Source: Jiulongibacter sediminis
GTDB lineage: Bacteria; Bacteroidota; Bacteroidia; Cytophagales; Spirosomataceae
NCBI RefSeq assembly: GCF_001306455.1
Contig: NZ_LGTQ01000005.1
Span: 1,116,001-1,180,000 of the forward strand
Reading direction: 5' to 3'
DNA: 64,000 bases
Shown: one piece after another, positions 1-64,000 of the stretch
Layout: each line of letters opens with the position of its first letter
Position numbering within the stretch: position 1 is the stretch's first letter
Notes under the pieces: model-generated
What the model was told of the DNA's origin: nothing
The model's database searches: none
What the model saw: only the letters and a program-made list of their open reading frames with translations
Translations under genes and position numbers: made by a program

Positions 1-2
1 GG

Positions 3-74
3 GCTATCCTGTTTTCGCTGATCATGACTTTGATTGTAGCCGCCATCATGAAAAAAAATAAACCTGTTTTTTAG
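3..74 (+). CDS. C-terminal end of a membrane protein (partial)
   Basis: Only the last 23 codons of a gene cut by the window edge are present. They read as a hydrophobic segment (about AILFSLIMTLIVAAIM) followed by a short lysine-rich tail and a TAG stop at 72-74. This looks like a final transmembrane helix with a cytoplasmic tail. The stop lies 6 bp before the gldF start, so the two are probably cotranscribed. The ending resembles small Bacteroidota membrane proteins of the DUF4199 type, but that is a guess from very little sequence. Confidence 0.5.
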   Translation, partial: AILFSLIMTLIVAAIMKKNKPVF

Positions 75-80
75 ACTTTT

Positions 81-806
81 ATGTTCCCCATTTTCAAGAA
101 AGAGCTCAATGGCTATCTCAATTCGCTGATTGCGTATTTAGTCATTGTGCTTTTTTTGGTATTTACAGGCCTGGTGCTTTGGGTTTTCCCTGATAGCAAC
201 ATTTTGGACTATGGTTTCGCTGAGATGAATTCCTTTTTCAGCCTGACCCCTTTCATTTTGTTAATGTTAGTGCCTGCCATTACCATGCGAAGCTTCTCCG
301 AGGAGTTTAAAACAGGAACTATTGAATTTTTACTAACCAAACCACTTACTACCTTTCAGGTTTTTGGAGGAAAGTTTCTGGCCGCCTGGCTACTCATTAT
401 TCTGGCCATTTTACCAACGGTAGTCTATTATTTTTCGATATCAAGTCTTGGTAACCCAGAAGGGAATATTGACACGGGCTCCGTTATAGGTTCTTATTTT
501 GGCCTTTTCCTCCTGGCGGGTGCTTTCACAGCTGTTGGTATTTTTGCCTCCTCTTTAAGTCAAAATCAGGTCGTAGCCTTTATCAGCGGTGCTTTTTTGT
601 GCTATTTCCTTTTTGATGGAATTCATCAACTCTCTAACCTTTTCAGGGGAGTAACACAATACTTTACCGATTACCTCAGCATTTATTTTCATTATGAATC
701 ACTGAGCAGAGGTGTTTTGGACTCCAGAAATATCATCTATCTGGTTTCTCTGATTGTACTCATGGGAGCTTTGACTATCTTCGTACTACACAAAAAAAGA
801 AGATAG
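81..806 (+). CDS. gldF: Gliding motility ABC transporter permease GldF
   Basis: A 241-residue inner-membrane protein with about six hydrophobic segments (near 15-40, 52-72, 97-118, 136-157, 163-183 and 218-236). The stretch LVPAITMRSFSEEFKTGTIE near residues 63-82 and the PEGNIDTGS loop near 125 are typical of GldF, the ABC-2 type permease that works with the ATPase GldA and the periplasmic-domain protein GldG in Bacteroidota gliding. The length fits the family. GldG is usually the next gene, but here a PhzF enzyme follows after 33 bp, so a gldG partner must be elsewhere or lost. The family call is firm; a role in gliding in this strain is inferred. Confidence 0.9.
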   Translation: MFPIFKKELNGYLNSLIAYLVIVLFLVFTGLVLWVFPDSNILDYGFAEMNSFFSLTPFILLMLVPAITMRSFSEEFKTGTIEFLLTKPLTTFQVFGGKFLAAWLLIILAILPTVVYYFSISSLGNPEGNIDTGSVIGSYFGLFLLAGAFTAVGIFASSLSQNQVVAFISGAFLCYFLFDGIHQLSNLFRGVTQYFTDYLSIYFHYESLSRGVLDSRNIIYLVSLIVLMGALTIFVLHKKRR

Positions 807-839
807 GTAGGTTGACTTACAGACCTTCAAAATAAACAC

Positions 840-1622
840 ATGAAACTTCCGATTTATCAGGCTGACGCCTTTACAGATACTGTTTTTGGTGGAAATCCGG
901 CGGCTATTGTACCACTTAAAGAATGGATTTCTGATGATTTGATGCAAAAAATTGCATTGGAAAATAACCTCTCCGAAACAGCCTATTTAGTCGAAAATAA
1001 TAACCGGTTTCACATTCGATGGTTTACTCCGGCAGTAGAGGTAGACCTTTGCGGACATGCTACCCTGGCTGCGGCACATATACTCTTTGAAGAGTTAGGT
1101 TATGCCGGAGATATCATATTTTTTGACTCCAAAAGCGGTGAATTAACGGTCAAAAAAGAAAGAGATTTACTCACTCTTGATTTTCCGGCTACCAAACCAA
1201 CTAAGGCTGAGATACCGTCTGAACTGGTTGATGGTTTCAACATTAAACCAGAAATAACCCTCAAGGCTAACGAGGACTATTTCTTCGTATTCAGAAATGA
1301 AACCGAAATACGGAACTTAGATCCTGTTTTTGCCAAATTGAAAAAGGTAAAATCGAGAGGTATAATTTGCACGGCAAAGGGCGATGAAGTTGATTTTGTT
1401 AGTCGATTTTTTGCTCCCGCTGCCGGTATTGACGAAGACCCTGTAACGGGCTCTGCCCACACTAAGCTAGCACCATATTGGTCAGAAATACTGGGCAAAC
1501 AAACCATGAATGCTCACCAAATATCTGCCCGACTTGGCAAATTAGAGTGTACGATGAAAGGCGACCGTGTCCTAATTAGCGGTATGGCTGTCTCCTATCT
1601 GAAAGGAGAAATAACAGTTTAA
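840..1622 (+). CDS. PhzF family isomerase/epimerase
   Basis: A 260-residue cytoplasmic protein of the PhzF (diaminopimelate epimerase-like) fold. The N-terminus shows the family pattern QADAFTDTVFGGNPAAIV. Glu46 in NNLSETAYL matches the catalytic acid of PhzF. The CGHATLAAAH motif near residue 77 and DPVTGSAH near 200 line the active site in known members. Outside phenazine gene sets such proteins have mostly unknown substrates, and no phenazine genes are present here, so no pathway is assigned. It lies 33 bp after gldF with no visible promoter between them, so it may be cotranscribed. Confidence 0.88.
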   Translation: MKLPIYQADAFTDTVFGGNPAAIVPLKEWISDDLMQKIALENNLSETAYLVENNNRFHIRWFTPAVEVDLCGHATLAAAHILFEELGYAGDIIFFDSKSGELTVKKERDLLTLDFPATKPTKAEIPSELVDGFNIKPEITLKANEDYFFVFRNETEIRNLDPVFAKLKKVKSRGIICTAKGDEVDFVSRFFAPAAGIDEDPVTGSAHTKLAPYWSEILGKQTMNAHQISARLGKLECTMKGDRVLISGMAVSYLKGEITV

Positions 1623-1654
1623 ACCACTGAGCAGGAATATAAATGGCCATTTGC

Positions 1655-1686
1655 TTGACAACCCCTATCTCGATTTTGTAGATTTG
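1655..1686 (+). promoter_or_regulatory. Bacteroidota-type promoter for queA
   Basis: TTG at 1655-1657 and TAGATTTG at 1679-1686 match the -33 and -7 elements of the Bacteroidota primary sigma factor, with a 21-bp spacer. Transcription would start near 1693, about 85 bp before the queA start codon. Confidence 0.55.
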
Positions 1687-1779
1687 CGGGCTGTTTGACA
1701 CAGATAGTGAGCAGAATTGCCGGTTTGACCCAAAAGCCGTCAATCTTATCTAATAATAAATGGGGTTTACTGATAATAA

Positions 1780-2832
1780 ATGAAACTATCACAATTTAAG
1801 TTTGACCTTCCGCATAGCCTGATTGCTATGCAACCCAAAGAACAAAGAGACGGAGCCCGAATGATGGTCGTTGACCGTGCCACCGGCAAAATCGAACATA
1901 AAATGTTTACAGATATCGTGGACTACTTTGACGAAGGCGATATCATGGTCACCAATAACACTAAAGTTTTCCCGGCCAGACTTTATGGGTCAAAGGAGAA
2001 AACGGGGGCGAAAATTGAAGTTTTTCTTTTGAGAGAACTCAATCGCGAAATGCGTCTTTGGGATGTCTTGGTAGACCCTGCCCGTAAAATCAGAGTTGGT
2101 AACAAACTATATTTTGGTGAGAGTGATTTGGTCGCTGAAGTCATTGATAATACCACTTCAAGAGGCCGTACCATTCGTTTCCTGTTTGATGGCGATCATG
2201 AAGAAATGATGCAAACCATTCATGAGTTGGGAGAAACTCCATTGCCTAAAGATATTATTCAAAGAGAGGTGAACGATCTTGACCGAGAGCGTTTCCAAAC
2301 CATCTTCGCTACTGAAGAAGGTGCTGTGTCTGCTCCAACGGCAGGTATGCACTTCACCAAAAATATCATGCGTAAAATGCAGATTAAGGGTGTGGACTTC
2401 TCTCCTATCACCTTACATATCGGTATTGGTACGTTCAGAGGTGTTGAGGTTGAAGACCTTACAAAACACAAGACAGATTCTGAGAATTTCTCTATTCCTC
2501 AGGCTACCTGTGATGTGGTAAATACCGCTCTTGATTCAGGAAAACGCGTTTGTGCAGTGGGAACAACGGCCCTCAAGACATTGGAATCTTCAGTATCTGC
2601 AAGTGACAGACTCAAGGCCATTGAAAATAGCTGGACTGATAAATTCCTTTTCCCTCCTTACGAATTCAAGATAGGAAATTCTCTTTTGACCAACTTCCAC
2701 CTGCCACAGTCTATCGTTTTGATGTCTGCCTGTGCATTTGGGGGCTATGACCTTATCATGGAAGCCTACCAGGTAGCCATTAAGGAGAAATATGAGTTTT
2801 TCACTTACGGTGATGTAATGCTTATTCTTTAA
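1780..2832 (+). CDS. queA: S-adenosylmethionine:tRNA ribosyltransferase-isomerase QueA
   Basis: A 350-residue protein covering the full QueA family. It transfers and isomerises the ribose of S-adenosylmethionine onto preQ1 at tRNA position 34, giving epoxyqueuosine. Family motifs include the N-terminal [20 protein letters not shown], the central [15 protein letters not shown]-type block (here [15 protein letters not shown] near 185) and [15 protein letters not shown] near 302. The start ATG at 1780 gives [11 protein letters not shown], the expected N-terminus. It has its own promoter and ends in a strong terminator, so it is probably monocistronic. Confidence 0.96.
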
Positions 2833-2847
2833 GAAATTAAATCGTGT

Positions 2848-2855
2848 TATATTTG
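2848..2855 (+). promoter_or_regulatory. Candidate -7 box for ispD
   Basis: TATATTTG fits TAnnTTTG exactly. It lies directly before the left arm of the queA terminator hairpin, so an RNA started here would begin near 2860-2863 inside that arm. No good TTG is visible at the -33 position. Confidence 0.4.
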
Positions 2856-2885
2856 ATAGCCTACTCTTTTGTAGGCTATTTTTTT
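2856..2885 (+). terminator. Rho-independent terminator after queA
   Basis: ATAGCCTAC (2856-2864) and GTAGGCTAT (2871-2879) form a perfect 9-bp stem with a 6-nt loop, followed by seven T residues to 2885. The ispD ATG begins at the next base. Confidence 0.85.
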
Positions 2886-3590
2886 ATGTCAACTTCTGAA
2901 CAAAACCGATTCTCTATCATCGTTGCAGGCGGCAGTGGTACCCGCATGAGGTCAGTCATTGCTAAGCAATTCTTACCTCTTTTTGATAAACCTATTCTCT
3001 CTCATACCATTGAGAAGTTTCTGTCTATTCCAGAGAATAAAGTTATTGCTGTTTTGCCCTTGGATGACATGAATTTCTGGGAAGATATTATTGAAAGCAA
3101 TGAAATCCTGACGGAGGCTGTTGAAGCCGGAAAACTCAAAACCGTAGTGGGTGGAGCTACACGTTATCAATCGGTTAGTCATGGATTGGCCGCTATATCT
3201 GAAAATGAAGGCCTGGTAGCTATTCATGACGGCGTTAGGCCTTTGATAACTATTGAATTGATAGGAAATTCCTTTAGAGAGGCTTCACAGAACGGTTCGG
3301 CAGTTCTTGCCGTTGAACTCAAAGATTCGGCCCGGGAAATTAATGGACAAAAGAATCACCAGATTGACCGCTCAAAGATCAGGCTCGTTCAGACTCCACA
3401 AACCTTTGACCTGAATAAAATCAAAGCGGCCTTTGCTCTGGGTGAGCAATCAAATTTTACTGATGACGCCTCGGTTTTCGAATATGCCGGCCACTCCGTT
3501 CATCTGATTGAGGGTGATTACAGAAATATCAAAATTACAACTCCTGAAGACCTTGAGATTGCTGAGGTTTTTATGAAAAGCATGAAATAG
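2886..3590 (+). CDS. ispD: 2-C-methyl-D-erythritol 4-phosphate cytidylyltransferase
   Basis: A 234-residue nucleotidyltransferase of the non-mevalonate isoprenoid pathway, joining CTP to MEP. The nucleotide-binding segment VAGGSGTRM near residues 12-20, IHDGVRPL near 113-120 and TDDASVFEY near the C-terminus are family motifs. An upstream in-frame start at 2844 would run through the queA terminator and add a non-family N-terminus, so ATG 2886 (MSTSEQNRFS) is chosen. The leader is then very short. The next gene follows after 31 bp. Confidence 0.93.
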   Translation: MSTSEQNRFSIIVAGGSGTRMRSVIAKQFLPLFDKPILSHTIEKFLSIPENKVIAVLPLDDMNFWEDIIESNEILTEAVEAGKLKTVVGGATRYQSVSHGLAAISENEGLVAIHDGVRPLITIELIGNSFREASQNGSAVLAVELKDSAREINGQKNHQIDRSKIRLVQTPQTFDLNKIKAAFALGEQSNFTDDASVFEYAGHSVHLIEGDYRNIKITTPEDLEIAEVFMKSMK

Positions 3591-3621
3591 GCCATACAGA
3601 GCTTAAATAACCTTAATAAGA

Positions 3622-4149
3622 ATGATTGTTTGCGTAGCCTCTAAAAACCCTACCAAAACAGAATCGGCCAAAGATGGCTTTCAACGGCAATTTCCAGAAG
3701 AAGAAATTGAAATTATATCGGTAAGTGTACCGTCTGGTGTACCTGACCAGCCCATTGGCTCTGACGAAACTTATAAGGGGGCCCTTAACAGAGCTCAGAA
3801 CGCAAAAAAAGAATGTCCCGAAGCAGATTATTGGATTGGCATTGAGGGAGGAAACATTCTTCACGGACAAGAAATGGAAGCCATGGCCTGGGTGGTGGTT
3901 TTAAGTCATTCTAAAATTGGTAGAGCCAGAACTGCCGGTTTTTTCCTTCCGCAAAAAACCGTTGATCTCATCAATGAAGGTTATGAATTAGGACACGCTG
4001 ACGAAATAGTTTTTGAGATCAAAAACAGCAAGCAAAAAATGGGCAGCTCGGGTTTATTGACCGATGGACTCATTAGTCGAAAAGAATTATATGTACCGGC
4101 CGTGATTTTTGCTTTAAGCCCCTTCAAAAAAATCGACCTCTACCCCTGA
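3622..4149 (+). CDS. YjjX-family inosine/xanthosine triphosphatase
   Basis: A 175-residue protein matching the non-canonical purine NTP phosphatase family (YjjX/NTPase). It opens with VCVASKNPTKTESAKDGF, continues with SGVPDQPIGSDETYKGALNRA near residues 37-57 and has the WIGIEGG segment near 74-80. These enzymes remove ITP and XTP from the nucleotide pool in the cytoplasm. It lies 31 bp after ispD with no visible promoter, so is likely in the same transcript, and it is followed by a terminator. Confidence 0.88.
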   Translation: MIVCVASKNPTKTESAKDGFQRQFPEEEIEIISVSVPSGVPDQPIGSDETYKGALNRAQNAKKECPEADYWIGIEGGNILHGQEMEAMAWVVVLSHSKIGRARTAGFFLPQKTVDLINEGYELGHADEIVFEIKNSKQKMGSSGLLTDGLISRKELYVPAVIFALSPFKKIDLYP

Positions 4150-4159
4150 TCTATCAATA

Positions 4160-4187
4160 ACTGGCTTAGTAAAGCCGGTGCATTTTT
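4160..4187 (+). terminator. Terminator after the YjjX gene
   Basis: ACTGGCTT (4160-4167) pairs with AAGCCGGT (4172-4179) with one G-U wobble and a 4-nt loop, followed by a T-rich run at 4183-4187. Confidence 0.6.
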
Positions 4188-4189
4188 CG

Positions 4190-4197
4190 TACTTTTG
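4190..4197 (+). promoter_or_regulatory. Candidate -7 box for the MMPL exporter gene
   Basis: TACTTTTG fits TAnnTTTG and sits 44 bp before the ATG at 4242, two bases after the preceding terminator. The -33 region has no clear TTG. Confidence 0.45.
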
Positions 4198-4241
4198 CCG
4201 TCGTTTTCATAAGCCGATATTCTAATCGCAAAACCCTTTAC

Positions 4242-6629
4242 ATGGCATCCCTGAAAAACCCAAAATATTTCCAGGACTTCTGGAAAAAAATTGCCGAATT
4301 AATACTCAATAATCGCTTGACCTGGCTGGTGGTCATTTTGAGCATCACAGGACTTATGGGCTACCGGGCCAGCCAGCTGGAGCTGTCCTATGAATTAGCT
4401 AAGATTTTACCGCAGTCAGACGAGAGTTTCCAACTCTACGAGCGATTTAAGCAACGTTACGGCGAGGATGGCAGCGTTATGCTGATTGCCCTTGAGTCTG
4501 ACGATATTTATAAACTCGATGTTTATCGTGATTGGCATGCTTTAAGCCGGGCCATCAAAAATGTTGACGGCATAAATAACGTAGCCTCAAACACCAATCT
4601 CTTTGAGATTATCAATAACGAAGAGAAGAAAAAGTTTGATTTCAAACCCATCTCTCCCAAAGCTCCCACCTCTCAGGCAGAGGTAGATAGCATTAGAAAA
4701 ACCATTGAGCAATATCCGTTTTACAGAGGCTTTTTGTACAGCGAAGATGGTAAAGCTCACCTGATGGCAGTCACCTTCAATCAGGAGCAGATGAACTCCA
4801 AAAACCGGATTGGTATCACAGAGGAAGTTCAGGCTTTGGCAGAAGAGTTTGGGCAGAAACATGATATTGACATGCACTTTTCGGGAATGCCTTTTGTGCG
4901 TACGAACTTCATGTCAAAAGTTAGTTCAGAAGTTGCCATGTTTATGGGGCTGGCTTTTCTGGTTACTGCTGTTATTTTATTCTTGTTTTTCAGATCTTAC
5001 CGGGTCGTATTTTTCGCCATCTTGGTGATTGCCATTTCAGTGCTTTGGTCAGTTGGTTTTATTGACCTCTTCGGGTATAAGATCACGCTGCTTACCGGTC
5101 TTATTCCATCAATTATTGTTGTTATTGGTATACCAAACTCCATTTTCCTGATCAACAGATATCAGGAGGAGTTCCTCAAATGCAATGATCAGATTCTTGC
5201 TTTAAAGATTGCCATTGAAAAGATTGGCAAAACCACCTTTATTGCCAACGTTACCACATTCATCGGCTTCTTTGTTTTCTACTTTACCGGTAGTCCTTTA
5301 TTGCTCGAGTTTGGCCTGGTAGCGGCCATTAGTGTTTTGGCTACCTGGGCGGTTTCATTGATCCTGATTCCGATCATTTTCAGCTATAATCCGAAGCCAA
5401 AGGCCAAACATGTAAGACACTTAGAGAACAAAAACATCTCAAAATTTCTGGAATTTATAGACTTCATTGTTCATAATCGCCGAACAAAACTTTATTGGTT
5501 TATAGGTATTTTGGTTGGCCTTTCTGTGCTCGGAATGACCAGAATCCAATCGATTGGTCACGTGGTGGATGATTTGCCTGAAGATGATCCGGTATTTACA
5601 GATTTGAAATTTATTGAGTCTCATTTCAAAGGAATTGTTCCTTTTGAGGTTTCTATTGATACAGGTATTGAAAATGGCGTTTTACAACCTGAAATGCTTC
5701 AAAAAATCAGACTGGTGCAGCGTGAATTTGCCAAGTATCCTGAATTCACGAAACCAATTTCAGTCGTCGAGGCCATCAAGTTTATTTATCAGGGCTATCG
5801 CGGTGGTGAAGAGCGTTTTTATAGACTGCCGGGAGCATTAGAACTGAATAAACTCTCAGCTTACGCCGGTATGGCTGAAGGCCGCGAGAATATGGCCAGT
5901 GCCTTTATGGACAGCACCCGTCGCTATACGAGAATAAGTTATCAAAGTGAAGATGTGGGTACCATCAGAATGACAGAAATGATCAATCAACTTGGGCCGA
6001 GCATTGATTCTATCTTTAATTACGACCGTGATTTTGAAGAATGGTTGCCTATTGATGAGCAAGTAAAAGCTGAGTTGACCGGAAATGGGGTTGTTTTCAC
6101 CAAGGGGAACGACTATTTGCTGAGCAACCTGCGAGACAGCACCATTATGGCGATCATTTTGGTATCTTTTGTAATGGCAACTCAATTTCTGAATGCCAGA
6201 ACTATTCTTATATCAACGATACCAAGTGTGATTCCGCTCATCATAACTGCTGGAGTGATGGGCTTTTTTGGTATCCCATTGAAACCTTCCACTACTTTGA
6301 TTTTTAGTATAGCTTTCGGTATTGCTTCTGATGGTACAATTTACTTTTTGACGAAGTATAAAGACGAAATAGAGCATGGCAAAACCATCTCTGAGGCTGT
6401 AAGCGAGACCATTCGCCAAACAGGTATCAGTATGTTCTATACCGCGATAATTCTTTTCTTTGGTTTTGGGATCTACGTCATTTCAGGATTCAAAGGTACC
6501 GTTTTTCTTGGACTTTTGGTTTCACTAACCCTGATGATCGGCATGATTTCTAATCTGGTGCTTCTTCCGTCATTCCTGATGACTTTAGATAAGCGGCAAA
6601 CGGCGAAAATGAATTTGACCAATGGCTGA
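4242..6629 (+). CDS. MMPL/RND-family exporter
   Basis: A 795-residue inner-membrane protein with the duplicated layout of MMPL/RND permeases. A first helix near 26-43 is followed by a periplasmic domain to about 230, five helices between about 232 and 385, a helix near 415-435, a second periplasmic domain, and five more helices between about 635 and 780. The helix-rich segment GIPNSIFLINRYQEEF near 297-312 and its counterpart FGIASDGTIYFLTKYKDE near 688-705 are the usual paired motifs. Substrates of such proteins are typically lipids or other hydrophobic molecules; none can be named here. It overlaps miaE by 8 bp. Confidence 0.88.
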   Translation: MASLKNPKYFQDFWKKIAELILNNRLTWLVVILSITGLMGYRASQLELSYELAKILPQSDESFQLYERFKQRYGEDGSVMLIALESDDIYKLDVYRDWHALSRAIKNVDGINNVASNTNLFEIINNEEKKKFDFKPISPKAPTSQAEVDSIRKTIEQYPFYRGFLYSEDGKAHLMAVTFNQEQMNSKNRIGITEEVQALAEEFGQKHDIDMHFSGMPFVRTNFMSKVSSEVAMFMGLAFLVTAVILFLFFRSYRVVFFAILVIAISVLWSVGFIDLFGYKITLLTGLIPSIIVVIGIPNSIFLINRYQEEFLKCNDQILALKIAIEKIGKTTFIANVTTFIGFFVFYFTGSPLLLEFGLVAAISVLATWAVSLILIPIIFSYNPKPKAKHVRHLENKNISKFLEFIDFIVHNRRTKLYWFIGILVGLSVLGMTRIQSIGHVVDDLPEDDPVFTDLKFIESHFKGIVPFEVSIDTGIENGVLQPEMLQKIRLVQREFAKYPEFTKPISVVEAIKFIYQGYRGGEERFYRLPGALELNKLSAYAGMAEGRENMASAFMDSTRRYTRISYQSEDVGTIRMTEMINQLGPSIDSIFNYDRDFEEWLPIDEQVKAELTGNGVVFTKGNDYLLSNLRDSTIMAIILVSFVMATQFLNARTILISTIPSVIPLIITAGVMGFFGIPLKPSTTLIFSIAFGIASDGTIYFLTKYKDEIEHGKTISEAVSETIRQTGISMFYTAIILFFGFGIYVISGFKGTVFLGLLVSLTLMIGMISNLVLLPSFLMTLDKRQTAKMNLTNG

Positions 6630-7221
6630 TTATTTAACTACCCTTGGTTTAAAACTCCCTTCAGACCCCAGATGGGTGGATATCGCTAAAATGAACCTGG
6701 CTGATATTCTGATTGATCATGCCTTTTGCGAGCAAAAAGCGGCCAGCAGCTGCATTTCTTTGATTGTTAAATACCCTGAAAAGCAAAAACTAATTGAGGT
6801 AATGACCCCGGTTGTCACCGAAGAATGGGGGCATTTTCAACGGGTGTTAAAGGAAATGGATAAGCGAGGCATTCAGCTCACAAAAGCCCGAAAAGATGAA
6901 TACGTAGCAGCATTGCATAAATGTGGTAAAAAAGGGGGAAGCCGCGAGGAGCAACTCATGGAAGACGTTTTAATCTGTGCCATGATAGAAGCAAGAAGTG
7001 CCGAGCGTTTCAAGCTACTCTCCGAGGAAATTTCTGATGAAAAGCTAAAGAAATTCTATTTTGAACTCATGGTTTCTGAGGCCGGGCATTATAAAAACTT
7101 TATAGAACTGGCTGAAGAATATAACCCGAAAGAGAAGGTTCAGAAAAGGTGGCAGGAGCTATTGAGACAAGAAGCCGAAATAATGAAAAATCTGGAAGTA
7201 AGGCCTGACCGCTTTCATTGA
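6622..7221 (+). CDS. miaE: MiaE-like tRNA 2-methylthio-N6-isopentenyladenosine hydroxylase
   Basis: A 199-residue four-helix ferritin-like protein. Likely diiron ligands are Glu37 (HAFCEQKAA), Glu68 and His71 (EEWGHF), Glu123 (MIEARSAERF), and Glu153 and His156 (SEAGHY), giving the two E-x-x-H motifs of the MiaE family. MiaE hydroxylates ms2i6A37 on tRNAs that read U-starting codons; the methylthio group is added by MiaB, which is also encoded in this window (16616). The start overlaps the exporter gene by 8 bp, suggesting translational coupling. Its stop lies 1 bp from the convergent T9SS gene. Confidence 0.87.
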   Translation: MADYLTTLGLKLPSDPRWVDIAKMNLADILIDHAFCEQKAASSCISLIVKYPEKQKLIEVMTPVVTEEWGHFQRVLKEMDKRGIQLTKARKDEYVAALHKCGKKGGSREEQLMEDVLICAMIEARSAERFKLLSEEISDEKLKKFYFELMVSEAGHYKNFIELAEEYNPKEKVQKRWQELLRQEAEIMKNLEVRPDRFH

Positions 7222-7222
7222 T

Positions 7223-8512
7223 TCACCTTCTCACTCCCGTATTCTCAATCAAATAATACCCTACCAGTAAAGCAGCTCTTGCGGAAGGCGGCTGATGATA
7301 AACAAAGATTTCGTAGCTATTCCCCGTGTCAGTGAAATCACCCTCCAGAATTGTAAAATCAAACGAATGACCCTCTTCGGCTATGGCAAATTGGAAATCA
7401 TACATCCCTTGTTTTAATAAGGCTTTAGTCTGGTAATAACCTTTGTCATAATCATAAACCATTTCACCAGAGTCTTCACATTTGAATTCATTAAACCCTC
7501 CCAAAAAACACATTTTCTGATGCGGAGGAAGTTCTTCAGACTCAAAAACAACGAATGTATTGACATAATCAGCCGTAACTGATGGGTGCCCATTATCTCG
7601 GGTCTCAATGACATACCTCCCGTTTAAATCCGGAGCGTTAAGGTAAGTTTTGTCTGACCTTCTGATTTGAGGTTTTAACCAGACTTGATCTTCATATAAT
7701 TGCTTTACATCTGCTATATTATCACCGCGAGTAAAAGTGCTTCGCAAATCGACGTACCTAAATTCATTGCCAGCTTTAAACAGGTTTTCATTATCAAAAA
7801 AACGATAAGTCAAGGTATTCCTGGAGCCATTCACAGCATTGGCTGTAAAACCGGTTTTAATGGTTTCATCTCTAAAATTCTGACGAATTTCTATATGAAA
7901 ATCACTTCTGGGATTTCTTACATCATAATTTCCGAAGCCTAACTCAAAATTAACCTGTTGATGTGTTCGCCACATTGTTGGGTCTTGCGGAGTCTGTACA
8001 CTAGCCGTCAAAGATATATGAGGCTGCAAAACCCGAAAACGTAAAGAGGCTACCGGAGTGCCGTACAAATCGTTTTCGTAGATTTCAAGAATGTAATTTC
8101 CCGCGACTTTGACTTTGGGCAATTCAAAACCATAATGAAAGTACTTAACCTTAGTGCCCTGAGAAACTTCATAGTTATTAATAATGAAGTCATTATAATC
8201 ATTTAAAAACTCCAGATCACGCAGTCTTGACGGAGTCCAATCAAGATTACAATGTACAATTTTGACATGAAACTGCCTGTAAGAGGCCAGAAGGTCATCA
8301 AATTCAAGAATCCATTGCTCACTTGAATTCAAGGTAAAAACGGCAGGACGAAGAGTAGGGTAATTTTGGCCCTCAGTATAGGGGTATAACTGAATTGTTT
8401 TTAGGTTGGGGTCATTAACTTGTTTTTGATTCGTGCCATTAATTTGTCCGAAAAGACCAAAAACTATAAATTGAGAAAGAATAAAAAAACTACGGTGAAT
8501 TCTATTGTTCAT
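7223..8512 (-). CDS. Type IX secretion system plug protein (DUF5103)
   Basis: A 429-residue secreted protein with an N-terminal signal sequence (about residues 1-25). It matches DUF5103, the family of the Plug protein that closes the SprA translocon pore in the Flavobacterium T9SS. Family features visible here are the segment TLRPAVFTLNSSEQWILEFDDL near 52-73, the IVHCNLDWTPS region near 85-95 and a C-terminal SARAALLVGYYLIEN tail. It should act in the outer membrane or periplasm. It is transcribed divergently from a T9SS cargo gene, with only 24 bp between the start codons. Confidence 0.85.
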   Translation of the reverse strand: MNNRIHRSFFILSQFIVFGLFGQINGTNQKQVNDPNLKTIQLYPYTEGQNYPTLRPAVFTLNSSEQWILEFDDLLASYRQFHVKIVHCNLDWTPSRLRDLEFLNDYNDFIINNYEVSQGTKVKYFHYGFELPKVKVAGNYILEIYENDLYGTPVASLRFRVLQPHISLTASVQTPQDPTMWRTHQQVNFELGFGNYDVRNPRSDFHIEIRQNFRDETIKTGFTANAVNGSRNTLTYRFFDNENLFKAGNEFRYVDLRSTFTRGDNIADVKQLYEDQVWLKPQIRRSDKTYLNAPDLNGRYVIETRDNGHPSVTADYVNTFVVFESEELPPHQKMCFLGGFNEFKCEDSGEMVYDYDKGYYQTKALLKQGMYDFQFAIAEEGHSFDFTILEGDFTDTGNSYEIFVYHQPPSARAALLVGYYLIENTGVRR

Positions 8513-8536
8513 AATCCATATAAACTCTAAAGTTAA

Positions 8537-9718
8537 ATGAAAAAGTCTATCCTTTTGTTTTTAAGCTTTATTTCAACTTTTAAAGCTTTTTCAGTAGGCG
8601 AAATTGCTTTCACTTCTTATCAGACAGACGGTTTTGACCAATTTAGCTTTGTTTTGCTTGTAGACTTTCCCGGAAATTACGAACTAAATTTTACGGACTC
8701 CGGATGGCTGGCAGCCGGAGGTTTTAGAAATGGTGAAGGTGTCTTAAGATGGACGGTACCCGGTAGTGGTCTTTCAGCGGGTACCAATGTAATTGTGAAC
8801 GCTACCCTGAATACTGTGAGTATAGGTAGTATTTCAGAGATTGATGCAGGTTTTGACCTCTCGGCCTCGGGAGATCAAATTATCGCATACTTTGTTCAAA
8901 ACGGAACTGGGAATCACATACCAATTGCAGCTGTTGATTTTAATGCAACAAGTACTTGGGATGCTGATGCAGTTGATGCAAGTACCACAGCTTTACCATC
9001 AGGCTTAACCGACGGAACAACCGCCGTAGCTCTTACATCCAGTAATGACAATGGTGTATTTGGCTGCGATGGGGTAGCCGTACCCTCCGGTAATCAAAGT
9101 TATTTCCTCTCCTTTATCAATGGTTCTGGAAATTGGATCACCAGTAATTCAGCCATCACTGTTCCCGTTAATGGTTTACCACCTTGCCTTTTCAATGTCA
9201 CTAATCCGGCTCTTCCTGTAAATCTTGTTGATTTTAAGGGTACTGATTTTCAATCCGGTGTTCTACTTCAATGGATTACAGCTTCCGAAACCAATCACAA
9301 CCTTTTTGAAATTCAAAAAAGCCGTAATATGACTACGTTTGAATCAATTGGAAGAGTCCAAAACATTGAGTCAGACAACATCCAAAAAACTTACCAATTC
9401 ACTGATTCAAACCCCTTACTTGGCCTAAACTACTATCGCCTCAAACAAATAGACTTAGACGGGACTTTCGAATTTTCAAAAATCATTCAAGTTAATTTCA
9501 AGCCTGATGATCTCTTTGTCAGTATTTACCCGAACCCTTTAGTTAAAGGTCAAAAAGTCACTGTAAGGAAAAGTAATGAACTGCTTCTAAAAGGTATTGT
9601 TAACAATACAGGAAGGGAGTTTTCCAACGATCTGGAAGACTTAGACCCTGGTCTTTATATTCTTATATTCGAAAGTGAAACTGGCAGTTTCATTAGCAAA
9701 AGACTGATCGTTCACTAG
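8537..9718 (+). CDS. Secreted protein with T9SS type A sorting domain
   Basis: A 393-residue protein with a signal peptide (about 1-20), a beta-rich N-terminal half and the module LVDFKG...GVLLQWITASETNH near 230-255, which is common just before the sorting domain in Cytophagales exported proteins. The C-terminus (about 318-393) has VSIYPNP, a GLYILIF strand and the final KRLIV segment of the type A sorting signal, so it is exported by the T9SS and attached to or released from the surface. The function of the N-terminal half (ALFSVGEIAFTSYQTDG-like start, possibly a lamin-tail-like fold) is unknown. Its stop codon overlaps that of the convergent ABC-F gene. Confidence 0.82.
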   Translation: MKKSILLFLSFISTFKAFSVGEIAFTSYQTDGFDQFSFVLLVDFPGNYELNFTDSGWLAAGGFRNGEGVLRWTVPGSGLSAGTNVIVNATLNTVSIGSISEIDAGFDLSASGDQIIAYFVQNGTGNHIPIAAVDFNATSTWDADAVDASTTALPSGLTDGTTAVALTSSNDNGVFGCDGVAVPSGNQSYFLSFINGSGNWITSNSAITVPVNGLPPCLFNVTNPALPVNLVDFKGTDFQSGVLLQWITASETNHNLFEIQKSRNMTTFESIGRVQNIESDNIQKTYQFTDSNPLLGLNYYRLKQIDLDGTFEFSKIIQVNFKPDDLFVSIYPNPLVKGQKVTVRKSNELLLKGIVNNTGREFSNDLEDLDPGLYILIFESETGSFISKRLIVH

Positions 9719-11625
9719 TCTTCCAGCTCCAGCATTTTTGCCTCCCATTTTTCATGAGCCTGATTAAGATTGAATTTTACTTTTTCGTAGCGTTTATTTT
9801 CTTTGGCTAATTTTTCAGGGTCAGAAAATACTTCCTTTTCCGCTAATTTTGCTTCGATTTTGAGTTTTTGCAGCTCAAAATCCTCGATTTTTTCTTCCAG
9901 CTCTTCAATTTCCTTTTCAAGCCGCTTTCTCTCGTCATTCGATTTATCTCTGAAAGACTTCTTTTCGACCGGATTTTCATCAGTTGTCTCAACCTTCTTG
10001 GGTATAGTTTGAGAGCCTTGACCGTCTTTTTCACGTTCGGCCTGCCACCAAAGGTATTCCTCGAAAGTTCCTGGGTATACCTTGATTTCCTGATCTTCTA
10101 TATACCAGATTTTATTGGCTACCTGAGATACAAAGTGCCTGTCGTGAGAAACCACCACGTAGGTGCCTTCATATTGCTGAAGAGCCTGAACCAGAATATT
10201 CACTGATTGCATATCTAGGTGGTTAGTTGGCTCATCAAGAAGTAGAAAATTGGCTTCAGAAATCAAAACTTTTGCTAATGCCACCCTCGATTTTTCTCCA
10301 CCGGAAAGGACTTTTATTTTCTTGAAAACATCTTCTCCTCCAAACAAAAAGCAACCCAAAACAGAACGTAATTCGGTTTCAGACTTGGTAGAATCGGCAT
10401 ATTTTAATTCATCAAGTAGTGTTTCATTCACATGTAGTGATTCCAACTGATGCTGTGCATAGAAGGAGAAATTGACATTATGACCTAGGGCCCTTTGACC
10501 TTCATGCTTCTCCGTACCGGCAATAATTCTCAAAAGCGTTGATTTCCCTTTTCCGTTTGCACCAATCAGAGCAATTTTGTCACCTCGTTCTATATGACCT
10601 ACGGTGTTTTTGAGAATTACATTCTCATCATAAGCCTTTGAGATGTTATCTAATCTCATCACATGACGGCCAGGTTGGGTTCCAAACTGAAATCTGAAGT
10701 GAACTTTGGCATCATCGCTGATAACGTCCTCAACCATATCCATACGTTCCAGAGCTTTCACTCTAGACTGCACCTGACGGGCTTTAGTGGCTTTGGCCTT
10801 GAAACGTTCAATAAAACGTTCAGTTTGACGAATCTGAGCCTGCTGGTTTTCATAAGCTCCCTTCTGAATCTCGTTACGGAGCTCCTTTTCTTCAAGGTAA
10901 AAGGAGTAATTGCCGGGATAGAAATTCAATTTACAATTTGAAACCTCCACAGTGCTGGTGGTTACGTTATCCAGAAATGTACGGTCGTGAGAAACCACAA
11001 TGACCGCATTCTCATAATTGGCTATATACTTTTCAATCCACTGAATTGAAGGTAAATCAAGGTGGTTAGTTGGCTCATCGAGAAGAAGAACAGACGGCTT
11101 TTGCAAAAGCAGTTTGGCGAGCATCACACGCATACGCCAACCTCCGGAGAATTCTTTTAAAGGTCTTTGTAAGTCCTCCGTTCTGAACCCCAGACCTTCG
11201 AGTATTTCTTCGGCCCGAGCCTGAATGGAGTAGCCGCCAAGAATATCATACTCCTCCTGAAGTTCACCAAGTTCATGGACAAGTTCATCGGTGTAGTTGG
11301 TTTCCATTTTATGAAGAACTTCCTCAATTTGGTGCTGAAGTTCCAATTCACGTTGAAAACCCTGCATGGCTACAAGTAAGATTGACTCTGCCGATTCATA
11401 GGATAACAAATCCTGATTCAGGAAACCCAGAGTAACATCACCCGCCATGGAGATGGTGCCTCCATCAGGCGTATATTCACCTACAATTAACTTTAAAAGC
11501 GTTGATTTCCCCTTCCCATTTAGCCCGATGAGGCCTATTTTGTCTTTGGGCTTTACCTGAAGACTGGCCTCTTCAAAAATAGGACGGCCGCCAAAATAAA
11601 AAGAGAGGTTATGAATTGTAAGCAT
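9715..11625 (-). CDS. ABC-F family ATPase
   Basis: A 636-residue soluble protein with two ABC domains and no membrane segments. Walker A motifs are GLNGKGKST (near 34) and GANGKGKST (near 351); signature motifs are FSGGWRMR and LSGGEKSR; both Walker B motifs end in LLLDEPTNHLD. A charged linker joins the domains, and a coiled-coil arm follows after about residue 530, as in the YheS/Uup branch. ABC-F proteins bind the ribosome and act on translation. This one could be a housekeeping factor; antibiotic resistance cannot be judged from sequence. It has its own upstream -7 box. Confidence 0.92.
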   Translation of the reverse strand: MLTIHNLSFYFGGRPIFEEASLQVKPKDKIGLIGLNGKGKSTLLKLIVGEYTPDGGTISMAGDVTLGFLNQDLLSYESAESILLVAMQGFQRELELQHQIEEVLHKMETNYTDELVHELGELQEEYDILGGYSIQARAEEILEGLGFRTEDLQRPLKEFSGGWRMRVMLAKLLLQKPSVLLLDEPTNHLDLPSIQWIEKYIANYENAVIVVSHDRTFLDNVTTSTVEVSNCKLNFYPGNYSFYLEEKELRNEIQKGAYENQQAQIRQTERFIERFKAKATKARQVQSRVKALERMDMVEDVISDDAKVHFRFQFGTQPGRHVMRLDNISKAYDENVILKNTVGHIERGDKIALIGANGKGKSTLLRIIAGTEKHEGQRALGHNVNFSFYAQHQLESLHVNETLLDELKYADSTKSETELRSVLGCFLFGGEDVFKKIKVLSGGEKSRVALAKVLISEANFLLLDEPTNHLDMQSVNILVQALQQYEGTYVVVSHDRHFVSQVANKIWYIEDQEIKVYPGTFEEYLWWQAEREKDGQGSQTIPKKVETTDENPVEKKSFRDKSNDERKRLEKEIEELEEKIEDFELQKLKIEAKLAEKEVFSDPEKLAKENKRYEKVKFNLNQAHEKWEAKMLELED

Positions 11626-11654
11626 TAAGCAGTTCCTGATTTAAAATCGAGGGG

Positions 11655-11662
11655 CAAAAATA
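11655..11662 (-). promoter_or_regulatory. -7 box for the ABC-F gene
   Basis: On the minus strand the sequence reads TATTTTTG, an exact TAnnTTTG match, 29 bp upstream of the ABC-F start. No clear -33 element was found. Confidence 0.45.
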
Positions 11663-11742
11663 GGAATTTGGGTTGGAAGAGGGAAGACTTAAGATGGAAG
11701 ACTCCAAACAAAAGACAAGTCTCCAGTGTACAAATTCCCCGG

Positions 11743-11790
11743 ATAACCAATCACTAATTCCCTAATCAACCAATTCACCAATAACCAACA
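11743..11790. repeat. Degenerate CCAAT/CTAAT short-repeat tract
   Basis: The intergenic stretch between susD and the ABC-F gene consists of loosely repeated units such as AACCAAT, CACTAAT, CCTAATC, AACCAAT, CACCAAT and AACCAAC. It has the look of decayed simple-sequence DNA. No coding or hairpin signal was seen. Confidence 0.5.
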
Positions 11791-11794
11791 AAAA

Positions 11795-13108
11795 TCACCT
11801 GTTCACCGCCGTTTCAGTGAATAAATTGACAACTCCTGGGAAAGAATCGTTGGTATTGATTTCTACCTCAGGATAAAGGAAGCGTTGAGGCAATTTTGTA
11901 GCTATACTATTTTTGATAGGAAGGTTTAGGATATTATTGGTGCGTCTCGCATCATGAAACACCTGTGGTGAACCTATCATGGTGATGTACTTCTCTTCCA
12001 AAATCACTCTGATTAGCGTGTTACCCCCAATAGCCACTTCAGGGAAACTGGCATTATAGATAGACGCTAACTCCCTTCTGATCTCATTAAAAACATCTCG
12101 GGCTTCCTCATCATTACCAAGCCTGGCCTCGCATTCAGCCAAAATGAATTGATTCTCAAACCAATCTACGATAGGATAAGCTGCATCCTGAGCAAAATAA
12201 CCTCCATCATTATAATTCAACTCATTTCCCTGAAAATACACAGCATAACGAGCTTCTTCACCTGGTGTAAAAAGAATTCGGTCTGTAGTGATATCGCTTA
12301 AATTCAGCATTTTTCTTAGATGAGAACGTGTGGCTGTCAAATAACCACCACGCTGCTCTATACCGAACTGATAATACAAATTCCGCTGACCGTCTACATC
12401 TGAATGTGCCGCCATGAGGCTCCTTTCAGGACTTGAAATACCTTGCAAGGCCTCTGCTCTGGCATTTTCATAATCTTTAGCCAGTAAGTAATAGCGGGCT
12501 TTTAACGTATGACCCACCTCATTCCATGTTGCCGAATTGGCCTCAAAAACCGGGCTTCCGAAAAAGTCAGCTACTCTTAAGTTTTCAACGTTTGCAATAC
12601 CCTGAGAAAGCAATTCCTGAGCTGCATTTAATACATCCACCTGACTGTCATATTGCGGATGCGGGAATTCAACGGGTTGAGCACTTTGAGAATACGGCAC
12701 GTCACCAAACATAGCCGCCAATTCTGCCGCCATTACAGCTTCCACAATTTGCGAAACACCCAAAAGTCTGGTGTTCCCGGATTCCTGAGCCTTCTGCTGA
12801 ACAATTCTTGTTTGAGAAATTCCGCCGGTGTAATTATTGCTCCAGATGCCATCAAAATCACCGGAATTTACCTCATAGGTATTATAACTTGTAAACTGAT
12901 TGCTGAAGCCCGTGTACTGATCCGTAAAAATTCCGCACATTCTGGAGGCCTCTCCTTCTGTCATCAAGACCCAGGAAAGGTTAGCCTGACCAATAATCAA
13001 TTCACCCGGTGCGTCAGTGAAGTTATTAGGATCAATATTCAATCCATCGGAATAGCTTTCACAGGAGAAAAAAGACAAGCTTAAAAGGACAATTAATATC
13101 TTCTTCAT
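11795..13108 (-). CDS. SusD/RagB-like nutrient-binding lipoprotein
   Basis: A 437-residue outer-membrane lipoprotein. The signal peptide ends in a lipobox (SLSFFSC, Cys16). The pattern DGLNIDPNNFTDAPGELIIGQ right after it and the later YARYYLLAKDYENAR-type helical region resemble the SusD-like_2 branch rather than classical SusD. It should form the lid of the SusC channel encoded 4 bp upstream in the same operon. The ligand cannot be inferred because no catabolic enzymes are adjacent. Confidence 0.9.
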   Translation of the reverse strand: MKKILIVLLSLSFFSCESYSDGLNIDPNNFTDAPGELIIGQANLSWVLMTEGEASRMCGIFTDQYTGFSNQFTSYNTYEVNSGDFDGIWSNNYTGGISQTRIVQQKAQESGNTRLLGVSQIVEAVMAAELAAMFGDVPYSQSAQPVEFPHPQYDSQVDVLNAAQELLSQGIANVENLRVADFFGSPVFEANSATWNEVGHTLKARYYLLAKDYENARAEALQGISSPERSLMAAHSDVDGQRNLYYQFGIEQRGGYLTATRSHLRKMLNLSDITTDRILFTPGEEARYAVYFQGNELNYNDGGYFAQDAAYPIVDWFENQFILAECEARLGNDEEARDVFNEIRRELASIYNASFPEVAIGGNTLIRVILEEKYITMIGSPQVFHDARRTNNILNLPIKNSIATKLPQRFLYPEVEINTNDSFPGVVNLFTETAVNR

Positions 13109-13112
13109 GTTT

Positions 13113-16100
13113 TTAGATTCCTAGTTTTAGTGTGATGACGTATGAGCCAGTTCCGGGGTTTGAGAAATACTCTAAACCACGTCCTTTGGAGGCACCTGTA
13201 AGATTCACTTCGGGGTCAACAAAATTCAACGGTGACCAAATGAAAAGGTTACGACCGGTTAACCCCAAACTGGCTGAGTTGATTTTTGCTTTGCTCAAAA
13301 GACTGGATGGCAAAGCATAACTTAAAGAAACCTCACGAAGCTTTGTCCAGCTACCATCTACTATAAACTGCTCGGCAGCATTACCAAAACCTCCGCCGAC
13401 ACCGGTGTACCACTCTGAATCAAGTAAAACAGGACCTGAACCAAAATCACCGATATTTCCTCTGACCAGAGTTCCTGCGGCAACTCTTCTGCCATCTACT
13501 GTTCGTAATTCCGTCTCCGTAATAAATTCATTGGCGGTTTCGGGATGAACTCCAAAGTATTTCAGGATACTTTCAGTACCGGCCCAGATATCATTCCCTT
13601 GAAAAGTTTCAAACTGGAAAGAGAACGAAAGACCTTTCCAGGAGAGATTTGAGCCTAGACCACCTCTCCATTTTGGGTTTGGATCTCCAATAACGCCTTC
13701 TTCATCAGCTACTTCAGGGAAACCATTTTGATTTAAAGCAATGAATCCGAAATCATCTCTAACCCATTTACCGCCCCAAAGTGCTCCAAAAGGCTCTCCT
13801 TCCACAACCCTGGAAGAAGTCCCTGTAAACCCGTTCAAGAATACACTTTTCACACCCTGAAGTTCAGTTACGAGGTTCTTGTTCATTGAGAAGTTTCCAT
13901 CAATTCGCCAGTCAATGTTTTTGAATTTGGTGACTCTCAAACCTAAATCGATCTCCAAACCTTTGTTTGTAATCGTGGCGGCATTATCCCAAACAGAACT
14001 AAATCCTGAAGATGGAGCGAGATCAACAGCCAGAAGAGCATCCCTTGTAATTCGATCGTAATAGGTGACTCCAAGTGATATTTTATCATTGAGAAACCTC
14101 AGATCCGTTCCGACTTCAAACTCTCTCACTCTTTCAGGAGTTAAACTTGGGTTTCCACTATTTCCACTTCTGGCGAAAGGATTACCATAAACAGAAGCTG
14201 ATAACGCGTCCCCCCATGAAGTTCCTCTGTCAAATGGCCCGTAAACAGTTTGAGTTGCATAAGCCACCGGCTCAATTCCCACTTCACCGTAAGAGGCTCT
14301 GAACTTACCAAAGGTTAGCAAATTGCTTTTGATTCTCTCAGAGAAAACCCAGCCAACTGAGGCACTTGGGTAAAAAACAGGATTGAGAAGTGTTGAAGGC
14401 AATTCGTATCGACCGGTTAACTCAAAATAAAATTGATTCATCAATTCGGCATTCAGCACAGAATAAACGCCTGATTTTCTCTGTAATAGTCTTGTCAAAG
14501 AAGGAGTCTCATTGGCTGCCTCTGCATTACCAAAAGTTCTCAGAATACCGACAAATGGATTTGTAAAGTTTGTAGAGCTTCCTCCCTGGCTAGTAAAAAA
14601 TGACTCTTCAAACTGTACGCCGCCTATCCAACTGAAATTAAAGTCTGAACTGATTACATGCGTGCCGTTCAAGAATGCATTGAGAGAGGTATTTCTCTCC
14701 GTAATATCACTTCGGCCAAAGGAGCCTTGGTAAACATCTCCTGCTGAATTTACAGGAAACCACGACTCACGGGATTCATTATAATAATCAAAACCATAAC
14801 GTGCGGTAAAGTTGATACCCTTAGTGATGTTCCAGTTTAACTCAGGATTAAATATAAATCGGTGTAAAAGATTGGGATTTTCCTGTTGATTGATCGTCCA
14901 GCCCGGGTTTGAATAAAACGGAGCCTCTTCTCCCAAATAACCCAGATTATTTTGGTTTCCTATAAAAGAACGATGGGCGTTGAAAGTAGGAACTCCGTCA
15001 TTATCATAATAGGTACCAATATAGTCTGTATTATTGAAATCGGCCGGCGTTCGAAGGTAGCCCAAATAAAACCCATTGAGGTTTGAACCTTGCTGAATCC
15101 GATTGGAAGAAATGTGTGTAACCGTACTATTGACTTTAAGGCGTACTTTATCACTTATTTTGGTTTCGTTATTAACTCTGGCCGTCGTTCTAACATAATC
15201 AGAATTGGCTTTAAGAATACCCTGCTGATCCCAGTGAGAAAAGCTCATGTATGTAGCTCCCCGATCACTATTGAAATTCATGCTCAACGCTTTATTCCAG
15301 GTAAAACCGGTCTGAAAAACCTGATCCCGGTTGGTATCATGATAAATAGTCTGATCGTTTTTGGTCAATATGGGATAGTATAACGTACCGTCTGCTGTCT
15401 CAAAACGTTTGTTTCCTACACGAACTTCATCTTCCCCACCCGCACGATCGCGGATTCGGTCGCCCCAGGAAAGTCTCGAAGTAGGGTTCCAGATGTATGT
15501 ATAAGCATCTCTTGCTCTGCCCGTTTCCTGAAGTAGCGGATATCCCTGACCAAATTTATCTTGCTTTTCAAACTCGCGGTTAATAACATCAAAGCTTGTT
15601 TGATTGGTAAACTCAAGACTGAAGTTTTTTCCTCGAAGGTTACCCTTTTTGGTTTGAATCAAAATCACTCCATTAGCTGCCCCGGTACCCCAAACTGCAG
15701 CTGCAGCAGCACCTTTCAATACAGTTACATTGGCAATATCTTCCGGGTTAATATCATTTAATCTGGACTGCTGAACGACTCCGTCAACTCCACCGCCAAT
15801 ACTGGAGTTGGTAATAGGAACACCATCAAGAATAATGAGTGGAGAAGAACCACCTGAAATGGTATTCTGACCACGAATTTGTATGTAGGCACCAGCACCG
15901 GGATCACCTGAATTACGTACAATAGTCAAACCCGAGGTTTTACCTGACAAACCCTGAATCACACCAGATTCTCCGGAACGTTTCAATGCCTGAGCATCCA
16001 CTAAAGTAGAGGAACTGAGATCATCATCCTTTTTTCTTTCAAGACCAAGGGCCGTCAAAACCACCACTTCGTTCAGTTGATTCTGTCCTTGTTCCAAGGT

Positions 16101-16379
16101 GATATCAATAACGGATTGATTTCCCACCTCAATTTCCTGAGTTTGCATGCCAATAAAAGAGAAAACCAGCGTCTCCCCTCTGCTCACAGAAACGTCATAT
16201 TTACCATCAGCATCGGTTTGCGTCCCGGTTTGTGAACCTTTCACCTGAACTGTAACCCCCGGCAAAGGAAAATTATCTTCAGCCGCTTTAACCGTACCAG
16301 TGACTCTCTGTTGAGCATAAAGTCCTGAGCTAAAAGCCACTAAAAAGAGGAGAAGCAGTTTGTAAAATTTATCATTCAT
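13113..16379 (-). CDS. SusC/RagA-family TonB-linked outer membrane protein
   Basis: A 1088-residue TonB-dependent transporter. After a signal peptide (about 1-22) comes a carboxypeptidase-regulatory-like domain (RVTGTVKAAEDNFPLPGVTV), then the SusC hallmark segment LNEVVVLTALGLERKKDD near 102-119, a plug domain with GVPITNSSIG and PEDIANVTVLKGAAAAAVWG, and a beta barrel ending in YVITLKLGI. Together with the SusD-like protein it imports an unidentified oligomeric nutrient through the outer membrane. Start and length are normal for the family. The upstream gap holds a nested inverted repeat that could be its operator. Confidence 0.93.
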   Translation of the reverse strand: MNDKFYKLLLLFLVAFSSGLYAQQRVTGTVKAAEDNFPLPGVTVQVKGSQTGTQTDADGKYDVSVSRGETLVFSFIGMQTQEIEVGNQSVIDITLEQGQNQLNEVVVLTALGLERKKDDDLSSSTLVDAQALKRSGESGVIQGLSGKTSGLTIVRNSGDPGAGAYIQIRGQNTISGGSSPLIILDGVPITNSSIGGGVDGVVQQSRLNDINPEDIANVTVLKGAAAAAVWGTGAANGVILIQTKKGNLRGKNFSLEFTNQTSFDVINREFEKQDKFGQGYPLLQETGRARDAYTYIWNPTSRLSWGDRIRDRAGGEDEVRVGNKRFETADGTLYYPILTKNDQTIYHDTNRDQVFQTGFTWNKALSMNFNSDRGATYMSFSHWDQQGILKANSDYVRTTARVNNETKISDKVRLKVNSTVTHISSNRIQQGSNLNGFYLGYLRTPADFNNTDYIGTYYDNDGVPTFNAHRSFIGNQNNLGYLGEEAPFYSNPGWTINQQENPNLLHRFIFNPELNWNITKGINFTARYGFDYYNESRESWFPVNSAGDVYQGSFGRSDITERNTSLNAFLNGTHVISSDFNFSWIGGVQFEESFFTSQGGSSTNFTNPFVGILRTFGNAEAANETPSLTRLLQRKSGVYSVLNAELMNQFYFELTGRYELPSTLLNPVFYPSASVGWVFSERIKSNLLTFGKFRASYGEVGIEPVAYATQTVYGPFDRGTSWGDALSASVYGNPFARSGNSGNPSLTPERVREFEVGTDLRFLNDKISLGVTYYDRITRDALLAVDLAPSSGFSSVWDNAATITNKGLEIDLGLRVTKFKNIDWRIDGNFSMNKNLVTELQGVKSVFLNGFTGTSSRVVEGEPFGALWGGKWVRDDFGFIALNQNGFPEVADEEGVIGDPNPKWRGGLGSNLSWKGLSFSFQFETFQGNDIWAGTESILKYFGVHPETANEFITETELRTVDGRRVAAGTLVRGNIGDFGSGPVLLDSEWYTGVGGGFGNAAEQFIVDGSWTKLREVSLSYALPSSLLSKAKINSASLGLTGRNLFIWSPLNFVDPEVNLTGASKGRGLEYFSNPGTGSYVITLKLGI

Positions 16380-16451
16380 ACGTTTAAGGCATTTGGTTTA
16401 AAAGTACGTAGTGAAGCTTAAAAAAGCTGTATGCACACATAGTTTTTTTGA

Positions 16452-16507
16452 CGTTTTCAAGCAATTCAAGCAATGTATCCCACAGAATTCGGGATGTTTT
16501 GAAAACG
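16452..16507. repeat. Nested inverted repeat between susC and miaB
   Basis: CGTTTTCAA (16452-16460) and TTGAAAACG (16499-16507) are perfect 9-bp inverted arms. Between them lie ATCCC and GGGAT around a 9-nt centre (about 16477-16495), and a direct repeat AAGCAAT. There is no T-run on either side, so this is more like a regulatory palindrome than a terminator. It lies 72-128 bp upstream of susC and about 80 bp upstream of the miaB -7 box. Confidence 0.5.
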
Positions 16508-16585
16508 AACAATGACCATTAATAATTCTATTTCCCCTTTTAGAATTATTTCACATTCTCAATCTGCCATTCTGTCAGTCTTTCG

Positions 16586-16593
16586 TATCTTTG
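16586..16593 (+). promoter_or_regulatory. -7 box for the miaB operon
   Basis: TATCTTTG fits TAnnTTTG, 22 bp before the chosen miaB ATG. A clear -33 TTG is not visible. Confidence 0.45.
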
Positions 16594-16615
16594 CCCCTCA
16601 ATTGAAAAAGTGGAA

Positions 16616-18055
16616 ATGGAGAAATTAACCGGAGAGTTAAAAATACTTTCAGAAGAGGAGAAAGAAGGGCTTGATCTGGCCCGAATCAGCGAAGATGAAA
16701 AAGCTGAAGGGAAGCGTAAATTGTACATTGAAAGTTATGGCTGTCAGATGAACTTTTCTGATAGTGAAATTGTGGCTTCTATACTCCGCAAAGAGGGCTT
16801 TGCCACGACTTCAAATAAAGATGAAGCAGAACTAATCCTTCTCAATACTTGCTCCATCAGAGATAATGCCGAACAAAAAGTACGCAACAGACTGCAGATT
16901 TTAAACTCGACTAAGAAAGGTAAACCGAATGTCAAAATCGGGGTACTCGGTTGTATGGCTGAGCGACTTAAAACTAAACTACTGGAAGAAGAAAAGATGG
17001 TAGATATGGTGGTTGGGCCTGACTCTTACCGTGACCTGCCAAACCTGATCAGTGATGTGGAGGATGGCCAAAAGGCGGTCAATGTTTTCTTGTCAAGAGA
17101 AGAAACTTACGCTGATATAACACCCGTTAGATTGGGCACAAATGGGGTCACCGCTTTTATTTCTATCATGAGGGGCTGCGATAATATGTGCAGCTTTTGC
17201 GTGGTACCTTACACCAGAGGGCGTGAACGTAGCCGAGAGCCGAAAACTATTGTTCAGGAAGCTCAGAATTTGTTTGACAAAGGCTACAGAGAAGTAACTC
17301 TCCTTGGTCAAAACGTTGACTCTTTCAAATGGAAGAATGAAAACGGTGAAATAGAAACCAATTTCGCTCAATTGCTGGAAATGGTCGCCCAGGTTCACCC
17401 TGACTTGAGAGTACGTTTCTCTACCTCCCACCCTAAAGATATTACGGATGACGTGCTTTATACCATCAAAAAGTACGAGAATATCTGTAATTACATCCAC
17501 CTACCAGCTCAAAGTGGCAGCAGCCGTATTCTGGAATTGATGAACCGTACTTATGACAGAGAGTGGTACATCCAGAAAATTGACAGAATCAGAGAAATTC
17601 TCGGTGAAGACTGTGCCATTTCTCATGACCTTATCACTGGTTTCTGCACTGAGACTGAGGAAGATCATGAGGAGACACTTTCTTTGATGGATTACGTTCA
17701 GTTTGACTATGGTTATATGTTCTACTATTCTGAGCGACCAGGTACACCGGCCGCCAAGAAACTGGAGGATGACATTGATTTAGAGACCAAGAAGAGACGT
17801 CTGGCCGAGATTATTGAGAAGCAAAGAGGGCATTCTATGATCCGTAACGAAAGACTTTTGGGCACCGTGCAAAAAGCACTTGTTGAAGGTTTCAGCAAAC
17901 GCTCAGAGGACTTTTTGCAAGGTCGGATTGACGACAATAAAGTAGTGATTTTCCCGAAAGAAAATTTCAAAAAGGGAGAATACGTGTACGTAAAAATTGA
18001 AGAATGTACTACTGCTACACTAAAAGGAACAGCAGTTATTACTGAAATGGCTTAA
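16616..18055 (+). CDS. miaB: tRNA-2-methylthio-N6-dimethylallyladenosine synthase MiaB
   Basis: A 479-residue radical-SAM methylthiotransferase. The N-terminal UPF0004 domain carries the three cluster cysteines (YGCQMN Cys43, LLNTC Cys79, LGCMAE Cys113). The radical-SAM motif CxxxCxxC is in [11 protein letters not shown] (Cys188, 192, 195). A TRAM domain follows from about 410. It converts i6A37 to ms2i6A37 in tRNA, the substrate of the MiaE-like enzyme at 6622. A GTG six bases upstream is possible, but ATG 16616 is preferred. It starts an operon with the sigma-54 activator, one base after its stop. Confidence 0.96.
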
Positions 18056-18056
18056 T

Positions 18057-19364
18057 ATGACAAATAGCCCTGAAATACAATCCGTCAAAAACAGATTTGG
18101 AATCATTGGAAATGCCCCGGGTTTAAATTATGCCCTTAACGTAGCCATTCAAGTGGCTCCAACTGATTTGACGGTACTTATCACCGGAGAGAGTGGAAGT
18201 GGAAAAGAATCTTTCTCCAAAATTATTCACGGATTGAGTCACCGTAAGCACGGCAATTTTATCGCGATAAACTGTGGAGCCATTCCTGAAGGAACCATCG
18301 ACTCTGAACTTTTTGGTCATACGAAAGGAGCTTTTACAGGAGCCGTAGATGACCGAAAGGGTTATTTTGAAACAACGGATGGCGGTACTATATTCCTCGA
18401 TGAAATCGGTGAAATGCCAGTAAGTACTCAGGCTCGTCTTTTAAGGGTTTTAGAGAACGGTGAATTTATTCCCGTTGGCTCCTCAAAAACCAAGAAGACG
18501 AATGTACGAGTGGTAGCAGCGACGAATGTAAATTTGGTTGATGCCGTTGAAAGAGGGTCATTCAGAGAGGATTTATATTATCGCTTAAATACTGTTCCCA
18601 TTTCAGTTCCTCCGTTAAGAGAGAGAGGTTTTGATATTGAATTACTCTTCATCAAATTCACCTCTGATTTTGCAGAAAAAAACCGGATCAGTCCTGTCGA
18701 ATTGACTGAGGGGGCAAGAAAAGTTTTGACTTCGTTTCGTTTCCCGGGAAATATCCGCCAGTTGAAAAACATTGCAGAGCAAATCACTTTGCTGGAAACG
18801 GAGAGGGCTATTACAGCAGAGGTCATGGATAAATATCTGCCAAAACATCAGGCTAGTGGCCTACCTGCATTGATGCGTCAGTTTGGACAGGGAAATAGCG
18901 ATATTTCTGAGAGAGAAATCCTTTACAAAGTACTTTTTGACATGCGAAAAGACGTGACCGAGCTAAAAAAACTGGTCTACAGTCTCATGAAAGGCGGTCA
19001 GGTAAATCAGGAATTTATTAATGATCATGAAGAGCTTTTTGAGGAGATAAATACGTCGACCCTTCCGGCATTGCCCTCAGCAGTACCGAATCATGAAGAA
19101 AGCCCATATCCGGTTTATAGCAAAGAAGATGATCAGCATATAGTAACAATTGACAATCTTCAGGGTTCACGGGAAAATGTAGAGGACATCACACATGAAG
19201 ATGAGGAAGAATCGTTATCTCTGGAAAGAAATGAGCATGAGATCATTTTGAAGGCCCTTCGGAAAAATAATTTCAAACGAAAATACGCCGCCAAAGACCT
19301 TGGAATCTCAGAACGTACCCTTTACAGAAAAATCAAACAATACGATATCGAAGACGAGAAATGA
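18057..19364 (+). CDS. Sigma-54-dependent transcriptional activator
   Basis: A 435-residue bacterial enhancer-binding protein. The AAA+ domain starts almost at the N-terminus: Walker A GESGSGKE (44-51), the sigma-54-contacting loop GAFTGA (91-96), Walker B GGTIFLDE (109-116) and an arginine-finger region RLLRVLENGEF. A less ordered linker follows, then a Fis-type helix-turn-helix near 393-432. There is no receiver, PAS or GAF domain, so it is not an ordinary response regulator; activity may be set by protein level or a partner. It sits inside the miaB-lptE-secG run and overlaps lptE by 4 bp (ATGA). Confidence 0.92.
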   Translation: MTNSPEIQSVKNRFGIIGNAPGLNYALNVAIQVAPTDLTVLITGESGSGKESFSKIIHGLSHRKHGNFIAINCGAIPEGTIDSELFGHTKGAFTGAVDDRKGYFETTDGGTIFLDEIGEMPVSTQARLLRVLENGEFIPVGSSKTKKTNVRVVAATNVNLVDAVERGSFREDLYYRLNTVPISVPPLRERGFDIELLFIKFTSDFAEKNRISPVELTEGARKVLTSFRFPGNIRQLKNIAEQITLLETERAITAEVMDKYLPKHQASGLPALMRQFGQGNSDISEREILYKVLFDMRKDVTELKKLVYSLMKGGQVNQEFINDHEELFEEINTSTLPALPSAVPNHEESPYPVYSKEDDQHIVTIDNLQGSRENVEDITHEDEEESLSLERNEHEIILKALRKNNFKRKYAAKDLGISERTLYRKIKQYDIEDEK

Positions 19365-19891
19365 TGAGTTCTTTCAAATATGTCTTTTCTAAGTTAAAAG
19401 TGGTCTACCTTATCTTACCGCTTTTGTTTTTACTGGAATCCTGTGGAGTTTACTCATTTACAGGAACCACGCTATCGGCTGATTTAGAAAGTATAACTAT
19501 TGAAAACTTTGGCATGGCCACGGCCGGCGGGCCTCCAAACCTGACGTTGAACTTTAACGAAAGTCTGAAAGAGTATTATCAACGAAATACAAATCTGAAA
19601 CTCCTGCCTTCAAACGGTGACCTCTATTTGGCCGGGGCAATCACGAGATATGATATGACCCCCGTGGCAACAACCTCAGGGGATAAAGCCGCAATGAACA
19701 GACTTACTATTGCTGTTGAGGTAACTTTTCAAAACTCCCAGAATGAGGAAGAAAGCTTTGAAAAAGAATTCAGCTTCTATCAGGATTTTTCTCAGGAACA
19801 AACACTTACTGATGTAGAACCAAATCTTGTTCCCAAAATATTGGATCAGCTGGTTTTGAACATTTTTAACGACACTGCGGCCCAATGGTAA
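19361..19891 (+). CDS. lptE: LPS assembly lipoprotein LptE
   Basis: A 176-residue lipoprotein with a hydrophobic leader and lipobox LLESC (cysteine near residue 28) followed by GVYSFTGTTLSADLESITIENF, the typical start of Bacteroidota LptE. LptE forms the plug of the LptD channel that delivers lipopolysaccharide to the outer leaflet. The start overlaps the sigma-54 activator by 4 bp, and the stop overlaps the next small gene by 7 bp, so these genes are tightly coupled. Confidence 0.88.
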   Translation: MMSSFKYVFSKLKVVYLILPLLFLLESCGVYSFTGTTLSADLESITIENFGMATAGGPPNLTLNFNESLKEYYQRNTNLKLLPSNGDLYLAGAITRYDMTPVATTSGDKAAMNRLTIAVEVTFQNSQNEEESFEKEFSFYQDFSQEQTLTDVEPNLVPKILDQLVLNIFNDTAAQW

Positions 19892-20253
19892 GTCAGGAAA
19901 ATATAGACCTGTTGATAAAACTGGCTGAAAATCCGAAAAGTACAACTCCCTTTGATTTTCAAATACTTTCTGAACTTCTGGACCAATATCCTGATTTTGA
20001 CCTTCTGAGAATGGTATTCATTCAGGCGGGTGAACGCCTCGGAGCCAAAGGTGAAGAATTTGAGAAAGAAAAAAAATATTGGCAACTAAAGGAAGCTCTT
20101 CTCCGCAGCCCAACCTCTAAGATGAAAGAAACTCCTTTGGAAGTGGATGAAAATCTCAGTTTCACAGAAAAAATTGAACGTTTTATTAAGAAATTCAAAG
20201 AATGTCATTCACCAAGCCATCTAATTTTTCGACAGGGCACTAATAGTTATTAA
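19885..20253 (+). CDS. Conserved small hypothetical protein between lptE and secG
   Basis: A 122-residue soluble, charged protein without signal peptide or membrane segment. It is mostly predicted helix (SQENIDLLIKLAENP; FDFQILSELLDQYPDFDLLRMVFIQ), which recalls helical-repeat or adaptor-like proteins. It starts inside the lptE end (7-bp overlap) and precedes secG. Real coding is supported by the overlap arrangement and the conserved gene order of this neighbourhood in Bacteroidota as remembered. Function is unknown. Confidence 0.75.
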   Translation: MVSQENIDLLIKLAENPKSTTPFDFQILSELLDQYPDFDLLRMVFIQAGERLGAKGEEFEKEKKYWQLKEALLRSPTSKMKETPLEVDENLSFTEKIERFIKKFKECHSPSHLIFRQGTNSY

Positions 20254-20264
20254 AGAAAAAAAAC

Positions 20265-20272
20265 TAATTTTG
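20265..20272 (+). promoter_or_regulatory. -7 box for secG
   Basis: TAATTTTG fits TAnnTTTG, 29 bp before the secG ATG. It would give secG a transcript independent of the miaB operon. The -33 element is weak. Confidence 0.45.
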
Positions 20273-20301
20273 CAGCCACTTTTCAAAATTCAAGAGAAAA
20301 C

Positions 20302-20649
20302 ATGACAACGACAGTTATTATACTTATTCTGATTGTAGCCCTTTTACTCATTGGAGTTATCCTAATTCAAAACCCGAAAGGTGGTGGATTATCGAGTGAA
20401 TTTGGTGGTGGAGCTACTTCTCAAATGTTCGGTGTTCAGAAAACCGGAGACATTCTGGAGCAATTAACCTGGGGCTTTTTCGCCTTTATTGTGGTTGGTG
20501 CTTTGGCCACCGGCATTTTTATGAGGGCTGGTGAAGCTCAGTCAGGAAACAGTGCTTTAGATGTAGAGACTTCTCAATCTGCTCCGGCAGCACCTGCACC
20601 GGTGAATCCGGTTCCGGCATTGCCTACTGAGCCTGCCCCGGCAGAATAG
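20302..20649 (+). CDS. secG: Preprotein translocase subunit SecG
   Basis: A 115-residue inner-membrane protein with two helices (about 4-22 and 52-72) joined by the SecG loop IQNPKGGGLSSEFGGGATSQMFG. It assists SecYE in protein export. The C-terminal 35 residues are a proline- and alanine-rich tail (PAAPAPVNPVPALPTEPAPAE), longer than in proteobacterial SecG and common in Bacteroidota. A strong terminator follows. Confidence 0.95.
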   Translation: MTTTVIILILIVALLLIGVILIQNPKGGGLSSEFGGGATSQMFGVQKTGDILEQLTWGFFAFIVVGALATGIFMRAGEAQSGNSALDVETSQSAPAAPAPVNPVPALPTEPAPAE

Positions 20650-20670
20650 GTCAGAAAAATACTTAAGAAG

Positions 20671-20700
20671 AAGCCGCGTCAATTTGATGCGGCTTTTTTG
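20671..20700 (+). terminator. Terminator after secG
   Basis: AAGCCGC (20671-20677) and GCGGCTT (20689-20695) form a 7-bp stem with an 11-nt loop, followed by a T-run to 20699. Confidence 0.85.
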
Positions 20701-20723
20701 TTGTCAGGTTATCCCTGAACAAA

Positions 20724-20812
20724 CTGACATTTCTTCATTGCAAACTGTCATCGTTTTTGACAGAAAAAGGCCTTTCATCGAGCTTTTAGACATAAACATG
20801 AAAAAATGTCAG
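20724..20812. promoter_or_regulatory. Cluster of TGTCA/TGACA motifs upstream of groES
   Basis: Four copies of a six-base motif occur in both orientations: CTGACA (20724-20729), CTGTCA (20745-20750), TGACAG (20758-20763) and TGTCAG (20807-20812). The middle pair forms the palindrome CTGTCA-N7-TGACAG. The last copy lies 7 bp upstream of the -7 box. A standard CIRCE element (TTAGCACTC-N9-GAGTGCTAA) is absent, so these are candidate sites for another heat-shock regulator. Confidence 0.45.
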
Positions 20813-20819
20813 TAATCAT

Positions 20820-20827
20820 TACCTTTG
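20820..20827 (+). promoter_or_regulatory. -7 box for groES-groEL
   Basis: TACCTTTG fits TAnnTTTG. The predicted leader to the groES ATG is about 70 bases. Confidence 0.5.
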
Positions 20828-20904
20828 CCAGCCTTTGGCAGATCATTTGATCAAAAGTGCCTGAAACATAAAATTATCGTTAACCTTAAAATATACGGAA
20901 GACT

Positions 20905-21180
20905 ATGTCAGTAAACGTAAAACCTTTGGCAGATAGAGTGCTCGTAGAAGCCTCAGCCGCTGAAGAAAAAACAGCCTTCGGAATCATTATTCCTGATACG
21001 GCAAAAGAAAAACCTCAGAAAGGAACAGTGGTAGCCGTGGGCCCTGGCAAAAAAGACGAGCCTATGAGCGTGAAAGTAGGCGATGCTGTACTTTATGGAA
21101 AGTACTCTGGTACCGAACTTAGTATTGACGGTAAGGAGTATCTGATCATGCGTGAGTCAGACATCTACGCTATCGTTTAA
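20905..21180 (+). CDS. groES: Co-chaperonin GroES
   Basis: A 91-residue protein with the whole GroES fold: [19 protein letters not shown] at the N-terminus, the mobile-loop region [14 protein letters not shown] near 25-38, and the C-terminal [14 protein letters not shown]. It caps the GroEL chamber encoded 49 bp downstream. Upstream TGTCA motifs may regulate the pair. Confidence 0.98.
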
Positions 21181-21229
21181 TAACACTATTGAAAACTAAC
21201 ATCTAGAACTCTCAAAAAAGAAAATAAAA

Positions 21230-22861
21230 ATGGCAAAGCAAATTCATTTTGATACCGAAGCCAGAGATCGCATGAAGAAGGGAATTGACACCCTTGCGAA
21301 TGCTGTAAAAGTAACTCTTGGTCCAAAAGGTCGTAATGTAATTATTGATAAGAAATTTGGTTCTCCGTCTATTACAAAAGATGGTGTGTCTGTAGCGAAA
21401 GAAATCGAGCTTAAAGACGCAATCGAGAACATGGGTGCTCAGCTTGTAAAAGAAGTAGCCTCCAAAACAGCCGACGCTGCTGGTGATGGTACTACTACCG
21501 CTACTGTCCTTGCTCAGGCCATCTACACCATTGGTGCTAAAAACGTAGCAGCTGGTGCTAACCCAATGGATCTTAAAAAAGGTATTGACAAGGCGGTATC
21601 TACTGTCGTTAAAAACCTGAAAGATCAGTCAAACGTTATTGCAACCGCAAAAGAAATCACTCAGGTAGCTACCATCTCTGCAAATAACGACCTCGAAATC
21701 GGCCAGATGATCTCTGATGCGATGGAAAAAGTAGGAAAAGAGGGTGTAATCACTGTCGAAGAAGCTAGGGGTACTGAAACCGAAGTAAAAACTGTAGAAG
21801 GTATGCAGTTTGACAGAGGTTACCTTTCTCCATACTTCGTGACCAACGCTGATAAAATGGAAGCGGAACTTGAAAATCCGTTTATCCTGATCTCTGAGAA
21901 GAAAGTTTCTTCAATGAAAGAGCTTCTTCCGGTTCTTGAGGCCGTGGCTCAAACTTCTCGTCCGTTGATGATCATCTCTGAAGACGTTGATGGCGAAGCT
22001 CTTGCAACGCTTGTTGTAAACAAAATCAGAGGTTCTTTGAAGGTATGTGCTGTTAAGGCTCCAGGATTTGGAGACAGAAGAAAAGCAATGCTTGAAGATA
22101 TCGCTGTATTAACAGGTGGTACTGTAATCTCTGAAGAAAGAGGCTTTAAACTTGAGAATGCTGACATCAGCATGCTTGGTCAGGCTGAGAAAGTAATCGT
22201 TGATAAAGACAATACTACTGTAGTTAACGGTTCTGGTGATCAGGATGGCATCAAAGCCCGTGTAAACCAAATCAAAGCTCAGATTGAGACTACAACTTCT
22301 GATTATGACAGAGAGAAGCTTCAGGAGCGTTTGGCAAAACTTTCTGGTGGTGTGGCCATCATCTACATTGGTGCTGCTACTGAGGTAGAAATGAAAGAAA
22401 AGAAAGACCGTGTTGACGATGCTCTTCATGCAACTCGTGCAGCTGTTGAAGAAGGTATTGTAGCCGGTGGTGGCGTTGCTCTTATCAGAGCACAAGCCGC
22501 TCTTGAAGGTCTTAAAGGTGAAACTGCTGATGAAGATACCGGAATCGCTTTGATTAAAAACGCTATTGAATCTCCTTTGAGAACAATCGTATTCAACGCC
22601 GGTGGCGAAGGATCAGTTGTAGTTCAGGAAGTGAAGAATGGCAAAGGTGCATTTGGTTACAATGCCCGTGAAGATAAATACGAGGACATGATTGCTGCGG
22701 GTATTATTGACCCTACTAAAGTAACTCGTCTTGCTCTTGAGAATGCCGCTTCTATTGCCGGATTGTTATTGACTACAGAAGCTGTAGTTTCTGACATTCC
22801 TGAAGAGAAAGCAGACGCTCACGCTATGCCTCCGGGTGGCGGAATGGGCGGCATGATGTAA
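21230..22861 (+). CDS. groEL: Chaperonin GroEL
   Basis: A 543-residue chaperonin. Nucleotide-binding motifs TLGPKGRNV (near 29) and [15 protein letters not shown] (near 82) are present, the catalytic aspartate lies in the apical-hinge region as usual, and the protein ends in the flexible GGGMGGMM tail. It refolds proteins in the cytoplasm with GroES. Length and sequence are normal. A strong terminator follows. Confidence 0.98.
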
Positions 22862-22880
22862 TTCGTGTCCAGAGGAAAAT

Positions 22881-22917
22881 AAAAAGGCTGTTCTGTTTTT
22901 GCAGGGCAGCCTTTTTG
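22881..22917 (+). terminator. Terminator after groEL
   Basis: AAAAAGGCTG (22881-22890) pairs with CAGCCTTTTT (22907-22916), with an inner CTG/CAG pair shortening the loop. The T-run is part of the right arm. Confidence 0.85.
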
Positions 22918-22956
22918 CTTTCATAGAATTAGCACGGTTTTTGACTAAGTTATACC

Positions 22957-23778
22957 ATGAGATTTGTGAAACATCTTCTTATTCCTGCCGGAATGGCCTT
23001 TGTGCTCATGGCTTGTAAAAAAGTTAATGATTTGGGTATTCGCCCTATTGGAGAAGCAGCAGTCGAAGTTAAAATTCAGGAATGTGATATCCGCAACGTT
23101 TCTTACAGTGAAGGCTTGAAAATGACCGTCGCTTATGAAGATCGCTTACCAGTAGAAGTTCAAGGTATCCAGTTTTTCAATAAACTTAGGTACAAGCAAG
23201 ATAATCTGAATGAAATTGAGAACACAAGTGACCCTTCCTGGAAAATCGATATTGAGCAGGATGGCCGGGAAAATATCACCAAAATGACATTCAATGGTCG
23301 GGACGGTGCCGGCAGACCACTGACGCAATCCTATGAAATGTTTTATGACTCCAATGACCAGCTCATCAAGATGCTTCTTGATCTTCCGGTTTTCTGGGAC
23401 ATCGTTGAGCTAACGTTTGAGTATAATGCTGACGGAAACGTTACAAAAATAAATCGTGTTGAGAACAACACATCTGTTACTCTTTTGGAGAACCTTTCGT
23501 TCGATGAAAAAAATGCTCCGTTTGTATATCAAAAACAACTGGGCCAGCTAATGAGCTATCTCCTTGCGACAACGGTCATCAATGGGGATGCAAATTATAC
23601 GTACTTCCTTAACCAGAACAATGTTACCCGAAGTATCATTACAAAAGGCACTGATAAAATGGAATTGAGTGCTACTTACGAATACATCAATGAGTTTCCG
23701 TCAAAGGCTCAGATCAGCAAAAATTACAAAGATCGATTAAGCTCCCTTACTGAAACCTACGCCTACAATTGTCAGTAG
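22957..23778 (+). CDS. Hypothetical lipoprotein
   Basis: A 273-residue lipoprotein: signal peptide with lipobox VLMAC (Cys20) followed by KKVNDLG. The rest is beta-rich with repeated strands of the form FNGRDGAGRPLTQSYEMFYDSNDQLIKM and LTFEYNADGNVTKINRVEN, which recall the YD-like strands of DUF4595-type Bacteroidota lipoproteins. That family link is tentative. It stands alone between the groEL terminator and pyrG. Role unknown. Confidence 0.75.
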   Translation: MRFVKHLLIPAGMAFVLMACKKVNDLGIRPIGEAAVEVKIQECDIRNVSYSEGLKMTVAYEDRLPVEVQGIQFFNKLRYKQDNLNEIENTSDPSWKIDIEQDGRENITKMTFNGRDGAGRPLTQSYEMFYDSNDQLIKMLLDLPVFWDIVELTFEYNADGNVTKINRVENNTSVTLLENLSFDEKNAPFVYQKQLGQLMSYLLATTVINGDANYTYFLNQNNVTRSIITKGTDKMELSATYEYINEFPSKAQISKNYKDRLSSLTETYAYNCQ

Positions 23779-23828
23779 TTCTTTTCAAATTTGATTTGAT
23801 TTTGTCTCGCATTCCCTGAGAAAAAAAC

Positions 23829-23836
23829 TACCTTTG
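23829..23836 (+). promoter_or_regulatory. -7 box for pyrG
   Basis: TACCTTTG fits TAnnTTTG, 39 bp before the chosen pyrG ATG. TTTG at 23801-23804 could be the -33 element but the 24-bp spacer is long. Confidence 0.45.
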
Positions 23837-23866
23837 TATCCCGTAATCAGATTCAGGATTTTCTAA

Positions 23867-25507
<1,641 letters not shown>

Positions 25508-25514
25508 AAAGCAT

Positions 25515-28124
25515 ATGGTCACATTTCCGAAATTGCCTCGTTCTTTCTTTATTTTTTGGGCAGTCTTTCTGGAATGTGGCTTTTTGTTTGCCCAATCGAT
25601 TCAGCTAAACTCTCCGGTAGGCCAAATCTGTTATAATCAAGCCTTTGAACTTACTTACAGTTTATCAGGTGATTTTGATGAGGAGGAGGAATTCGTTCTC
25701 GTGAGACAATATACCGGTCAGATTGCTGATAGTCTGACCTTTGAAAATCCGAACTCGCTAAGCCTTTCTCTCACTTCTCCAGCCTCCGTGTTTTTAGTTG
25801 CCACCAAAACCGGTGTACAATCAAATACTGTTCAGTTAAATCCTGACGCATATCCGGGGCTTTTTCTGAGATATAATTCTGTACCAAGGTGTGAGGGGTA
25901 TTCAACGCCTATCGAAATCTATACCGGCTTAATGGCCGGTGATCAGATAACCTGGCAAAAAGATGATGAAAATATCTCGGGAGCTTTTCAGAATATTTAT
26001 CCGGCAAATGTCAGCGGTGTCTATACAGCCACCGTTTTACGAGGACAGTGCTCTTATAAGGTTTTAGGAAGAGCCGAAGTGAAAATCGGCGAGATTGCAA
26101 AAGCCCAATTAACCTCGGCAAGTATTCCTGAGGTTTGCGAAGGTTTCAATGTCAACCTTTCTGCCGCTTTACCAGACATTCAGGACCTTCAAATGCAATG
26201 GCTCTATGAAGGAGATACCATTGCCGGAGCAAACCAAAAAGTATTCAGTGCCTCAGAAACCGGTAGCTACCAGCTTCTGTTAAAACAAGGACAATGCGTA
26301 AGCGAATCTGATCATTTTTTGGTAAACATCGGTCACCTGACAGCAGGCACTATCTCTAGTTCACCGATTCAAATTAGAAACGGAGAAGTCACGATCTGTG
26401 AAAACATGACTCTCCAACTAAGGTCTTCAAATTACAGTAGCAGAAACGACCTGGAATATTACTGGCTCAAAGACGGTGAAGGTATACCCGGCGAAAGGAG
26501 CAAAAACGTTAGTATTCATGAGCCAGGAGTTTATAGATTAGGTTTGAGGCAAGGGAAATGTGAAAGTTTATCCGAACCTTTAACGGTAAAAACCGGCCCC
26601 ATAAAAGGCATTAATTTAGCAGAAGGTGGATTATTAAATTTCTGCGAATCAAAAAATTACACCATAATCCCGGAGGCTCAGAATAACGATATAGTTCGAA
26701 ATACTTTTGATCTCTCTCTTTTCAAAGATGGAACTTCCGTAAGAAGATTAAACCAATTCTTTGACCTTTCAACCGTAAATGAGAGCGGAGATTACTGGAT
26801 TAGCGGAACATTCGGACAGGAGGGCTGCATTGTCACTTCAGATACTTTAGAAGTGAACTTTCTGGGGGGTGAAGTGCCGTTTAAATTATATTCTTTTACT
26901 GATCACCTTGAAGGCTGCTCTTCAGAACTCATCATTGGAAATGATACAACCGTTAGAAACTTGACTAGTCTAAATCCAACTTTTCAATGGCTTCGAAATG
27001 GACAAGTTCTGGAAGGAGAGAATCAAAGTTATTTAACTGCTAAAAGTAAGGGAGACTATTCATTAAAGGTATTGGTAGATAGTAGTTGTACCTATATCTC
27101 AGAGCCGGTTCAAGTTGATTTTTCTGATTTAACAGGCAAAATAATAAGTTCAGGTAAAGGGCTATGTGCAGGACAATTAAGTACCCTTGCATTCAGTTTT
27201 GACAAAACCTTTGTTGATTCCAGTGGAAATTTCTTGCCGAATATTGCTCAGTTTGAATGGTCGAAAAATGGAGAAGTGCTGGGGACTAAATCAACTCAAA
27301 AAATTACCCAATCGGGGCTCTATAAAGTAAATCTGAAACAGAATGGCTGTGAGCCTTTTGACGACTCTCTGAGAATTCAGTTGACCGAAATAAACACTCA
27401 AGTTCTCCCTTCAGAAGATACGCTCGGCATTTGCCTGAATGGTGGATATGCCACTCTGACTGCCATAGAGATTGCGAATAATTATCAATGGGTTAATAAT
27501 AACCTTACTGCTGTTTCTGACTCCTTTAGTGTCCAGGCAAATCGCCTGGGCTCCTATAAAGTATGGATTGAAAAGAATGGGTGTTATACTTTCAGCGACC
27601 CCAAATTCATTATAGAGAAAGTAGAATTACCAACTGCTACCCTCAGTGGAGGCGGTGAGATTCAGCTTGGGGAGGCAATGGAGATCAAAATTGATTTTAC
27701 AGGTCCGGGACCATGGACTTTCACCACGCCGGAGGGAAATACTGTTACCTCAGATCAAAATCCTTATACTTTTGAAGTACAGCCCATAAACTATACTGTT
27801 TACTCCATAACCACTGTAGAAAACCCTTGTGGTTTCGGGGAAGTTTTTGGTAGTGCAGAGGTTACGGTTATTGTTCTCGGCACTGAAATAGAGGAGGATG
27901 TTTTGAAGGTCTACCCGAATCCGGCATCAGAAGTTTTAAAGTTCTCAGCTACCGAAAATTTCTCTTCTATTGAGTATTCTTTGACTGATATTAATGGCCG
28001 AACCTTAATGGAGTCAAAATACAAGCCACAAGGCATTAGGATTAACCAATTAAAGGCCGGTATCTATTTGCTAAGCATAAAGGCAGATGATAAAACTTTT
28101 CAACGAAAAGTCGTTATTCGTTAG
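25515..28124 (+). CDS. T9SS-exported protein with seven Ig-like repeats
   Basis: An 869-residue secreted protein: signal peptide to about residue 27 (LFAQ), then tandem Ig-like repeats of about 85 residues from roughly 115 to 715, and a C-terminal type A sorting domain (VLKVYPNPASEVLKF through FQRKVVIR). Seven repeats share a core of aromatic-Trp or equivalent plus a G-x-Y strand (for example ITWQKDDE, MQWLYEGD, YYWLKDGE, FQWLRNGQ, FEWSKNGE, YQWVNNN). Each holds one cysteine early and one late (such as VCEGF and GQCVSES), suggesting one disulfide per domain. A role in adhesion or as a cell-surface scaffold is inferred. It lies 7 bp after pyrG without a visible promoter. Confidence 0.8.
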   Translation: MVTFPKLPRSFFIFWAVFLECGFLFAQSIQLNSPVGQICYNQAFELTYSLSGDFDEEEEFVLVRQYTGQIADSLTFENPNSLSLSLTSPASVFLVATKTGVQSNTVQLNPDAYPGLFLRYNSVPRCEGYSTPIEIYTGLMAGDQITWQKDDENISGAFQNIYPANVSGVYTATVLRGQCSYKVLGRAEVKIGEIAKAQLTSASIPEVCEGFNVNLSAALPDIQDLQMQWLYEGDTIAGANQKVFSASETGSYQLLLKQGQCVSESDHFLVNIGHLTAGTISSSPIQIRNGEVTICENMTLQLRSSNYSSRNDLEYYWLKDGEGIPGERSKNVSIHEPGVYRLGLRQGKCESLSEPLTVKTGPIKGINLAEGGLLNFCESKNYTIIPEAQNNDIVRNTFDLSLFKDGTSVRRLNQFFDLSTVNESGDYWISGTFGQEGCIVTSDTLEVNFLGGEVPFKLYSFTDHLEGCSSELIIGNDTTVRNLTSLNPTFQWLRNGQVLEGENQSYLTAKSKGDYSLKVLVDSSCTYISEPVQVDFSDLTGKIISSGKGLCAGQLSTLAFSFDKTFVDSSGNFLPNIAQFEWSKNGEVLGTKSTQKITQSGLYKVNLKQNGCEPFDDSLRIQLTEINTQVLPSEDTLGICLNGGYATLTAIEIANNYQWVNNNLTAVSDSFSVQANRLGSYKVWIEKNGCYTFSDPKFIIEKVELPTATLSGGGEIQLGEAMEIKIDFTGPGPWTFTTPEGNTVTSDQNPYTFEVQPINYTVYSITTVENPCGFGEVFGSAEVTVIVLGTEIEEDVLKVYPNPASEVLKFSATENFSSIEYSLTDINGRTLMESKYKPQGIRINQLKAGIYLLSIKADDKTFQRKVVIR

Positions 28125-28452
28125 GCAATCACTTGAACTAACTACTTGATAATAAGAACTTAGTATCTTTTTTTGAAGATCGAGAGGATCCCTGTAATCA
28201 GCAGCTAGTAGCCTGATCAAACTTGAAAATAGATAATCGAGGCGGACAATCTATATTTCTCTTAACAAATACATCTATTTGTAGACTCAAACGGATAAAG
28301 AAACGGCGATTCCACGAAAGAGAACTGAAACAAAAGTTATAACCATCTCAGTCGACCAGCCCAGTTATTTAGAAAATTCAGATCCAATTTTAAAGAGGCT
28401 TATGGATAGGTTGACTAATTTAAGGCAAAATCATTGAACCCTTTTCTTCAGG
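28125..28452. other. Intergenic stretch with a palindrome and a possible ORF remnant
   Basis: These 328 bases hold no supported gene. ACAAATA (28265-28271) and TATTTGT (28276-28282) form a 7-bp hairpin with a 4-nt loop. From 28285 to 28437 a 50-codon frame without an early ATG stays open and reads protein-like (including VITISVDQPSYLENSDPILK), but a chance open frame of this length is common. No TAnnTTTG box or terminator was found. Confidence 0.4.
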
Positions 28453-29787
28453 ATGAAGCTCGCACTAAAACTTGTTTTTTCTCTCATATTGATTCTCTTG
28501 GTAATTGTCCTCAGTCTTGTGACCAGGATTGACATGACGCCTTACCAGCAAATGCCCTATTATCAGGAATGGGAGGAGAATATTTCTGGTTTTGAATTTC
28601 AAAGCGAAGGAAAAGACTCTTTAAAAGTCGGATGGGCAAAAACCAACATTACACCGGATAAACCAATGCCAATGGCAGGTTATGGAAAGAGAAAAGGAGC
28701 TCCTTATACTTCAGTTCATGATTCAATTTTTGTAAGAACCCTGATAATTGGAAATAAGACTCAAAAAGTAGCCTTGGTGGCAGCTGATTTATTGATTATT
28801 CCACCAACAGTAAACGAGTTAGTAGAGCAGAATAAACCTGAAAATATCGATATATACTTTGGAGCAACACACAGCCACAACTCTTTGGGGGCATGGTATA
28901 ATACACTGGTAGGTAAGCTATTTGCGGGACAATATGACCCCGAAGTCGAAAAATTTCTTTCTGAACAAATTCTTCGATCTATTGAGTTGGCAGAAAAAGA
29001 AATGGAGCTGTTGGAGAGCATCAGTTATGAAAAGGATTTAGACGAAAACGATGTTCGAAACAGGTTGGTTAAAAATGGCCCCATAGCACCCTACATCAGA
29101 AGCCTTCGATTTAAAACCGATGAGAAATCAGCTCTTTTATCTACATACGCCGCCCATTCCACAGTTTTGAACTCCGCTACCTTCGAGTTGTCAAGAGACT
29201 ATCCCGGTGTTTTGGTGGATTCTTTGGAAAGAACTGAGACCGACTTTGCCCTTTTTATGGCTGGCACGGTAGGCAGCATGGGTCCCATTGAAAAAGGAGT
29301 TGATGATTTTGATGAAGTCAATAATCAGGCAATTGGAGTTTTGAATCAAATAAAATCAGAAAATGAGCGTGAGATTCAAGTTGAAACGAAATCATTATCC
29401 TTTGGAAAAATACAGCTTCCACTAAGAAAACCTTCGCCCAGAATAAATACGAATTGGGCAATGAGGCCCTGGGTCTTTAAATGGCTTTTTGGAGAGGCAC
29501 CTCCCGATGTTAAAATTCTCAAAGTAGGTCAACTTCTTATGATTGGTTTACCTTGTGATTTCTCTGGCGAATTAATGGCTGAGCTTGATGAGTACGCAGC
29601 AGAAAAAGGAATGGAATTGATCATTACCAGCTTTAATGGTGGTTACACTGGTTATATCACGGCTGACGAGCACTTTGAGAAAGAAGCCTATGAAACCACA
29701 ACAATGAACTGGTTTGGGCCTTATAACGGAGCATATTTTAGTGAGGTGGTTAGAGATATTATTAACAAAGCTGCTCAGGCTAATTGA
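28453..29787 (+). CDS. Neutral/alkaline ceramidase-like hydrolase
   Basis: A 444-residue protein anchored by an N-terminal hydrophobic segment (about 5-24). It matches the neutral/alkaline non-lysosomal ceramidase N-terminal domain: VGWAKTNITPDKPMPMAGYGKR near 59-80, VALVAADLLIIP near 111-122, the metal-binding FGATHSHNSLG near 136-146 and a later YAAHSTVLNS with histidine near 233. These are typical zinc-ligand positions. It lacks the C-terminal domain of longer ceramidases. Bacteroidota make sphingolipids, so a lipid amide substrate is plausible but not shown. The 3' end overlaps the convergent kinase gene by 13 bp. Confidence 0.75.
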   Translation: MKLALKLVFSLILILLVIVLSLVTRIDMTPYQQMPYYQEWEENISGFEFQSEGKDSLKVGWAKTNITPDKPMPMAGYGKRKGAPYTSVHDSIFVRTLIIGNKTQKVALVAADLLIIPPTVNELVEQNKPENIDIYFGATHSHNSLGAWYNTLVGKLFAGQYDPEVEKFLSEQILRSIELAEKEMELLESISYEKDLDENDVRNRLVKNGPIAPYIRSLRFKTDEKSALLSTYAAHSTVLNSATFELSRDYPGVLVDSLERTETDFALFMAGTVGSMGPIEKGVDDFDEVNNQAIGVLNQIKSENEREIQVETKSLSFGKIQLPLRKPSPRINTNWAMRPWVFKWLFGEAPPDVKILKVGQLLMIGLPCDFSGELMAELDEYAAEKGMELIITSFNGGYTGYITADEHFEKEAYETTTMNWFGPYNGAYFSEVVRDIINKAAQAN

Positions 29788-31727
29788 GGCTCCTCTACAG
29801 GAATAACATCTCCAAAATAAGGAATGTGTAAAATGACCCTTGTACCGCGTGGATTATTCTCTTCATCGTATAAATCGACGATTTCAAGGCTATGATCACC
29901 TCCAAAATTTTTGTAATAATTATTCAATCGCTCGGTCGTAAGATCAATGCCTATTGACTTATTATTTAACGTTTTACGCGATTTTATCTCAGCCGACTGT
30001 TTACGCCCAATACCGTTGTCCTCTATTTGAATGGTCAGTTGATTTTCACCCGACCTGTTCACTGAAAGTGTCAGCCTTTTATCGCCGTCTTTTGGAGAAA
30101 GGCCATGCCAGATGGCATTTTCTAGGAAAGGCTGAAGAATCAGAGAAGGAATACGAACATGGTTTGTTTCTATACCTGCTTCCACTATCGTTTCAAATCG
30201 TATTTTGTTTGAGAACCTTATATTCTCTATATTCATGTACAGCTCCATCGTAGCTAATTCATCCGCCAGAGAGATATCCTTCTCTTTTGAGTTTGAAAGG
30301 ATTGTTCTTATGAGTTTTGAGAACTTATTGAGGTAGTAAACTGCTTTATCTTTATCGTTATTGATGATGTATAGTTTTATAGAATTCAATGAGTTAAAGA
30401 TAAAATGAGGGTTCATTTGCGAACGCATCATTTTCTGCTCAAGAGCCAAAAACTCTTTCTCTTTACGTAAAAAGTTTTGACGGTAAAGAATGTAAAAAAT
30501 AGTAGCCAGCAAAGCGGTAAGAACGATCAAAATGACCAGAAACTTCCGATTATCTTCCAGCTTTAAATTGACCAGTTCGTTTTCTTTTTCCAGAATTTCA
30601 ATCTGGCTTTTCTTTTTCTCTGAATCATACTTCAAGATCAGATCCGCCACGTATTGCTGATTTTGCTCATTGAGGTATTTTTCCTCGTTTTCACGGTAAA
30701 GCTTAGTATAATTCAGAGCCTCCTTATAATTCCCTCTTTTTTCGTTTAAAGTTGACAGATGCCTGTAAGACTCTGCCACAAAATATTGCTGACCAAGCTC
30801 TTTCGCTGTACCGAGGGCTTCTTTGAGGTATGATTCGGCCTTAGTAAGTTCACCAAGACCCAGCAGTGCCCAACCATAATTCTGCTTAGACATTACCGTG
30901 TAATAAGTATCCCCTATTTTCTCAGCCTTTGCAATGGTGGGTTCAATTAATCGGATAGCTTCCTGAGGCTTATTTTGTTTGAGGTAAATCTGTGCGATAC
31001 TGTTTTGGCAAATCACCCTTCCCAGATCAGAATTTATGATTTCATTATACTCCAGCGATTTCTGGTAACTTTCTAACGCCTTTGAGAAATCTCCTCTCTC
31101 CTCATAAATACCACCCAGGTTTTGATAGTTGATAGCCAGACCAAGATTGTTCCCTATCTTCTCCTCAATTTTTATGGATTCCAGAAACTCCTGCTCAGCA
31201 AGATCTTCCTGCTTTAAGGTTAAATAAAGATTACCAATACTATTTCTTGAAACAGCCGTACTTCTCAAATTAGTCTCACCTCGTTTTTCCTGACTTTCAG
31301 CCAGCTCCAGAGCCTGTTTATGAAAGTCGAGAGCACTTCTAACCTCTTCTTTTCTTCTGGCAACAACACCCAGCATATTGAGGGCCATAATTCTGAAATC
31401 CATGAGGCTTTCATCATATTCAGTCAGCCGAAGTGCTTCCTGATGATAGGCTTCAGCCTTTGGGTAATCTGCTTTGTTTCGGTAATAAATTCCAAGCTGA
31501 TTATTAGCGTAGGCCTGTCCGGCTCCATACTCCTTTTCTTTTGACTTTTTAATGAACTCTTCAAGCTCTTCGGTGCTATACCGTATACTCTTAAGCACAC
31601 TGTCAATATGTATGTACTCCTTTACATTCTCGTCCAAAAGATTCTGATAACCTTCGGGCAATGAGGCGTAAGTATCTTTGATTATGATCAAAGACAACCA
31701 AAACAATATGTAAACCTTTATTTTCAA
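29775..31727 (-). CDS. TPR-containing sensor histidine kinase (LytS/HisKA_7TM-less type)
   Basis: A 650-residue membrane kinase. After a signal/anchor segment (about 1-21) lie some seven to eight tetratricopeptide repeats in the periplasm (roughly 70-350), a coiled coil to 393, one transmembrane helix (about 395-415) and a His_kinase domain. The phosphorylated histidine is His441 in MNPHFIFNSLNS. The ATP-binding domain has LQPFLENAIWHGL near 533 and IEDNGIG near 575. It pairs with the LytTR regulator just upstream (4-bp overlap). Such TPR kinases are common in Bacteroidota; the signal is unknown. Confidence 0.93.
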   Translation of the reverse strand: MKIKVYILFWLSLIIIKDTYASLPEGYQNLLDENVKEYIHIDSVLKSIRYSTEELEEFIKKSKEKEYGAGQAYANNQLGIYYRNKADYPKAEAYHQEALRLTEYDESLMDFRIMALNMLGVVARRKEEVRSALDFHKQALELAESQEKRGETNLRSTAVSRNSIGNLYLTLKQEDLAEQEFLESIKIEEKIGNNLGLAINYQNLGGIYEERGDFSKALESYQKSLEYNEIINSDLGRVICQNSIAQIYLKQNKPQEAIRLIEPTIAKAEKIGDTYYTVMSKQNYGWALLGLGELTKAESYLKEALGTAKELGQQYFVAESYRHLSTLNEKRGNYKEALNYTKLYRENEEKYLNEQNQQYVADLILKYDSEKKKSQIEILEKENELVNLKLEDNRKFLVILIVLTALLATIFYILYRQNFLRKEKEFLALEQKMMRSQMNPHFIFNSLNSIKLYIINNDKDKAVYYLNKFSKLIRTILSNSKEKDISLADELATMELYMNIENIRFSNKIRFETIVEAGIETNHVRIPSLILQPFLENAIWHGLSPKDGDKRLTLSVNRSGENQLTIQIEDNGIGRKQSAEIKSRKTLNNKSIGIDLTTERLNNYYKNFGGDHSLEIVDLYDEENNPRGTRVILHIPYFGDVIPVEEPQLA

Positions 31728-32467
31728 AATTTGCGAAGAAAGTCAGATTTTCGGTTTCTGCTGACAGGGATATTTCTTCCGTCAGTCATGATCACCATTG
31801 AATCTGTTTTTAAATACTCTCTTACTTTGGTTAGATTAATTACGTATGAATTATGAATTCGGTAAAACTCGCTACCGCCTAGTTTCTCTTCAATTTTTTT
31901 CAAGGTCTGTGTGATAAACAACTTTTCTCCATTTTCCAGAAAAACCGAGGTGTAGTTTCCGTCACCCTCGCAGTACATCAGTTCATCAGGCCTTAAAAAC
32001 ATTATTTTACCGTCAATATTGAGGCCAATTCTCCGATGCCCGGTGCTGGAATTACTCATGGCATTCATAAGTGTTTCCTCAAAACGGTCAATCAACGAAT
32101 GTTCCTTTCGGTACTGCTCAATTTTATCACAAGCCTGAATCAGGTCATCAGAATCAATTGGTTTCAGCAGATAATCGAGAGCTCTTTCCTTTATTGCGTT
32201 TATTCCATATTGATCGTAAGCTGTGGTTATGATTACCGCAAAATCACGCTCACCCAGCTGATCGAGGAACCTGAAACCATCCATCTGAGGCATTTCAATG
32301 TCCAGAAAAAGACAGTCTATTTCAGGAAGGCCTTCAAAGTACTTCAAGGCCTTTCTGGGGTCAGTAAAAGTATCAATAACCTCAATCTCAGGACAGAAGT
32401 TTTCAAGCTCCCATTTAAGGCTCTCAATGGCCTTAGGCTCATCGTCAATAAGTACTACTCTACTCAT
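31724..32467 (-). CDS. LytTR-family response regulator
   Basis: A 247-residue regulator from ATG 32467 (MSRVVLIDDEP); a TTG start 18 bp upstream is less likely. The receiver domain has the acidic pair DD8-9 and phospho-acceptor Asp56 (CLFLDIEMP), with Lys in LLKPID near 105. A LytTR DNA-binding domain fills about 145-247 (FYRIHNSYVINLTKVREY). It is the probable partner of the TPR kinase, whose start overlaps its stop by 4 bp. An inverted repeat AGGTA-N5-TACCT at about 32551-32565 lies upstream and may be an autoregulatory site. Confidence 0.93.
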   Translation of the reverse strand: MSRVVLIDDEPKAIESLKWELENFCPEIEVIDTFTDPRKALKYFEGLPEIDCLFLDIEMPQMDGFRFLDQLGERDFAVIITTAYDQYGINAIKERALDYLLKPIDSDDLIQACDKIEQYRKEHSLIDRFEETLMNAMSNSSTGHRRIGLNIDGKIMFLRPDELMYCEGDGNYTSVFLENGEKLFITQTLKKIEEKLGGSEFYRIHNSYVINLTKVREYLKTDSMVIMTDGRNIPVSRNRKSDFLRKF

Positions 32468-32603
32468 AAGGTTCAGTGGTTGCAATAAAATTACCTTAAA
32501 GCCATCTTATTTTTAAGTAAACTGTATAATTGGTAGGATTTTCTTTGTGTAAGGTAGTTTTTACCTACAACTACGTAAAAATACTTATCTTCTCTCTTGA
32601 CAA

Positions 32604-32631
32604 CAAAAAAGCCAGACAATGCTGCCTGGCT
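32604..32631 (-). terminator. Terminator of the sulP-carbonic anhydrase operon
   Basis: AGCCAG (32610-32615) and CTGGCT (32626-32631) pair, and the adjacent six A residues (32604-32609) give a T-run on the minus strand, 24 bp after the carbonic anhydrase stop. Confidence 0.8.
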
Positions 32632-32654
32632 TCTTATTAAACGGAGTTTCAGAA

Positions 32655-33290
32655 CTAAATATCAAATCTGTAAATCGGGTCAATTTCATCTAGCTCTCCG
32701 GCCTCAATCTCATAAATCTTTTTGATTGTTCCGGTTTTCAATTCTAACACCCATCCATGCAGATGAGGATAATCCCCTTTTTTCCAGGCCTTTTGAACTA
32801 TAGAAGTTTCAGCCAGATTCTTGACCTGCTGAACTACATTGAGTTCGACCAGTCTGTCAAACCTGTCATCCTCATTAGTAATGGCTTCTAATTCCTTTTT
32901 GTGATCTACATAAACATCTTTGATATTACGCACCCACTTATTAATCAGACCAAGTTCGGCATTTGACATGGCAGCCTTAACGCCACCGCATCCATAATGC
33001 CCGACTACCATAATATGTTTTACATGCAGATGCTCCACAGCATATTGTAGAACCGCCAGCATATTCATATCCGTATGAACGACGAGGTTGGCAACATTAC
33101 GGTGCACAAAGATGCTTCCCGGGTCGGTTTGAGTTATTTTATCTGCCGGGGCACGGCTATCTGCACAGCCTATCCAAAGGAATTCAGGACTCTGGCCGGC
33201 GGCCATTTTCTCAAAAAAGGTAGGATCTGCTTCTGCCTGAGCCTTTGCCCAGGCCTTATTACTTTCTAAGAGTTGATCGTATTTTTTCAT
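32655..33290 (-). CDS. Beta-carbonic anhydrase
   Basis: A 211-residue enzyme with the zinc ligands Cys42 (GCADSR), His98 and Cys101 (GHYGCGG) and the Asp44-Arg46 dyad. It interconverts CO2 and bicarbonate in the cytoplasm. The start lies 9 bp after the stop of the SulP transporter, so both are on one transcript; the pairing suggests bicarbonate uptake and use. A terminator follows. There is no signal peptide. Confidence 0.95.
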   Translation of the reverse strand: MKKYDQLLESNKAWAKAQAEADPTFFEKMAAGQSPEFLWIGCADSRAPADKITQTDPGSIFVHRNVANLVVHTDMNMLAVLQYAVEHLHVKHIMVVGHYGCGGVKAAMSNAELGLINKWVRNIKDVYVDHKKELEAITNEDDRFDRLVELNVVQQVKNLAETSIVQKAWKKGDYPHLHGWVLELKTGTIKKIYEIEAGELDEIDPIYRFDI

Positions 33291-33299
33291 GTAGTTTTA

Positions 33300-34862
33300 T
33301 TAATGGTCAAGTTTTATGGTCTCGTCCGTTTTACCAAATTTTATTTTTTTTCGTGTGATATCAAGTACATTCACTTTAATATTCTTCTTCTTGGAATCCT
33401 TTACGAAATCTTCAATGGCCAGAAAAATGTCATGATCCATGAAATCAACATTTCTGCCGTCTAAAGTCAATTCATCTCCTTCTTCCAGTTTACTAAAAAT
33501 CTTCATCAATTCAGCTCTGTTATAGAAAAATACGTCTTTTTTGAAGTCAACGATTACATGATTCCCTTCATCGTGAAGATTTATTGCAGATCTGAAATTA
33601 GTATAAAGTACATATCCAATACCAATCAACAATCCAATAAGAATTCCTACCAAAAGGTCGGTGAATAAAACGGCTATAATTGTGGCTATAAAAGGTATAA
33701 ACTGATCTTGTCCCTCTGCCCACATTCTTTTGAAAGTCTCAGGTTTGGCAAGTTTATAACCCACTATGATCAGCACCGCAGCTAAAGCCGACAAAGGAAT
33801 CATATTCAGTAAATCCGGAATAAGGACCACACAGAAAAGTAAAAGAAAACCGTGAATTACAGCTGCCAGCTTTGTTCTGCCGCCAGCCTGAATGTTTGCC
33901 GAACTTCTGACAATTACCTGAGTCACGGGAATCCCTCCAATCAAACCTGAAAGCATATTTCCAGCTCCCTGAGCTATCAATTCGCGGTTTGTTGGCGTAA
34001 TATTTTTTCTTGGGTCAAGCCTGTCTGTAGCCTCAACACACAGTAAGGTTTCGAGACTGGCAATAATGGCGATAAGAAAGCCCGTTTTTATTACCGCGAA
34101 GGAAGTAATCGAGGAAAAGTCAGGATACCTGAACAAGTCAACAAATCCAGCAAATGAACCGGAAATTGGGATCTGAACAAGATGAGTACCGGCAAGTCTT
34201 AGATTTTCAGGGTAAAACATATTGATCACGACACCGAGAACAACCGCCAACAAAGGGCCTGGAATAAGACTTAGAATAGGATTTTGCTTAACCCATTTAC
34301 GGTCCCAAAGAATTAAAACGAGCATACAAACCACGCCAATGATTAAAGCTCCTTCGGTAAAATATTGAAGATTGAGTAGCTCTGAAAATGTGTTTTCTCC
34401 ATCAGGTTGTAAAAACTGGAATTCTCCTTCAGGGTCACGGTCTATCCCAAAAGCATGAGGAATTTGCTTCAGAATAATAGTTAAACCAATAGCCGCCAAC
34501 ATACCCTTGATTACTGAAGAAGGGAAATAGAAAGCGATTTTACCCGCCCCCACAAGCCCAAGGACTAGTTGCAAGGCCCCTCCTAAAACTACCGAAGCCA
34601 GAAAAACCTCGTACGATGGGAAACCCGCGATGGCATTGGCAACAATCACGGCCAAACCAGCCGCCGGGCCACTAACTCCCAGTTTGGAGCCACTAATAAG
34701 GCCTACCACAATACCGCCGATAATACCGGCTATTATACCGGAAAATAATGGTGCATCGGAGGCCAGCGAAATTCCAAGGCATAGAGGCAAAGCCACTAAA
34801 AAGACTACTAAACCGGCTGAAAAGTCTTTTCCAATATGTTTAAAATCGAATTCTTTTGTCAT
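33300..34862 (-). CDS. SulP-family anion transporter
   Basis: A 520-residue inner-membrane transporter with about 12 hydrophobic segments from residue 12 to about 420, the SulP signature region SGPAAGLAVIVANAI near 64-78 and GNMLSGLIGGIPVTQVIVRSSANIQAGGRTK near 305-335, then a cytoplasmic STAS domain (about 440-515). SulP proteins carry sulfate, bicarbonate or other anions. The carbonic anhydrase in the same operon favours bicarbonate, though this is inference from context. Confidence 0.92.
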   Translation of the reverse strand: MTKEFDFKHIGKDFSAGLVVFLVALPLCLGISLASDAPLFSGIIAGIIGGIVVGLISGSKLGVSGPAAGLAVIVANAIAGFPSYEVFLASVVLGGALQLVLGLVGAGKIAFYFPSSVIKGMLAAIGLTIILKQIPHAFGIDRDPEGEFQFLQPDGENTFSELLNLQYFTEGALIIGVVCMLVLILWDRKWVKQNPILSLIPGPLLAVVLGVVINMFYPENLRLAGTHLVQIPISGSFAGFVDLFRYPDFSSITSFAVIKTGFLIAIIASLETLLCVEATDRLDPRKNITPTNRELIAQGAGNMLSGLIGGIPVTQVIVRSSANIQAGGRTKLAAVIHGFLLLFCVVLIPDLLNMIPLSALAAVLIIVGYKLAKPETFKRMWAEGQDQFIPFIATIIAVLFTDLLVGILIGLLIGIGYVLYTNFRSAINLHDEGNHVIVDFKKDVFFYNRAELMKIFSKLEEGDELTLDGRNVDFMDHDIFLAIEDFVKDSKKKNIKVNVLDITRKKIKFGKTDETIKLDH

Positions 34863-34908
34863 GAATTTAATATTGATTTTTCATAGAAATTCTAGCCTGA
34901 ACGGATAG

Positions 34909-34931
34909 AAAAAATTGCTTAGATAAAGCAA
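34909..34931 (-). terminator. Terminator after the small acidic gene
   Basis: On the minus strand TTGCTT-N5-AAGCAA (34915-34931) is followed by six T residues (A run 34909-34914). It lies 15 bp after the stop of the gene at 34946 and separates it from sulP. Confidence 0.7.
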
Positions 34932-34945
34932 GGGTTGAAGAAAAG

Positions 34946-35242
34946 TCAATATTCTGGTGGGAAAAGAATCTCCCGATGAAAATCACCGGAGTAATGCTTG
35001 CTTTTATGGCTGTAAAGTGACGAAATAGTCTTGCTAAGACGAGTCTCACTGGTAGAATTAAACCAAAGAAAGAATGTTTTTTGATCGTATTCTTCTTTTT
35101 CTGATTCATCTTCGCCAGATTCAATATCCAGCAGTTCAACCTGAGTATCAGTATCAAACAGGTCAAAAAACTCCTGACGCCCTCCAATGAAGACGAAAAG
35201 CATCAGTATAAGGGTTGAATATTTTATGATGCGACTTACCAT
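34946..35242 (-). CDS. Small acidic membrane-anchored hypothetical protein
   Basis: A 98-residue protein from ATG 35242 (MVSRIIKYSTLILM). One hydrophobic segment (about 5-19) is followed by an acidic stretch (VELLDIESGEDESEKEEYDQ) and a polar C-terminus with SETRLSKTISSLYSHKSKHYSG. It has its own terminator and lies just upstream of sulP, so real coding is likely. I recall small proteins of similar composition in other Bacteroidota but cannot name a family. Function unknown. Confidence 0.6.
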   Translation of the reverse strand: MVSRIIKYSTLILMLFVFIGGRQEFFDLFDTDTQVELLDIESGEDESEKEEYDQKTFFLWFNSTSETRLSKTISSLYSHKSKHYSGDFHREILFPPEY

Positions 35243-35282
35243 TCGGTAACTACAAAGTAAAGAAAACCCCTTCAAAAGTTTC

Positions 35283-35290
35283 TATTTTTG
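35283..35290 (+). promoter_or_regulatory. -7 box for the methyltransferase gene
   Basis: TATTTTTG fits TAnnTTTG, 18 bp before the ATG at 35309. No -33 element is evident. Confidence 0.45.
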
Positions 35291-35308
35291 GCTTTAAATT
35301 AGCTCTTA

Positions 35309-36496
35309 ATGGAACTCCGGACCATTCTAAACGCAAATGCTGAAGCAAGGAATCTCGGGCAGATTGATCCGGCAGACTTTGCTTTAAAAAATCCTGAAAA
35401 CTGGAGCCTTGACTTTTTGAAACTGGTATTGACTCAATATCAGTTCCTACAAAAACTGTCTCAAAAACTTCCTGAATGGGCCAAAAATCAAAAAATAATA
35501 GGTGGCGAGAACGTCAATATTGAGCAATCTTCATCTGAGCTTACAGCCCGCCATAAATTCTCGCAGTACCGTGGTAAACGAGCCGCTGACCTCACCGGCG
35601 GTTTTGGCATTGACACTTACTTTCTTTCGAAGAAGTTTGAAATGGTTGATTACTGTGAACCAAACCCTGACCTTTTTGAAGTTGTTAAACACAATTTCGA
35701 ATCGCTAGTAGTCAACAATGTCAATTTTCATTGCTGTACGGCTGAGGATTTTCTCAATCAAAACTCGGAGAAATTTGACCTGATCTACCTTGACCCTGAT
35801 CGGCGATCAGAGAAAAGTAGCAAGCTGGTTTTAATTGAAGATTGTCGGCCGAATCTCATTGATATTCAGGATACACTTTTACATTTTTCTTCAAAAGTTC
35901 TCATTAAGTACTCTCCATTACTGGATATCAAACTGGCACTAAAAACCTTTAAAAATACAGTCAACGTAAAGGTTTTAGCAGTTAAAAATGATGTTAAAGA
36001 GCTACTCTTTGAGCTCTCTAACAACACAGAAATTGAGGACATTAGTCTATCAACACTGAATCTAAGTGGGGAAGACATTCAAGATTTTGAATTCAGATTA
36101 ATGGAAGAGGAAAATGCTACGGTGGCTTATTCCGAACCATTGAACTACCTTTATGAACCGAACGCCGCCATTATGAAGTCCGGGGCTTTTAAATCCGTTG
36201 GTAAGCGTTTTGGTCTTTCAAAAATTGCTCAGCATTCTCATTTCTACACCTCTGAAAAGCTTGTAAAAGATTTCCCCGGAAGAATTCTCAAAGTCGAAGA
36301 GTCCACAACCGCAGCCGGAAAAGCTTTGAAAAAATGGAAAAATGCCAAAGTCAATGTTATTTCACGGAATTACCCTTTAAAACCCGAGACTTTACGACAA
36401 AAGTACCGTCTTAAGGATGGTAGTGATGAGTTTTTGATCTTCACTACCGATTATAAAAACGAAAAGATACTTATAACTTGCACCAGAAACTTATGA
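35309..36496 (+). CDS. Class I SAM-dependent methyltransferase with THUMP-like domain
   Basis: A 395-residue cytoplasmic protein. Residues about 90-220 form a Rossmann methyltransferase fold with motif I ADLTGGFGIDTYFL near 93-106, an acidic SAM contact in YCEPNP and a motif IV-like DLIYLDPDRRS near 153-163. The C-terminus (about 325-393) resembles the THUMP-like domain linked to RNA methyltransferases (VNVISRNYPLKPETLRQKY). An RNA substrate is therefore likely, but the modified base is unknown. The stop overlaps the next gene (ATGA). Confidence 0.82.
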   Translation: MELRTILNANAEARNLGQIDPADFALKNPENWSLDFLKLVLTQYQFLQKLSQKLPEWAKNQKIIGGENVNIEQSSSELTARHKFSQYRGKRAADLTGGFGIDTYFLSKKFEMVDYCEPNPDLFEVVKHNFESLVVNNVNFHCCTAEDFLNQNSEKFDLIYLDPDRRSEKSSKLVLIEDCRPNLIDIQDTLLHFSSKVLIKYSPLLDIKLALKTFKNTVNVKVLAVKNDVKELLFELSNNTEIEDISLSTLNLSGEDIQDFEFRLMEEENATVAYSEPLNYLYEPNAAIMKSGAFKSVGKRFGLSKIAQHSHFYTSEKLVKDFPGRILKVEESTTAAGKALKKWKNAKVNVISRNYPLKPETLRQKYRLKDGSDEFLIFTTDYKNEKILITCTRNL

Positions 36497-37353
36497 CTTC
36501 AACATTCATGAAAAAAGCCGTACTTCTATCATTCCTTTTCTTATCCGCAATACAGGTGACTATTGCTCAGCACATTCTAAAAAGTGACTTCTTGTATAAT
36601 GATGAGATTCATACCTCGCATTATTTGTACATCAGATCTGAAGCCAAAACCATAACCGATGAATGGGGTACCTATTTGAATAAAATTGGCAAAGTGGATG
36701 AGAAAAAAGGAGAAATAACGGTAACCAATATTAAAAAAAGTGGACTCAGCGGATACCTGGATAAGGTGGTAAGTTATGTTACCGAAAACGATAATTTCGT
36801 GGTCATAAACACGCTCTTTCTTGATGAAAACGGGAGGTCACTGGACATCGCTCAATTCGATAAAAAAGGGCTTGAAGACTTCTTTTATCAATTCTATGAT
36901 ATCGCCTACCACAATGAAGAAGTGCGTATGGCTGAAGCCGATCTCGAATGGTCTGAAGACCTTATGGATATCGCTGAAAAAGACAAAGGAAAGGCCGAAA
37001 GGGCTGTGGAAGCTAATATCAGAGCTCAGGAAAGGCTGGGTAAGAAAATCAACCAAACTCCTGAAGAACTCAGTAAAGTGATTGAGAAAAAAGATGAGGT
37101 TTTTCAACAGTTATTAAGATCTGAGGAGACTGAAAAAACGGAGGAACTTCAGGAAGAAGTGGAAAAGCAAGAGAAAAAACTGGTTAAACTGAAAGACAAA
37201 AACGAAAGAGACGCGGACCGCCTGGATAAGCGTGAAGAGGAGTTTCCGGAATTAACAGAAGAACTTTTCAAGGCCCGCGAGAATCTTGAAAAAGCCAAAC
37301 AGGTAGTAGAAAGTAAAAAAGTAGTTCTTCAGGAGCTCAAAGCAAACAAATAG
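36493..37353 (+). CDS. Secreted coiled-coil hypothetical protein
   Basis: A 286-residue protein from the ATG that overlaps the methyltransferase stop (ATGA); a second ATG 15 bp downstream (MKKAVLLSFLF) is equally good for a signal peptide, which ends near TIAQ. Residues about 27-140 look globular and beta-rich. From about 145 to the end the sequence is highly charged and coiled-coil (EKTEELQEEVEKQEKK, LVKLKDKNERDADRLDKR). No family recognised. Periplasmic or outer-membrane-associated location is inferred. Confidence 0.7.
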   Translation: MTSTFMKKAVLLSFLFLSAIQVTIAQHILKSDFLYNDEIHTSHYLYIRSEAKTITDEWGTYLNKIGKVDEKKGEITVTNIKKSGLSGYLDKVVSYVTENDNFVVINTLFLDENGRSLDIAQFDKKGLEDFFYQFYDIAYHNEEVRMAEADLEWSEDLMDIAEKDKGKAERAVEANIRAQERLGKKINQTPEELSKVIEKKDEVFQQLLRSEETEKTEELQEEVEKQEKKLVKLKDKNERDADRLDKREEEFPELTEELFKARENLEKAKQVVESKKVVLQELKANK

Positions 37354-37356
37354 AGC

Positions 37357-38466
37357 CTAACGTAACTTAAACTTTTTACCCGGCAAAGCTTTTACGGCCT
37401 CCTGAAACTCAAGATTGAGCAGAAGGGAGGCCAGTTTATTTAAAGGAATATTCGATTCAAAACTCAGATCGTCTATCAGACATTCTCCTTTGTCTCTCAA
37501 CAGAGATAAGATTTTGCTCTCATCGTCCGTAAATTGGGTTAAATCAAGCTCAGCCCGGTAAACTGCCTCACTTTTCTGACCGTCTAAATCCCAGCCCATG
37601 TCTTTCACCAAGGCGTTAATTGATGTAAAAATCCTCGCTTTGTTTCTCTTAATAAGGTTATTTGGCCCTTCTGAAAAAGGCTGATTGATATTCCCGGGTA
37701 TGGCGTAAACATCCCGGTGATAGTTATTGGCATATTCGGCCGTAACCAAACCTCCACCACGTGCGGCAGATTCCACAATCAAAGTAACATCGCTTAAAGC
37801 AGCGATTATTCTGTTTCTGGCAATAAATTGAGGACCCACAGGAAGCGTACTATTTTTATTCTCGGTCACCAAAGCTCCTTTTTGAGCAATATCTCTGGCA
37901 TATTTCTTATGGGCCGCCGGATAGACCGAATCAAGTCCGCCTGCCATTACAGCAATTGTACTCATCTCATTTTTAAGAGCTGATTTATGGGCTGTGATAT
38001 CAATGCCATAGGCCAGACCACTGATGACTGAAACTCCGTAGGGCTTCAAGCCACTCACGATCTGATCTGTCACTTCTTTGCCGTATTCGGTGGCTTTACG
38101 AGTTCCAACTATCCCGATCGTTCGGTTTTCATTTAAATCTGATTCACCATGAACAAATAAAACCGGTGGAGCATCGTATAAACCTTTGAAACGCAAAGGG
38201 TATTCGGCATCCTGAAAAGTGATGATTTTGTAGCCTTTTTTGAGGCTATCTTCCAAAAGCCTTTCTGCCTCAATCAGACCTTCTGATGCTTTTTTGATTT
38301 TTGAGATATTACCCTTCCCAATGCCCTGCACTTTTTGCAATTGACCTGAAGGGGCCTCCAAAACGGCTCGGGCTGAACCAAAAAAACTGACGAGGTGCCT
38401 GAAAAGCACACCTCCTACCCCATCGGCCTCTTTAAGGGCCAGTTTGTAGATTAAATCTTCCTGCAT
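37357..38466 (-). CDS. dprA: DNA-processing protein DprA
   Basis: A 369-residue protein. An N-terminal helix-hairpin-helix region (LQKVQGIGKGNISKI near 43-57) precedes the Rossmann DprA core with IGIVGTRKATEYGKE near 117, VISGLAYGIDITAHKSA near 151 and VMAGGLDSVYPAAH near 172, then a C-terminal winged helix (about 310-369). DprA loads RecA on incoming single-stranded DNA during natural transformation. It is the last gene of an operon with a merR-like gene (5 bp gap) and an LRR gene. Confidence 0.95.
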   Translation of the reverse strand: MQEDLIYKLALKEADGVGGVLFRHLVSFFGSARAVLEAPSGQLQKVQGIGKGNISKIKKASEGLIEAERLLEDSLKKGYKIITFQDAEYPLRFKGLYDAPPVLFVHGESDLNENRTIGIVGTRKATEYGKEVTDQIVSGLKPYGVSVISGLAYGIDITAHKSALKNEMSTIAVMAGGLDSVYPAAHKKYARDIAQKGALVTENKNSTLPVGPQFIARNRIIAALSDVTLIVESAARGGGLVTAEYANNYHRDVYAIPGNINQPFSEGPNNLIKRNKARIFTSINALVKDMGWDLDGQKSEAVYRAELDLTQFTDDESKILSLLRDKGECLIDDLSFESNIPLNKLASLLLNLEFQEAVKALPGKKFKLR

Positions 38467-38471
38467 GGACT

Positions 38472-38783
38472 TTATTCACCTCTCAGCCTGACCAGAACCT
38501 CCCTAAGGTTTTTCAGACGGCTGATGACCTCCTCGTTCTGTGTGGCTTCGTGTTTTCTTTTTTTGAGCTGCTCTTTAGCTCCTTGTATGGTATAGTTTTC
38601 TTCATCCAGCAAGGCTATGATTTCACCCAGCTGTAAAATGTCTTTCTTCGTAAAGGCTTTATTTTTGCCTACTGTTTTGATTTTCAACTCAAACTCTGCT
38701 TCATAAAACCTGATTTTTGAAGCCGCTACATCAAAATGCTCGGCCACCTCTTCAGTGCTATAATAGAGTTTTAAATCTTTCAT
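38472..38783 (-). CDS. MerR-family transcriptional regulator
   Basis: A 103-residue protein with the MerR winged helix near residues 5-75: YYSTEEVAEHFDVAASKIRFYEAEF and NKAFTKKDILQLGEIIALL, and then a short helix. No C-terminal effector domain or metal-binding cysteines are present, so the ligand is unknown. It lies 2 bp after the LRR gene and 5 bp before dprA, and so is transcribed with both. Confidence 0.85.
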   Translation of the reverse strand: MKDLKLYYSTEEVAEHFDVAASKIRFYEAEFELKIKTVGKNKAFTKKDILQLGEIIALLDEENYTIQGAKEQLKKRKHEATQNEEVISRLKNLREVLVRLRGE

Positions 38784-38785
38784 TT

Positions 38786-40204
38786 CTAACGGACATTTAC
38801 GCCTCTTGATTCCAAATCTACAATGAATTCCTGAAAAGCCGATTTGGTTTTTGGTTCGTCTTGCACAGGATTATCGCTGAGGAAGATATTCTCCAGTTTT
38901 TCTAAATTTTTTAGCATTTCGGGCACCTCTTTCAGACGATTGTTTGAAATGTCCAATTCGTAAATATCAGGTAATTCAATTATCACTTCAGGAAGCTTCT
39001 GAAAACGATTATAACCGATATCAAGATAGGTTACCGAAGGACTCAAAGAAGGGAGGGTTTCCAGCTTATTATGATGAGCATAAAGGGTTTGCAGATTATA
39101 CAATTGACCCAACTCCTCAGGCAATTTCCATAAACGATTATTAGAAACTGCCAGCGTTTTTAAATGTTGAAGCTTAGCAATTTCAGGCGAAAGGATATTC
39201 AATGCGTTATAATAAAGGTCAAGCTCCTCCAGATTTTCAAAAGTCTCAATTCCTTCCGGATAGCGAACCAATTCGGCATTGTATAGATTGAGTGTTTTTA
39301 ATGAAGGCATGGCCTTCATTTTTTGACTCTCCAGACTAGTCAGAAAATTATTGCCCAGTAATAAATCAGACAATGACCTGAGGCGATGAATATTATCAGG
39401 AATTTCAGTAACCCTATTGTATTGAATATTCAGCGAAACCAAATTTTTGTTTCTTCTGAAATTAAAATCATCATTACCAATCTGATTTCGACTGAGATTG
39501 AGATATTTCAGATTATCCAACTTCCATAACTTTCTGGGTACTTCTTTCAGCAGATTTTGCGTTAGATCCAGCTTTTCCAAATTCTCAAAACTGAAGATAA
39601 TCTCCGGAAATTCTCTCAATTTCAGGTTGGAGAAATCAACGCTTTTAACGCTCAAAGGATCCACTATCATAGCTTCTTCAAGTGTGGAAATGGCTCCAGG
39701 TTCAACCTTTCTTTCACTCATTTTAAGGTTATAGCTCAACGGATAAAACTCTGAATTGAGTGAAACGCTGTGCATTCGGTATTCTCTTGCAAAATCGAAG
39801 AGAATAGTTCTTAACTTCTCCTCGAAGCCATCAGGATAATTATCATCATACCTCACCCTGTAGGTATCTTCGCTACTCCCTTCCATCGTTTCACGAGTCA
39901 TGTAAAGAAGGCTTTTTATAAAGCCTTCCGGCCCCATTTCTACGGAAATATTGAGGGCTAAATCTGAATCGTATTCCTCAAAATCGAGTCCATTTTCAAG
40001 TGCAAAAACTTTGAGACTCTGCCAGATTTTATTGCGGGAAGGACCGTTCCATTGCCCAAAAGTAGTTCGCCGGCCTCTCAAACGACGCATGGTACTTAAA
40101 TCTACCACCCCGTTTTTCTTTTCAAACTGATACATGTTCATGACCTCTACCTGAGCATAAGAAGAAACAGTGATAAAAAGAAACAGAACCGTTAGTAGAC
40201 GCAT
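38786..40204 (-). CDS. Leucine-rich repeat protein
   Basis: A 472-residue secreted protein from ATG 40204 (MRLLTVLFLFITVSSYAQ, a clear signal peptide). After a non-repeat domain (about 20-190) come about 11 leucine-rich repeats to 455 with the consensus LxxLxLxxNxLxxLP (for example LEKLDLTQNLLKEVP, LKTLAVSNNRLWKLP). It probably binds another protein on the periplasmic or outer face. It is first in the operon with merR and dprA, an unusual combination that does not reveal its role. Confidence 0.85.
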   Translation of the reverse strand: MRLLTVLFLFITVSSYAQVEVMNMYQFEKKNGVVDLSTMRRLRGRRTTFGQWNGPSRNKIWQSLKVFALENGLDFEEYDSDLALNISVEMGPEGFIKSLLYMTRETMEGSSEDTYRVRYDDNYPDGFEEKLRTILFDFAREYRMHSVSLNSEFYPLSYNLKMSERKVEPGAISTLEEAMIVDPLSVKSVDFSNLKLREFPEIIFSFENLEKLDLTQNLLKEVPRKLWKLDNLKYLNLSRNQIGNDDFNFRRNKNLVSLNIQYNRVTEIPDNIHRLRSLSDLLLGNNFLTSLESQKMKAMPSLKTLNLYNAELVRYPEGIETFENLEELDLYYNALNILSPEIAKLQHLKTLAVSNNRLWKLPEELGQLYNLQTLYAHHNKLETLPSLSPSVTYLDIGYNRFQKLPEVIIELPDIYELDISNNRLKEVPEMLKNLEKLENIFLSDNPVQDEPKTKSAFQEFIVDLESRGVNVR

Positions 40205-40294
40205 CAATACCCAAATTGAAAAGACCCAAATTAACTAAAGAATTAGTAGTTCTAAAACAATTGCCAATTCTTTCGTCAAGCTTTTTATAAACGC

Positions 40295-40302
40295 TATTTT
40301 TG
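40295..40302 (+). promoter_or_regulatory. -7 box for alaS
   Basis: TATTTTTG fits TAnnTTTG, 61 bp before the alaS ATG. TTTCG at 40271-40275, 19 bp upstream, is a one-mismatch -33 candidate. Confidence 0.45.
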
Positions 40303-40363
40303 CGACGTTTTTGGAAATTCAAACCGCAAAGGCCCTCAAAAGGCCGTTTTAATTTTATACGCA

Positions 40364-43033
40364 ATGATGACCTCTCACGAGATTCGTAAAGCATTTCTTG
40401 ATTTTTTTGTTTCAAAACAGCACCTGATTGTTCCGTCAGCCCCGATGGTCGCCAAAAACGACCCGACGCTGATGTTCCAAAACTCAGGAATGGCCCAGTT
40501 TAAAGACTTTTTTCTGGGTAACGCCACCCCACCAGCCACAAGAATTGCAGATACTCAGAAATGTCTTCGTGTAAGCGGAAAGCATAATGACCTTGAAGAG
40601 GTGGGTTTTGACACCTACCACCATACGATGTTTGAGATGCTGGGCAACTGGTCATTCGGAGATTATTTCAAAACTGAAGCTCTTCACTGGGCCTATGAAT
40701 TGCTGACAGAGGTCTATAAACTACCAAAAGACAGACTGTACGTCTCTGTTTTTGAGGGAGATAAAAAGGATAATGTACCGTTTGATCAGGAGGCTTTTGA
40801 TATTTGGAAAAGTATTCTGGGTTCTGACGAACGCATCATTTACGGAAATAAAAAGGACAACTTCTGGGAAATGGGTGATGTAGGCCCCTGCGGACCTTGC
40901 TCTGAAATCCATATTGATTTAAGACCGGAAGAGGAAATCGCCAGGAAACCAGGTAAAGATTTAGTTAACGCTGATCACCCACAAGTAGTGGAAATCTGGA
41001 ACGTGGTATTTATGCAGTTTGAGCGTAGAGCTGATGGCTCGCTGGATGTGCTGGAAGACAAATGCATCGATACCGGAATGGGCTTTGAACGCCTCTGTAT
41101 GGCGATTCAAGGCAAGCAGTCGAACTATGACACCGATATTTTCCAGAACACCATTCAGGTACTGGAAGAAATGAGTGGACTGAAATACGGTGCCAATGGC
41201 ACACTTTCTTCTGATAATTATGGCGATGTGGCTATGCGTGTGGTGGCTGACCATATCAGAGCGGTTGCTTTTGCTATCACTGACGGTCAGTTGCCTTCTA
41301 ATAACGGAGCCGGCTATGTGATCCGTCGAATTTTGAGAAGAGCGATTCGTTATGGCTATTCGTATCTGAACTTCAAAGAGCCGTTTATGAGTAAACTGGT
41401 TCCTGTTTTGGCCAAGCAGTTTAAGGATGTTTTCCCTGAGCTGAAGCAGCAGGAAGAGTTTGTCACCAAGGTGATTGAAGAAGAAGAAAAAACCTTCCTT
41501 CGTACTTTGGACATGGGTCTTAAACGTTTGGATCAGATTTTTGAGAATGAAGCCGACAAAAAAGAGATTGACGGAAAAACAGTGTTTGAATTATCTGACA
41601 CTTTTGGTTTCCCTGTAGATTTGACGGCTCTAATTGCCCGTGAGAAAGGTTTCAAAGTGGATGAGGCTGGTTTTAAAGCTGAGCTTGCCAAACAAAAAGA
41701 GCGTAGCCGTAAAGATGCGACGAAAGAAGCGGCCGACTGGTTTGAGGTCAATGAGCTGGATAACCCGAGTTATATCGGTTACGACCATCAGGAAGCCGTG
41801 ACCAAGCTGGTGCAATACCGCAAAGTGAAAACCAAAAAAGGTGAGGAATTCCATGTGGTGCTGGAGCAAACGCCTTTCTACGCCGAAATGGGTGGTCAGG
41901 TTGGTGACACAGGTGTGTTGGAGTTTAAAACTCCGAAAAGTGAATTCACTTTAGAGGTCGTTGATTGTCAACTGGAGGCTGGTTTGCATGTACATATCGT
42001 GAAAAAGGCTCCGTTTGAAGACATCAGCATTGAAGACCTGAGAGCGGCTCAGGTGACGGCCAAAATTGATAAAACAAGACATTCCAATATCATTAAAAAC
42101 CACTCGGCTACACACTTAATGCTGGCGGCCTTACGTGAGGTGCTGGGTGATCATATTGTACAGCGTGGTTCTTACCAAAATGACGAAGTAACGCGTTTCG
42201 ACTTCTCTCACTTCTCGAAAGTGACGGATGAAGAGCTTCAAAAAGTGGAAGACATTGTCAATACCAAAATCAGACAAAACATTGCTCTGGACGAACGCCG
42301 CAATGTGCCGATTGACGAAGCCATGACGCTGGGAGCCACGGCTACTTTTGGTGAGAAATACGGTGATTTTGTACGTGTCATCATCTTTGACCCTAAATTC
42401 TCCATTGAGCTTTGCGGGGGTAACCACGTACCGGCTACGGGAGAAATCGGTTTGTTTAAATTCACTTCAGAGGGTTCTGTTTCTGCCGGTGTTCGCCGCG
42501 TGGAAGCTGTGACAGGTATCAAAGCTCTGGAAAGACTTCGTGAGCAGGAGGCCATCATCAATGAGCTGAAAGCTGTGATGAAATCACCTCAGGATCTGGT
42601 CGCCAGCATCAAAGCACTGCAGGAAGAGAAAACCGCTTTGCAGAAAAAGGTAGAAGCTCTGGAAAACGAGAAACTGCAAAACGTGAAGCTTGACCTACTC
42701 AAAACCGTTGTGGAAAAAGACGGAGCTCAGCTCATATCGGCCAAAGTGGAAGTAGCCAACGCCGACGCTTTAAAACAACTGACCTACGATCTGAAAGCCA
42801 AACTGGAAAAACCGTATGTCGTTCTGGGAACAGAATTAAACGGCAAGCCCTTACTGGCAGTTATGATCGATGACAGTCTGGTCAGCGATACCCTTCATGC
42901 CGGTAAAATTGTCAAAGAAGCCGCCAAAGAAATGCGTGGCGGCGGCGGCGGTCAGCCTCATTTCGCTACAGCCGGTGGCTCAGATGTGAATGGTCTGCAG
43001 AAGGCGATTGAGAAGGCGGTGAGTTTTCTTTAA
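40364..43033 (+). CDS. alaS: Alanyl-tRNA synthetase
   Basis: An 889-residue enzyme. Class II catalytic motifs near the N-terminus include FQNSGMAQFKDFF, the motif 2-type TQKCLRVSGKHNDLEEVG and ATKCIDTGMGFERL-like CIDTGMGFERLCMA. The editing domain has HSATHLMLAAL near 583 and CGGNHVPATGEIG near 684. The C-terminal coiled coil and DHH-associated domain end with GGGGGQPHFATAGG. It charges tRNA-Ala. A second ATG follows the first directly. A strong terminator ends the gene. Confidence 0.98.
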   Translation: MMTSHEIRKAFLDFFVSKQHLIVPSAPMVAKNDPTLMFQNSGMAQFKDFFLGNATPPATRIADTQKCLRVSGKHNDLEEVGFDTYHHTMFEMLGNWSFGDYFKTEALHWAYELLTEVYKLPKDRLYVSVFEGDKKDNVPFDQEAFDIWKSILGSDERIIYGNKKDNFWEMGDVGPCGPCSEIHIDLRPEEEIARKPGKDLVNADHPQVVEIWNVVFMQFERRADGSLDVLEDKCIDTGMGFERLCMAIQGKQSNYDTDIFQNTIQVLEEMSGLKYGANGTLSSDNYGDVAMRVVADHIRAVAFAITDGQLPSNNGAGYVIRRILRRAIRYGYSYLNFKEPFMSKLVPVLAKQFKDVFPELKQQEEFVTKVIEEEEKTFLRTLDMGLKRLDQIFENEADKKEIDGKTVFELSDTFGFPVDLTALIAREKGFKVDEAGFKAELAKQKERSRKDATKEAADWFEVNELDNPSYIGYDHQEAVTKLVQYRKVKTKKGEEFHVVLEQTPFYAEMGGQVGDTGVLEFKTPKSEFTLEVVDCQLEAGLHVHIVKKAPFEDISIEDLRAAQVTAKIDKTRHSNIIKNHSATHLMLAALREVLGDHIVQRGSYQNDEVTRFDFSHFSKVTDEELQKVEDIVNTKIRQNIALDERRNVPIDEAMTLGATATFGEKYGDFVRVIIFDPKFSIELCGGNHVPATGEIGLFKFTSEGSVSAGVRRVEAVTGIKALERLREQEAIINELKAVMKSPQDLVASIKALQEEKTALQKKVEALENEKLQNVKLDLLKTVVEKDGAQLISAKVEVANADALKQLTYDLKAKLEKPYVVLGTELNGKPLLAVMIDDSLVSDTLHAGKIVKEAAKEMRGGGGGQPHFATAGGSDVNGLQKAIEKAVSFL

Positions 43034-43056
43034 GAGTTAGAACATCTTGAATATTG

Positions 43057-43087
43057 AAAAGCCGGGGCGGGAGCTTCGGCTTTTTTT
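43057..43087 (+). terminator. Terminator after alaS
   Basis: AAAAGCCG (43057-43064) and CGGCTTTT (43077-43084) form an 8-bp stem that runs into a T-run to 43087. Confidence 0.8.
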
Positions 43088-43180
43088 ATGATTGATCAAA
43101 CCAAACTTTGGATAAACAATCATTAACTTCAGAGTTAATATAACCAATTAATCCTTTATTGATGGCAAAATACCACGCAT

Positions 43181-44602
43181 ATGCTGAAAATATATTTTGA
43201 TACGAATATTTACTCCTCATTGAGTAAGAATGAAGATAAAGAGCTCAATAATTTCCTTAAAAATAAGTCCGAAAATGAGTTTTTATTCCTCTACAGTCAA
43301 GCTCATTTGAATGATTTAAACAGTGATTTAACCGACAATAAGTTCAAAGAATTAAGAACAATAGGAGAATTAGCAAGTACAAATTTTTTGCATTTTGATT
43401 ATAAGGAAAAGCGTGTAACAAACTCAATTGCCGAAGTTGAGGAAGTATTCCAGTACATGTCAAATTCAGATGAGGGTATCAAAAACATATTTGACGATTT
43501 ATTTAAGAAAACTGGAGATCCTATTTGGGACACTTGGATCAATTTATTCAAGGATCAAAACATTGATCTAGGACCTCATATTGAGGAAATAATGTCCCGA
43601 CCTGATAGTGACTTAGAAAAAGCTCAACTAAAGTCTTTTGGCCTAACTCAGAGGTATTACACCATTGATGAGTTGCTCAAATACCTTGCTAAAATTACGG
43701 ATGATTTTGAGAACAAACCTGAGCTTCTAAGAAGTATTAGACTGGAGAGTATGAAACAACTTGAGGTGAATAAATTGAATATCAAGATCAATGAAGTAGA
43801 TTTTGACAAAAAGTTAGTTGAGAGTAAGCTGGGCAAAACTTACGCACAGCTTATCTCTGAACAACTTGAAAACATGCCTAAAGACCAAAAAGGCTTTTTC
43901 ACAGAATTTACACTAGGCTATAATTTAATTAATTTCTATGGATTGGATTATGAGAAAAATAGAAAAGTAAAGTTTAAAAACACTCAAAATGATGGACAGC
44001 ATGCATTCTTCGGGGGAATGGCAGACATTATTGTCAGTCAGGATAAAGGCTTATTGAACAAATGTCGCTTTTTGTACAATTACTATGGCGTTGATACAAA
44101 AATTATTTCTCTTGAACAATTCAAAATATTCATAAAAGACTACAGAACAAACAATTACACTTTAGAGTCTGTATTCATTTCTGATTTATTTTCAAGAAGA
44201 AGGAGAAGCATAATTTTGAATGGAAAACGTCCAATGCTAAGGCACAATCAGAGTGAAGAAATAATGATAATCGACTGGAGCTACTGGGGATTTTTCAATC
44301 GACTATCTGAAGTAAAATCATACGATAACGATGATGAATATATCATTCTCTACAAGCAAAATTATCGAACTGGAGATACTACATTTTATAAGGAATTAAA
44401 GTTCATCATTGAATCTATGAATTTGATGCTCAAAGCAGACTTCAATACCCTTTCTCAAGAAGAGATTAAATTAATCGAGGAAAACAATTGGAAGGGCTTT
44501 TGGTGGCATACAGATGTAACTGACTACTGGCTTAGATTTAACAAAGAAACAAAAAGGTTTGGACTACAAATTGGGCCATTAAATAACAAGGCCCCAGACT
44601 AA
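43181..44602 (+). CDS. PIN-like domain protein of low GC content
   Basis: A 473-residue soluble protein. It opens with KIYFDTNIYSSL, the PIN-type first strand with acidic Asp7, and residues 271-310 (DGQHAFFGGMADIIVSQDKGLL, then a GVDTKIIS strand) look like the second half of the fold with Asp271, His274, Asp282 and Asp288 as candidate metal ligands. The 230 residues between are helical, and a further domain follows to the end (WKGFWWHTDVTDYWLRF). PIN proteins are often RNases, but activity here is untested. The DNA is much AT-richer than alaS (17 of 60 G or C at 43201-43260 against 33 of 60 at 42961-43020), a sign of transfer. It stands alone. Confidence 0.65.
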   Translation: MLKIYFDTNIYSSLSKNEDKELNNFLKNKSENEFLFLYSQAHLNDLNSDLTDNKFKELRTIGELASTNFLHFDYKEKRVTNSIAEVEEVFQYMSNSDEGIKNIFDDLFKKTGDPIWDTWINLFKDQNIDLGPHIEEIMSRPDSDLEKAQLKSFGLTQRYYTIDELLKYLAKITDDFENKPELLRSIRLESMKQLEVNKLNIKINEVDFDKKLVESKLGKTYAQLISEQLENMPKDQKGFFTEFTLGYNLINFYGLDYEKNRKVKFKNTQNDGQHAFFGGMADIIVSQDKGLLNKCRFLYNYYGVDTKIISLEQFKIFIKDYRTNNYTLESVFISDLFSRRRRSIILNGKRPMLRHNQSEEIMIIDWSYWGFFNRLSEVKSYDNDDEYIILYKQNYRTGDTTFYKELKFIIESMNLMLKADFNTLSQEEIKLIEENNWKGFWWHTDVTDYWLRFNKETKRFGLQIGPLNNKAPD

Positions 44603-44853
44603 CTTCGATTTAATTCCTTCTCCTCGAAATCTATTCAACTTCAAAGTAAATGGCCACATGGTCTTCTAACAAAACCTGATGCAAAGCCAGAATCATTTTT
44701 CTACAGCCAAAAGACCATACAAAACTCACGTTAAATAAAACATTTGCCAATCTCCTGGCCACAACCGAGAAAATACATTCTTAATGGGGTATCTTACTTA
44801 CAGGCTAACAAGTTAGCTTCTGTTCTTTCAAAAAACTTCTGAAAACTACGCCC

Positions 44854-45246
44854 ATGAAACTATCTTCTCTCTTTCTTCTTGTTACCCTTTCGGTCATTTT
44901 GACCAATTGCACCAAAACCGATGATGTCGACCCTGATGTCATTGATAAGCTCCTCGGCACCTATGACGTCTTTGAGCAATGTGATAAAACGCTGGACTGG
45001 ACATACACCATTGAAATCGTAAAATCAACGACTTCTGATGCCGATGTAATCATCAAAAACTTTGGAGATTATAAACGGGAAGTTCCGGCTACGGTCAGTA
45101 ATGATGCCCTTCTTTATGACTATGCCGAACCCGAGTTTACGCTAAGAGGAAACGGCGATATTTTGGTGGATGCCCTTACCCTCTACTATGTCAATACAGA
45201 GAAAGACTTTGTCTTGACCTGCACGGCCAATTGTACTAAGCAATAG
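44854..45246 (+). CDS. Small hypothetical lipoprotein
   Basis: A 130-residue lipoprotein with lipobox ILTNC (Cys19) followed by TKTDDVDPD. The remaining domain is a small beta-rich unit with three more cysteines (FEQC, LTCTANC), which could form disulfides. It lies between two palindromes: GCTAAC-AA-GTTAGC (44814-44827) upstream, and AATCTG-TTAG-CAGATT (45306-45321) downstream. No family recognised. Outer-membrane or periplasmic location is inferred. Confidence 0.65.
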   Translation: MKLSSLFLLVTLSVILTNCTKTDDVDPDVIDKLLGTYDVFEQCDKTLDWTYTIEIVKSTTSDADVIIKNFGDYKREVPATVSNDALLYDYAEPEFTLRGNGDILVDALTLYYVNTEKDFVLTCTANCTKQ

Positions 45247-45381
45247 GCGGGACTTGAACAATAGACTTTCTATTAAGCAAATGAAACTCGAAAAACTGGT
45301 TTATTAATCTGTTAGCAGATTCAGAACTTCTTGCTTAATTTAGAAATTCTCTTTCTTAAGAATTGATACTTAGTCAGACTA

Positions 45382-46368
45382 ATGCATTTTGTAAGTGCCA
45401 GTATTTATCATAAAGCAGTATATCTGGCTCTGAAAGAAGGGCTGTCTCCGCAGTCTATCCGGCATCATAAAGATGCTCCCGAACTTCAAAAAAGTAGTAA
45501 ATATATCCCCATCTCATTTTTGTATGATGTTTACGAAGGGGCAGATCAACAACTTTCGGCCGGATTTAGTGTAAGACAAGGCATGCAACTTGATTCTGAC
45601 GACTACGGGACGCTCGGCCTTTCCTGGAAAACCTGTTGGCTGGCCCGCGAGGTCTTTGACCGGCTGGAGCGTTTTATGATTCTGGTAACCGATCACGGCA
45701 ATATCCGATTAGAAGAATCCGGTGGTTTCACCACGCTTGAAATTGTAAGAAACCCCAATCGAAGAGGAGTGGAAATGGCCAATGAAGTTTCCTTTGTGAT
45801 GATCGCCGGAATTTTCATAGAAGTCACCGGTAAAGATATTTCACCTTCAGCAATTCAGTTCAAACACTCCGCTGCTTCGGGTCAACTGTTTGAAGACTAC
45901 TTTCAATGTAAAGTTTCTTTTGACCAGTCAAAAAATATAATTTCCTACAAAACAGCTGACATCACAGTTCCTACGCTCAAAGCTGACAAAAGTATTCATC
46001 AGTTTTTGCTGGAGCGTATGAATGAAGAGAAAGAAGGCATTTATCAAAGTGCTGATCACCTTTTGAAAGAAATCATCAGACTCATTACCGAAGCTTTACC
46101 GAGCGGAATCCCAAGTATCATTCAGGTTGCCGAATACCTTGGCCTCAGTGCAAGAACTCTTAAAAGAAGACTGGCTGACAAAGGACTCACCTTCAGAGAA
46201 CTCGTTCAGAATATTCAACAGGATGAGGCCCGAAACCTCCTCCGTAACCCTGGCCTTTCCATGGGTGAAATCGCTTTCCAAACCGGTTTCTCTGAACAAA
46301 GTGCCTTTAACCGGGCCTTCAAACGCTGGACCGGCCTCTCCCCCGCCGATTACCGAAAAAATTCCTGA
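45382..46368 (+). CDS. AraC-family transcriptional regulator
   Basis: A 328-residue regulator. Residues about 1-220 match the arabinose-binding-like N-terminal domain of the OruR/ArgR-type AraC proteins (PF12625: SAGFSVRQGMQLDSDDYGTLGLSW). The C-terminal AraC DNA-binding domain (about 235-328) has two helix-turn-helix motifs (IQVAEYLGLSARTLKRRLADKGLTF; MGEIAFQTGFSEQSAFNRAFKRWTG). Its stop is 11 bp upstream of a pair of direct repeats that look like its operator, and the following operon is its probable target. The effector is unknown. Hairpins at 45306-45321 and 45345-45364 lie before its start. Confidence 0.93.
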   Translation: MHFVSASIYHKAVYLALKEGLSPQSIRHHKDAPELQKSSKYIPISFLYDVYEGADQQLSAGFSVRQGMQLDSDDYGTLGLSWKTCWLAREVFDRLERFMILVTDHGNIRLEESGGFTTLEIVRNPNRRGVEMANEVSFVMIAGIFIEVTGKDISPSAIQFKHSAASGQLFEDYFQCKVSFDQSKNIISYKTADITVPTLKADKSIHQFLLERMNEEKEGIYQSADHLLKEIIRLITEALPSGIPSIIQVAEYLGLSARTLKRRLADKGLTFRELVQNIQQDEARNLLRNPGLSMGEIAFQTGFSEQSAFNRAFKRWTGLSPADYRKNS

Positions 46369-46379
46369 AAAGAAATCAC

Positions 46380-46469
46380 TGGCCTGAAGTGTCAAGGCAT
46401 TGGCCTCTTTGGTCAAAAAATCGGGTATGGTACCCGGTACTTTTGCTATTGAACATTAAACAATAGCAA
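46380..46469. promoter_or_regulatory. Structured operator region between the AraC gene and its likely target operon
   Basis: Two direct repeats TGGCCTN5GTCAA lie at 46380-46395 and 46401-46416, exactly 21 bp apart (two helical turns), as AraC proteins favour. Then come the palindrome CGGGTA-TGG-TACCCG (46422-46436), the -7 box (46438-46445) and an inverted repeat TTGCTATTG-N9-CAATAGCAA (46443-46469) ending two bases before the ATG at 46472. Confidence 0.65.
46438..46445 (+). promoter_or_regulatory. -7 box for the 46472 operon
   Basis: TACTTTTG fits TAnnTTTG. The downstream direct repeat ends 21 bp upstream, so a bound regulator would sit next to RNA polymerase and could replace a weak -33 element. 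Confidence 0.55.
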
Positions 46470-46471
46470 TT

Positions 46472-46843
46472 ATGAAAAAGACAAACAAATTTATGATGGG
46501 TCTCGTACTCATGGCCGGGCTAAGCTCTTGTGGTGTGAACCACAGCTGGATTCTGAATCAAAATCAAAACCAAACACAGGTACACCTGGGTGACCGAAAT
46601 TTCAAAACCCTCGGCAGAGTCCAGGGCACGGCAGAAGTAGAATATGCTTTACTTTTCGGAGGTGTCAAAAAGAAACAGCTTTACAGCAAAGCTTATGCTC
46701 AAATGCTGGAGAATGCCGGGCTGGAGCAAGGTTCAAGGGCTGTTACGAATGTTATCACCGAAGAACACCTTGGCGGTGCCCCACCCTTCTATACCAAAAG
46801 AACACTGACGGTATCAGCCAGTCTTGTGGAGTTTACTGATTAA
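46472..46843 (+). CDS. DUF6567-like lipoprotein
   Basis: A 123-residue lipoprotein with lipobox GLSSC (Cys20). The segment NFKTLGRVQGTAEVEYALLFGG and the later KAYAQMLENAGLEQGSRAVTNVITEEHLGG resemble the DUF6567 family of small Bacteroidota lipoproteins; the function of that family is not known to me. It is the first gene of the operon behind the AraC-type operator. The start codon follows a 9-bp inverted repeat by 2 bp. Confidence 0.78.
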   Translation: MKKTNKFMMGLVLMAGLSSCGVNHSWILNQNQNQTQVHLGDRNFKTLGRVQGTAEVEYALLFGGVKKKQLYSKAYAQMLENAGLEQGSRAVTNVITEEHLGGAPPFYTKRTLTVSASLVEFTD

Positions 46844-46855
46844 CCTTCCATTAAA

Positions 46856-47575
46856 ATGAACACTATTATGAAAAAGTTGGAATTCAATTCCATGACAAAA
46901 AGCCAGGTGAGATTCACCGGCTTTTTGTATCTCCTTGTCATCATTTGTGCCGGCTTCAGTCAAGGGTATGTACGGGCTAATCTGGTCGTTGCGGGTGACG
47001 CAGCGGCCACAGCAGCTAATATCCTTTCCAATGAAGGCTTATTTCGTATAGGTTTGGTCGCTGACCTCATCGCTTTTTTACTGGATGCGGTTCTATCAGT
47101 ACTTTTTTATAAAATGCTGAAACCCTATGGTCAATCGCTGGCTCTGGTATCCTCTTCGTTACGATTACTCGCACACCCGGCCATCGGTACACTCAATCTA
47201 CTGAATCATTATATGGCTTTGCATGTCTTGGGTGAAGCCGGCTTTATGCAGGCTTTTGAGCCTGCTAAGCTGGAAGCTCTCAGCCTATTTTTCATGGAAG
47301 CCCATCGCTACGGCTATCTACTGGCGGGTGGTTTCTTCGGAATACATTGCCTTCTGCTTGGAGTCCTTTTGATCAGATCGGGTTTGATTCCACGTGTCTT
47401 TGGTTTTATGATGATGATTGCCGGAATTGGTTACCTCATGGAAACCTTTGGTGACTTTCTTTTTCCCGGGAATGAGCATTGGCTCGCATGGGTGGTCGGA
47501 CTTTCGGCGGCCTTAGGTGAAGTGGAGCTTACTCTTTATATGCTCATCAAAGGAGTCAAAAAAACATCTCACTAA
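46856..47575 (+). CDS. DUF4386 membrane protein
   Basis: A 239-residue integral membrane protein with six hydrophobic segments (about 20-40, 63-85, 95-115, 140-165, 172-192, 203-225). It fits DUF4386, a family often found beside AraC regulators and small oxidoreductases in Bacteroidota. No catalytic motif is visible. The ATG at 46856 is used; further in-frame ATGs at 46868 and 46895 are possible. It lies 12 bp after the lipoprotein gene and 6 bp before the oxidoreductase. Confidence 0.8.
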   Translation: MNTIMKKLEFNSMTKSQVRFTGFLYLLVIICAGFSQGYVRANLVVAGDAAATAANILSNEGLFRIGLVADLIAFLLDAVLSVLFYKMLKPYGQSLALVSSSLRLLAHPAIGTLNLLNHYMALHVLGEAGFMQAFEPAKLEALSLFFMEAHRYGYLLAGGFFGIHCLLLGVLLIRSGLIPRVFGFMMMIAGIGYLMETFGDFLFPGNEHWLAWVVGLSAALGEVELTLYMLIKGVKKTSH

Positions 47576-47581
47576 AATTTT

Positions 47582-48543
47582 ATGGTTATGAAAGCTATCA
47601 TTAGAGAAAACTACGGAAACTCATCCATTTTACAACTCAGGGAAACCGAAAGACCGGAGCCAGGTCAAGGACAAGTCTTAATCAGAGTACTTGCCTCAGG
47701 TGTCAATAAAGCTGATTTGCATCTTTAATCGGAAAACCATTCCCCATTCGGCTCATGGCAGGGCTTATCCGCCCAAAATATAAAATACTGGGAGCTGATG
47801 TCTGTGGAATCGTGGACCGAATTGGCCCGGGAGTGACTCAGTTCAAGCCGGGCATGGAAGTGTATGGAGACTTGTCTGCATCCGGGTTTGGGAGTTTTGC
47901 TGAATTTGCGATCGCCAATGAAAACGCTTTGAATATGAAACCATCGGGTATTGGTTACAAAGAAGCCGCCTCCACTCCCATGGCCGCCATTACAGCTTTA
48001 CAAGGCCTGCGTGATCATGGAAAACTCAAGACAGGTGAAAAAGTATTGGTTATTGGAGCGGCCGGAGGTGTCGGCAGTTTTGCGATTCAAATGGCTAAGA
48101 TTCTTGGTGCTCGGGTCTCGGCAGTTTGTGGATCTTCATCGGTCTCAACTTTGCAAACAATGGGAGTACAACAGGTTTTTGACTATCAACAGAAAGATAT
48201 CACTTCTATCGACCAGAGATTTGATCTTATTTTTGATACTGCCGGTAAATATCCTTTATCTAAAATCAGGAAACTTCTGGAGCCCGGGGGCTGGTATATC
48301 TCCACCGTTTTTTCACCTTCAGCACTGCTGACAGGTCTTTGCTTTTCATCCATTTCTGATAATGCCTTTGGCGGATTCTTAGCAAAAACCAATCAGGCTG
48401 ATCTTCAATATCTCGGTAAACTGTTGGAGGAAGGAAAACTCAAACCACTGATTCACAAGACATACATACTTGATGATGTACCTGAAGCTCTCTCTGATTT
48501 AAGCAGAGGCAAGATTACCGGAAAACTGGTCATTACCATTTAA
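47582..48543 (+). pseudogene. NAD(P)-dependent quinone reductase/alcohol dehydrogenase, frameshifted
   Basis: Two frames together encode one MDR-family oxidoreductase. Frame one (47588-47728) gives MKAIIRENYGNSSILQLRE...GVNKADLHL and hits TAA at 47726. Frame two, one base back, continues IGKPFPIRLMAGLIRPKYK (ATG at 47755) and includes the cofactor-binding VIGAAGGVGSFAIQMAK and ends at 48541. The join CATCTTTAATC lacks one T relative to CAT CTT TTA ATC, which would give HLLIGKPF as in homologues. Either a real single-base deletion, or a sequence error, has broken the gene. An internal start at 47755 would lack the N-terminal 55 residues. Confidence 0.82.
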
Positions 48544-48564
48544 GTCAGCTTTTTTTACTCAATC

Positions 48565-48597
48565 ACCTCTCGGCAGCACAGACTTCAGAGAGGTTTT
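48565..48597 (+). terminator. Weak terminator after the oxidoreductase gene
   Basis: ACCTCTC (48565-48571) pairs with GAGAGGT (48588-48594), followed by a short T-run to 48597. Confidence 0.45.
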
Positions 48598-48736
48598 ATG
48601 TTGGACAGGATTCTGAAAAGATAAAACTTTCAGGCCATCTCAATTACATCCAGGAAATGTACGCGAGTCAAAATAAAGGCTATTAATATTCAGGAACCTT
48701 CGATTTATCTTGCAGAAAATTTGTTGCTTCACCTTT

Positions 48737-49252
48737 ATGTCATTTCGTATCAGACTTGCCGTCTTTCAAGACATCGAAGAACTGGATATACTTATCAATT
48801 CGGCCTTTCGTGGTGATTCCTCCCGAAAAGGCTGGACCACCGAAGCTGACCTTCTAGGTGGAATACGGACAGATCAAAGTCAACTAAAAACATTTATTGA
48901 AGAGCCTGACAGTGACATCTGGATCTATGAAGAAGATGGCCGGGCTTTGGGATGCATCCATTTGAGATATCGTAAGGATCACATTTATTTGGGTATGTTT
49001 ACGGTTTCTCCTTCTCACCAAGGGTTAGGAATCGGGAAAACACTAATGAAGTTTTCCGAGGAAAAGGCCATGGAATTAAAAACACCAAAAATGGAGATCA
49101 CGGTGCTTACCCTTCGCACCGACCTGATTGCCTGGTATGAGCGTCATGGATATTTCAGAACGGGAGAAATACGCCCTTTTCCAATGGATAATCCTGATTT
49201 TGGTCTGCCAAAGGTTTTTCTGGAGCTGGCCGTGCTTGTGAAAGAATTATGA
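48737..49252 (+). CDS. GNAT-family N-acetyltransferase
   Basis: A 171-residue acetyltransferase from ATG 48737 (MSFRIRLAVFQD); a TTG start 27 bp upstream gives an unlikely N-terminus. The acetyl-CoA-binding motif A is LGMFTVSPSHQGLGIGKTLMKFSEEKA near 92-117, and motif B is in WYERHGYFRTG near 143. The substrate is unknown. It is convergent with the esterase gene 53 bp away. Confidence 0.85.
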   Translation: MSFRIRLAVFQDIEELDILINSAFRGDSSRKGWTTEADLLGGIRTDQSQLKTFIEEPDSDIWIYEEDGRALGCIHLRYRKDHIYLGMFTVSPSHQGLGIGKTLMKFSEEKAMELKTPKMEITVLTLRTDLIAWYERHGYFRTGEIRPFPMDNPDFGLPKVFLELAVLVKEL

Positions 49253-49305
49253 AATCTAAGAGACTAAAAAAGATTCTGAAAGGGATGCAGACTATTCAGC
49301 CAGAA

Positions 49306-50526
49306 CTACTGATCTGCCTTTGTTCTAAGCCTTTCTATCGCTTTGGCATAACTCTCTTCATATCCCATTTTATACTTTTTTGAGATTTCTGTAGCCTTTT
49401 CAAAAGTTGAAATAGCCAGGTCTATCTGACCGCTTTTTTCATACAATTGAGCAAGGCTGGTTAAAAGCCCCACGTAGGTAGGATAGGCTTCAGTGGCCCT
49501 TTTTAGAACTACGATGGCCTCTGCAATTCTGCCTGCTTCATGAAGCCGTGAATAAAGCTTAATGTATTCCATAGCCGGGCGTCTTGTCAATTCGCCGTAC
49601 CGGTTTAAAAGGTCTTGCTCCTGCTCGATAAATTTTTCCTTTGTAAAATCTTCTAAGGATAAGTTTGCCTTCTTTAAATCGGAAAAAATAAAGCGTAAGC
49701 CATTATAGTTTAAAAGAAGCCGGCTTTGATTATGGTCCTCATCTCCCACTTCCTCGAATTTCCACCGCAAAGCTCCGGGGGGGGTGACTTTGACCACTTC
49801 AGTAAAACGTTTTAATTCCTGTTTCATCCCCCATCCGTCATCTCCTCCGATACCGAAATAGATTGTTTTATGAAGTGTTCCTTCAGACTTGAAAAAACGT
49901 TCAGCTCTTAGTATCATCTCTTCATTATTCCACCACAAAGCGGGAGCCTGTATGATAAATGCATCAAAAAGGTCAGGATTCTCCATCAGGGCAAACGTAG
50001 CGAACAAGCCACCGAAAGAATGCCCTTCCAGAATCCGAAAAGGGTGCGTCCTGTATTTCTCTTCCACAAACGGGATGAGTTCGTCTTCCAAAAATTTCAA
50101 AAACAAAGGTGCACCCCCACTCTGAGGAATTCCCGCACCCCCAGCCGCACCATATGTATTCTCACCCGCTCTGGAAGGAGTGAAATCTTTTGCTCTGTCT
50201 AAACTTTCGATCCCTACGATAATGAGTGGTGAGATAAGCCCCGTCTCCGCCAGTAGTTCGGCCGTTGCAATGGTATGTTTGATATTAGCGAGGCCATCCA
50301 AAAGGTATAGAACCGAATAATGGGCTTTTGTTTCCTCATAGCCCTGTGGCAATGAAATGATTACCGGGCGTTCTTCATCTAAAATATCGGAGTTAAGCAT
50401 GTATCGCGTTCCCAGCCCCAAAAGCTGATTGTTTTCGTTTACGGGAATGTTCGCTGCCAACTGACCACAGGAAAAATGATTTGAAATGAGGGCAATAAAC
50501 AGAAAAGGTAATGTTCTGGCTTTCAT
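49306..50526 (-). CDS. Esterase-family alpha/beta-hydrolase with C-terminal TPR
   Basis: A 406-residue protein from ATG 50526 (MKARTLPFLFIALISNHFSCG, lipobox-like HFSC); the open frame extends 36 bp further to a TTG. The alpha/beta-hydrolase domain of the putative esterase family has YSVLYLLDG, the PFRILEGHSFGG nucleophile elbow (Ser about 170) and a histidine in GDEDHNQSR. Residues about 320-400 are tetratricopeptide-like. The minus strand contains a run of eight C (49777-49784) inside the coding region. Related proteins hydrolyse siderophores or acyl esters; the substrate here is unknown. Confidence 0.83.
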   Translation of the reverse strand: MKARTLPFLFIALISNHFSCGQLAANIPVNENNQLLGLGTRYMLNSDILDEERPVIISLPQGYEETKAHYSVLYLLDGLANIKHTIATAELLAETGLISPLIIVGIESLDRAKDFTPSRAGENTYGAAGGAGIPQSGGAPLFLKFLEDELIPFVEEKYRTHPFRILEGHSFGGLFATFALMENPDLFDAFIIQAPALWWNNEEMILRAERFFKSEGTLHKTIYFGIGGDDGWGMKQELKRFTEVVKVTPPGALRWKFEEVGDEDHNQSRLLLNYNGLRFIFSDLKKANLSLEDFTKEKFIEQEQDLLNRYGELTRRPAMEYIKLYSRLHEAGRIAEAIVVLKRATEAYPTYVGLLTSLAQLYEKSGQIDLAISTFEKATEISKKYKMGYEESYAKAIERLRTKADQ

Positions 50527-50725
50527 TGATTTTTGACTTAAGAGTACGATGAGATATTTCAATCGATGCTCAGGTTATATGATAGTGGCAAAGATCAAGG
50601 ATGGACTTTGGGGCCTATTGACCCTTCATGCCAATCATTTGACATTTCAGGCCACCGGGTTAAACTAATTACCCAAACTCTTTTCGGATCGTAATCTCTT
50701 CTTTGAAATTTGTCAAAAACATCCC

Positions 50726-50766
50726 AAAAGCAAGGTTGCTTTTGTTGAGTTGCACGACTAAGTTTG
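50726..50766 (+). promoter_or_regulatory. Promoter and overlapping palindrome for the 50801 gene
   Basis: TTG (50736-50738) and TAAGTTTG (50759-50766) are a -33/-7 pair with a 20-bp spacer. AAAAGCAA (50726-50733) and TTGCTTTT (50736-50743) are perfect inverted arms around GG, so a palindrome covers the -33 element, which is typical of an operator. Confidence 0.6.
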
Positions 50767-50800
50767 TCTCCGGACATTGTATAAACCTGAACGACTCACC

Positions 50801-51052
50801 ATGGAAAATAATGATTCAAACCTGACACTGGAGGAACTTCAGGACGAAGAAAAGAAACTAAAAAAGAATGAACTCCTGGCCGCTGGAGGAATAGGCTTTC
50901 TTGCCGGAATTATCCTTTACGGTTTGTTTACAGGTGGTTTTGGGTTTCTTTATACCGGTATTTCTGTTGGCTTGATTTATATGATCATCAAGAATTCCAG
51001 GAAATCGAAGGAGCGGTTGAAGGTTATTCGGGAAGAGTTAAATAAAAGGTAA
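50801..51052 (+). CDS. Small hypothetical membrane protein
   Basis: An 83-residue protein from ATG 50801 (MENNDSNLTLEELQDEEKK); the TTG at 50777 is too near the predicted transcript start to be used. A charged helix (1-30) precedes two hydrophobic segments (about 33-50 and 52-68, AAGGIGFLAGIILYGLFTGGFGFLY), then a basic tail (SRKSKERLKVIREELNK). It looks like a two-helix hairpin in the inner membrane. No family recognised. Confidence 0.7.
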   Translation: MENNDSNLTLEELQDEEKKLKKNELLAAGGIGFLAGIILYGLFTGGFGFLYTGISVGLIYMIIKNSRKSKERLKVIREELNKR

Positions 51053-51074
51053 TTTGCTTAACAAGAAGCTTGAA

Positions 51075-51974
51075 TTAGTAATCAAGATCAGCCGAGGCGT
51101 AAGTAACCCAAATTCTGTAGCTGCGAAGAATAAAATCACATCCGGCAACGGCCCCAAATTCAAAGTCGATATTGCTTCCACTTATTTTGTAAGCGTACTC
51201 GTGGTTATTGAACCTTTCGCCTGGCCCGTACCAATTATTATTATCATGACTAACGAGTACGTCAACTGAAATTATTCTATTCTCATTTAAACCTAATCCG
51301 ATACTTAGCGACGAATTACTCGAGCAGGTTCCGGTAGCCTGAGAGTTGATGAGTTTTGTTTTGTACGGGACCGACTCACTACCCGATTTTGTAAAGCCAT
51401 TGACATCGAGGCGAGTTTCGGGGTTTGTGTTATTTATTCCAACCCATCCATTTCCGAGAATGGTCATTGCATTACCGTAACCACTATTATAAATATTTAG
51501 CCTGTCGTTCTCAAGGGCTTCTCCATTACCGAAAGCAGCAATATCCCAGTATCGTCCTCTGCCCTCCAGTATCGATACTGCCGTACCTGTTTGAGTATAT
51601 CCTGTGGTCCTTATCCAGGAATTCCTAAACCTAAGTCTGGAATAACCATCAGGACTGTTTTCATCCAAAAGAAGCTGAGGGCCTTGGCCGGACCCATCAT
51701 TATGACCACTAGACCGCGTTCGAATATGAAACTTTGAATGTGTTGGATAATTCAAAGTATTGCCAGTGTAGAAATGCGTATTGACCCCAATATTCCCATA
51801 TCCATCTGATAAAATCATGATTGGTGTGTCATCAACCCCAATGACTGTAGGCCGTTCATTATCAGAGCCTAAAAACATTTGAAAACCATCATCAGCAGGC
51901 CTTAGAACCAGTTGTGCCTGAAGCAGTTGAATTGTTAGCAAGAATAATAAAGAAGTGGTCAGTACTTTTTTCAT
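51075..51974 (-). CDS. Secreted beta-rich hypothetical protein
   Basis: A 299-residue secreted protein from ATG 51974 (MKKVLTTSLLFLLTIQLLQAQ, signal peptide). It contains the GNGWVGINNTNPETRLDVNG motif near 185-204, typical of Bacteroidota surface and tail-fibre-like beta proteins, but no S74 autoprotease domain or T9SS sorting domain was seen at the C-terminus. An inverted repeat GGAAC-N4-GTTCC (51976-51989) sits directly before its start codon. Function unknown. Confidence 0.7.
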   Translation of the reverse strand: MKKVLTTSLLFLLTIQLLQAQLVLRPADDGFQMFLGSDNERPTVIGVDDTPIMILSDGYGNIGVNTHFYTGNTLNYPTHSKFHIRTRSSGHNDGSGQGPQLLLDENSPDGYSRLRFRNSWIRTTGYTQTGTAVSILEGRGRYWDIAAFGNGEALENDRLNIYNSGYGNAMTILGNGWVGINNTNPETRLDVNGFTKSGSESVPYKTKLINSQATGTCSSNSSLSIGLGLNENRIISVDVLVSHDNNNWYGPGERFNNHEYAYKISGSNIDFEFGAVAGCDFILRSYRIWVTYASADLDY

Positions 51975-52217
51975 AGGAACAGGAGTTCCCCAAAACAAGT
52001 ATACTCAGCTCTCGTTCAAAAGATTATTTGAAGAGTTTTATTTTATGACACGACAATTGTTAATGGTGGGGAGAGAGTCGATTTAACGGTTACCAAAAAA
52101 TAGTACCATTCTCACAAACAATTATAACCATCTATAAAAGTGAGGTTTAGAATTAAAAGGTATAGTAATTGAGCAAAAGCTTCTTCCCAATTTTGCGATA
52201 TAGAATTACGGAAAACG

Positions 52218-53402
52218 ATGACTATTGATTATCAGATAGCAGATAAAGGCCTGGCCACAAATATTCAATCGACAAGATCAAGAGTAAGGCTGGCCGTATC
52301 AGCTTTTTACTTTTTTCAAGGCTTGTGCTTTGCCTCGTGGGCCAGTCGAATTCCAGATATTAAGTCAGCTCTGATGCTTTCTGACGGTGCCATGGGTTCC
52401 ATTCTTTTTGCCCTGCCTGCCGGTCAGATGCTCACCATGCCCTTCTCCGGATTTTTAGCCAGCAAGTACGGCAGTAAGAAAATTATGCGTTTTGCACCGC
52501 CCATGTATGCCATCGCTATGGTTTCCTTGTCACTAGCTACCAGCTCTTTACAACTGGCCATGGCTTTATTCTTTTTTGGAATTACCGGAAACATCAGCAA
52601 TATCGCCATCAATACCCAAGCTGTAGTGGCTGAAAAAATGTATCGCAGGCCTATCATGGCCTCCTTTCATGGCTCATGGAGTCTGGCTGGCTTCGCAGGT
52701 GCACTAATTGGTTTGTTGATGGGTATTTTGCAGCTCTCGCCCACTCATCACTTTCTGATGGTTTGTGCGGTGGCCATTGGATCTACCTTGCTCAACTCCA
52801 ATTACCTACTAGATGATGTTAGCAGCTCACCAGAAAGAAAGAAATTCTTCACCAAACCAGATGGACTTCTTTTTTCGCTGGGTGTCGTAGGTTTCTTTGC
52901 CATGTCTTGCGAAGGAGCAATGTTTGACTGGAGCGGTGTTTACTTCAAAGATATCGTGGGTGCCACCGGCGGCTGGGTAACTTTAGGATATGCCAGTTTC
53001 ATGGTCATGATGACTGCCGGCCGATTCATCGGTAATAAATTTATTTCGGCCTTTGGTCAGAAAAGGCTCATGCAAATCAACGGAGCTTTAATTGCCATCG
53101 GCTTATTGATCTCTGTTTTGTTACCAACCATTCCTACCGCTGTTTTCGGCTTCCTTTTGGTTGGTTTTGGGGTTTCTACCAATATCCCCATCGTTTTCAG
53201 TTTGGCAGGAGCCCACAAAACAATGGCTCCCAGCAAGGCTCTGGCGGCTGTTTCCAGCATCAGTTATTTAGGTTTTTTGCTTGGCCCACCCATGATCGGG
53301 TATATTTCTGAGGTCTTTAACCTTAGAATTTCCTACCTGCTGATTGCCGTTTTTGGATTGATGATCAGTTTGATGGTGACGCGATTGAAAGCGATGAAAT
53401 AA
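52218..53402 (+). CDS. MFS transporter, YbjJ-like
   Basis: A 394-residue transporter of the major facilitator superfamily with 12 predicted helices and the family-like YFFQGLCFASWASRIPDIK near 32-50. It resembles YbjJ-type members, whose substrates are mostly unknown. It is a single-gene unit; the possible -7 region CAATTTTG (52188-52195) has one mismatch and a short spacer to a TTG. Confidence 0.82.
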   Translation: MTIDYQIADKGLATNIQSTRSRVRLAVSAFYFFQGLCFASWASRIPDIKSALMLSDGAMGSILFALPAGQMLTMPFSGFLASKYGSKKIMRFAPPMYAIAMVSLSLATSSLQLAMALFFFGITGNISNIAINTQAVVAEKMYRRPIMASFHGSWSLAGFAGALIGLLMGILQLSPTHHFLMVCAVAIGSTLLNSNYLLDDVSSSPERKKFFTKPDGLLFSLGVVGFFAMSCEGAMFDWSGVYFKDIVGATGGWVTLGYASFMVMMTAGRFIGNKFISAFGQKRLMQINGALIAIGLLISVLLPTIPTAVFGFLLVGFGVSTNIPIVFSLAGAHKTMAPSKALAAVSSISYLGFLLGPPMIGYISEVFNLRISYLLIAVFGLMISLMVTRLKAMK

Positions 53403-53473
53403 GTCAGCCTCCCGTCTTCTGCCGATTTATTTTAAGGTTTGGTAACGCCATTATGACGATCCTAAATTGCGAT

Positions 53474-54106
53474 ATGCAATCATGGATTAAAAAAGTCTGT
53501 TTGGCCATAAGTTTTTTGATTCTTTCCGGTCAAAGTTGTTTCGCCGATTCTCCTTTAAGGTCCACTCAATTTTATGAGGCTTACGAAGATGAAGAAATTG
53601 TACAGATCGCTGCCGAAGCCAATGGTGTACTAAACAATCAATTGATTGACTTTATTCTAAACAAAGAAAATCCAATTGACCTGAAATTGGCAGCTATAAA
53701 CAGGTTAGTCCTATTAAAAGAGAATTTGAATAACTCTGAAATTCTGGTCAACTATGCCATTGAGAATGGTTTATATCAGAACAAATCTGAGTTGTACAGA
53801 CTGTCTGATGCTGATCTCAAAATTTGTCTGGCCTATCTTCAGGCCTTTGATGAAAAGGTTTCTTTAAGCGTTGCCTCATCTACTGCCTGGTCTGCCACCT
53901 ACAGGAATAAAACCAGTTTTTCTATCCACATCATTTATGCCATTATAGAGGCCCAGATGGTGAATTATGAAGATGAATGGTGTAAAATTTATCAATTCAC
54001 CGATGAAGTTCGTCAAAACACCTCTTTAAAGATGGATATGAAGCCAGAGGCCGTCAAAATCATTTTTGAGTACATGGATTTGTATAAAGAGTATTGCGAA
54101 GAGTAA
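53474..54106 (+). CDS. Hypothetical secreted protein
   Basis: A 210-residue protein from ATG 53474 (MQSWIKKVCLAISFLILSGQSCFA, a signal peptide); an ATG at 53453 would leave almost no leader after the near-consensus TAAGGTTTG box upstream. The mature part is alpha-helical, with a helical-repeat look (VQIAAEANGVLNNQLIDFIL; SELYRLSDADLKICLAYLQAF). No family recognised. It abuts the next convergent gene without a gap. Confidence 0.6.
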   Translation: MQSWIKKVCLAISFLILSGQSCFADSPLRSTQFYEAYEDEEIVQIAAEANGVLNNQLIDFILNKENPIDLKLAAINRLVLLKENLNNSEILVNYAIENGLYQNKSELYRLSDADLKICLAYLQAFDEKVSLSVASSTAWSATYRNKTSFSIHIIYAIIEAQMVNYEDEWCKIYQFTDEVRQNTSLKMDMKPEAVKIIFEYMDLYKEYCEE

Positions 54107-54595
54107 CTACCAGCTGTACCCCAGGCTTACTCCAATTAAAGGCAGAAAAGCCCACTTCACCCTGTAAAACGGCGTAAAGCCTGCTCTGAATAAGAAATGA
54201 TCTGCTTTTTGGTAACGGTAGCCTAAACTACCATGCAAAGACAATGGAGAGTCATTTCCACTATATTTTCGCCAGAATACCGGAGAAACACTCAAACCCA
54301 GACCGCTCTCAAAATAGTGTGATCTCCTTCCACTCAGGTGAAAATACATGACTCCGGGAGTTGGTAAAACAAGATTAGGATATTCTTCTTCGTCCGCTTC
54401 CTTTTCAAACTCATTATCAAGAAGCGTCAGTCCCAGGTTCAATCTGTTGCGGCTATTTAGAGGCACTTCAAAATTGCCGGACACAAAGCCCTTACCTCCC
54501 AGTTCCAGATAAATTGCTTTACCCAAAATGGTCTGATTTTGAGCTATACCAGTCAGAGAAAAAAAGACCAAAAGAGATATCAATACGGGTTTCAT
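54107..54595 (-). CDS. Small outer-membrane beta-barrel-like protein
   Basis: A 162-residue protein with a signal peptide (MKPVLISLLVFFSLTGIAQ) and alternating strands such as YHLSGRRSHYFESGLGLSVS and LGYRYQKADHFLFRAGFTPFYRVKWAFLPLIGVSLGYSW ending in an aromatic residue. These are typical of outer-membrane barrels. Its stop lies directly beside that of the convergent gene. No named family. Confidence 0.65.
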   Translation of the reverse strand: MKPVLISLLVFFSLTGIAQNQTILGKAIYLELGGKGFVSGNFEVPLNSRNRLNLGLTLLDNEFEKEADEEEYPNLVLPTPGVMYFHLSGRRSHYFESGLGLSVSPVFWRKYSGNDSPLSLHGSLGYRYQKADHFLFRAGFTPFYRVKWAFLPLIGVSLGYSW

Positions 54596-54723
54596 AATTA
54601 AACATAAATTTTTCTAACGGCTAAAATCATGATGAACCAAAGTTTCAATTATGAAGATGATCAGTTTACGAGTGTCTTGATTTATCAATACTTTTCAATA
54701 AAACTCAAAGAACCCTTCTTTTC

Positions 54724-54757
54724 TTTGGTTAGCCACCATAGTTTTTATATACTTTCG
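54724..54757 (+). promoter_or_regulatory. Candidate promoter for proC
   Basis: TTTG (54724-54727) and TACTTTCG (54750-54757), one mismatch from TAnnTTTG, are 22 bp apart and 50 bp before the proC start. Confidence 0.35.
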
Positions 54758-54807
54758 CCGAATCAATAACAAGGGAGAATTTACCCTTAAAAAGTAAACA
54801 AACTTAA

Positions 54808-55608
54808 ATGAAGTTATTAGTCATAGGAGCTGGTAATATGGGGCTCACGTATGGAAGAGCTATTGCAGATTCTCAAATCATGGGAGAGAAAGTCATGATC
54901 ATGGATCTTGACCAGGACAAAATGAAAACTCTTGAGGAAGAGGGTGTTTTTGAAACCTACTCCTCACTCGAAGGCTGCGTTTCAGCTGCCGATATTATCA
55001 TGGTGGCAGTTAAACCACAGCATAAAGATGGCCTTTTTGCAGAAATGAAACCAATGGTTAGACCGGAGCAATTGATTGTTTCTGTAATGGCTGGTGTAAA
55101 AATTGAAACTATGCAAAAGGCCCTGGGGCTTGAAAAAGTAGTGCGGGCCATGCCTAACCTCCCGGCCCAGGTGGGTCTTGGTATGACCACATATTACGCA
55201 CCTGAAAATATTTCAGAAAAGGAAGTGGAGTTGGTAGACAAAATGTTAGCCTCCACCGGCCAATCTCTTCGTATTTTCAAAGAGGATGATATCAATACTT
55301 CCACCGCTGTGAGTGGCAGCGGACCGGCCTATATTTTCTATTTTATTCAGGGTATGCTGGATGGAGCCAAACATTATGGTTATGATGACGAAACGGCTAA
55401 AGCACTGGTTACCCAAACTTTTGCCGGGGCGTTAGAACAATTTAAACAGGGGGATCTAACCCCGGTAGAATGGATGGATCGTGTCGCTTCAAAAGGCGGG
55501 ACCACCCGAGCTGCTCTCAATAAATTCGATGAAGAGAAAATTAGAGAAGGTATCAAAAAAGGAATGATTGCCTGCTACGAGAGAGCTATTGAGTTGAGTA
55601 AACTTTGA
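54808..55608 (+). CDS. proC: Pyrroline-5-carboxylate reductase
   Basis: A 266-residue enzyme with the N-terminal NAD(P)-binding VIGAGNMG, VAVKPQ near 67-72, the RAMPNLPAQVG loop and SGSGPAYIF near 170-178, and the C-terminal TSKGGTTRAAL-type block (VASKGGTTRAAL) used by ProC. It catalyses the last step of proline synthesis. A terminator follows. Confidence 0.96.
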   Translation: MKLLVIGAGNMGLTYGRAIADSQIMGEKVMIMDLDQDKMKTLEEEGVFETYSSLEGCVSAADIIMVAVKPQHKDGLFAEMKPMVRPEQLIVSVMAGVKIETMQKALGLEKVVRAMPNLPAQVGLGMTTYYAPENISEKEVELVDKMLASTGQSLRIFKEDDINTSTAVSGSGPAYIFYFIQGMLDGAKHYGYDDETAKALVTQTFAGALEQFKQGDLTPVEWMDRVASKGGTTRAALNKFDEEKIREGIKKGMIACYERAIELSKL

Positions 55609-55629
55609 TCTTTCGCTCTTAACATTCAG

Positions 55630-55684
55630 AGCCATTGGTGATTGCAATCTTTTGAAAAGAACGCTTAGAGCCAATGGCTTTTTT
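55630..55684 (+). terminator. Terminator after proC
   Basis: AGCCATTGG (55630-55638) and CCAATGGCT (55671-55679) pair over 9 bp with a 32-nt loop, followed by T residues to 55684. Confidence 0.65.
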
Positions 55685-55708
55685 ATAAACAAAAGTTTGA
55701 GAGGAAAT

Positions 55709-56764
55709 CTATCGAATACGATGTCCTAAAAGAATCTCATGAATAAACTCCAGTTTTCTTTTAACCGGCTCTGATATAACAAAGGGATAAATATCAGGGA
55801 TACCCATAGAACGATTCAGGCTATTAATAGCAAAGAAAAGAGGAACGGTTTCCTCTATTATCTTTTGAAAAGACACATTGGTATAAGGGTCAACACTTTG
55901 AATCTCCATGTGCTCGGTATTCGCCAGATGTGGATCTCCCTTTAGGCCGAAATGATAGGCGGTATCCATCGCATTGATGATATGAAGGTAATGAGCCCAG
56001 GTCTCAGCCCAATCTTCCCATGGGTGAGCTGTGGCATATTGGCTGATAAACGAATTCTGCCAATTTTTCAATCCGCCTGTCTGATAATAAGTTTTAAGCG
56101 ATTGAGAATAATCAACCTTTTCATCTCCAAAAAGCTCTCTGAACCTTTGAAGGTGGTGCTCATCACTTAGAACAAGCCGGGGCCAGTAATAATGACCAAT
56201 CTCATGCCTGAAGTGCCCCGCAAGTGATCGATAAGGTTCTTCCAAAGAAAGACGTATTTGCTCACGCTGAATAGAATCGGCCTCCGAAAGTACTATTGTG
56301 ATTTCACCGCTTTTATGACCCGTCATCGGCTTATTCCCATTTTTATCAGGAACGGCTGATGACAAAAAATCAAAGCAAAACCCAGACAGGTCATTGTTTT
56401 TACTTATCACTGGTAGTCCCAATCGCTGTAACGAATAAATAAGCCTATGCTTTGCTTGCTCCAGCTTGGCCCAAAGTTCTTTATTTTCATCAATCCTCAG
56501 ATCAGGTATGGTTCTGTTGAGGTTACAAGCTGTGCAATATGATGACGATTTATACTCCGGAACGAGCCAGTTACAAACGCCATGTTCTACATTTTTGCAG
56601 TAGGTGTACTGAGTGCCATTAATGGACCATGAAGAATCATAAGATGAAAGAGCAAACATTTCATTCACTGAATCAACGTACCCCAGCAGATGACCACAGC
56701 CTCCGCAATAGGAGTTTTCAAAAAAGACCGGTTGGTAGCAATGATTACATTGAAAGATTCGCAT
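55709..56764 (-). CDS. Putative zinc metallopeptidase with zinc-ribbon N-terminus
   Basis: A 351-residue cytoplasmic protein. The N-terminus has two cysteine knuckles (Cys6, Cys9, Cys20, Cys23), and a second set of four cysteines lies at about 56-80, suggesting one or two zinc ribbons. The catalytic HEIGH motif is at 187-191 (FRHEIGHYYW). This agrees with the putative zinc-binding metallopeptidase family (Peptidase_Mx type, DUF2248). Its target is unknown. An inverted repeat ATGGTAT/ATACCAT (56763-56769, 56805-56811) overlaps the start codon. Confidence 0.82.
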   Translation of the reverse strand: MRIFQCNHCYQPVFFENSYCGGCGHLLGYVDSVNEMFALSSYDSSWSINGTQYTYCKNVEHGVCNWLVPEYKSSSYCTACNLNRTIPDLRIDENKELWAKLEQAKHRLIYSLQRLGLPVISKNNDLSGFCFDFLSSAVPDKNGNKPMTGHKSGEITIVLSEADSIQREQIRLSLEEPYRSLAGHFRHEIGHYYWPRLVLSDEHHLQRFRELFGDEKVDYSQSLKTYYQTGGLKNWQNSFISQYATAHPWEDWAETWAHYLHIINAMDTAYHFGLKGDPHLANTEHMEIQSVDPYTNVSFQKIIEETVPLFFAINSLNRSMGIPDIYPFVISEPVKRKLEFIHEILLGHRIR

Positions 56765-56964
56765 GGTATTGAATTAGGTGCACGATTAAACAAAAGAAAG
56801 TGCCATACCATTCAGTATTTCCTCTATATCTATAGTCCTACCTCAATGCCAGCAAAAAGTACTATTGTAGAAAAAACACCTCACCCTGCGTGTAGATAGG
56901 CAACACATTTGCTTCCCAGTCGACTCGCTGAAAAGAAACCAGCCGGAACATTGATTTAAGGACA

Positions 56965-57909
56965 ATGGCAAACAAAATCAATTCATCTATGTTTGAAACA
57001 GACCTTTCCGCTTATAGCGAGCCCCTACAACTTATAGTCGAAAAAGTGATTGGCTGGGGCAAAACGGCTATAACCATGCTTCCAAACTTCCTGGTTGCCG
57101 TAATCACTGTCGTCATTTTTGCACTCCTTGCTAAACTTTTAAGTAAAGTAATCCATAAAATCTTATCCAAAACAACCAGTAACCTCACCCTTCAAAAGCT
57201 CTTCAAAAGAGTGGTTTATTTTGCTGTTTTAGCCGTTGGACTTTTTGTGGCTCTGGGAATACTGGAATTAGATAAGACGGTAACTTCATTACTGGCAGGT
57301 GTAGGTGTCATAGGGCTGGCTCTTGGTTTTGCCTTTCAGGACATCGCCTCAAACTTTATTTCAGGAGTTATTCTCGCGGTCAGAAGTCCCATCAGCATTG
57401 GAGATATCATTGAAGTTTCAAGACACATGGGAACCGTAACGGATACAAACCTTCGTGTTACGACCATCAAAACCTTTCAAGGTCAGGAAGTTTTTATACC
57501 TAATTCTAATATCCTGCAAGACGCTATTGTCAATTATACCACATACGGCAAAAGAAGAGTTGATTTGGCCGTGGGAGTATCTTATGGTGAAGACCTCAGA
57601 AGGGTAAGAGAGATTGTTCTCAAAACCATCGAAAAAATGGATAACGTTATAGACCCTGAAAATACTATCTTTTCTTACACCGGCTTTGGCGGGAGCTCCA
57701 TTGATTTCGAAATTATGTTTTGGATTGAATACCCAAATAACCCGAGCTATCTGCAAATGAGAAGTGAGGCGATAATGTCCATCAAAGAAGCATTTGACCA
57801 AGCCAATATTACTATTCCGTTTCCTATCCGAACTTTGGATTTTGGTATTAAGGGTGGTCAAAAGCTTTCAGAAATGCAAATGCACATTAATGGAAGATCA
57901 GATAACTAG
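56965..57909 (+). CDS. MscS-type mechanosensitive channel
   Basis: A 314-residue inner-membrane protein with three hydrophobic helices (about 39-60, 82-105 and 112-135). The third is the glycine- and alanine-rich pore helix LLAGVGVIGLALGFAFQDIASNFISG, followed by the MscS beta domain (IGDIIEVSRHMGTVTDTNLRVTTIKTFQGQEVFIPNSNI) and a C-terminal alpha/beta domain. It releases solutes during hypo-osmotic shock. It has no accessory domain. It is divergent from the metallopeptidase gene. Confidence 0.94.
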   Translation: MANKINSSMFETDLSAYSEPLQLIVEKVIGWGKTAITMLPNFLVAVITVVIFALLAKLLSKVIHKILSKTTSNLTLQKLFKRVVYFAVLAVGLFVALGILELDKTVTSLLAGVGVIGLALGFAFQDIASNFISGVILAVRSPISIGDIIEVSRHMGTVTDTNLRVTTIKTFQGQEVFIPNSNILQDAIVNYTTYGKRRVDLAVGVSYGEDLRRVREIVLKTIEKMDNVIDPENTIFSYTGFGGSSIDFEIMFWIEYPNNPSYLQMRSEAIMSIKEAFDQANITIPFPIRTLDFGIKGGQKLSEMQMHINGRSDN

Positions 57910-57931
57910 AGGAACTAACAAGTCATATCAA

Positions 57932-57956
57932 GGCCGGGAATCCCGGTCTTTTTTTG
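57932..57956 (+). terminator. Terminator after the MscS gene
   Basis: CCGGGA (57934-57939) and TCCCGG (57941-57946) form a tight stem followed by a T-run (57949-57955). Confidence 0.75.
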
Positions 57957-58317
57957 TCTTCAAATTGATATCATTAACCCAAAAAATGTAAGAGATCTAA
58001 ACGGAAACAGTAGAGCAAAGAAAAAGCCTCCGAAAACCGGAGGCTTTTGTCTAACCCCTAAAATAAACCACTATTTTAAGATTATTATAACATGGCCGGT
58101 TTGGCCACAGATGTCTTTACTATAATAGAGTAACGTCATCACCCCCATCTGAGATTGCACAGTCTGCCACAATTTATTTAACGGTTCATTTACCATTAAC
58201 AGTCATTAACAAACCCCTCACTAAACCCTTCATTACCATCGCAGTCTAAAAACCAAATGATTGAAACAAACAAATGGTTGTACTCAATCTCAACTTTAAC
58301 TATAAATATTGTCAATT
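57957..58317. other. Long intergenic region with a second hairpin
   Basis: No gene is supported here. It holds a strong hairpin (58022-58048), a small inverted repeat TGGCC-N5-GGCCA (58093-58107) and three CATTAAC-like motifs (about 58192-58210). No exact TAnnTTTG box was found on either strand. The hairpin may end a short RNA on either strand. Confidence 0.4.
58022..58048. terminator. Orphan bidirectional terminator hairpin
   Basis: AAAAGCCTCCG (58022-58032) and CGGAGGCTTTT (58038-58048) form a perfect 11-bp stem with a 5-nt loop. It would work in both directions, with a slightly longer T-run on the minus strand. The + strand gene upstream already has its own terminator, and no minus-strand gene ends here. 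Confidence 0.7.
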
Positions 58318-58755
58318 ATGAAAAAGTTATTTGCCTTCGTCTTTTTGAGTTTATTTTTCGTAGGTACAACGTACGCCCAGTACGCAGGCAACCGAACCGA
58401 GGCCCGAAAGGGTAAAGTTTACGCAAGTAACGATTTTCACAGGGGGGCCTACGGCAGAAGTGTCCGAGGTGCCGGCATGAAAATCAACATAATGCAAAGA
58501 GAAGCCAGAGAGCGAATTGCCAATGGCATCATCAATGGAACGATTAATTCTTATGAAGCAGGAAGGCTTTTAGGAATTGCCGAAAAAATCGAAATAAAAG
58601 AAAACAGAATGTTACGCAATGGTCGCTTAACTGGAAATGAAGTAAGAGAGTTAGAGGACGATCTTATCAGATTGAATAAGATGATCATGCGAAACAAAAG
58701 AGATAATGACGTGGCCCCGGTAGATAACTACGGACGTCACGGAAGAAGATTCTAA
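58318..58755 (+). CDS. Small secreted basic protein
   Basis: A 145-residue protein from ATG 58318 (MKKLFAFVFLSLFFVGTTYAQ, a clear signal peptide); a TTG 9 bp upstream is less likely. The mature protein is rich in Arg, Lys, Asn and Gly with helical stretches (REARERIANGIINGTINSYEAG; EVRELEDDLIRLNKMIMRNKR). It is probably periplasmic or surface-exposed. A terminator follows. No family recognised. Confidence 0.72.
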   Translation: MKKLFAFVFLSLFFVGTTYAQYAGNRTEARKGKVYASNDFHRGAYGRSVRGAGMKINIMQREARERIANGIINGTINSYEAGRLLGIAEKIEIKENRMLRNGRLTGNEVRELEDDLIRLNKMIMRNKRDNDVAPVDNYGRHGRRF

Positions 58756-58789
58756 GGGTTAAATGAGTAATAGTTTTGAGTAATGGAAA

Positions 58790-58820
58790 CGGGCCGCCTT
58801 CTGGGTGGCCTGTTTTTTTT
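58790..58820 (+). terminator. Terminator after the small basic protein
   Basis: CGGGCCGCC (58790-58798) pairs with GGTGGCCTG (58804-58812) with two G-U pairs, followed by T residues at 58813-58820. Confidence 0.75.
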
Positions 58821-59484
58821 AAGTCAAAACACTCTCCAAATCTTCCAGACTTTTGATTTTCAAGTTAGCAATATTAAACTTCGGATCTTCAAACTCATGG
58901 TGACCAGGCACCGCCACAACCTGAGCACCGGAAGCTACAGCACCTTTCACTCCGCCGCCGGAGTCTTCCAAAATCAGACAATTTTCAATGGGCACGCCCA
59001 AAATCTTCGCAACCGTCAAATAAACAGCCGGATGTGGTTTATTGAATTCTTCAAGCTCGGCAGAGTGAAAAAAATCAAAGCTATCAGTAAGGTCAAATTT
59101 CTTTAAAACCATCCCGATCATATTGATTGGTGAGGCCGAAGCAAGACCTACCTTCCAATTCTTATTTTTCGCTAAACCGACAGCTTCTTTTAAACCGGGC
59201 ATCAAAGTGGCTTCGGTTTTTATAGCTTCAGTAGCTTCAGCAAAAAGATCACTTTCCATTTGATCAAAATCCGGGTTTGGCCACGGTTTACGCTGAAACC
59301 AGTATTGAATAACTTCTTTCACCGGTTTTCCGGTGGTTTCCAGACAGTTTTCGGTGGAAAGCTCCAAACCGACTTTGCCAAAAACAATTTTCTCAGCTTT
59401 GTGCCAGCAGGGCTCTGAATTAACCAAAAGGCCGTCCATATCAAATATGACGGCCTCTATAATATCTTTATTTATCTTACTCAT
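58819..59484 (-). CDS. HAD-family phosphatase, hexitol/sugar-phosphate type
   Basis: A 221-residue HAD hydrolase with the catalytic VIFDMDGLLVNSEP near 13-26 (Asp15 and Asp17), a cap domain, motif II in GLASASP near 115-121, a lysine in NKPHPAVYL and the metal-binding LILEDSGGGVKGAVASGA. It resembles the HxpB/YcjU group that acts on sugar phosphates; the true substrate is unknown. It is the last gene of the bshA operon, 1 bp after the ABC exporter. Confidence 0.87.
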   Translation of the reverse strand: MSKINKDIIEAVIFDMDGLLVNSEPCWHKAEKIVFGKVGLELSTENCLETTGKPVKEVIQYWFQRKPWPNPDFDQMESDLFAEATEAIKTEATLMPGLKEAVGLAKNKNWKVGLASASPINMIGMVLKKFDLTDSFDFFHSAELEEFNKPHPAVYLTVAKILGVPIENCLILEDSGGGVKGAVASGAQVVAVPGHHEFEDPKFNIANLKIKSLEDLESVLT

Positions 59485-59485
59485 A

Positions 59486-61270
59486 TTAAGCTTCTTCTTC
59501 CATGCTCATTTGCTTGTCGTACAGCTCTTTATATACGCCATTTGCATCAAGCAGACTTCCGTGCGTGCCTTGCTCCACTATTTTCCCGTCATCCAGAACC
59601 ACTATCTTATCAGCCAGTTTTGCAGAACTAACCCGGTGAGAGATAATCACAGAAGTTCTATTTTCCATAATCCTCTCCAGATTATTCAGAATCTTATTCT
59701 CTGTATTGGTGTCAACTGCCGAAAGGCAATCATCGAGAATAAGTAGTTTCGGCTCACGCACAATGGCTCTGGCAATAGATAGTCTTTGTTTCTGTCCACC
59801 TGAAAGCGTTACACCCCTCTCCCCTACTTCGGTTTCAAAACCATCTTTGAAGCCAAGGATATTCTCGTACAAGTCGGCATCTTTAGCTGCCTGTTCTATG
59901 GCCTCATCCTGAATTTCAGGACTTCCAAAGCGAATATTATTTCGGACGGACTCAGAGAACAAAAAGACATCCTGCGGCACATACCCTATCTGAGATCTCA
60001 GATTTTGAATATTATATTCTCTAATGTTATGATCGTCAATCAAAATATCACCGGAAGTGGTATCATACATCCTGAGTAATAAATTAGCGATGGTACTCTT
60101 CCCTGACCCAGTGGTCCCCAGAATTGCGACAGATTCGCCCGGTAAAACATCAAGATTAAAATCTTTAAGAGCATGAATACCCGAATCAGGATAAATAAAA
60201 TTGACATTCTCAAAATGAATAGCTCCGACGATTTCAGTCTTCAAATTTTTCTCTGAAATAATATCATTTTTGACATTCAAAAACTCATTGATGCGATCCT
60301 GCGAAGCCGCAGCCTGCTGAATTTGACTTGTGGTCCAGCCCAAAGCCGTCAAAGGCCAGGTGAGCATGAACACATACATGATAAATTCCGTGATATTACC
60401 CGGGGTCAGTAAACCGGCTACAATCTCCTGACCACCCACATACACACAAATCACCGTACTAAGCCCAATCAAAAACATGATCAACGGGAAGAACAAAGCA
60501 TCCACTTTGGTAAGATCAAGCTGTTTTTCACGATAAATATTGCTTTCCACCTCAAAACGCTCCAGCGAGCTTTTCTCACGGGCAAAAGCTTTGATGATAC
60601 GAATGCCACTAAAAGCCTCTTGTACGTAAGTTGAGAGCTTTGACAAGCTCTTCTGAATCATCGCCGAACGCTTATTGACAATACTACTCACAAAGAAAAT
60701 ACTGATAGAGAGCACCGGCATCGGTACTAATACCCACCAGGTTAATCTGGCATTGACAGAAAACATATAGCCCAAAATGAGGACCACTAAAGTCACCATA
60801 TTCAGCAAATACATGATGGAAGGGCCGATGTACATTCTCACTTTACCGACGTCCTCAGAAATACGAGCCATCAGATCGCCCGTCGAGTTTCTTCTGTAAA
60901 AGCTTAGTGGAAGCGATTGATAATGATCAAAAATCTCATTTTTCATGTCAAACTCCACATGGCGAGACATCACAATAATAGTTTGTCTTACCAAGAAGAG
61001 GAAAAAGCCTTTCAGGATGGCCATGACCAGAATAAGCACACCATACACGCTCAGGCTGTAAGCAAAAACACCATACATACTTTCCTGTAGATCAAGCCCA
61101 TCATACATGAAGTAGATGTCAATATTCTCCTTCACCAAATCCAGGGCATGACGTACTACCTGAGCTGGAATAACCCCAAAAAGGTTTGAGATTAAAGTAA
61201 ACAAAGCACCCAAAACAAGGTACCATTTGTACTTCCAGAGGTATTTATTCAGATATGCTAAACTTTTCAT
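59486..61270 (-). CDS. ABC exporter, fused permease-ATPase
   Basis: A 594-residue half-transporter with six transmembrane helices (about 15-310) and an ATPase domain with Walker A GTTGSGKST, signature LSGGQKQR and Walker B LLILDDCLSAVD. The usual catalytic Glu after Walker B is Asp, as in MdlA-type transporters, so two different half-transporters may work together or this one may act as a homodimer of reduced activity. The substrate is unknown. It lies in an operon after the NADH dehydrogenase gene (4-bp overlap) and before the HAD phosphatase. Confidence 0.9.
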   Translation of the reverse strand: MKSLAYLNKYLWKYKWYLVLGALFTLISNLFGVIPAQVVRHALDLVKENIDIYFMYDGLDLQESMYGVFAYSLSVYGVLILVMAILKGFFLFLVRQTIIVMSRHVEFDMKNEIFDHYQSLPLSFYRRNSTGDLMARISEDVGKVRMYIGPSIMYLLNMVTLVVLILGYMFSVNARLTWWVLVPMPVLSISIFFVSSIVNKRSAMIQKSLSKLSTYVQEAFSGIRIIKAFAREKSSLERFEVESNIYREKQLDLTKVDALFFPLIMFLIGLSTVICVYVGGQEIVAGLLTPGNITEFIMYVFMLTWPLTALGWTTSQIQQAAASQDRINEFLNVKNDIISEKNLKTEIVGAIHFENVNFIYPDSGIHALKDFNLDVLPGESVAILGTTGSGKSTIANLLLRMYDTTSGDILIDDHNIREYNIQNLRSQIGYVPQDVFLFSESVRNNIRFGSPEIQDEAIEQAAKDADLYENILGFKDGFETEVGERGVTLSGGQKQRLSIARAIVREPKLLILDDCLSAVDTNTENKILNNLERIMENRTSVIISHRVSSAKLADKIVVLDDGKIVEQGTHGSLLDANGVYKELYDKQMSMEEEA

Positions 61271-62586
61271 TTATTGACTTTACTCCGGTAAATGTTCGCT
61301 TCTATGGTCTTACCAAACAGCTTTGGTTTAATAATCAATCTTAAGGACTGGTCATAGGTGATGTAATTCCAGAGCCAATTGATAAACACCATGACTTTGT
61401 TTTTCAGGCCCAAGATACCCATCAAATGCACAAACATCCAGACCAACCATGCAAAACCACCCTGAAAACGCCAGTAAGGTAGATCAACGACGGCGAGATT
61501 TCGACCCACTGTGGCCATTGAACCCAGATCTTTATATTCAAATGGAGTCGTTTTTTCTCCTTTTATGAGTTGATAAATGTTTTGTGCCAGCAATTTCCCT
61601 TGCTGAATAGCCGGCTGTGCCATTTGCGGATGCCCATGAGGATATTCTTCAGAAATCATCATGGCCTGATCCCCAATAGCGAAAATATCTTCATATCCTT
61701 TCACCTGGCTTATTTCATTGACAAGCATACGACCATTCCTGGCATATGATTCCGGGTCAATTCCTTCAATCGTATTACTCTTAACACCAGCGGCCCAAAC
61801 CACATTATTGGTTCTGATTCTTTCACCCTTATTGGTTGTAGCGTATTTTCCGTCGAAATCTGCAATTCTCTCACCTAGCCGCAACGTAACTCCCAAGGCC
61901 TCCAGATAATCGGCTCCTTTTTCGGCAGCTTGTTCTGACATTCCAGGGAGTACACCGTTTGAGGATTGAAAAAGGTAGATTTTCATTTTGTTGAAATCCA
62001 GCTCAGCATAATCCTTTGGTAGAATGATGTTCCGCATTTCAGCCAAAGTTCCTGAAACTTCAACTCCCGTAGGACCTCCACCGACTACCACCACACTCAT
62101 CAGCCCTTCCTGTTCTACTTCGTCAGGTTCAGAGAGAGCGTCTTCAAAATTTTGCAGAACTCTGTTTCTCAAATAAATAGCCTCCGATACAGATTTCATT
62201 GGCATGGCATGTTTCTGAATATTGTCCATGCCATAATAATTGGTATCCGCCCCCATGCCAAGTACCAGGTAGTCATAATTGATAACCCCAATATCGGTTT
62301 GAAGCTGCTTTATTTGGGTATCAACAGAATTGACCACCGTTACTCTGACGTGAATATTTTTCTGGTGATGAAAGATTTTCCGGAGTGGAAAGGCGATGGA
62401 ACTGGGCTCCAGACCGGCCATAGCTACCTGATAAAACAGAGGCTGAAACTGGTGGAAATTGTTCTTATCAACCAGTACCACCTGTACATCATATTTGCAC
62501 AGTTTCTGGGCCAAAGTTAGGCCTCCAAAACCGGCACCGATGATTACTATTCTTTTTTGACCCGTTTCCGGTAAATTTGCAAACAT
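61267..62586 (-). CDS. NAD(P)/FAD-dependent oxidoreductase, type II NADH dehydrogenase-like
   Basis: A 439-residue flavoprotein. The FAD-binding VIIGAGFGGLTLAQKL near 14-30, the NADH-binding VVVVGGGPTGVEVSG near 164-178 and the FAD-contacting YEDIFAIGDQAM near 298 agree with NDH-2-type enzymes. A C-terminal hydrophobic region (about 375-415, FAWLVWMFVHLMGILGLKN) probably attaches to the membrane. It would pass electrons from NADH to quinone without pumping protons. It lies 10 bp after bshA. Confidence 0.88.
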   Translation of the reverse strand: MFANLPETGQKRIVIIGAGFGGLTLAQKLCKYDVQVVLVDKNNFHQFQPLFYQVAMAGLEPSSIAFPLRKIFHHQKNIHVRVTVVNSVDTQIKQLQTDIGVINYDYLVLGMGADTNYYGMDNIQKHAMPMKSVSEAIYLRNRVLQNFEDALSEPDEVEQEGLMSVVVVGGGPTGVEVSGTLAEMRNIILPKDYAELDFNKMKIYLFQSSNGVLPGMSEQAAEKGADYLEALGVTLRLGERIADFDGKYATTNKGERIRTNNVVWAAGVKSNTIEGIDPESYARNGRMLVNEISQVKGYEDIFAIGDQAMMISEEYPHGHPQMAQPAIQQGKLLAQNIYQLIKGEKTTPFEYKDLGSMATVGRNLAVVDLPYWRFQGGFAWLVWMFVHLMGILGLKNKVMVFINWLWNYITYDQSLRLIIKPKLFGKTIEANIYRSKVNK

Positions 62587-62596
62587 TCAGAAATTC

Positions 62597-63745
62597 TTAA
62601 TTAAGAGCCATGGTTTCTGCTTTTACCTTCTCTATGATCTTACGATAGTAGGCTTCGTACTTTGGCACTATATTCTTGATATCAAATTCCTTCGCTCTCT
62701 TCAAGGCATTTGTCTTAAATGTAGCCAGATTTTCATCAGAAAGTATATGCAAGGCATTTTTGACCATGTCATCCACATCGCCAATTTCGCTCATGAAGCC
62801 AGTGACTCCGTTGACGTTTAACTCAGGTAATCCACCGGCATTGGTACTGATCACAGGCACCTCACAGGCCATAGCTTCAAGGGCCGCTAAACCGAAACTC
62901 TCCTTTTCTGAAGGCATAAAAAAGAGATCAGCCACAGAAAGAACCTCTTCAATCACATCCAGTTTACCTATGAAACGAATGTCATCACACAGGCCAAGGT
63001 CTCTGCAGAGTTTCTCCATTTTGACACGCTCAGGGCCGTCACCAATCAGCAGAAGCTTTGACGGTATACTTTCTCTGATTTTGCCAAAGGCCGTAATTAC
63101 ATCCCCGATTCTCTTTACACGTCTGAAGTTCGAAATATGAACTATTAATTTCTCGTCGTTCGGACAAATGATTTTTTTGAAATGATCTTTTTCCTGCTTG
63201 TGGAATCTGCTCATATCCACAAAATTGGGAATTACTTCAATCTCGTTCGTGATTTTGAACGTGTTGAAAGTATCTTTTCTAAGGTCATCTGAAACCGCGG
63301 TTACCCCGTCAGACTTATTGATACTAAAAGTAACCACCGGTTTATAAGTTCTGTCTTTTCCCACTACAGTGATATCAGTACCATGCAGCGTAGTCACCAC
63401 CGGAATATGAATACCCTCTGTTTCCAGAATTTGCTTCGCCAAAAAAGCCGAAGTAGCATGAGGTATGGCATAATGCACATGCAACAGATCCAGCTTTTCG
63501 TACTTGACCACATCTACCATTTTACCGGCTAAAGCCGACTCATATGGAGCGTATTGAAAAAGAGGATAAGAAGAAATATCAACCTCGTGATAAAAAAGAT
63601 TCTCGTTAAAGAAGTCAAGTCTTATGGGCTGTGTGTAGGTGATAAAATGCACCTGATGACCATTTAGAGCCAATTCTTTGCCCAGCTCGGTGGCTACAAC
63701 ACCGCTACCCCCAAAAGTTGGATAGCATATTATACCAATTTTCAT
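62597..63745 (-). CDS. bshA: N-acetyl-alpha-D-glucosaminyl L-malate synthase BshA
   Basis: A 382-residue glycosyltransferase of the GT4 family. It begins MKIGIICYPTFGGSGVVATELGKEL and has the BshA-specific LLHVHYAIPHATSAFLAKQ near 91-109, NVPNFVDMSRFHK-like VIPNFVDMSRF near 189 and ESFGLAALEAMACEVPVI near 284. It makes the first intermediate of bacillithiol, a thiol used for redox protection and metal handling. The later genes bshB and bshC are not in the window. It starts the operon with ndh, the ABC exporter and the phosphatase; a near-perfect inverted repeat lies 45 bp upstream. Confidence 0.95.
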   Translation of the reverse strand: MKIGIICYPTFGGSGVVATELGKELALNGHQVHFITYTQPIRLDFFNENLFYHEVDISSYPLFQYAPYESALAGKMVDVVKYEKLDLLHVHYAIPHATSAFLAKQILETEGIHIPVVTTLHGTDITVVGKDRTYKPVVTFSINKSDGVTAVSDDLRKDTFNTFKITNEIEVIPNFVDMSRFHKQEKDHFKKIICPNDEKLIVHISNFRRVKRIGDVITAFGKIRESIPSKLLLIGDGPERVKMEKLCRDLGLCDDIRFIGKLDVIEEVLSVADLFFMPSEKESFGLAALEAMACEVPVISTNAGGLPELNVNGVTGFMSEIGDVDDMVKNALHILSDENLATFKTNALKRAKEFDIKNIVPKYEAYYRKIIEKVKAETMALN

Positions 63746-63789
63746 GTGTTTAATTTCTATTTATTTTCAGCGGTCACATGCGACCTTTG

Positions 63790-63838
63790 ATGATTGAAAT
63801 AATCATTCTCCTGAGTGATTAATGATAATTTCAATCAT
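63790..63838. repeat. Near-perfect inverted repeat upstream of bshA
   Basis: ATGATTGAAATAATCATT (63790-63807) and AATGATAATTTCAATCAT (63821-63838) are inverted over 18 bp with one mismatch, around 13 bases. There is no T-run, so it is not an ordinary terminator. A second shorter palindrome GGTCaCATGcGACC is at 63772-63785. No TAnnTTTG box was found between here and bshA. The remaining 160 bp to the window end hold nothing I can support. Confidence 0.5.
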
Positions 63839-64000
63839 GTCGGTTTCATTTTATAAACTTCTAAGTTTTGCTGTAATTAAGGGTACAAGTCAGCACCATA
63901 ACGCCTAATCTTTTTAAATAATTCTTCCGACTCTCACTCCTTTTGCTTTTATGATCGTTTATTTTGAAAGACGAATTCAAAACAGGCATGTTGCTCATTC

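Follow-up and report, generated by a model that had tools for sequence, protein, structure and literature searches.

The window, i.e., the whole analysed stretch of 64,000 nucleotides from Jiulongibacter sediminis, contains the gene of an AraC-family regulator directly followed, on the same strand, by a small operon for a DUF6567 protein, a DUF4386 protein and an oxidoreductase. The short region between them carries two direct repeats, a palindrome and an inverted repeat that nearly reaches the start codon. This arrangement raises the question of whether the repeats are the site through which the regulator acts on the operon, and of what becomes of RNA entering the operon from the regulator gene. 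The features concerned are:

45382..46368, + strand: AraC-family regulator (PF12625 and HTH_18; domain matches), proposed binder of both sites
46380..46416, + strand: site 1, tandem half-sites (sequence, genome scan, conservation at regulator loci)
46420..46438, + strand: terminator-like hairpin containing the 15-bp palindrome, in the promoter spacer just past araC (fold, terminator score)
46438..46445, + strand: -7 box TACTTTTG (TAnnTTTG; sequence, conserved spacing)
46443..46451, + strand: 5' arm TTGCTATTG of the inverted repeat, with 7 of 9 bases preceding the predicted transcript start (sequence, fold)
46461..46469, + strand: 3' arm CAATAGCAA, separated by 2 bp from the ATG at 46472 (sequence, fold)
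46472..46843, + strand: DUF6567 protein (PF20205; domain match), first gene of the proposed controlled operon
46856..47575, + strand: DUF4386 protein (PF14329; domain match)
47582..48543, + strand: zinc-type oxidoreductase with interrupted frame (stop at 47726-47728, open again from 47755)
48731..49252, + strand: GNAT acetyltransferase (domain match), possible last gene of the operon
49306..50562, - strand: esterase (PF00756) carrying a TPR tail, probable start codon ATG near 50526, proposed second target
50589..50596, - strand: -7-like box GATCTTTG (1 mismatch), 21 nt after site 2
50618..50654, - strand: site 2, TGGCCTGAAATGTCAA (0 mismatches) and TGGCATGAAGGGTCAA (1 mismatch), period 21 bp (window and genome scans)

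Regulator and tandem site

The regulator is a member of the AraC/XylS family (PF12833, HTH_18, 84.9 bits versus a cut-off of 33.6) and, by its N-terminal domain, of the PF12625 (Arabinose_bd) subgroup (59.9 bits versus 27.6). Its top NCBIfam match is QhpR (NF049968, residues 53-325); assignment as a QhpR equivalog was rejected, since the 165.3 bits obtained are below the curated cut-off of 250. Relatives with known structure whose match extends past the HTH are VirS (PDB 8rcx, E 3.1e-27) and the AraC-family protein of PDB 5chh (E 1.5e-27), both covering profile positions ~60-327 but distant in sequence. In Mycobacterium tuberculosis, VirS controls an operon with oxidoreductases and an esterase.

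As read directly from the sequence, site 1 consists of the half-sites TGGCCTGAAGTGTCAA (46380-46395) and TGGCCTCTTTGGTCAA (46401-46416) with a period of 21 bp, starts 11 bp past the stop codon of the regulator gene (46366-46368) and ends 21 bp before the box TACTTTTG at 46438-46445. The repeats, the two gaps (11 and 21 bp), the TAnnTTTG box, the palindrome and the inverted repeat had all been described in a first-pass annotation and match the sequence letter for letter. Taken alone, the repeat is mildly unusual and suggestive only: the 16-mer (≤2 mismatches) shows no enrichment across the window (19 occurrences versus 16.3 expected), while identical 6-N5-5 boxes with a period of 18-24 bp occur 2 times in the window, compared to none in nine and one in the tenth of 10 dinucleotide-block shuffles. 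What lifts the repeat above chance is a second tandem site in the genome, together with conservation beside orthologous regulators.

In the 4.47-Mb genome, the tandem pattern (≤3 of 22 mismatches) is found at 2 places, both inside the window, versus 0 with the reversed-pattern control. A looser pattern (18 positions, ≤3 mismatches) yields 10 places versus 2 with the reversed control: both sites match perfectly, one further place deviates at 2 positions and seven at 3, these seven including a shifted reading of site 2. Site 2, which the first-pass annotation did not mention, faces the esterase-TPR gene, and the esterase is proposed as second target.

A near orthologue of the regulator is absent in 38 relatives (best E 6e-24, 25 % identity), and a class draw at E 1e-30 returned 1 of 395 genomes, namely the window's own; conservation thus rests on more distant genomes. 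With a regulator profile of 13 rows, built from AraC-linked loci of the exact pattern scan described below, a phylum draw (E ≤1e-50) matched 11 of 395 genomes, 10 besides the window's own, and in all 11 the tandem site is present at the araC end, with 0-4 mismatches in 20 positions. Family draws added matches in 6/92, 3/79 and 19/148 genomes. Altogether 34 regulator loci were examined, including that of the window. The first-pass annotation had staked its proposal on the repeats being kept beside orthologous AraC genes, and the proposal withstood this test: counting ≤4 of 20 mismatches as a site, the site adjoins the regulator in 30/34 loci by script (-16 to +15 of the stop), or in 31/34 after re-reading of the truncated locus L169. 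Among control windows, 4 mismatches were reached in 9 of 1,594. The site is ~160 nt away in L191 and L192, and no site was found at the regulator locus L185. Seven of the 34 loci (L118, L120, L160, L161, L163, L169, L177) are the window itself or belong to genomes met through the motif first; with these left out, an adjacent site is present in 24/27 (script). In the reverse direction, a regulator orthologue is present in 17 of 18 site-bearing genomes searched (the genome of L037 left out of this count), the exception being an Acetobacter genome. Across the 30 adjacent sites, both halves retain TGGC and the initial G of GTCAA without exception, and the T preceding the second TGGC is equally invariant. 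In family f103 (L121-L125, L176), the first half-site is altered (e.g., GTCAA to GATAA).

When the GTDB species collection was scanned with the exact pattern, 84 stretches were reported, with 80 loci listed. An AraC homologue is located within the examined stretch in 25 of these 80 (tblastn), and 13, some of them Nostoc repeats, show no AraC match there. A further 42 belong to Acinetobacter/Moraxellaceae, 37 of them inside an ORF of ≥60 codons and 38 Gly-rich. The notion that all exact tandem matches represent sites was rejected, since these 42 loci (L038-L042 and 37 more) are mostly Gly-rich coding repeats of GFGGQ type, i.e., codon coincidences acting as decoys for a motif scan. Ten loci (L034, L043, L054, L055, L064, L072, L088, L089, L108, L110) from cyanobacteria and proteobacteria have exact tandem sites near distant AraC homologues (24-31 % identity), some of the sites being divergent from the regulator gene.

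That the tandem repeat merely arose by chance is hardly credible, in spite of the single motif lacking enrichment in the window, since the only other tandem site of the genome lies in the same window and the adjacency at 30 of the 34 regulator loci already contradicts it.

Promoter geometry

In a table of 36 sites, the rows of which are non-independent (two sites in some genomes, some near twins), a box with ≤2 of 6 mismatches to TAnnTTTG is located exactly 21 nt past the site in 26 cases, and of the 37 positions compared, 21 fits best in 21 cases and 26, the runner-up, in 4. This table leaves out sites overlapping or far from the AraC stop, and L126-L128, L174 and L175 are unoriented in it. 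A perfect box is found at 22 in L033 and L107, and 14 further loci of the Fulvivirga family have the box at 21 (13 loci) or 22 (L183). The five tabulated f103 sites have degenerate boxes (2-3 mismatches), TAnnTTTG is absent at position 21 in L127, L128, L081 and L056, and a -10-like hexamer was recognised by eye at the box position in L113, L046, L154 and L126.

At flavobacterial transcript starts, TAnnTTTG is reported to be located at -12 to -5 (PMC9723704), and for this reason the transcript is predicted to start at 46450. Relative to this predicted start, site 1 extends from -70 to -34. This span is also the position of araI1-I2 in E. coli. At araI1-I2 of araBAD, E. coli AraC occupies two direct half-sites (TAGC-N7-TCCATA) with a 21-bp period and an end at ~-35. 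The window half-sites (TGGC-N7-GTCAA) are likewise direct and in tandem with a 21-bp period. Unlike E. coli AraC, the regulator of the window possesses a PF12625 N-terminal domain, its target promoter a Bacteroidota-type -7 box, and its gene is co-directional and immediately upstream.

A further promoter element, TTTG, would be expected at position -33. It is absent from both promoters of the window: the TTTG inside site 1 (46408-46411) is 6 nt too far upstream, and site 2 contains none. Given a -7 box and no TTTG at -33, transcription would depend on the regulator. Site 1 displays the hallmarks of class II AraC-type sites, i.e., (i) tandem half-sites with a period of ~21 bp, (ii) a proximal half-site that borders the -35/-33 region, at a fixed distance to the box (21 nt in 26 of 36 sites) and (iii) conservation together with the regulator gene, from which we infer class II activation at the candidate sites. 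The view taken in the first-pass annotation, i.e., tandem AraC-type half-sites in class II position that are tied to the adjacent regulator and operon, is hence favoured by the spacing and by the adjacency in 30 of 34 loci. Binding so close to a promoter would also be compatible with the regulator repressing rather than activating, but the class II geometry and the missing -33 TTTG at both promoters point to activator dependence, rendering repression quite unlikely.

Palindrome and inverted repeat in the leader

Two elements downstream of site 1 had been regarded as possible extra repressor sites. One is the 15-bp palindrome CGGGTA-TGG-TACCCG (46422-46436), the fold of which amounts to -10 kcal/mol (5 of 200 shuffles equally good). 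A terminator scan of the spacer revealed 8 pairs, 4 of them G-C, followed by ACTTTTG, with 2 matches versus 0.5 expected in 401 bases, the two matches representing both strands of one palindrome. In 22 other rows compared (one a duplicate), the palindrome is absent and the longest arm is 5, for which reason it was rejected as a conserved operator; its unconserved nature and terminator-like shape right after araC speak against a repressor site.

The other element is the inverted repeat, which in the window folds with a z of -4.33, a value reached by 0 of 200 shuffles; no fold is obtained for RNA that begins at the predicted start (46450). Leaders were compiled from the window and 50 loci picked for having the site, yielding 59 with a start codon and 2 without. 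Five of the 59 were dropped, i.e., three 4-mismatch matches elsewhere in a locus, a register echo, and L147_-1500, a real site whose start was unassignable. The 54 leaders tested comprise 43 linked ones, defined by a co-directional ORF of ≥90 codons ending ≤20 nt from the site start, and 11 unlinked ones. The upstream gene of the linked leaders is araC in most cases, but not in L103 and L183_-3521.

In the 43 linked leaders, the region of the -7 box and transcript start pairs with the leader's own start-codon region at -6.08 kcal/mol versus -3.79 with swapped arms, a difference reached in 0 of 20,000 permutations. The same applies to 40 non-redundant leaders (-6.05 versus -3.74 kcal/mol; 0/20,000), the Fulvivirga family (n=20; -4.61 versus -3.01; 1/20,000), the f103 leaders (n=6; 99/20,000) and 31 leaders without f103 and distant groups (0/20,000). 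The controls gave 5,284/20,000 for the 5' arm against coding sequence and 763/20,000, a mild excess, for the spacer against the 3' arm. The pairing signal peaks with the 5' window on the -7 box and start region, a weaker excess occurring 20 nt upstream (83/4,000). Against in-locus shuffles, P ≤0.05 was obtained for 19/43 linked leaders (mean z -1.50) versus 1/11 unlinked ones (mean z -0.34). The unlinked leaders pair somewhat (-2.92 versus -1.53; 70/20,000), mainly via L159 and L171_+2986, where a co-directional gene is located 203 and 88 nt upstream, respectively. The mean fold is -6.6 for read-through leaders and -1.4 for RNA from the predicted start, a difference partly due to length. Two smaller tests gave P ≤0.05 for exact stems in 2 and wobble stems in 5 of 23 rows, and for 10 of 30 loci (mean z -1.20), some start codons of the latter set being misassigned.

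In 34/43 linked leaders, ≥5 predicted pairs reach into the start region, 267 of the 357 predicted start-region pairs lie upstream of the predicted +1, and the last base of the box is engaged in G-C (10), A-T (8), C-G (6), T-A (4) and G-T (4) pairs; these counts derive from energy-chosen predicted folds and are biased to pairing, a bias of which the permutation test is free. Since the arms change while pairing is kept across loci, RNA structure rather than a protein operator is suggested. Several linked leaders have a weak hairpin or none (L163, L169, L187, L193, L194, L168 and L171_+2507, among others), and it is absent at the site 2 promoter, whose upstream gene is divergent. Several f103 leaders (L121-L125, L176) contain a GGAGG-like ribosome site within the 3' arm of the hairpin.

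Since araC ends 11 bp before the site and the operon is on the same strand, araC RNA can run into the operon. The majority of pairs fall upstream of the predicted +1, so that masking of the start codon by folding would be confined to such read-through RNA. The inverted repeat, perhaps together with the terminator-like spacer palindrome, probably keeps araC read-through RNA unused, and RNA begun at the activated promoter would lack most of the 5' arm and be translated.

One alternative assumes that the transcript begins further upstream, the hairpin then being a normal leader element (thermosensor, riboswitch-like or for stability). It draws on the start at 46450 being a predicted one, and on the hairpin blocking the start region in any RNA that carries it. 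We regard it as unlikely, since the 5' arm would then contain the promoter's own box, and since only 1 of 11 unlinked leaders, compared to 19 of 43 linked ones, folds better than shuffles. The fixed distance of the box from the site also argues for the predicted start, flavobacterial boxes being placed at -12 to -5 (PMC9723704).

The first-pass annotation suggested that the inverted repeat preceding the start codon serves a repressor as its DNA operator. In favour of this, the arms in the window are long and perfect (matched in 0 of 200 shuffles), and the repeat overlaps the -7 box and the start of transcription, a place suited to repressor action. An operator should, however, keep its letters, whereas the arm letters vary between loci with pairing retained more than sequence, and the inverted repeat is absent at site 2 of the same genome; this function is therefore improbable.

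Returning to the hairpin as a lock on read-through RNA, the following overall scheme is proposed. One monomer of a ligand-responsive dimer probably binds to each TGGC-N7-GTCAA half-site, and the monomer on the proximal half-site would abut RNA polymerase, bringing about class II activation. The regulator would control the DUF6567-DUF4386-oxidoreductase operon (perhaps including GNAT) and, from site 2, the esterase-TPR gene. Judging from the sequence evidence, which covers the site with its spacing and conservation, its rarity in the genome and the pairing of the arms, this combination of a PF12625-type regulator on paired half-sites, class II activation of two units and predicted translational silencing of read-through RNA appears highly probable. 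For the wider proposition the chances seem evenly balanced: a widespread AraC regulon, in which the -7 box and start region form one hairpin arm and the other arm lies on the start codon, such that a promoter-embedded lock maintained by compensatory change would keep RNA from the upstream gene (mostly araC) silent and restrict translation of the operon to transcripts begun at the activated promoter. The examples of the regulon come from Bacteroidota in the broad sense, one Pyrinomonadaceae genome and one Roseovarius genome.

Target genes and relation to known systems

In relatives, the place behind the site is mostly taken by an anthrone-oxygenase/NmrA operon, unlike the operon of the window. 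In at least 18 loci, the site is followed by a gene for an NmrA-type protein, identified by eye through its ILVIGGTGKTG-like start, and usually also by one for a small anthrone-oxygenase-type membrane protein; Pfam confirmed one NmrA, two Anthrone_oxy and one DUF5367 among the target proteins. The regulator of L092 is 63 % identical to that of the window, and the order is AraC, site and DUF4386 gene (product 68 % identical to the window's). The same genome (G775; L092, L150) contains a second, paralogous regulator with its own adjacent tandem site before a different operon (anthrone oxygenase/NmrA). In L122 (2-1319) and L124 (2588-3979), oxidoreductase and DUF4386 genes are located directly upstream of araC. 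Both loci also have anthrone-oxygenase-type and NmrA-type genes downstream, i.e., both halves of the regulon in one cluster. Their oxidoreductase genes are open over the stretch compared, and the interrupted frame of the window reflects decay or sequencing error. A relative of the window esterase (57 % identity) is encoded behind a tandem site in Fulvivirga lutimaris; another site of this organism (L149, 265-1383) faces a 372-aa secreted protein, DJ-1/PfpI-like by eye.

With relatives of DUF4386, oxidoreductase and esterase clustered elsewhere, most families at the two sites of the window recur around the same regulator. Of the DUF6567/DUF4386 operon that the earlier reading linked to the site, DUF4386 has relatives clustered in three other genomes (L092, L122, L124), and DUF6567, like GNAT, is found beside none of the other sites compared. 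From the family names, one may guess at a response to quinones, aromatic ketones or esters.

A similar logic applies to the IS10/IS50 transposase and to phage T4 late genes: RNA that comes in from outside folds into a hairpin covering the start signal, whereas the native transcript, which begins within the 5' arm, escapes it. As with IS10/IS50, the leader of the window has complementary arms with the 3' arm at the translation start (34/43 linked leaders; 0/20,000 permutations). Unlike IS10/IS50 and T4, the putative lock of the window belongs to a chromosomal regulon, and its 5' arm covers the -7 box of a probably activator-dependent promoter. The AraC-type site would be a known sort of element, and the leader lock, if confirmed, a known logic in a new setting.

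A literature search retrieved no described binding site for the AraC subgroup of the regulator. The tandem half-sites provide a concrete candidate recognition motif for this subgroup, and the motif may serve a much wider one. They also tie DUF4386, DUF6567 and DUF5367, families of unknown function, to genes for anthrone oxygenase, NmrA, oxidoreductase and esterase. Should the hairpin act as proposed, the regulator gene could stand directly before its target operon without leaky expression, and the promoter itself would report where a transcript began.
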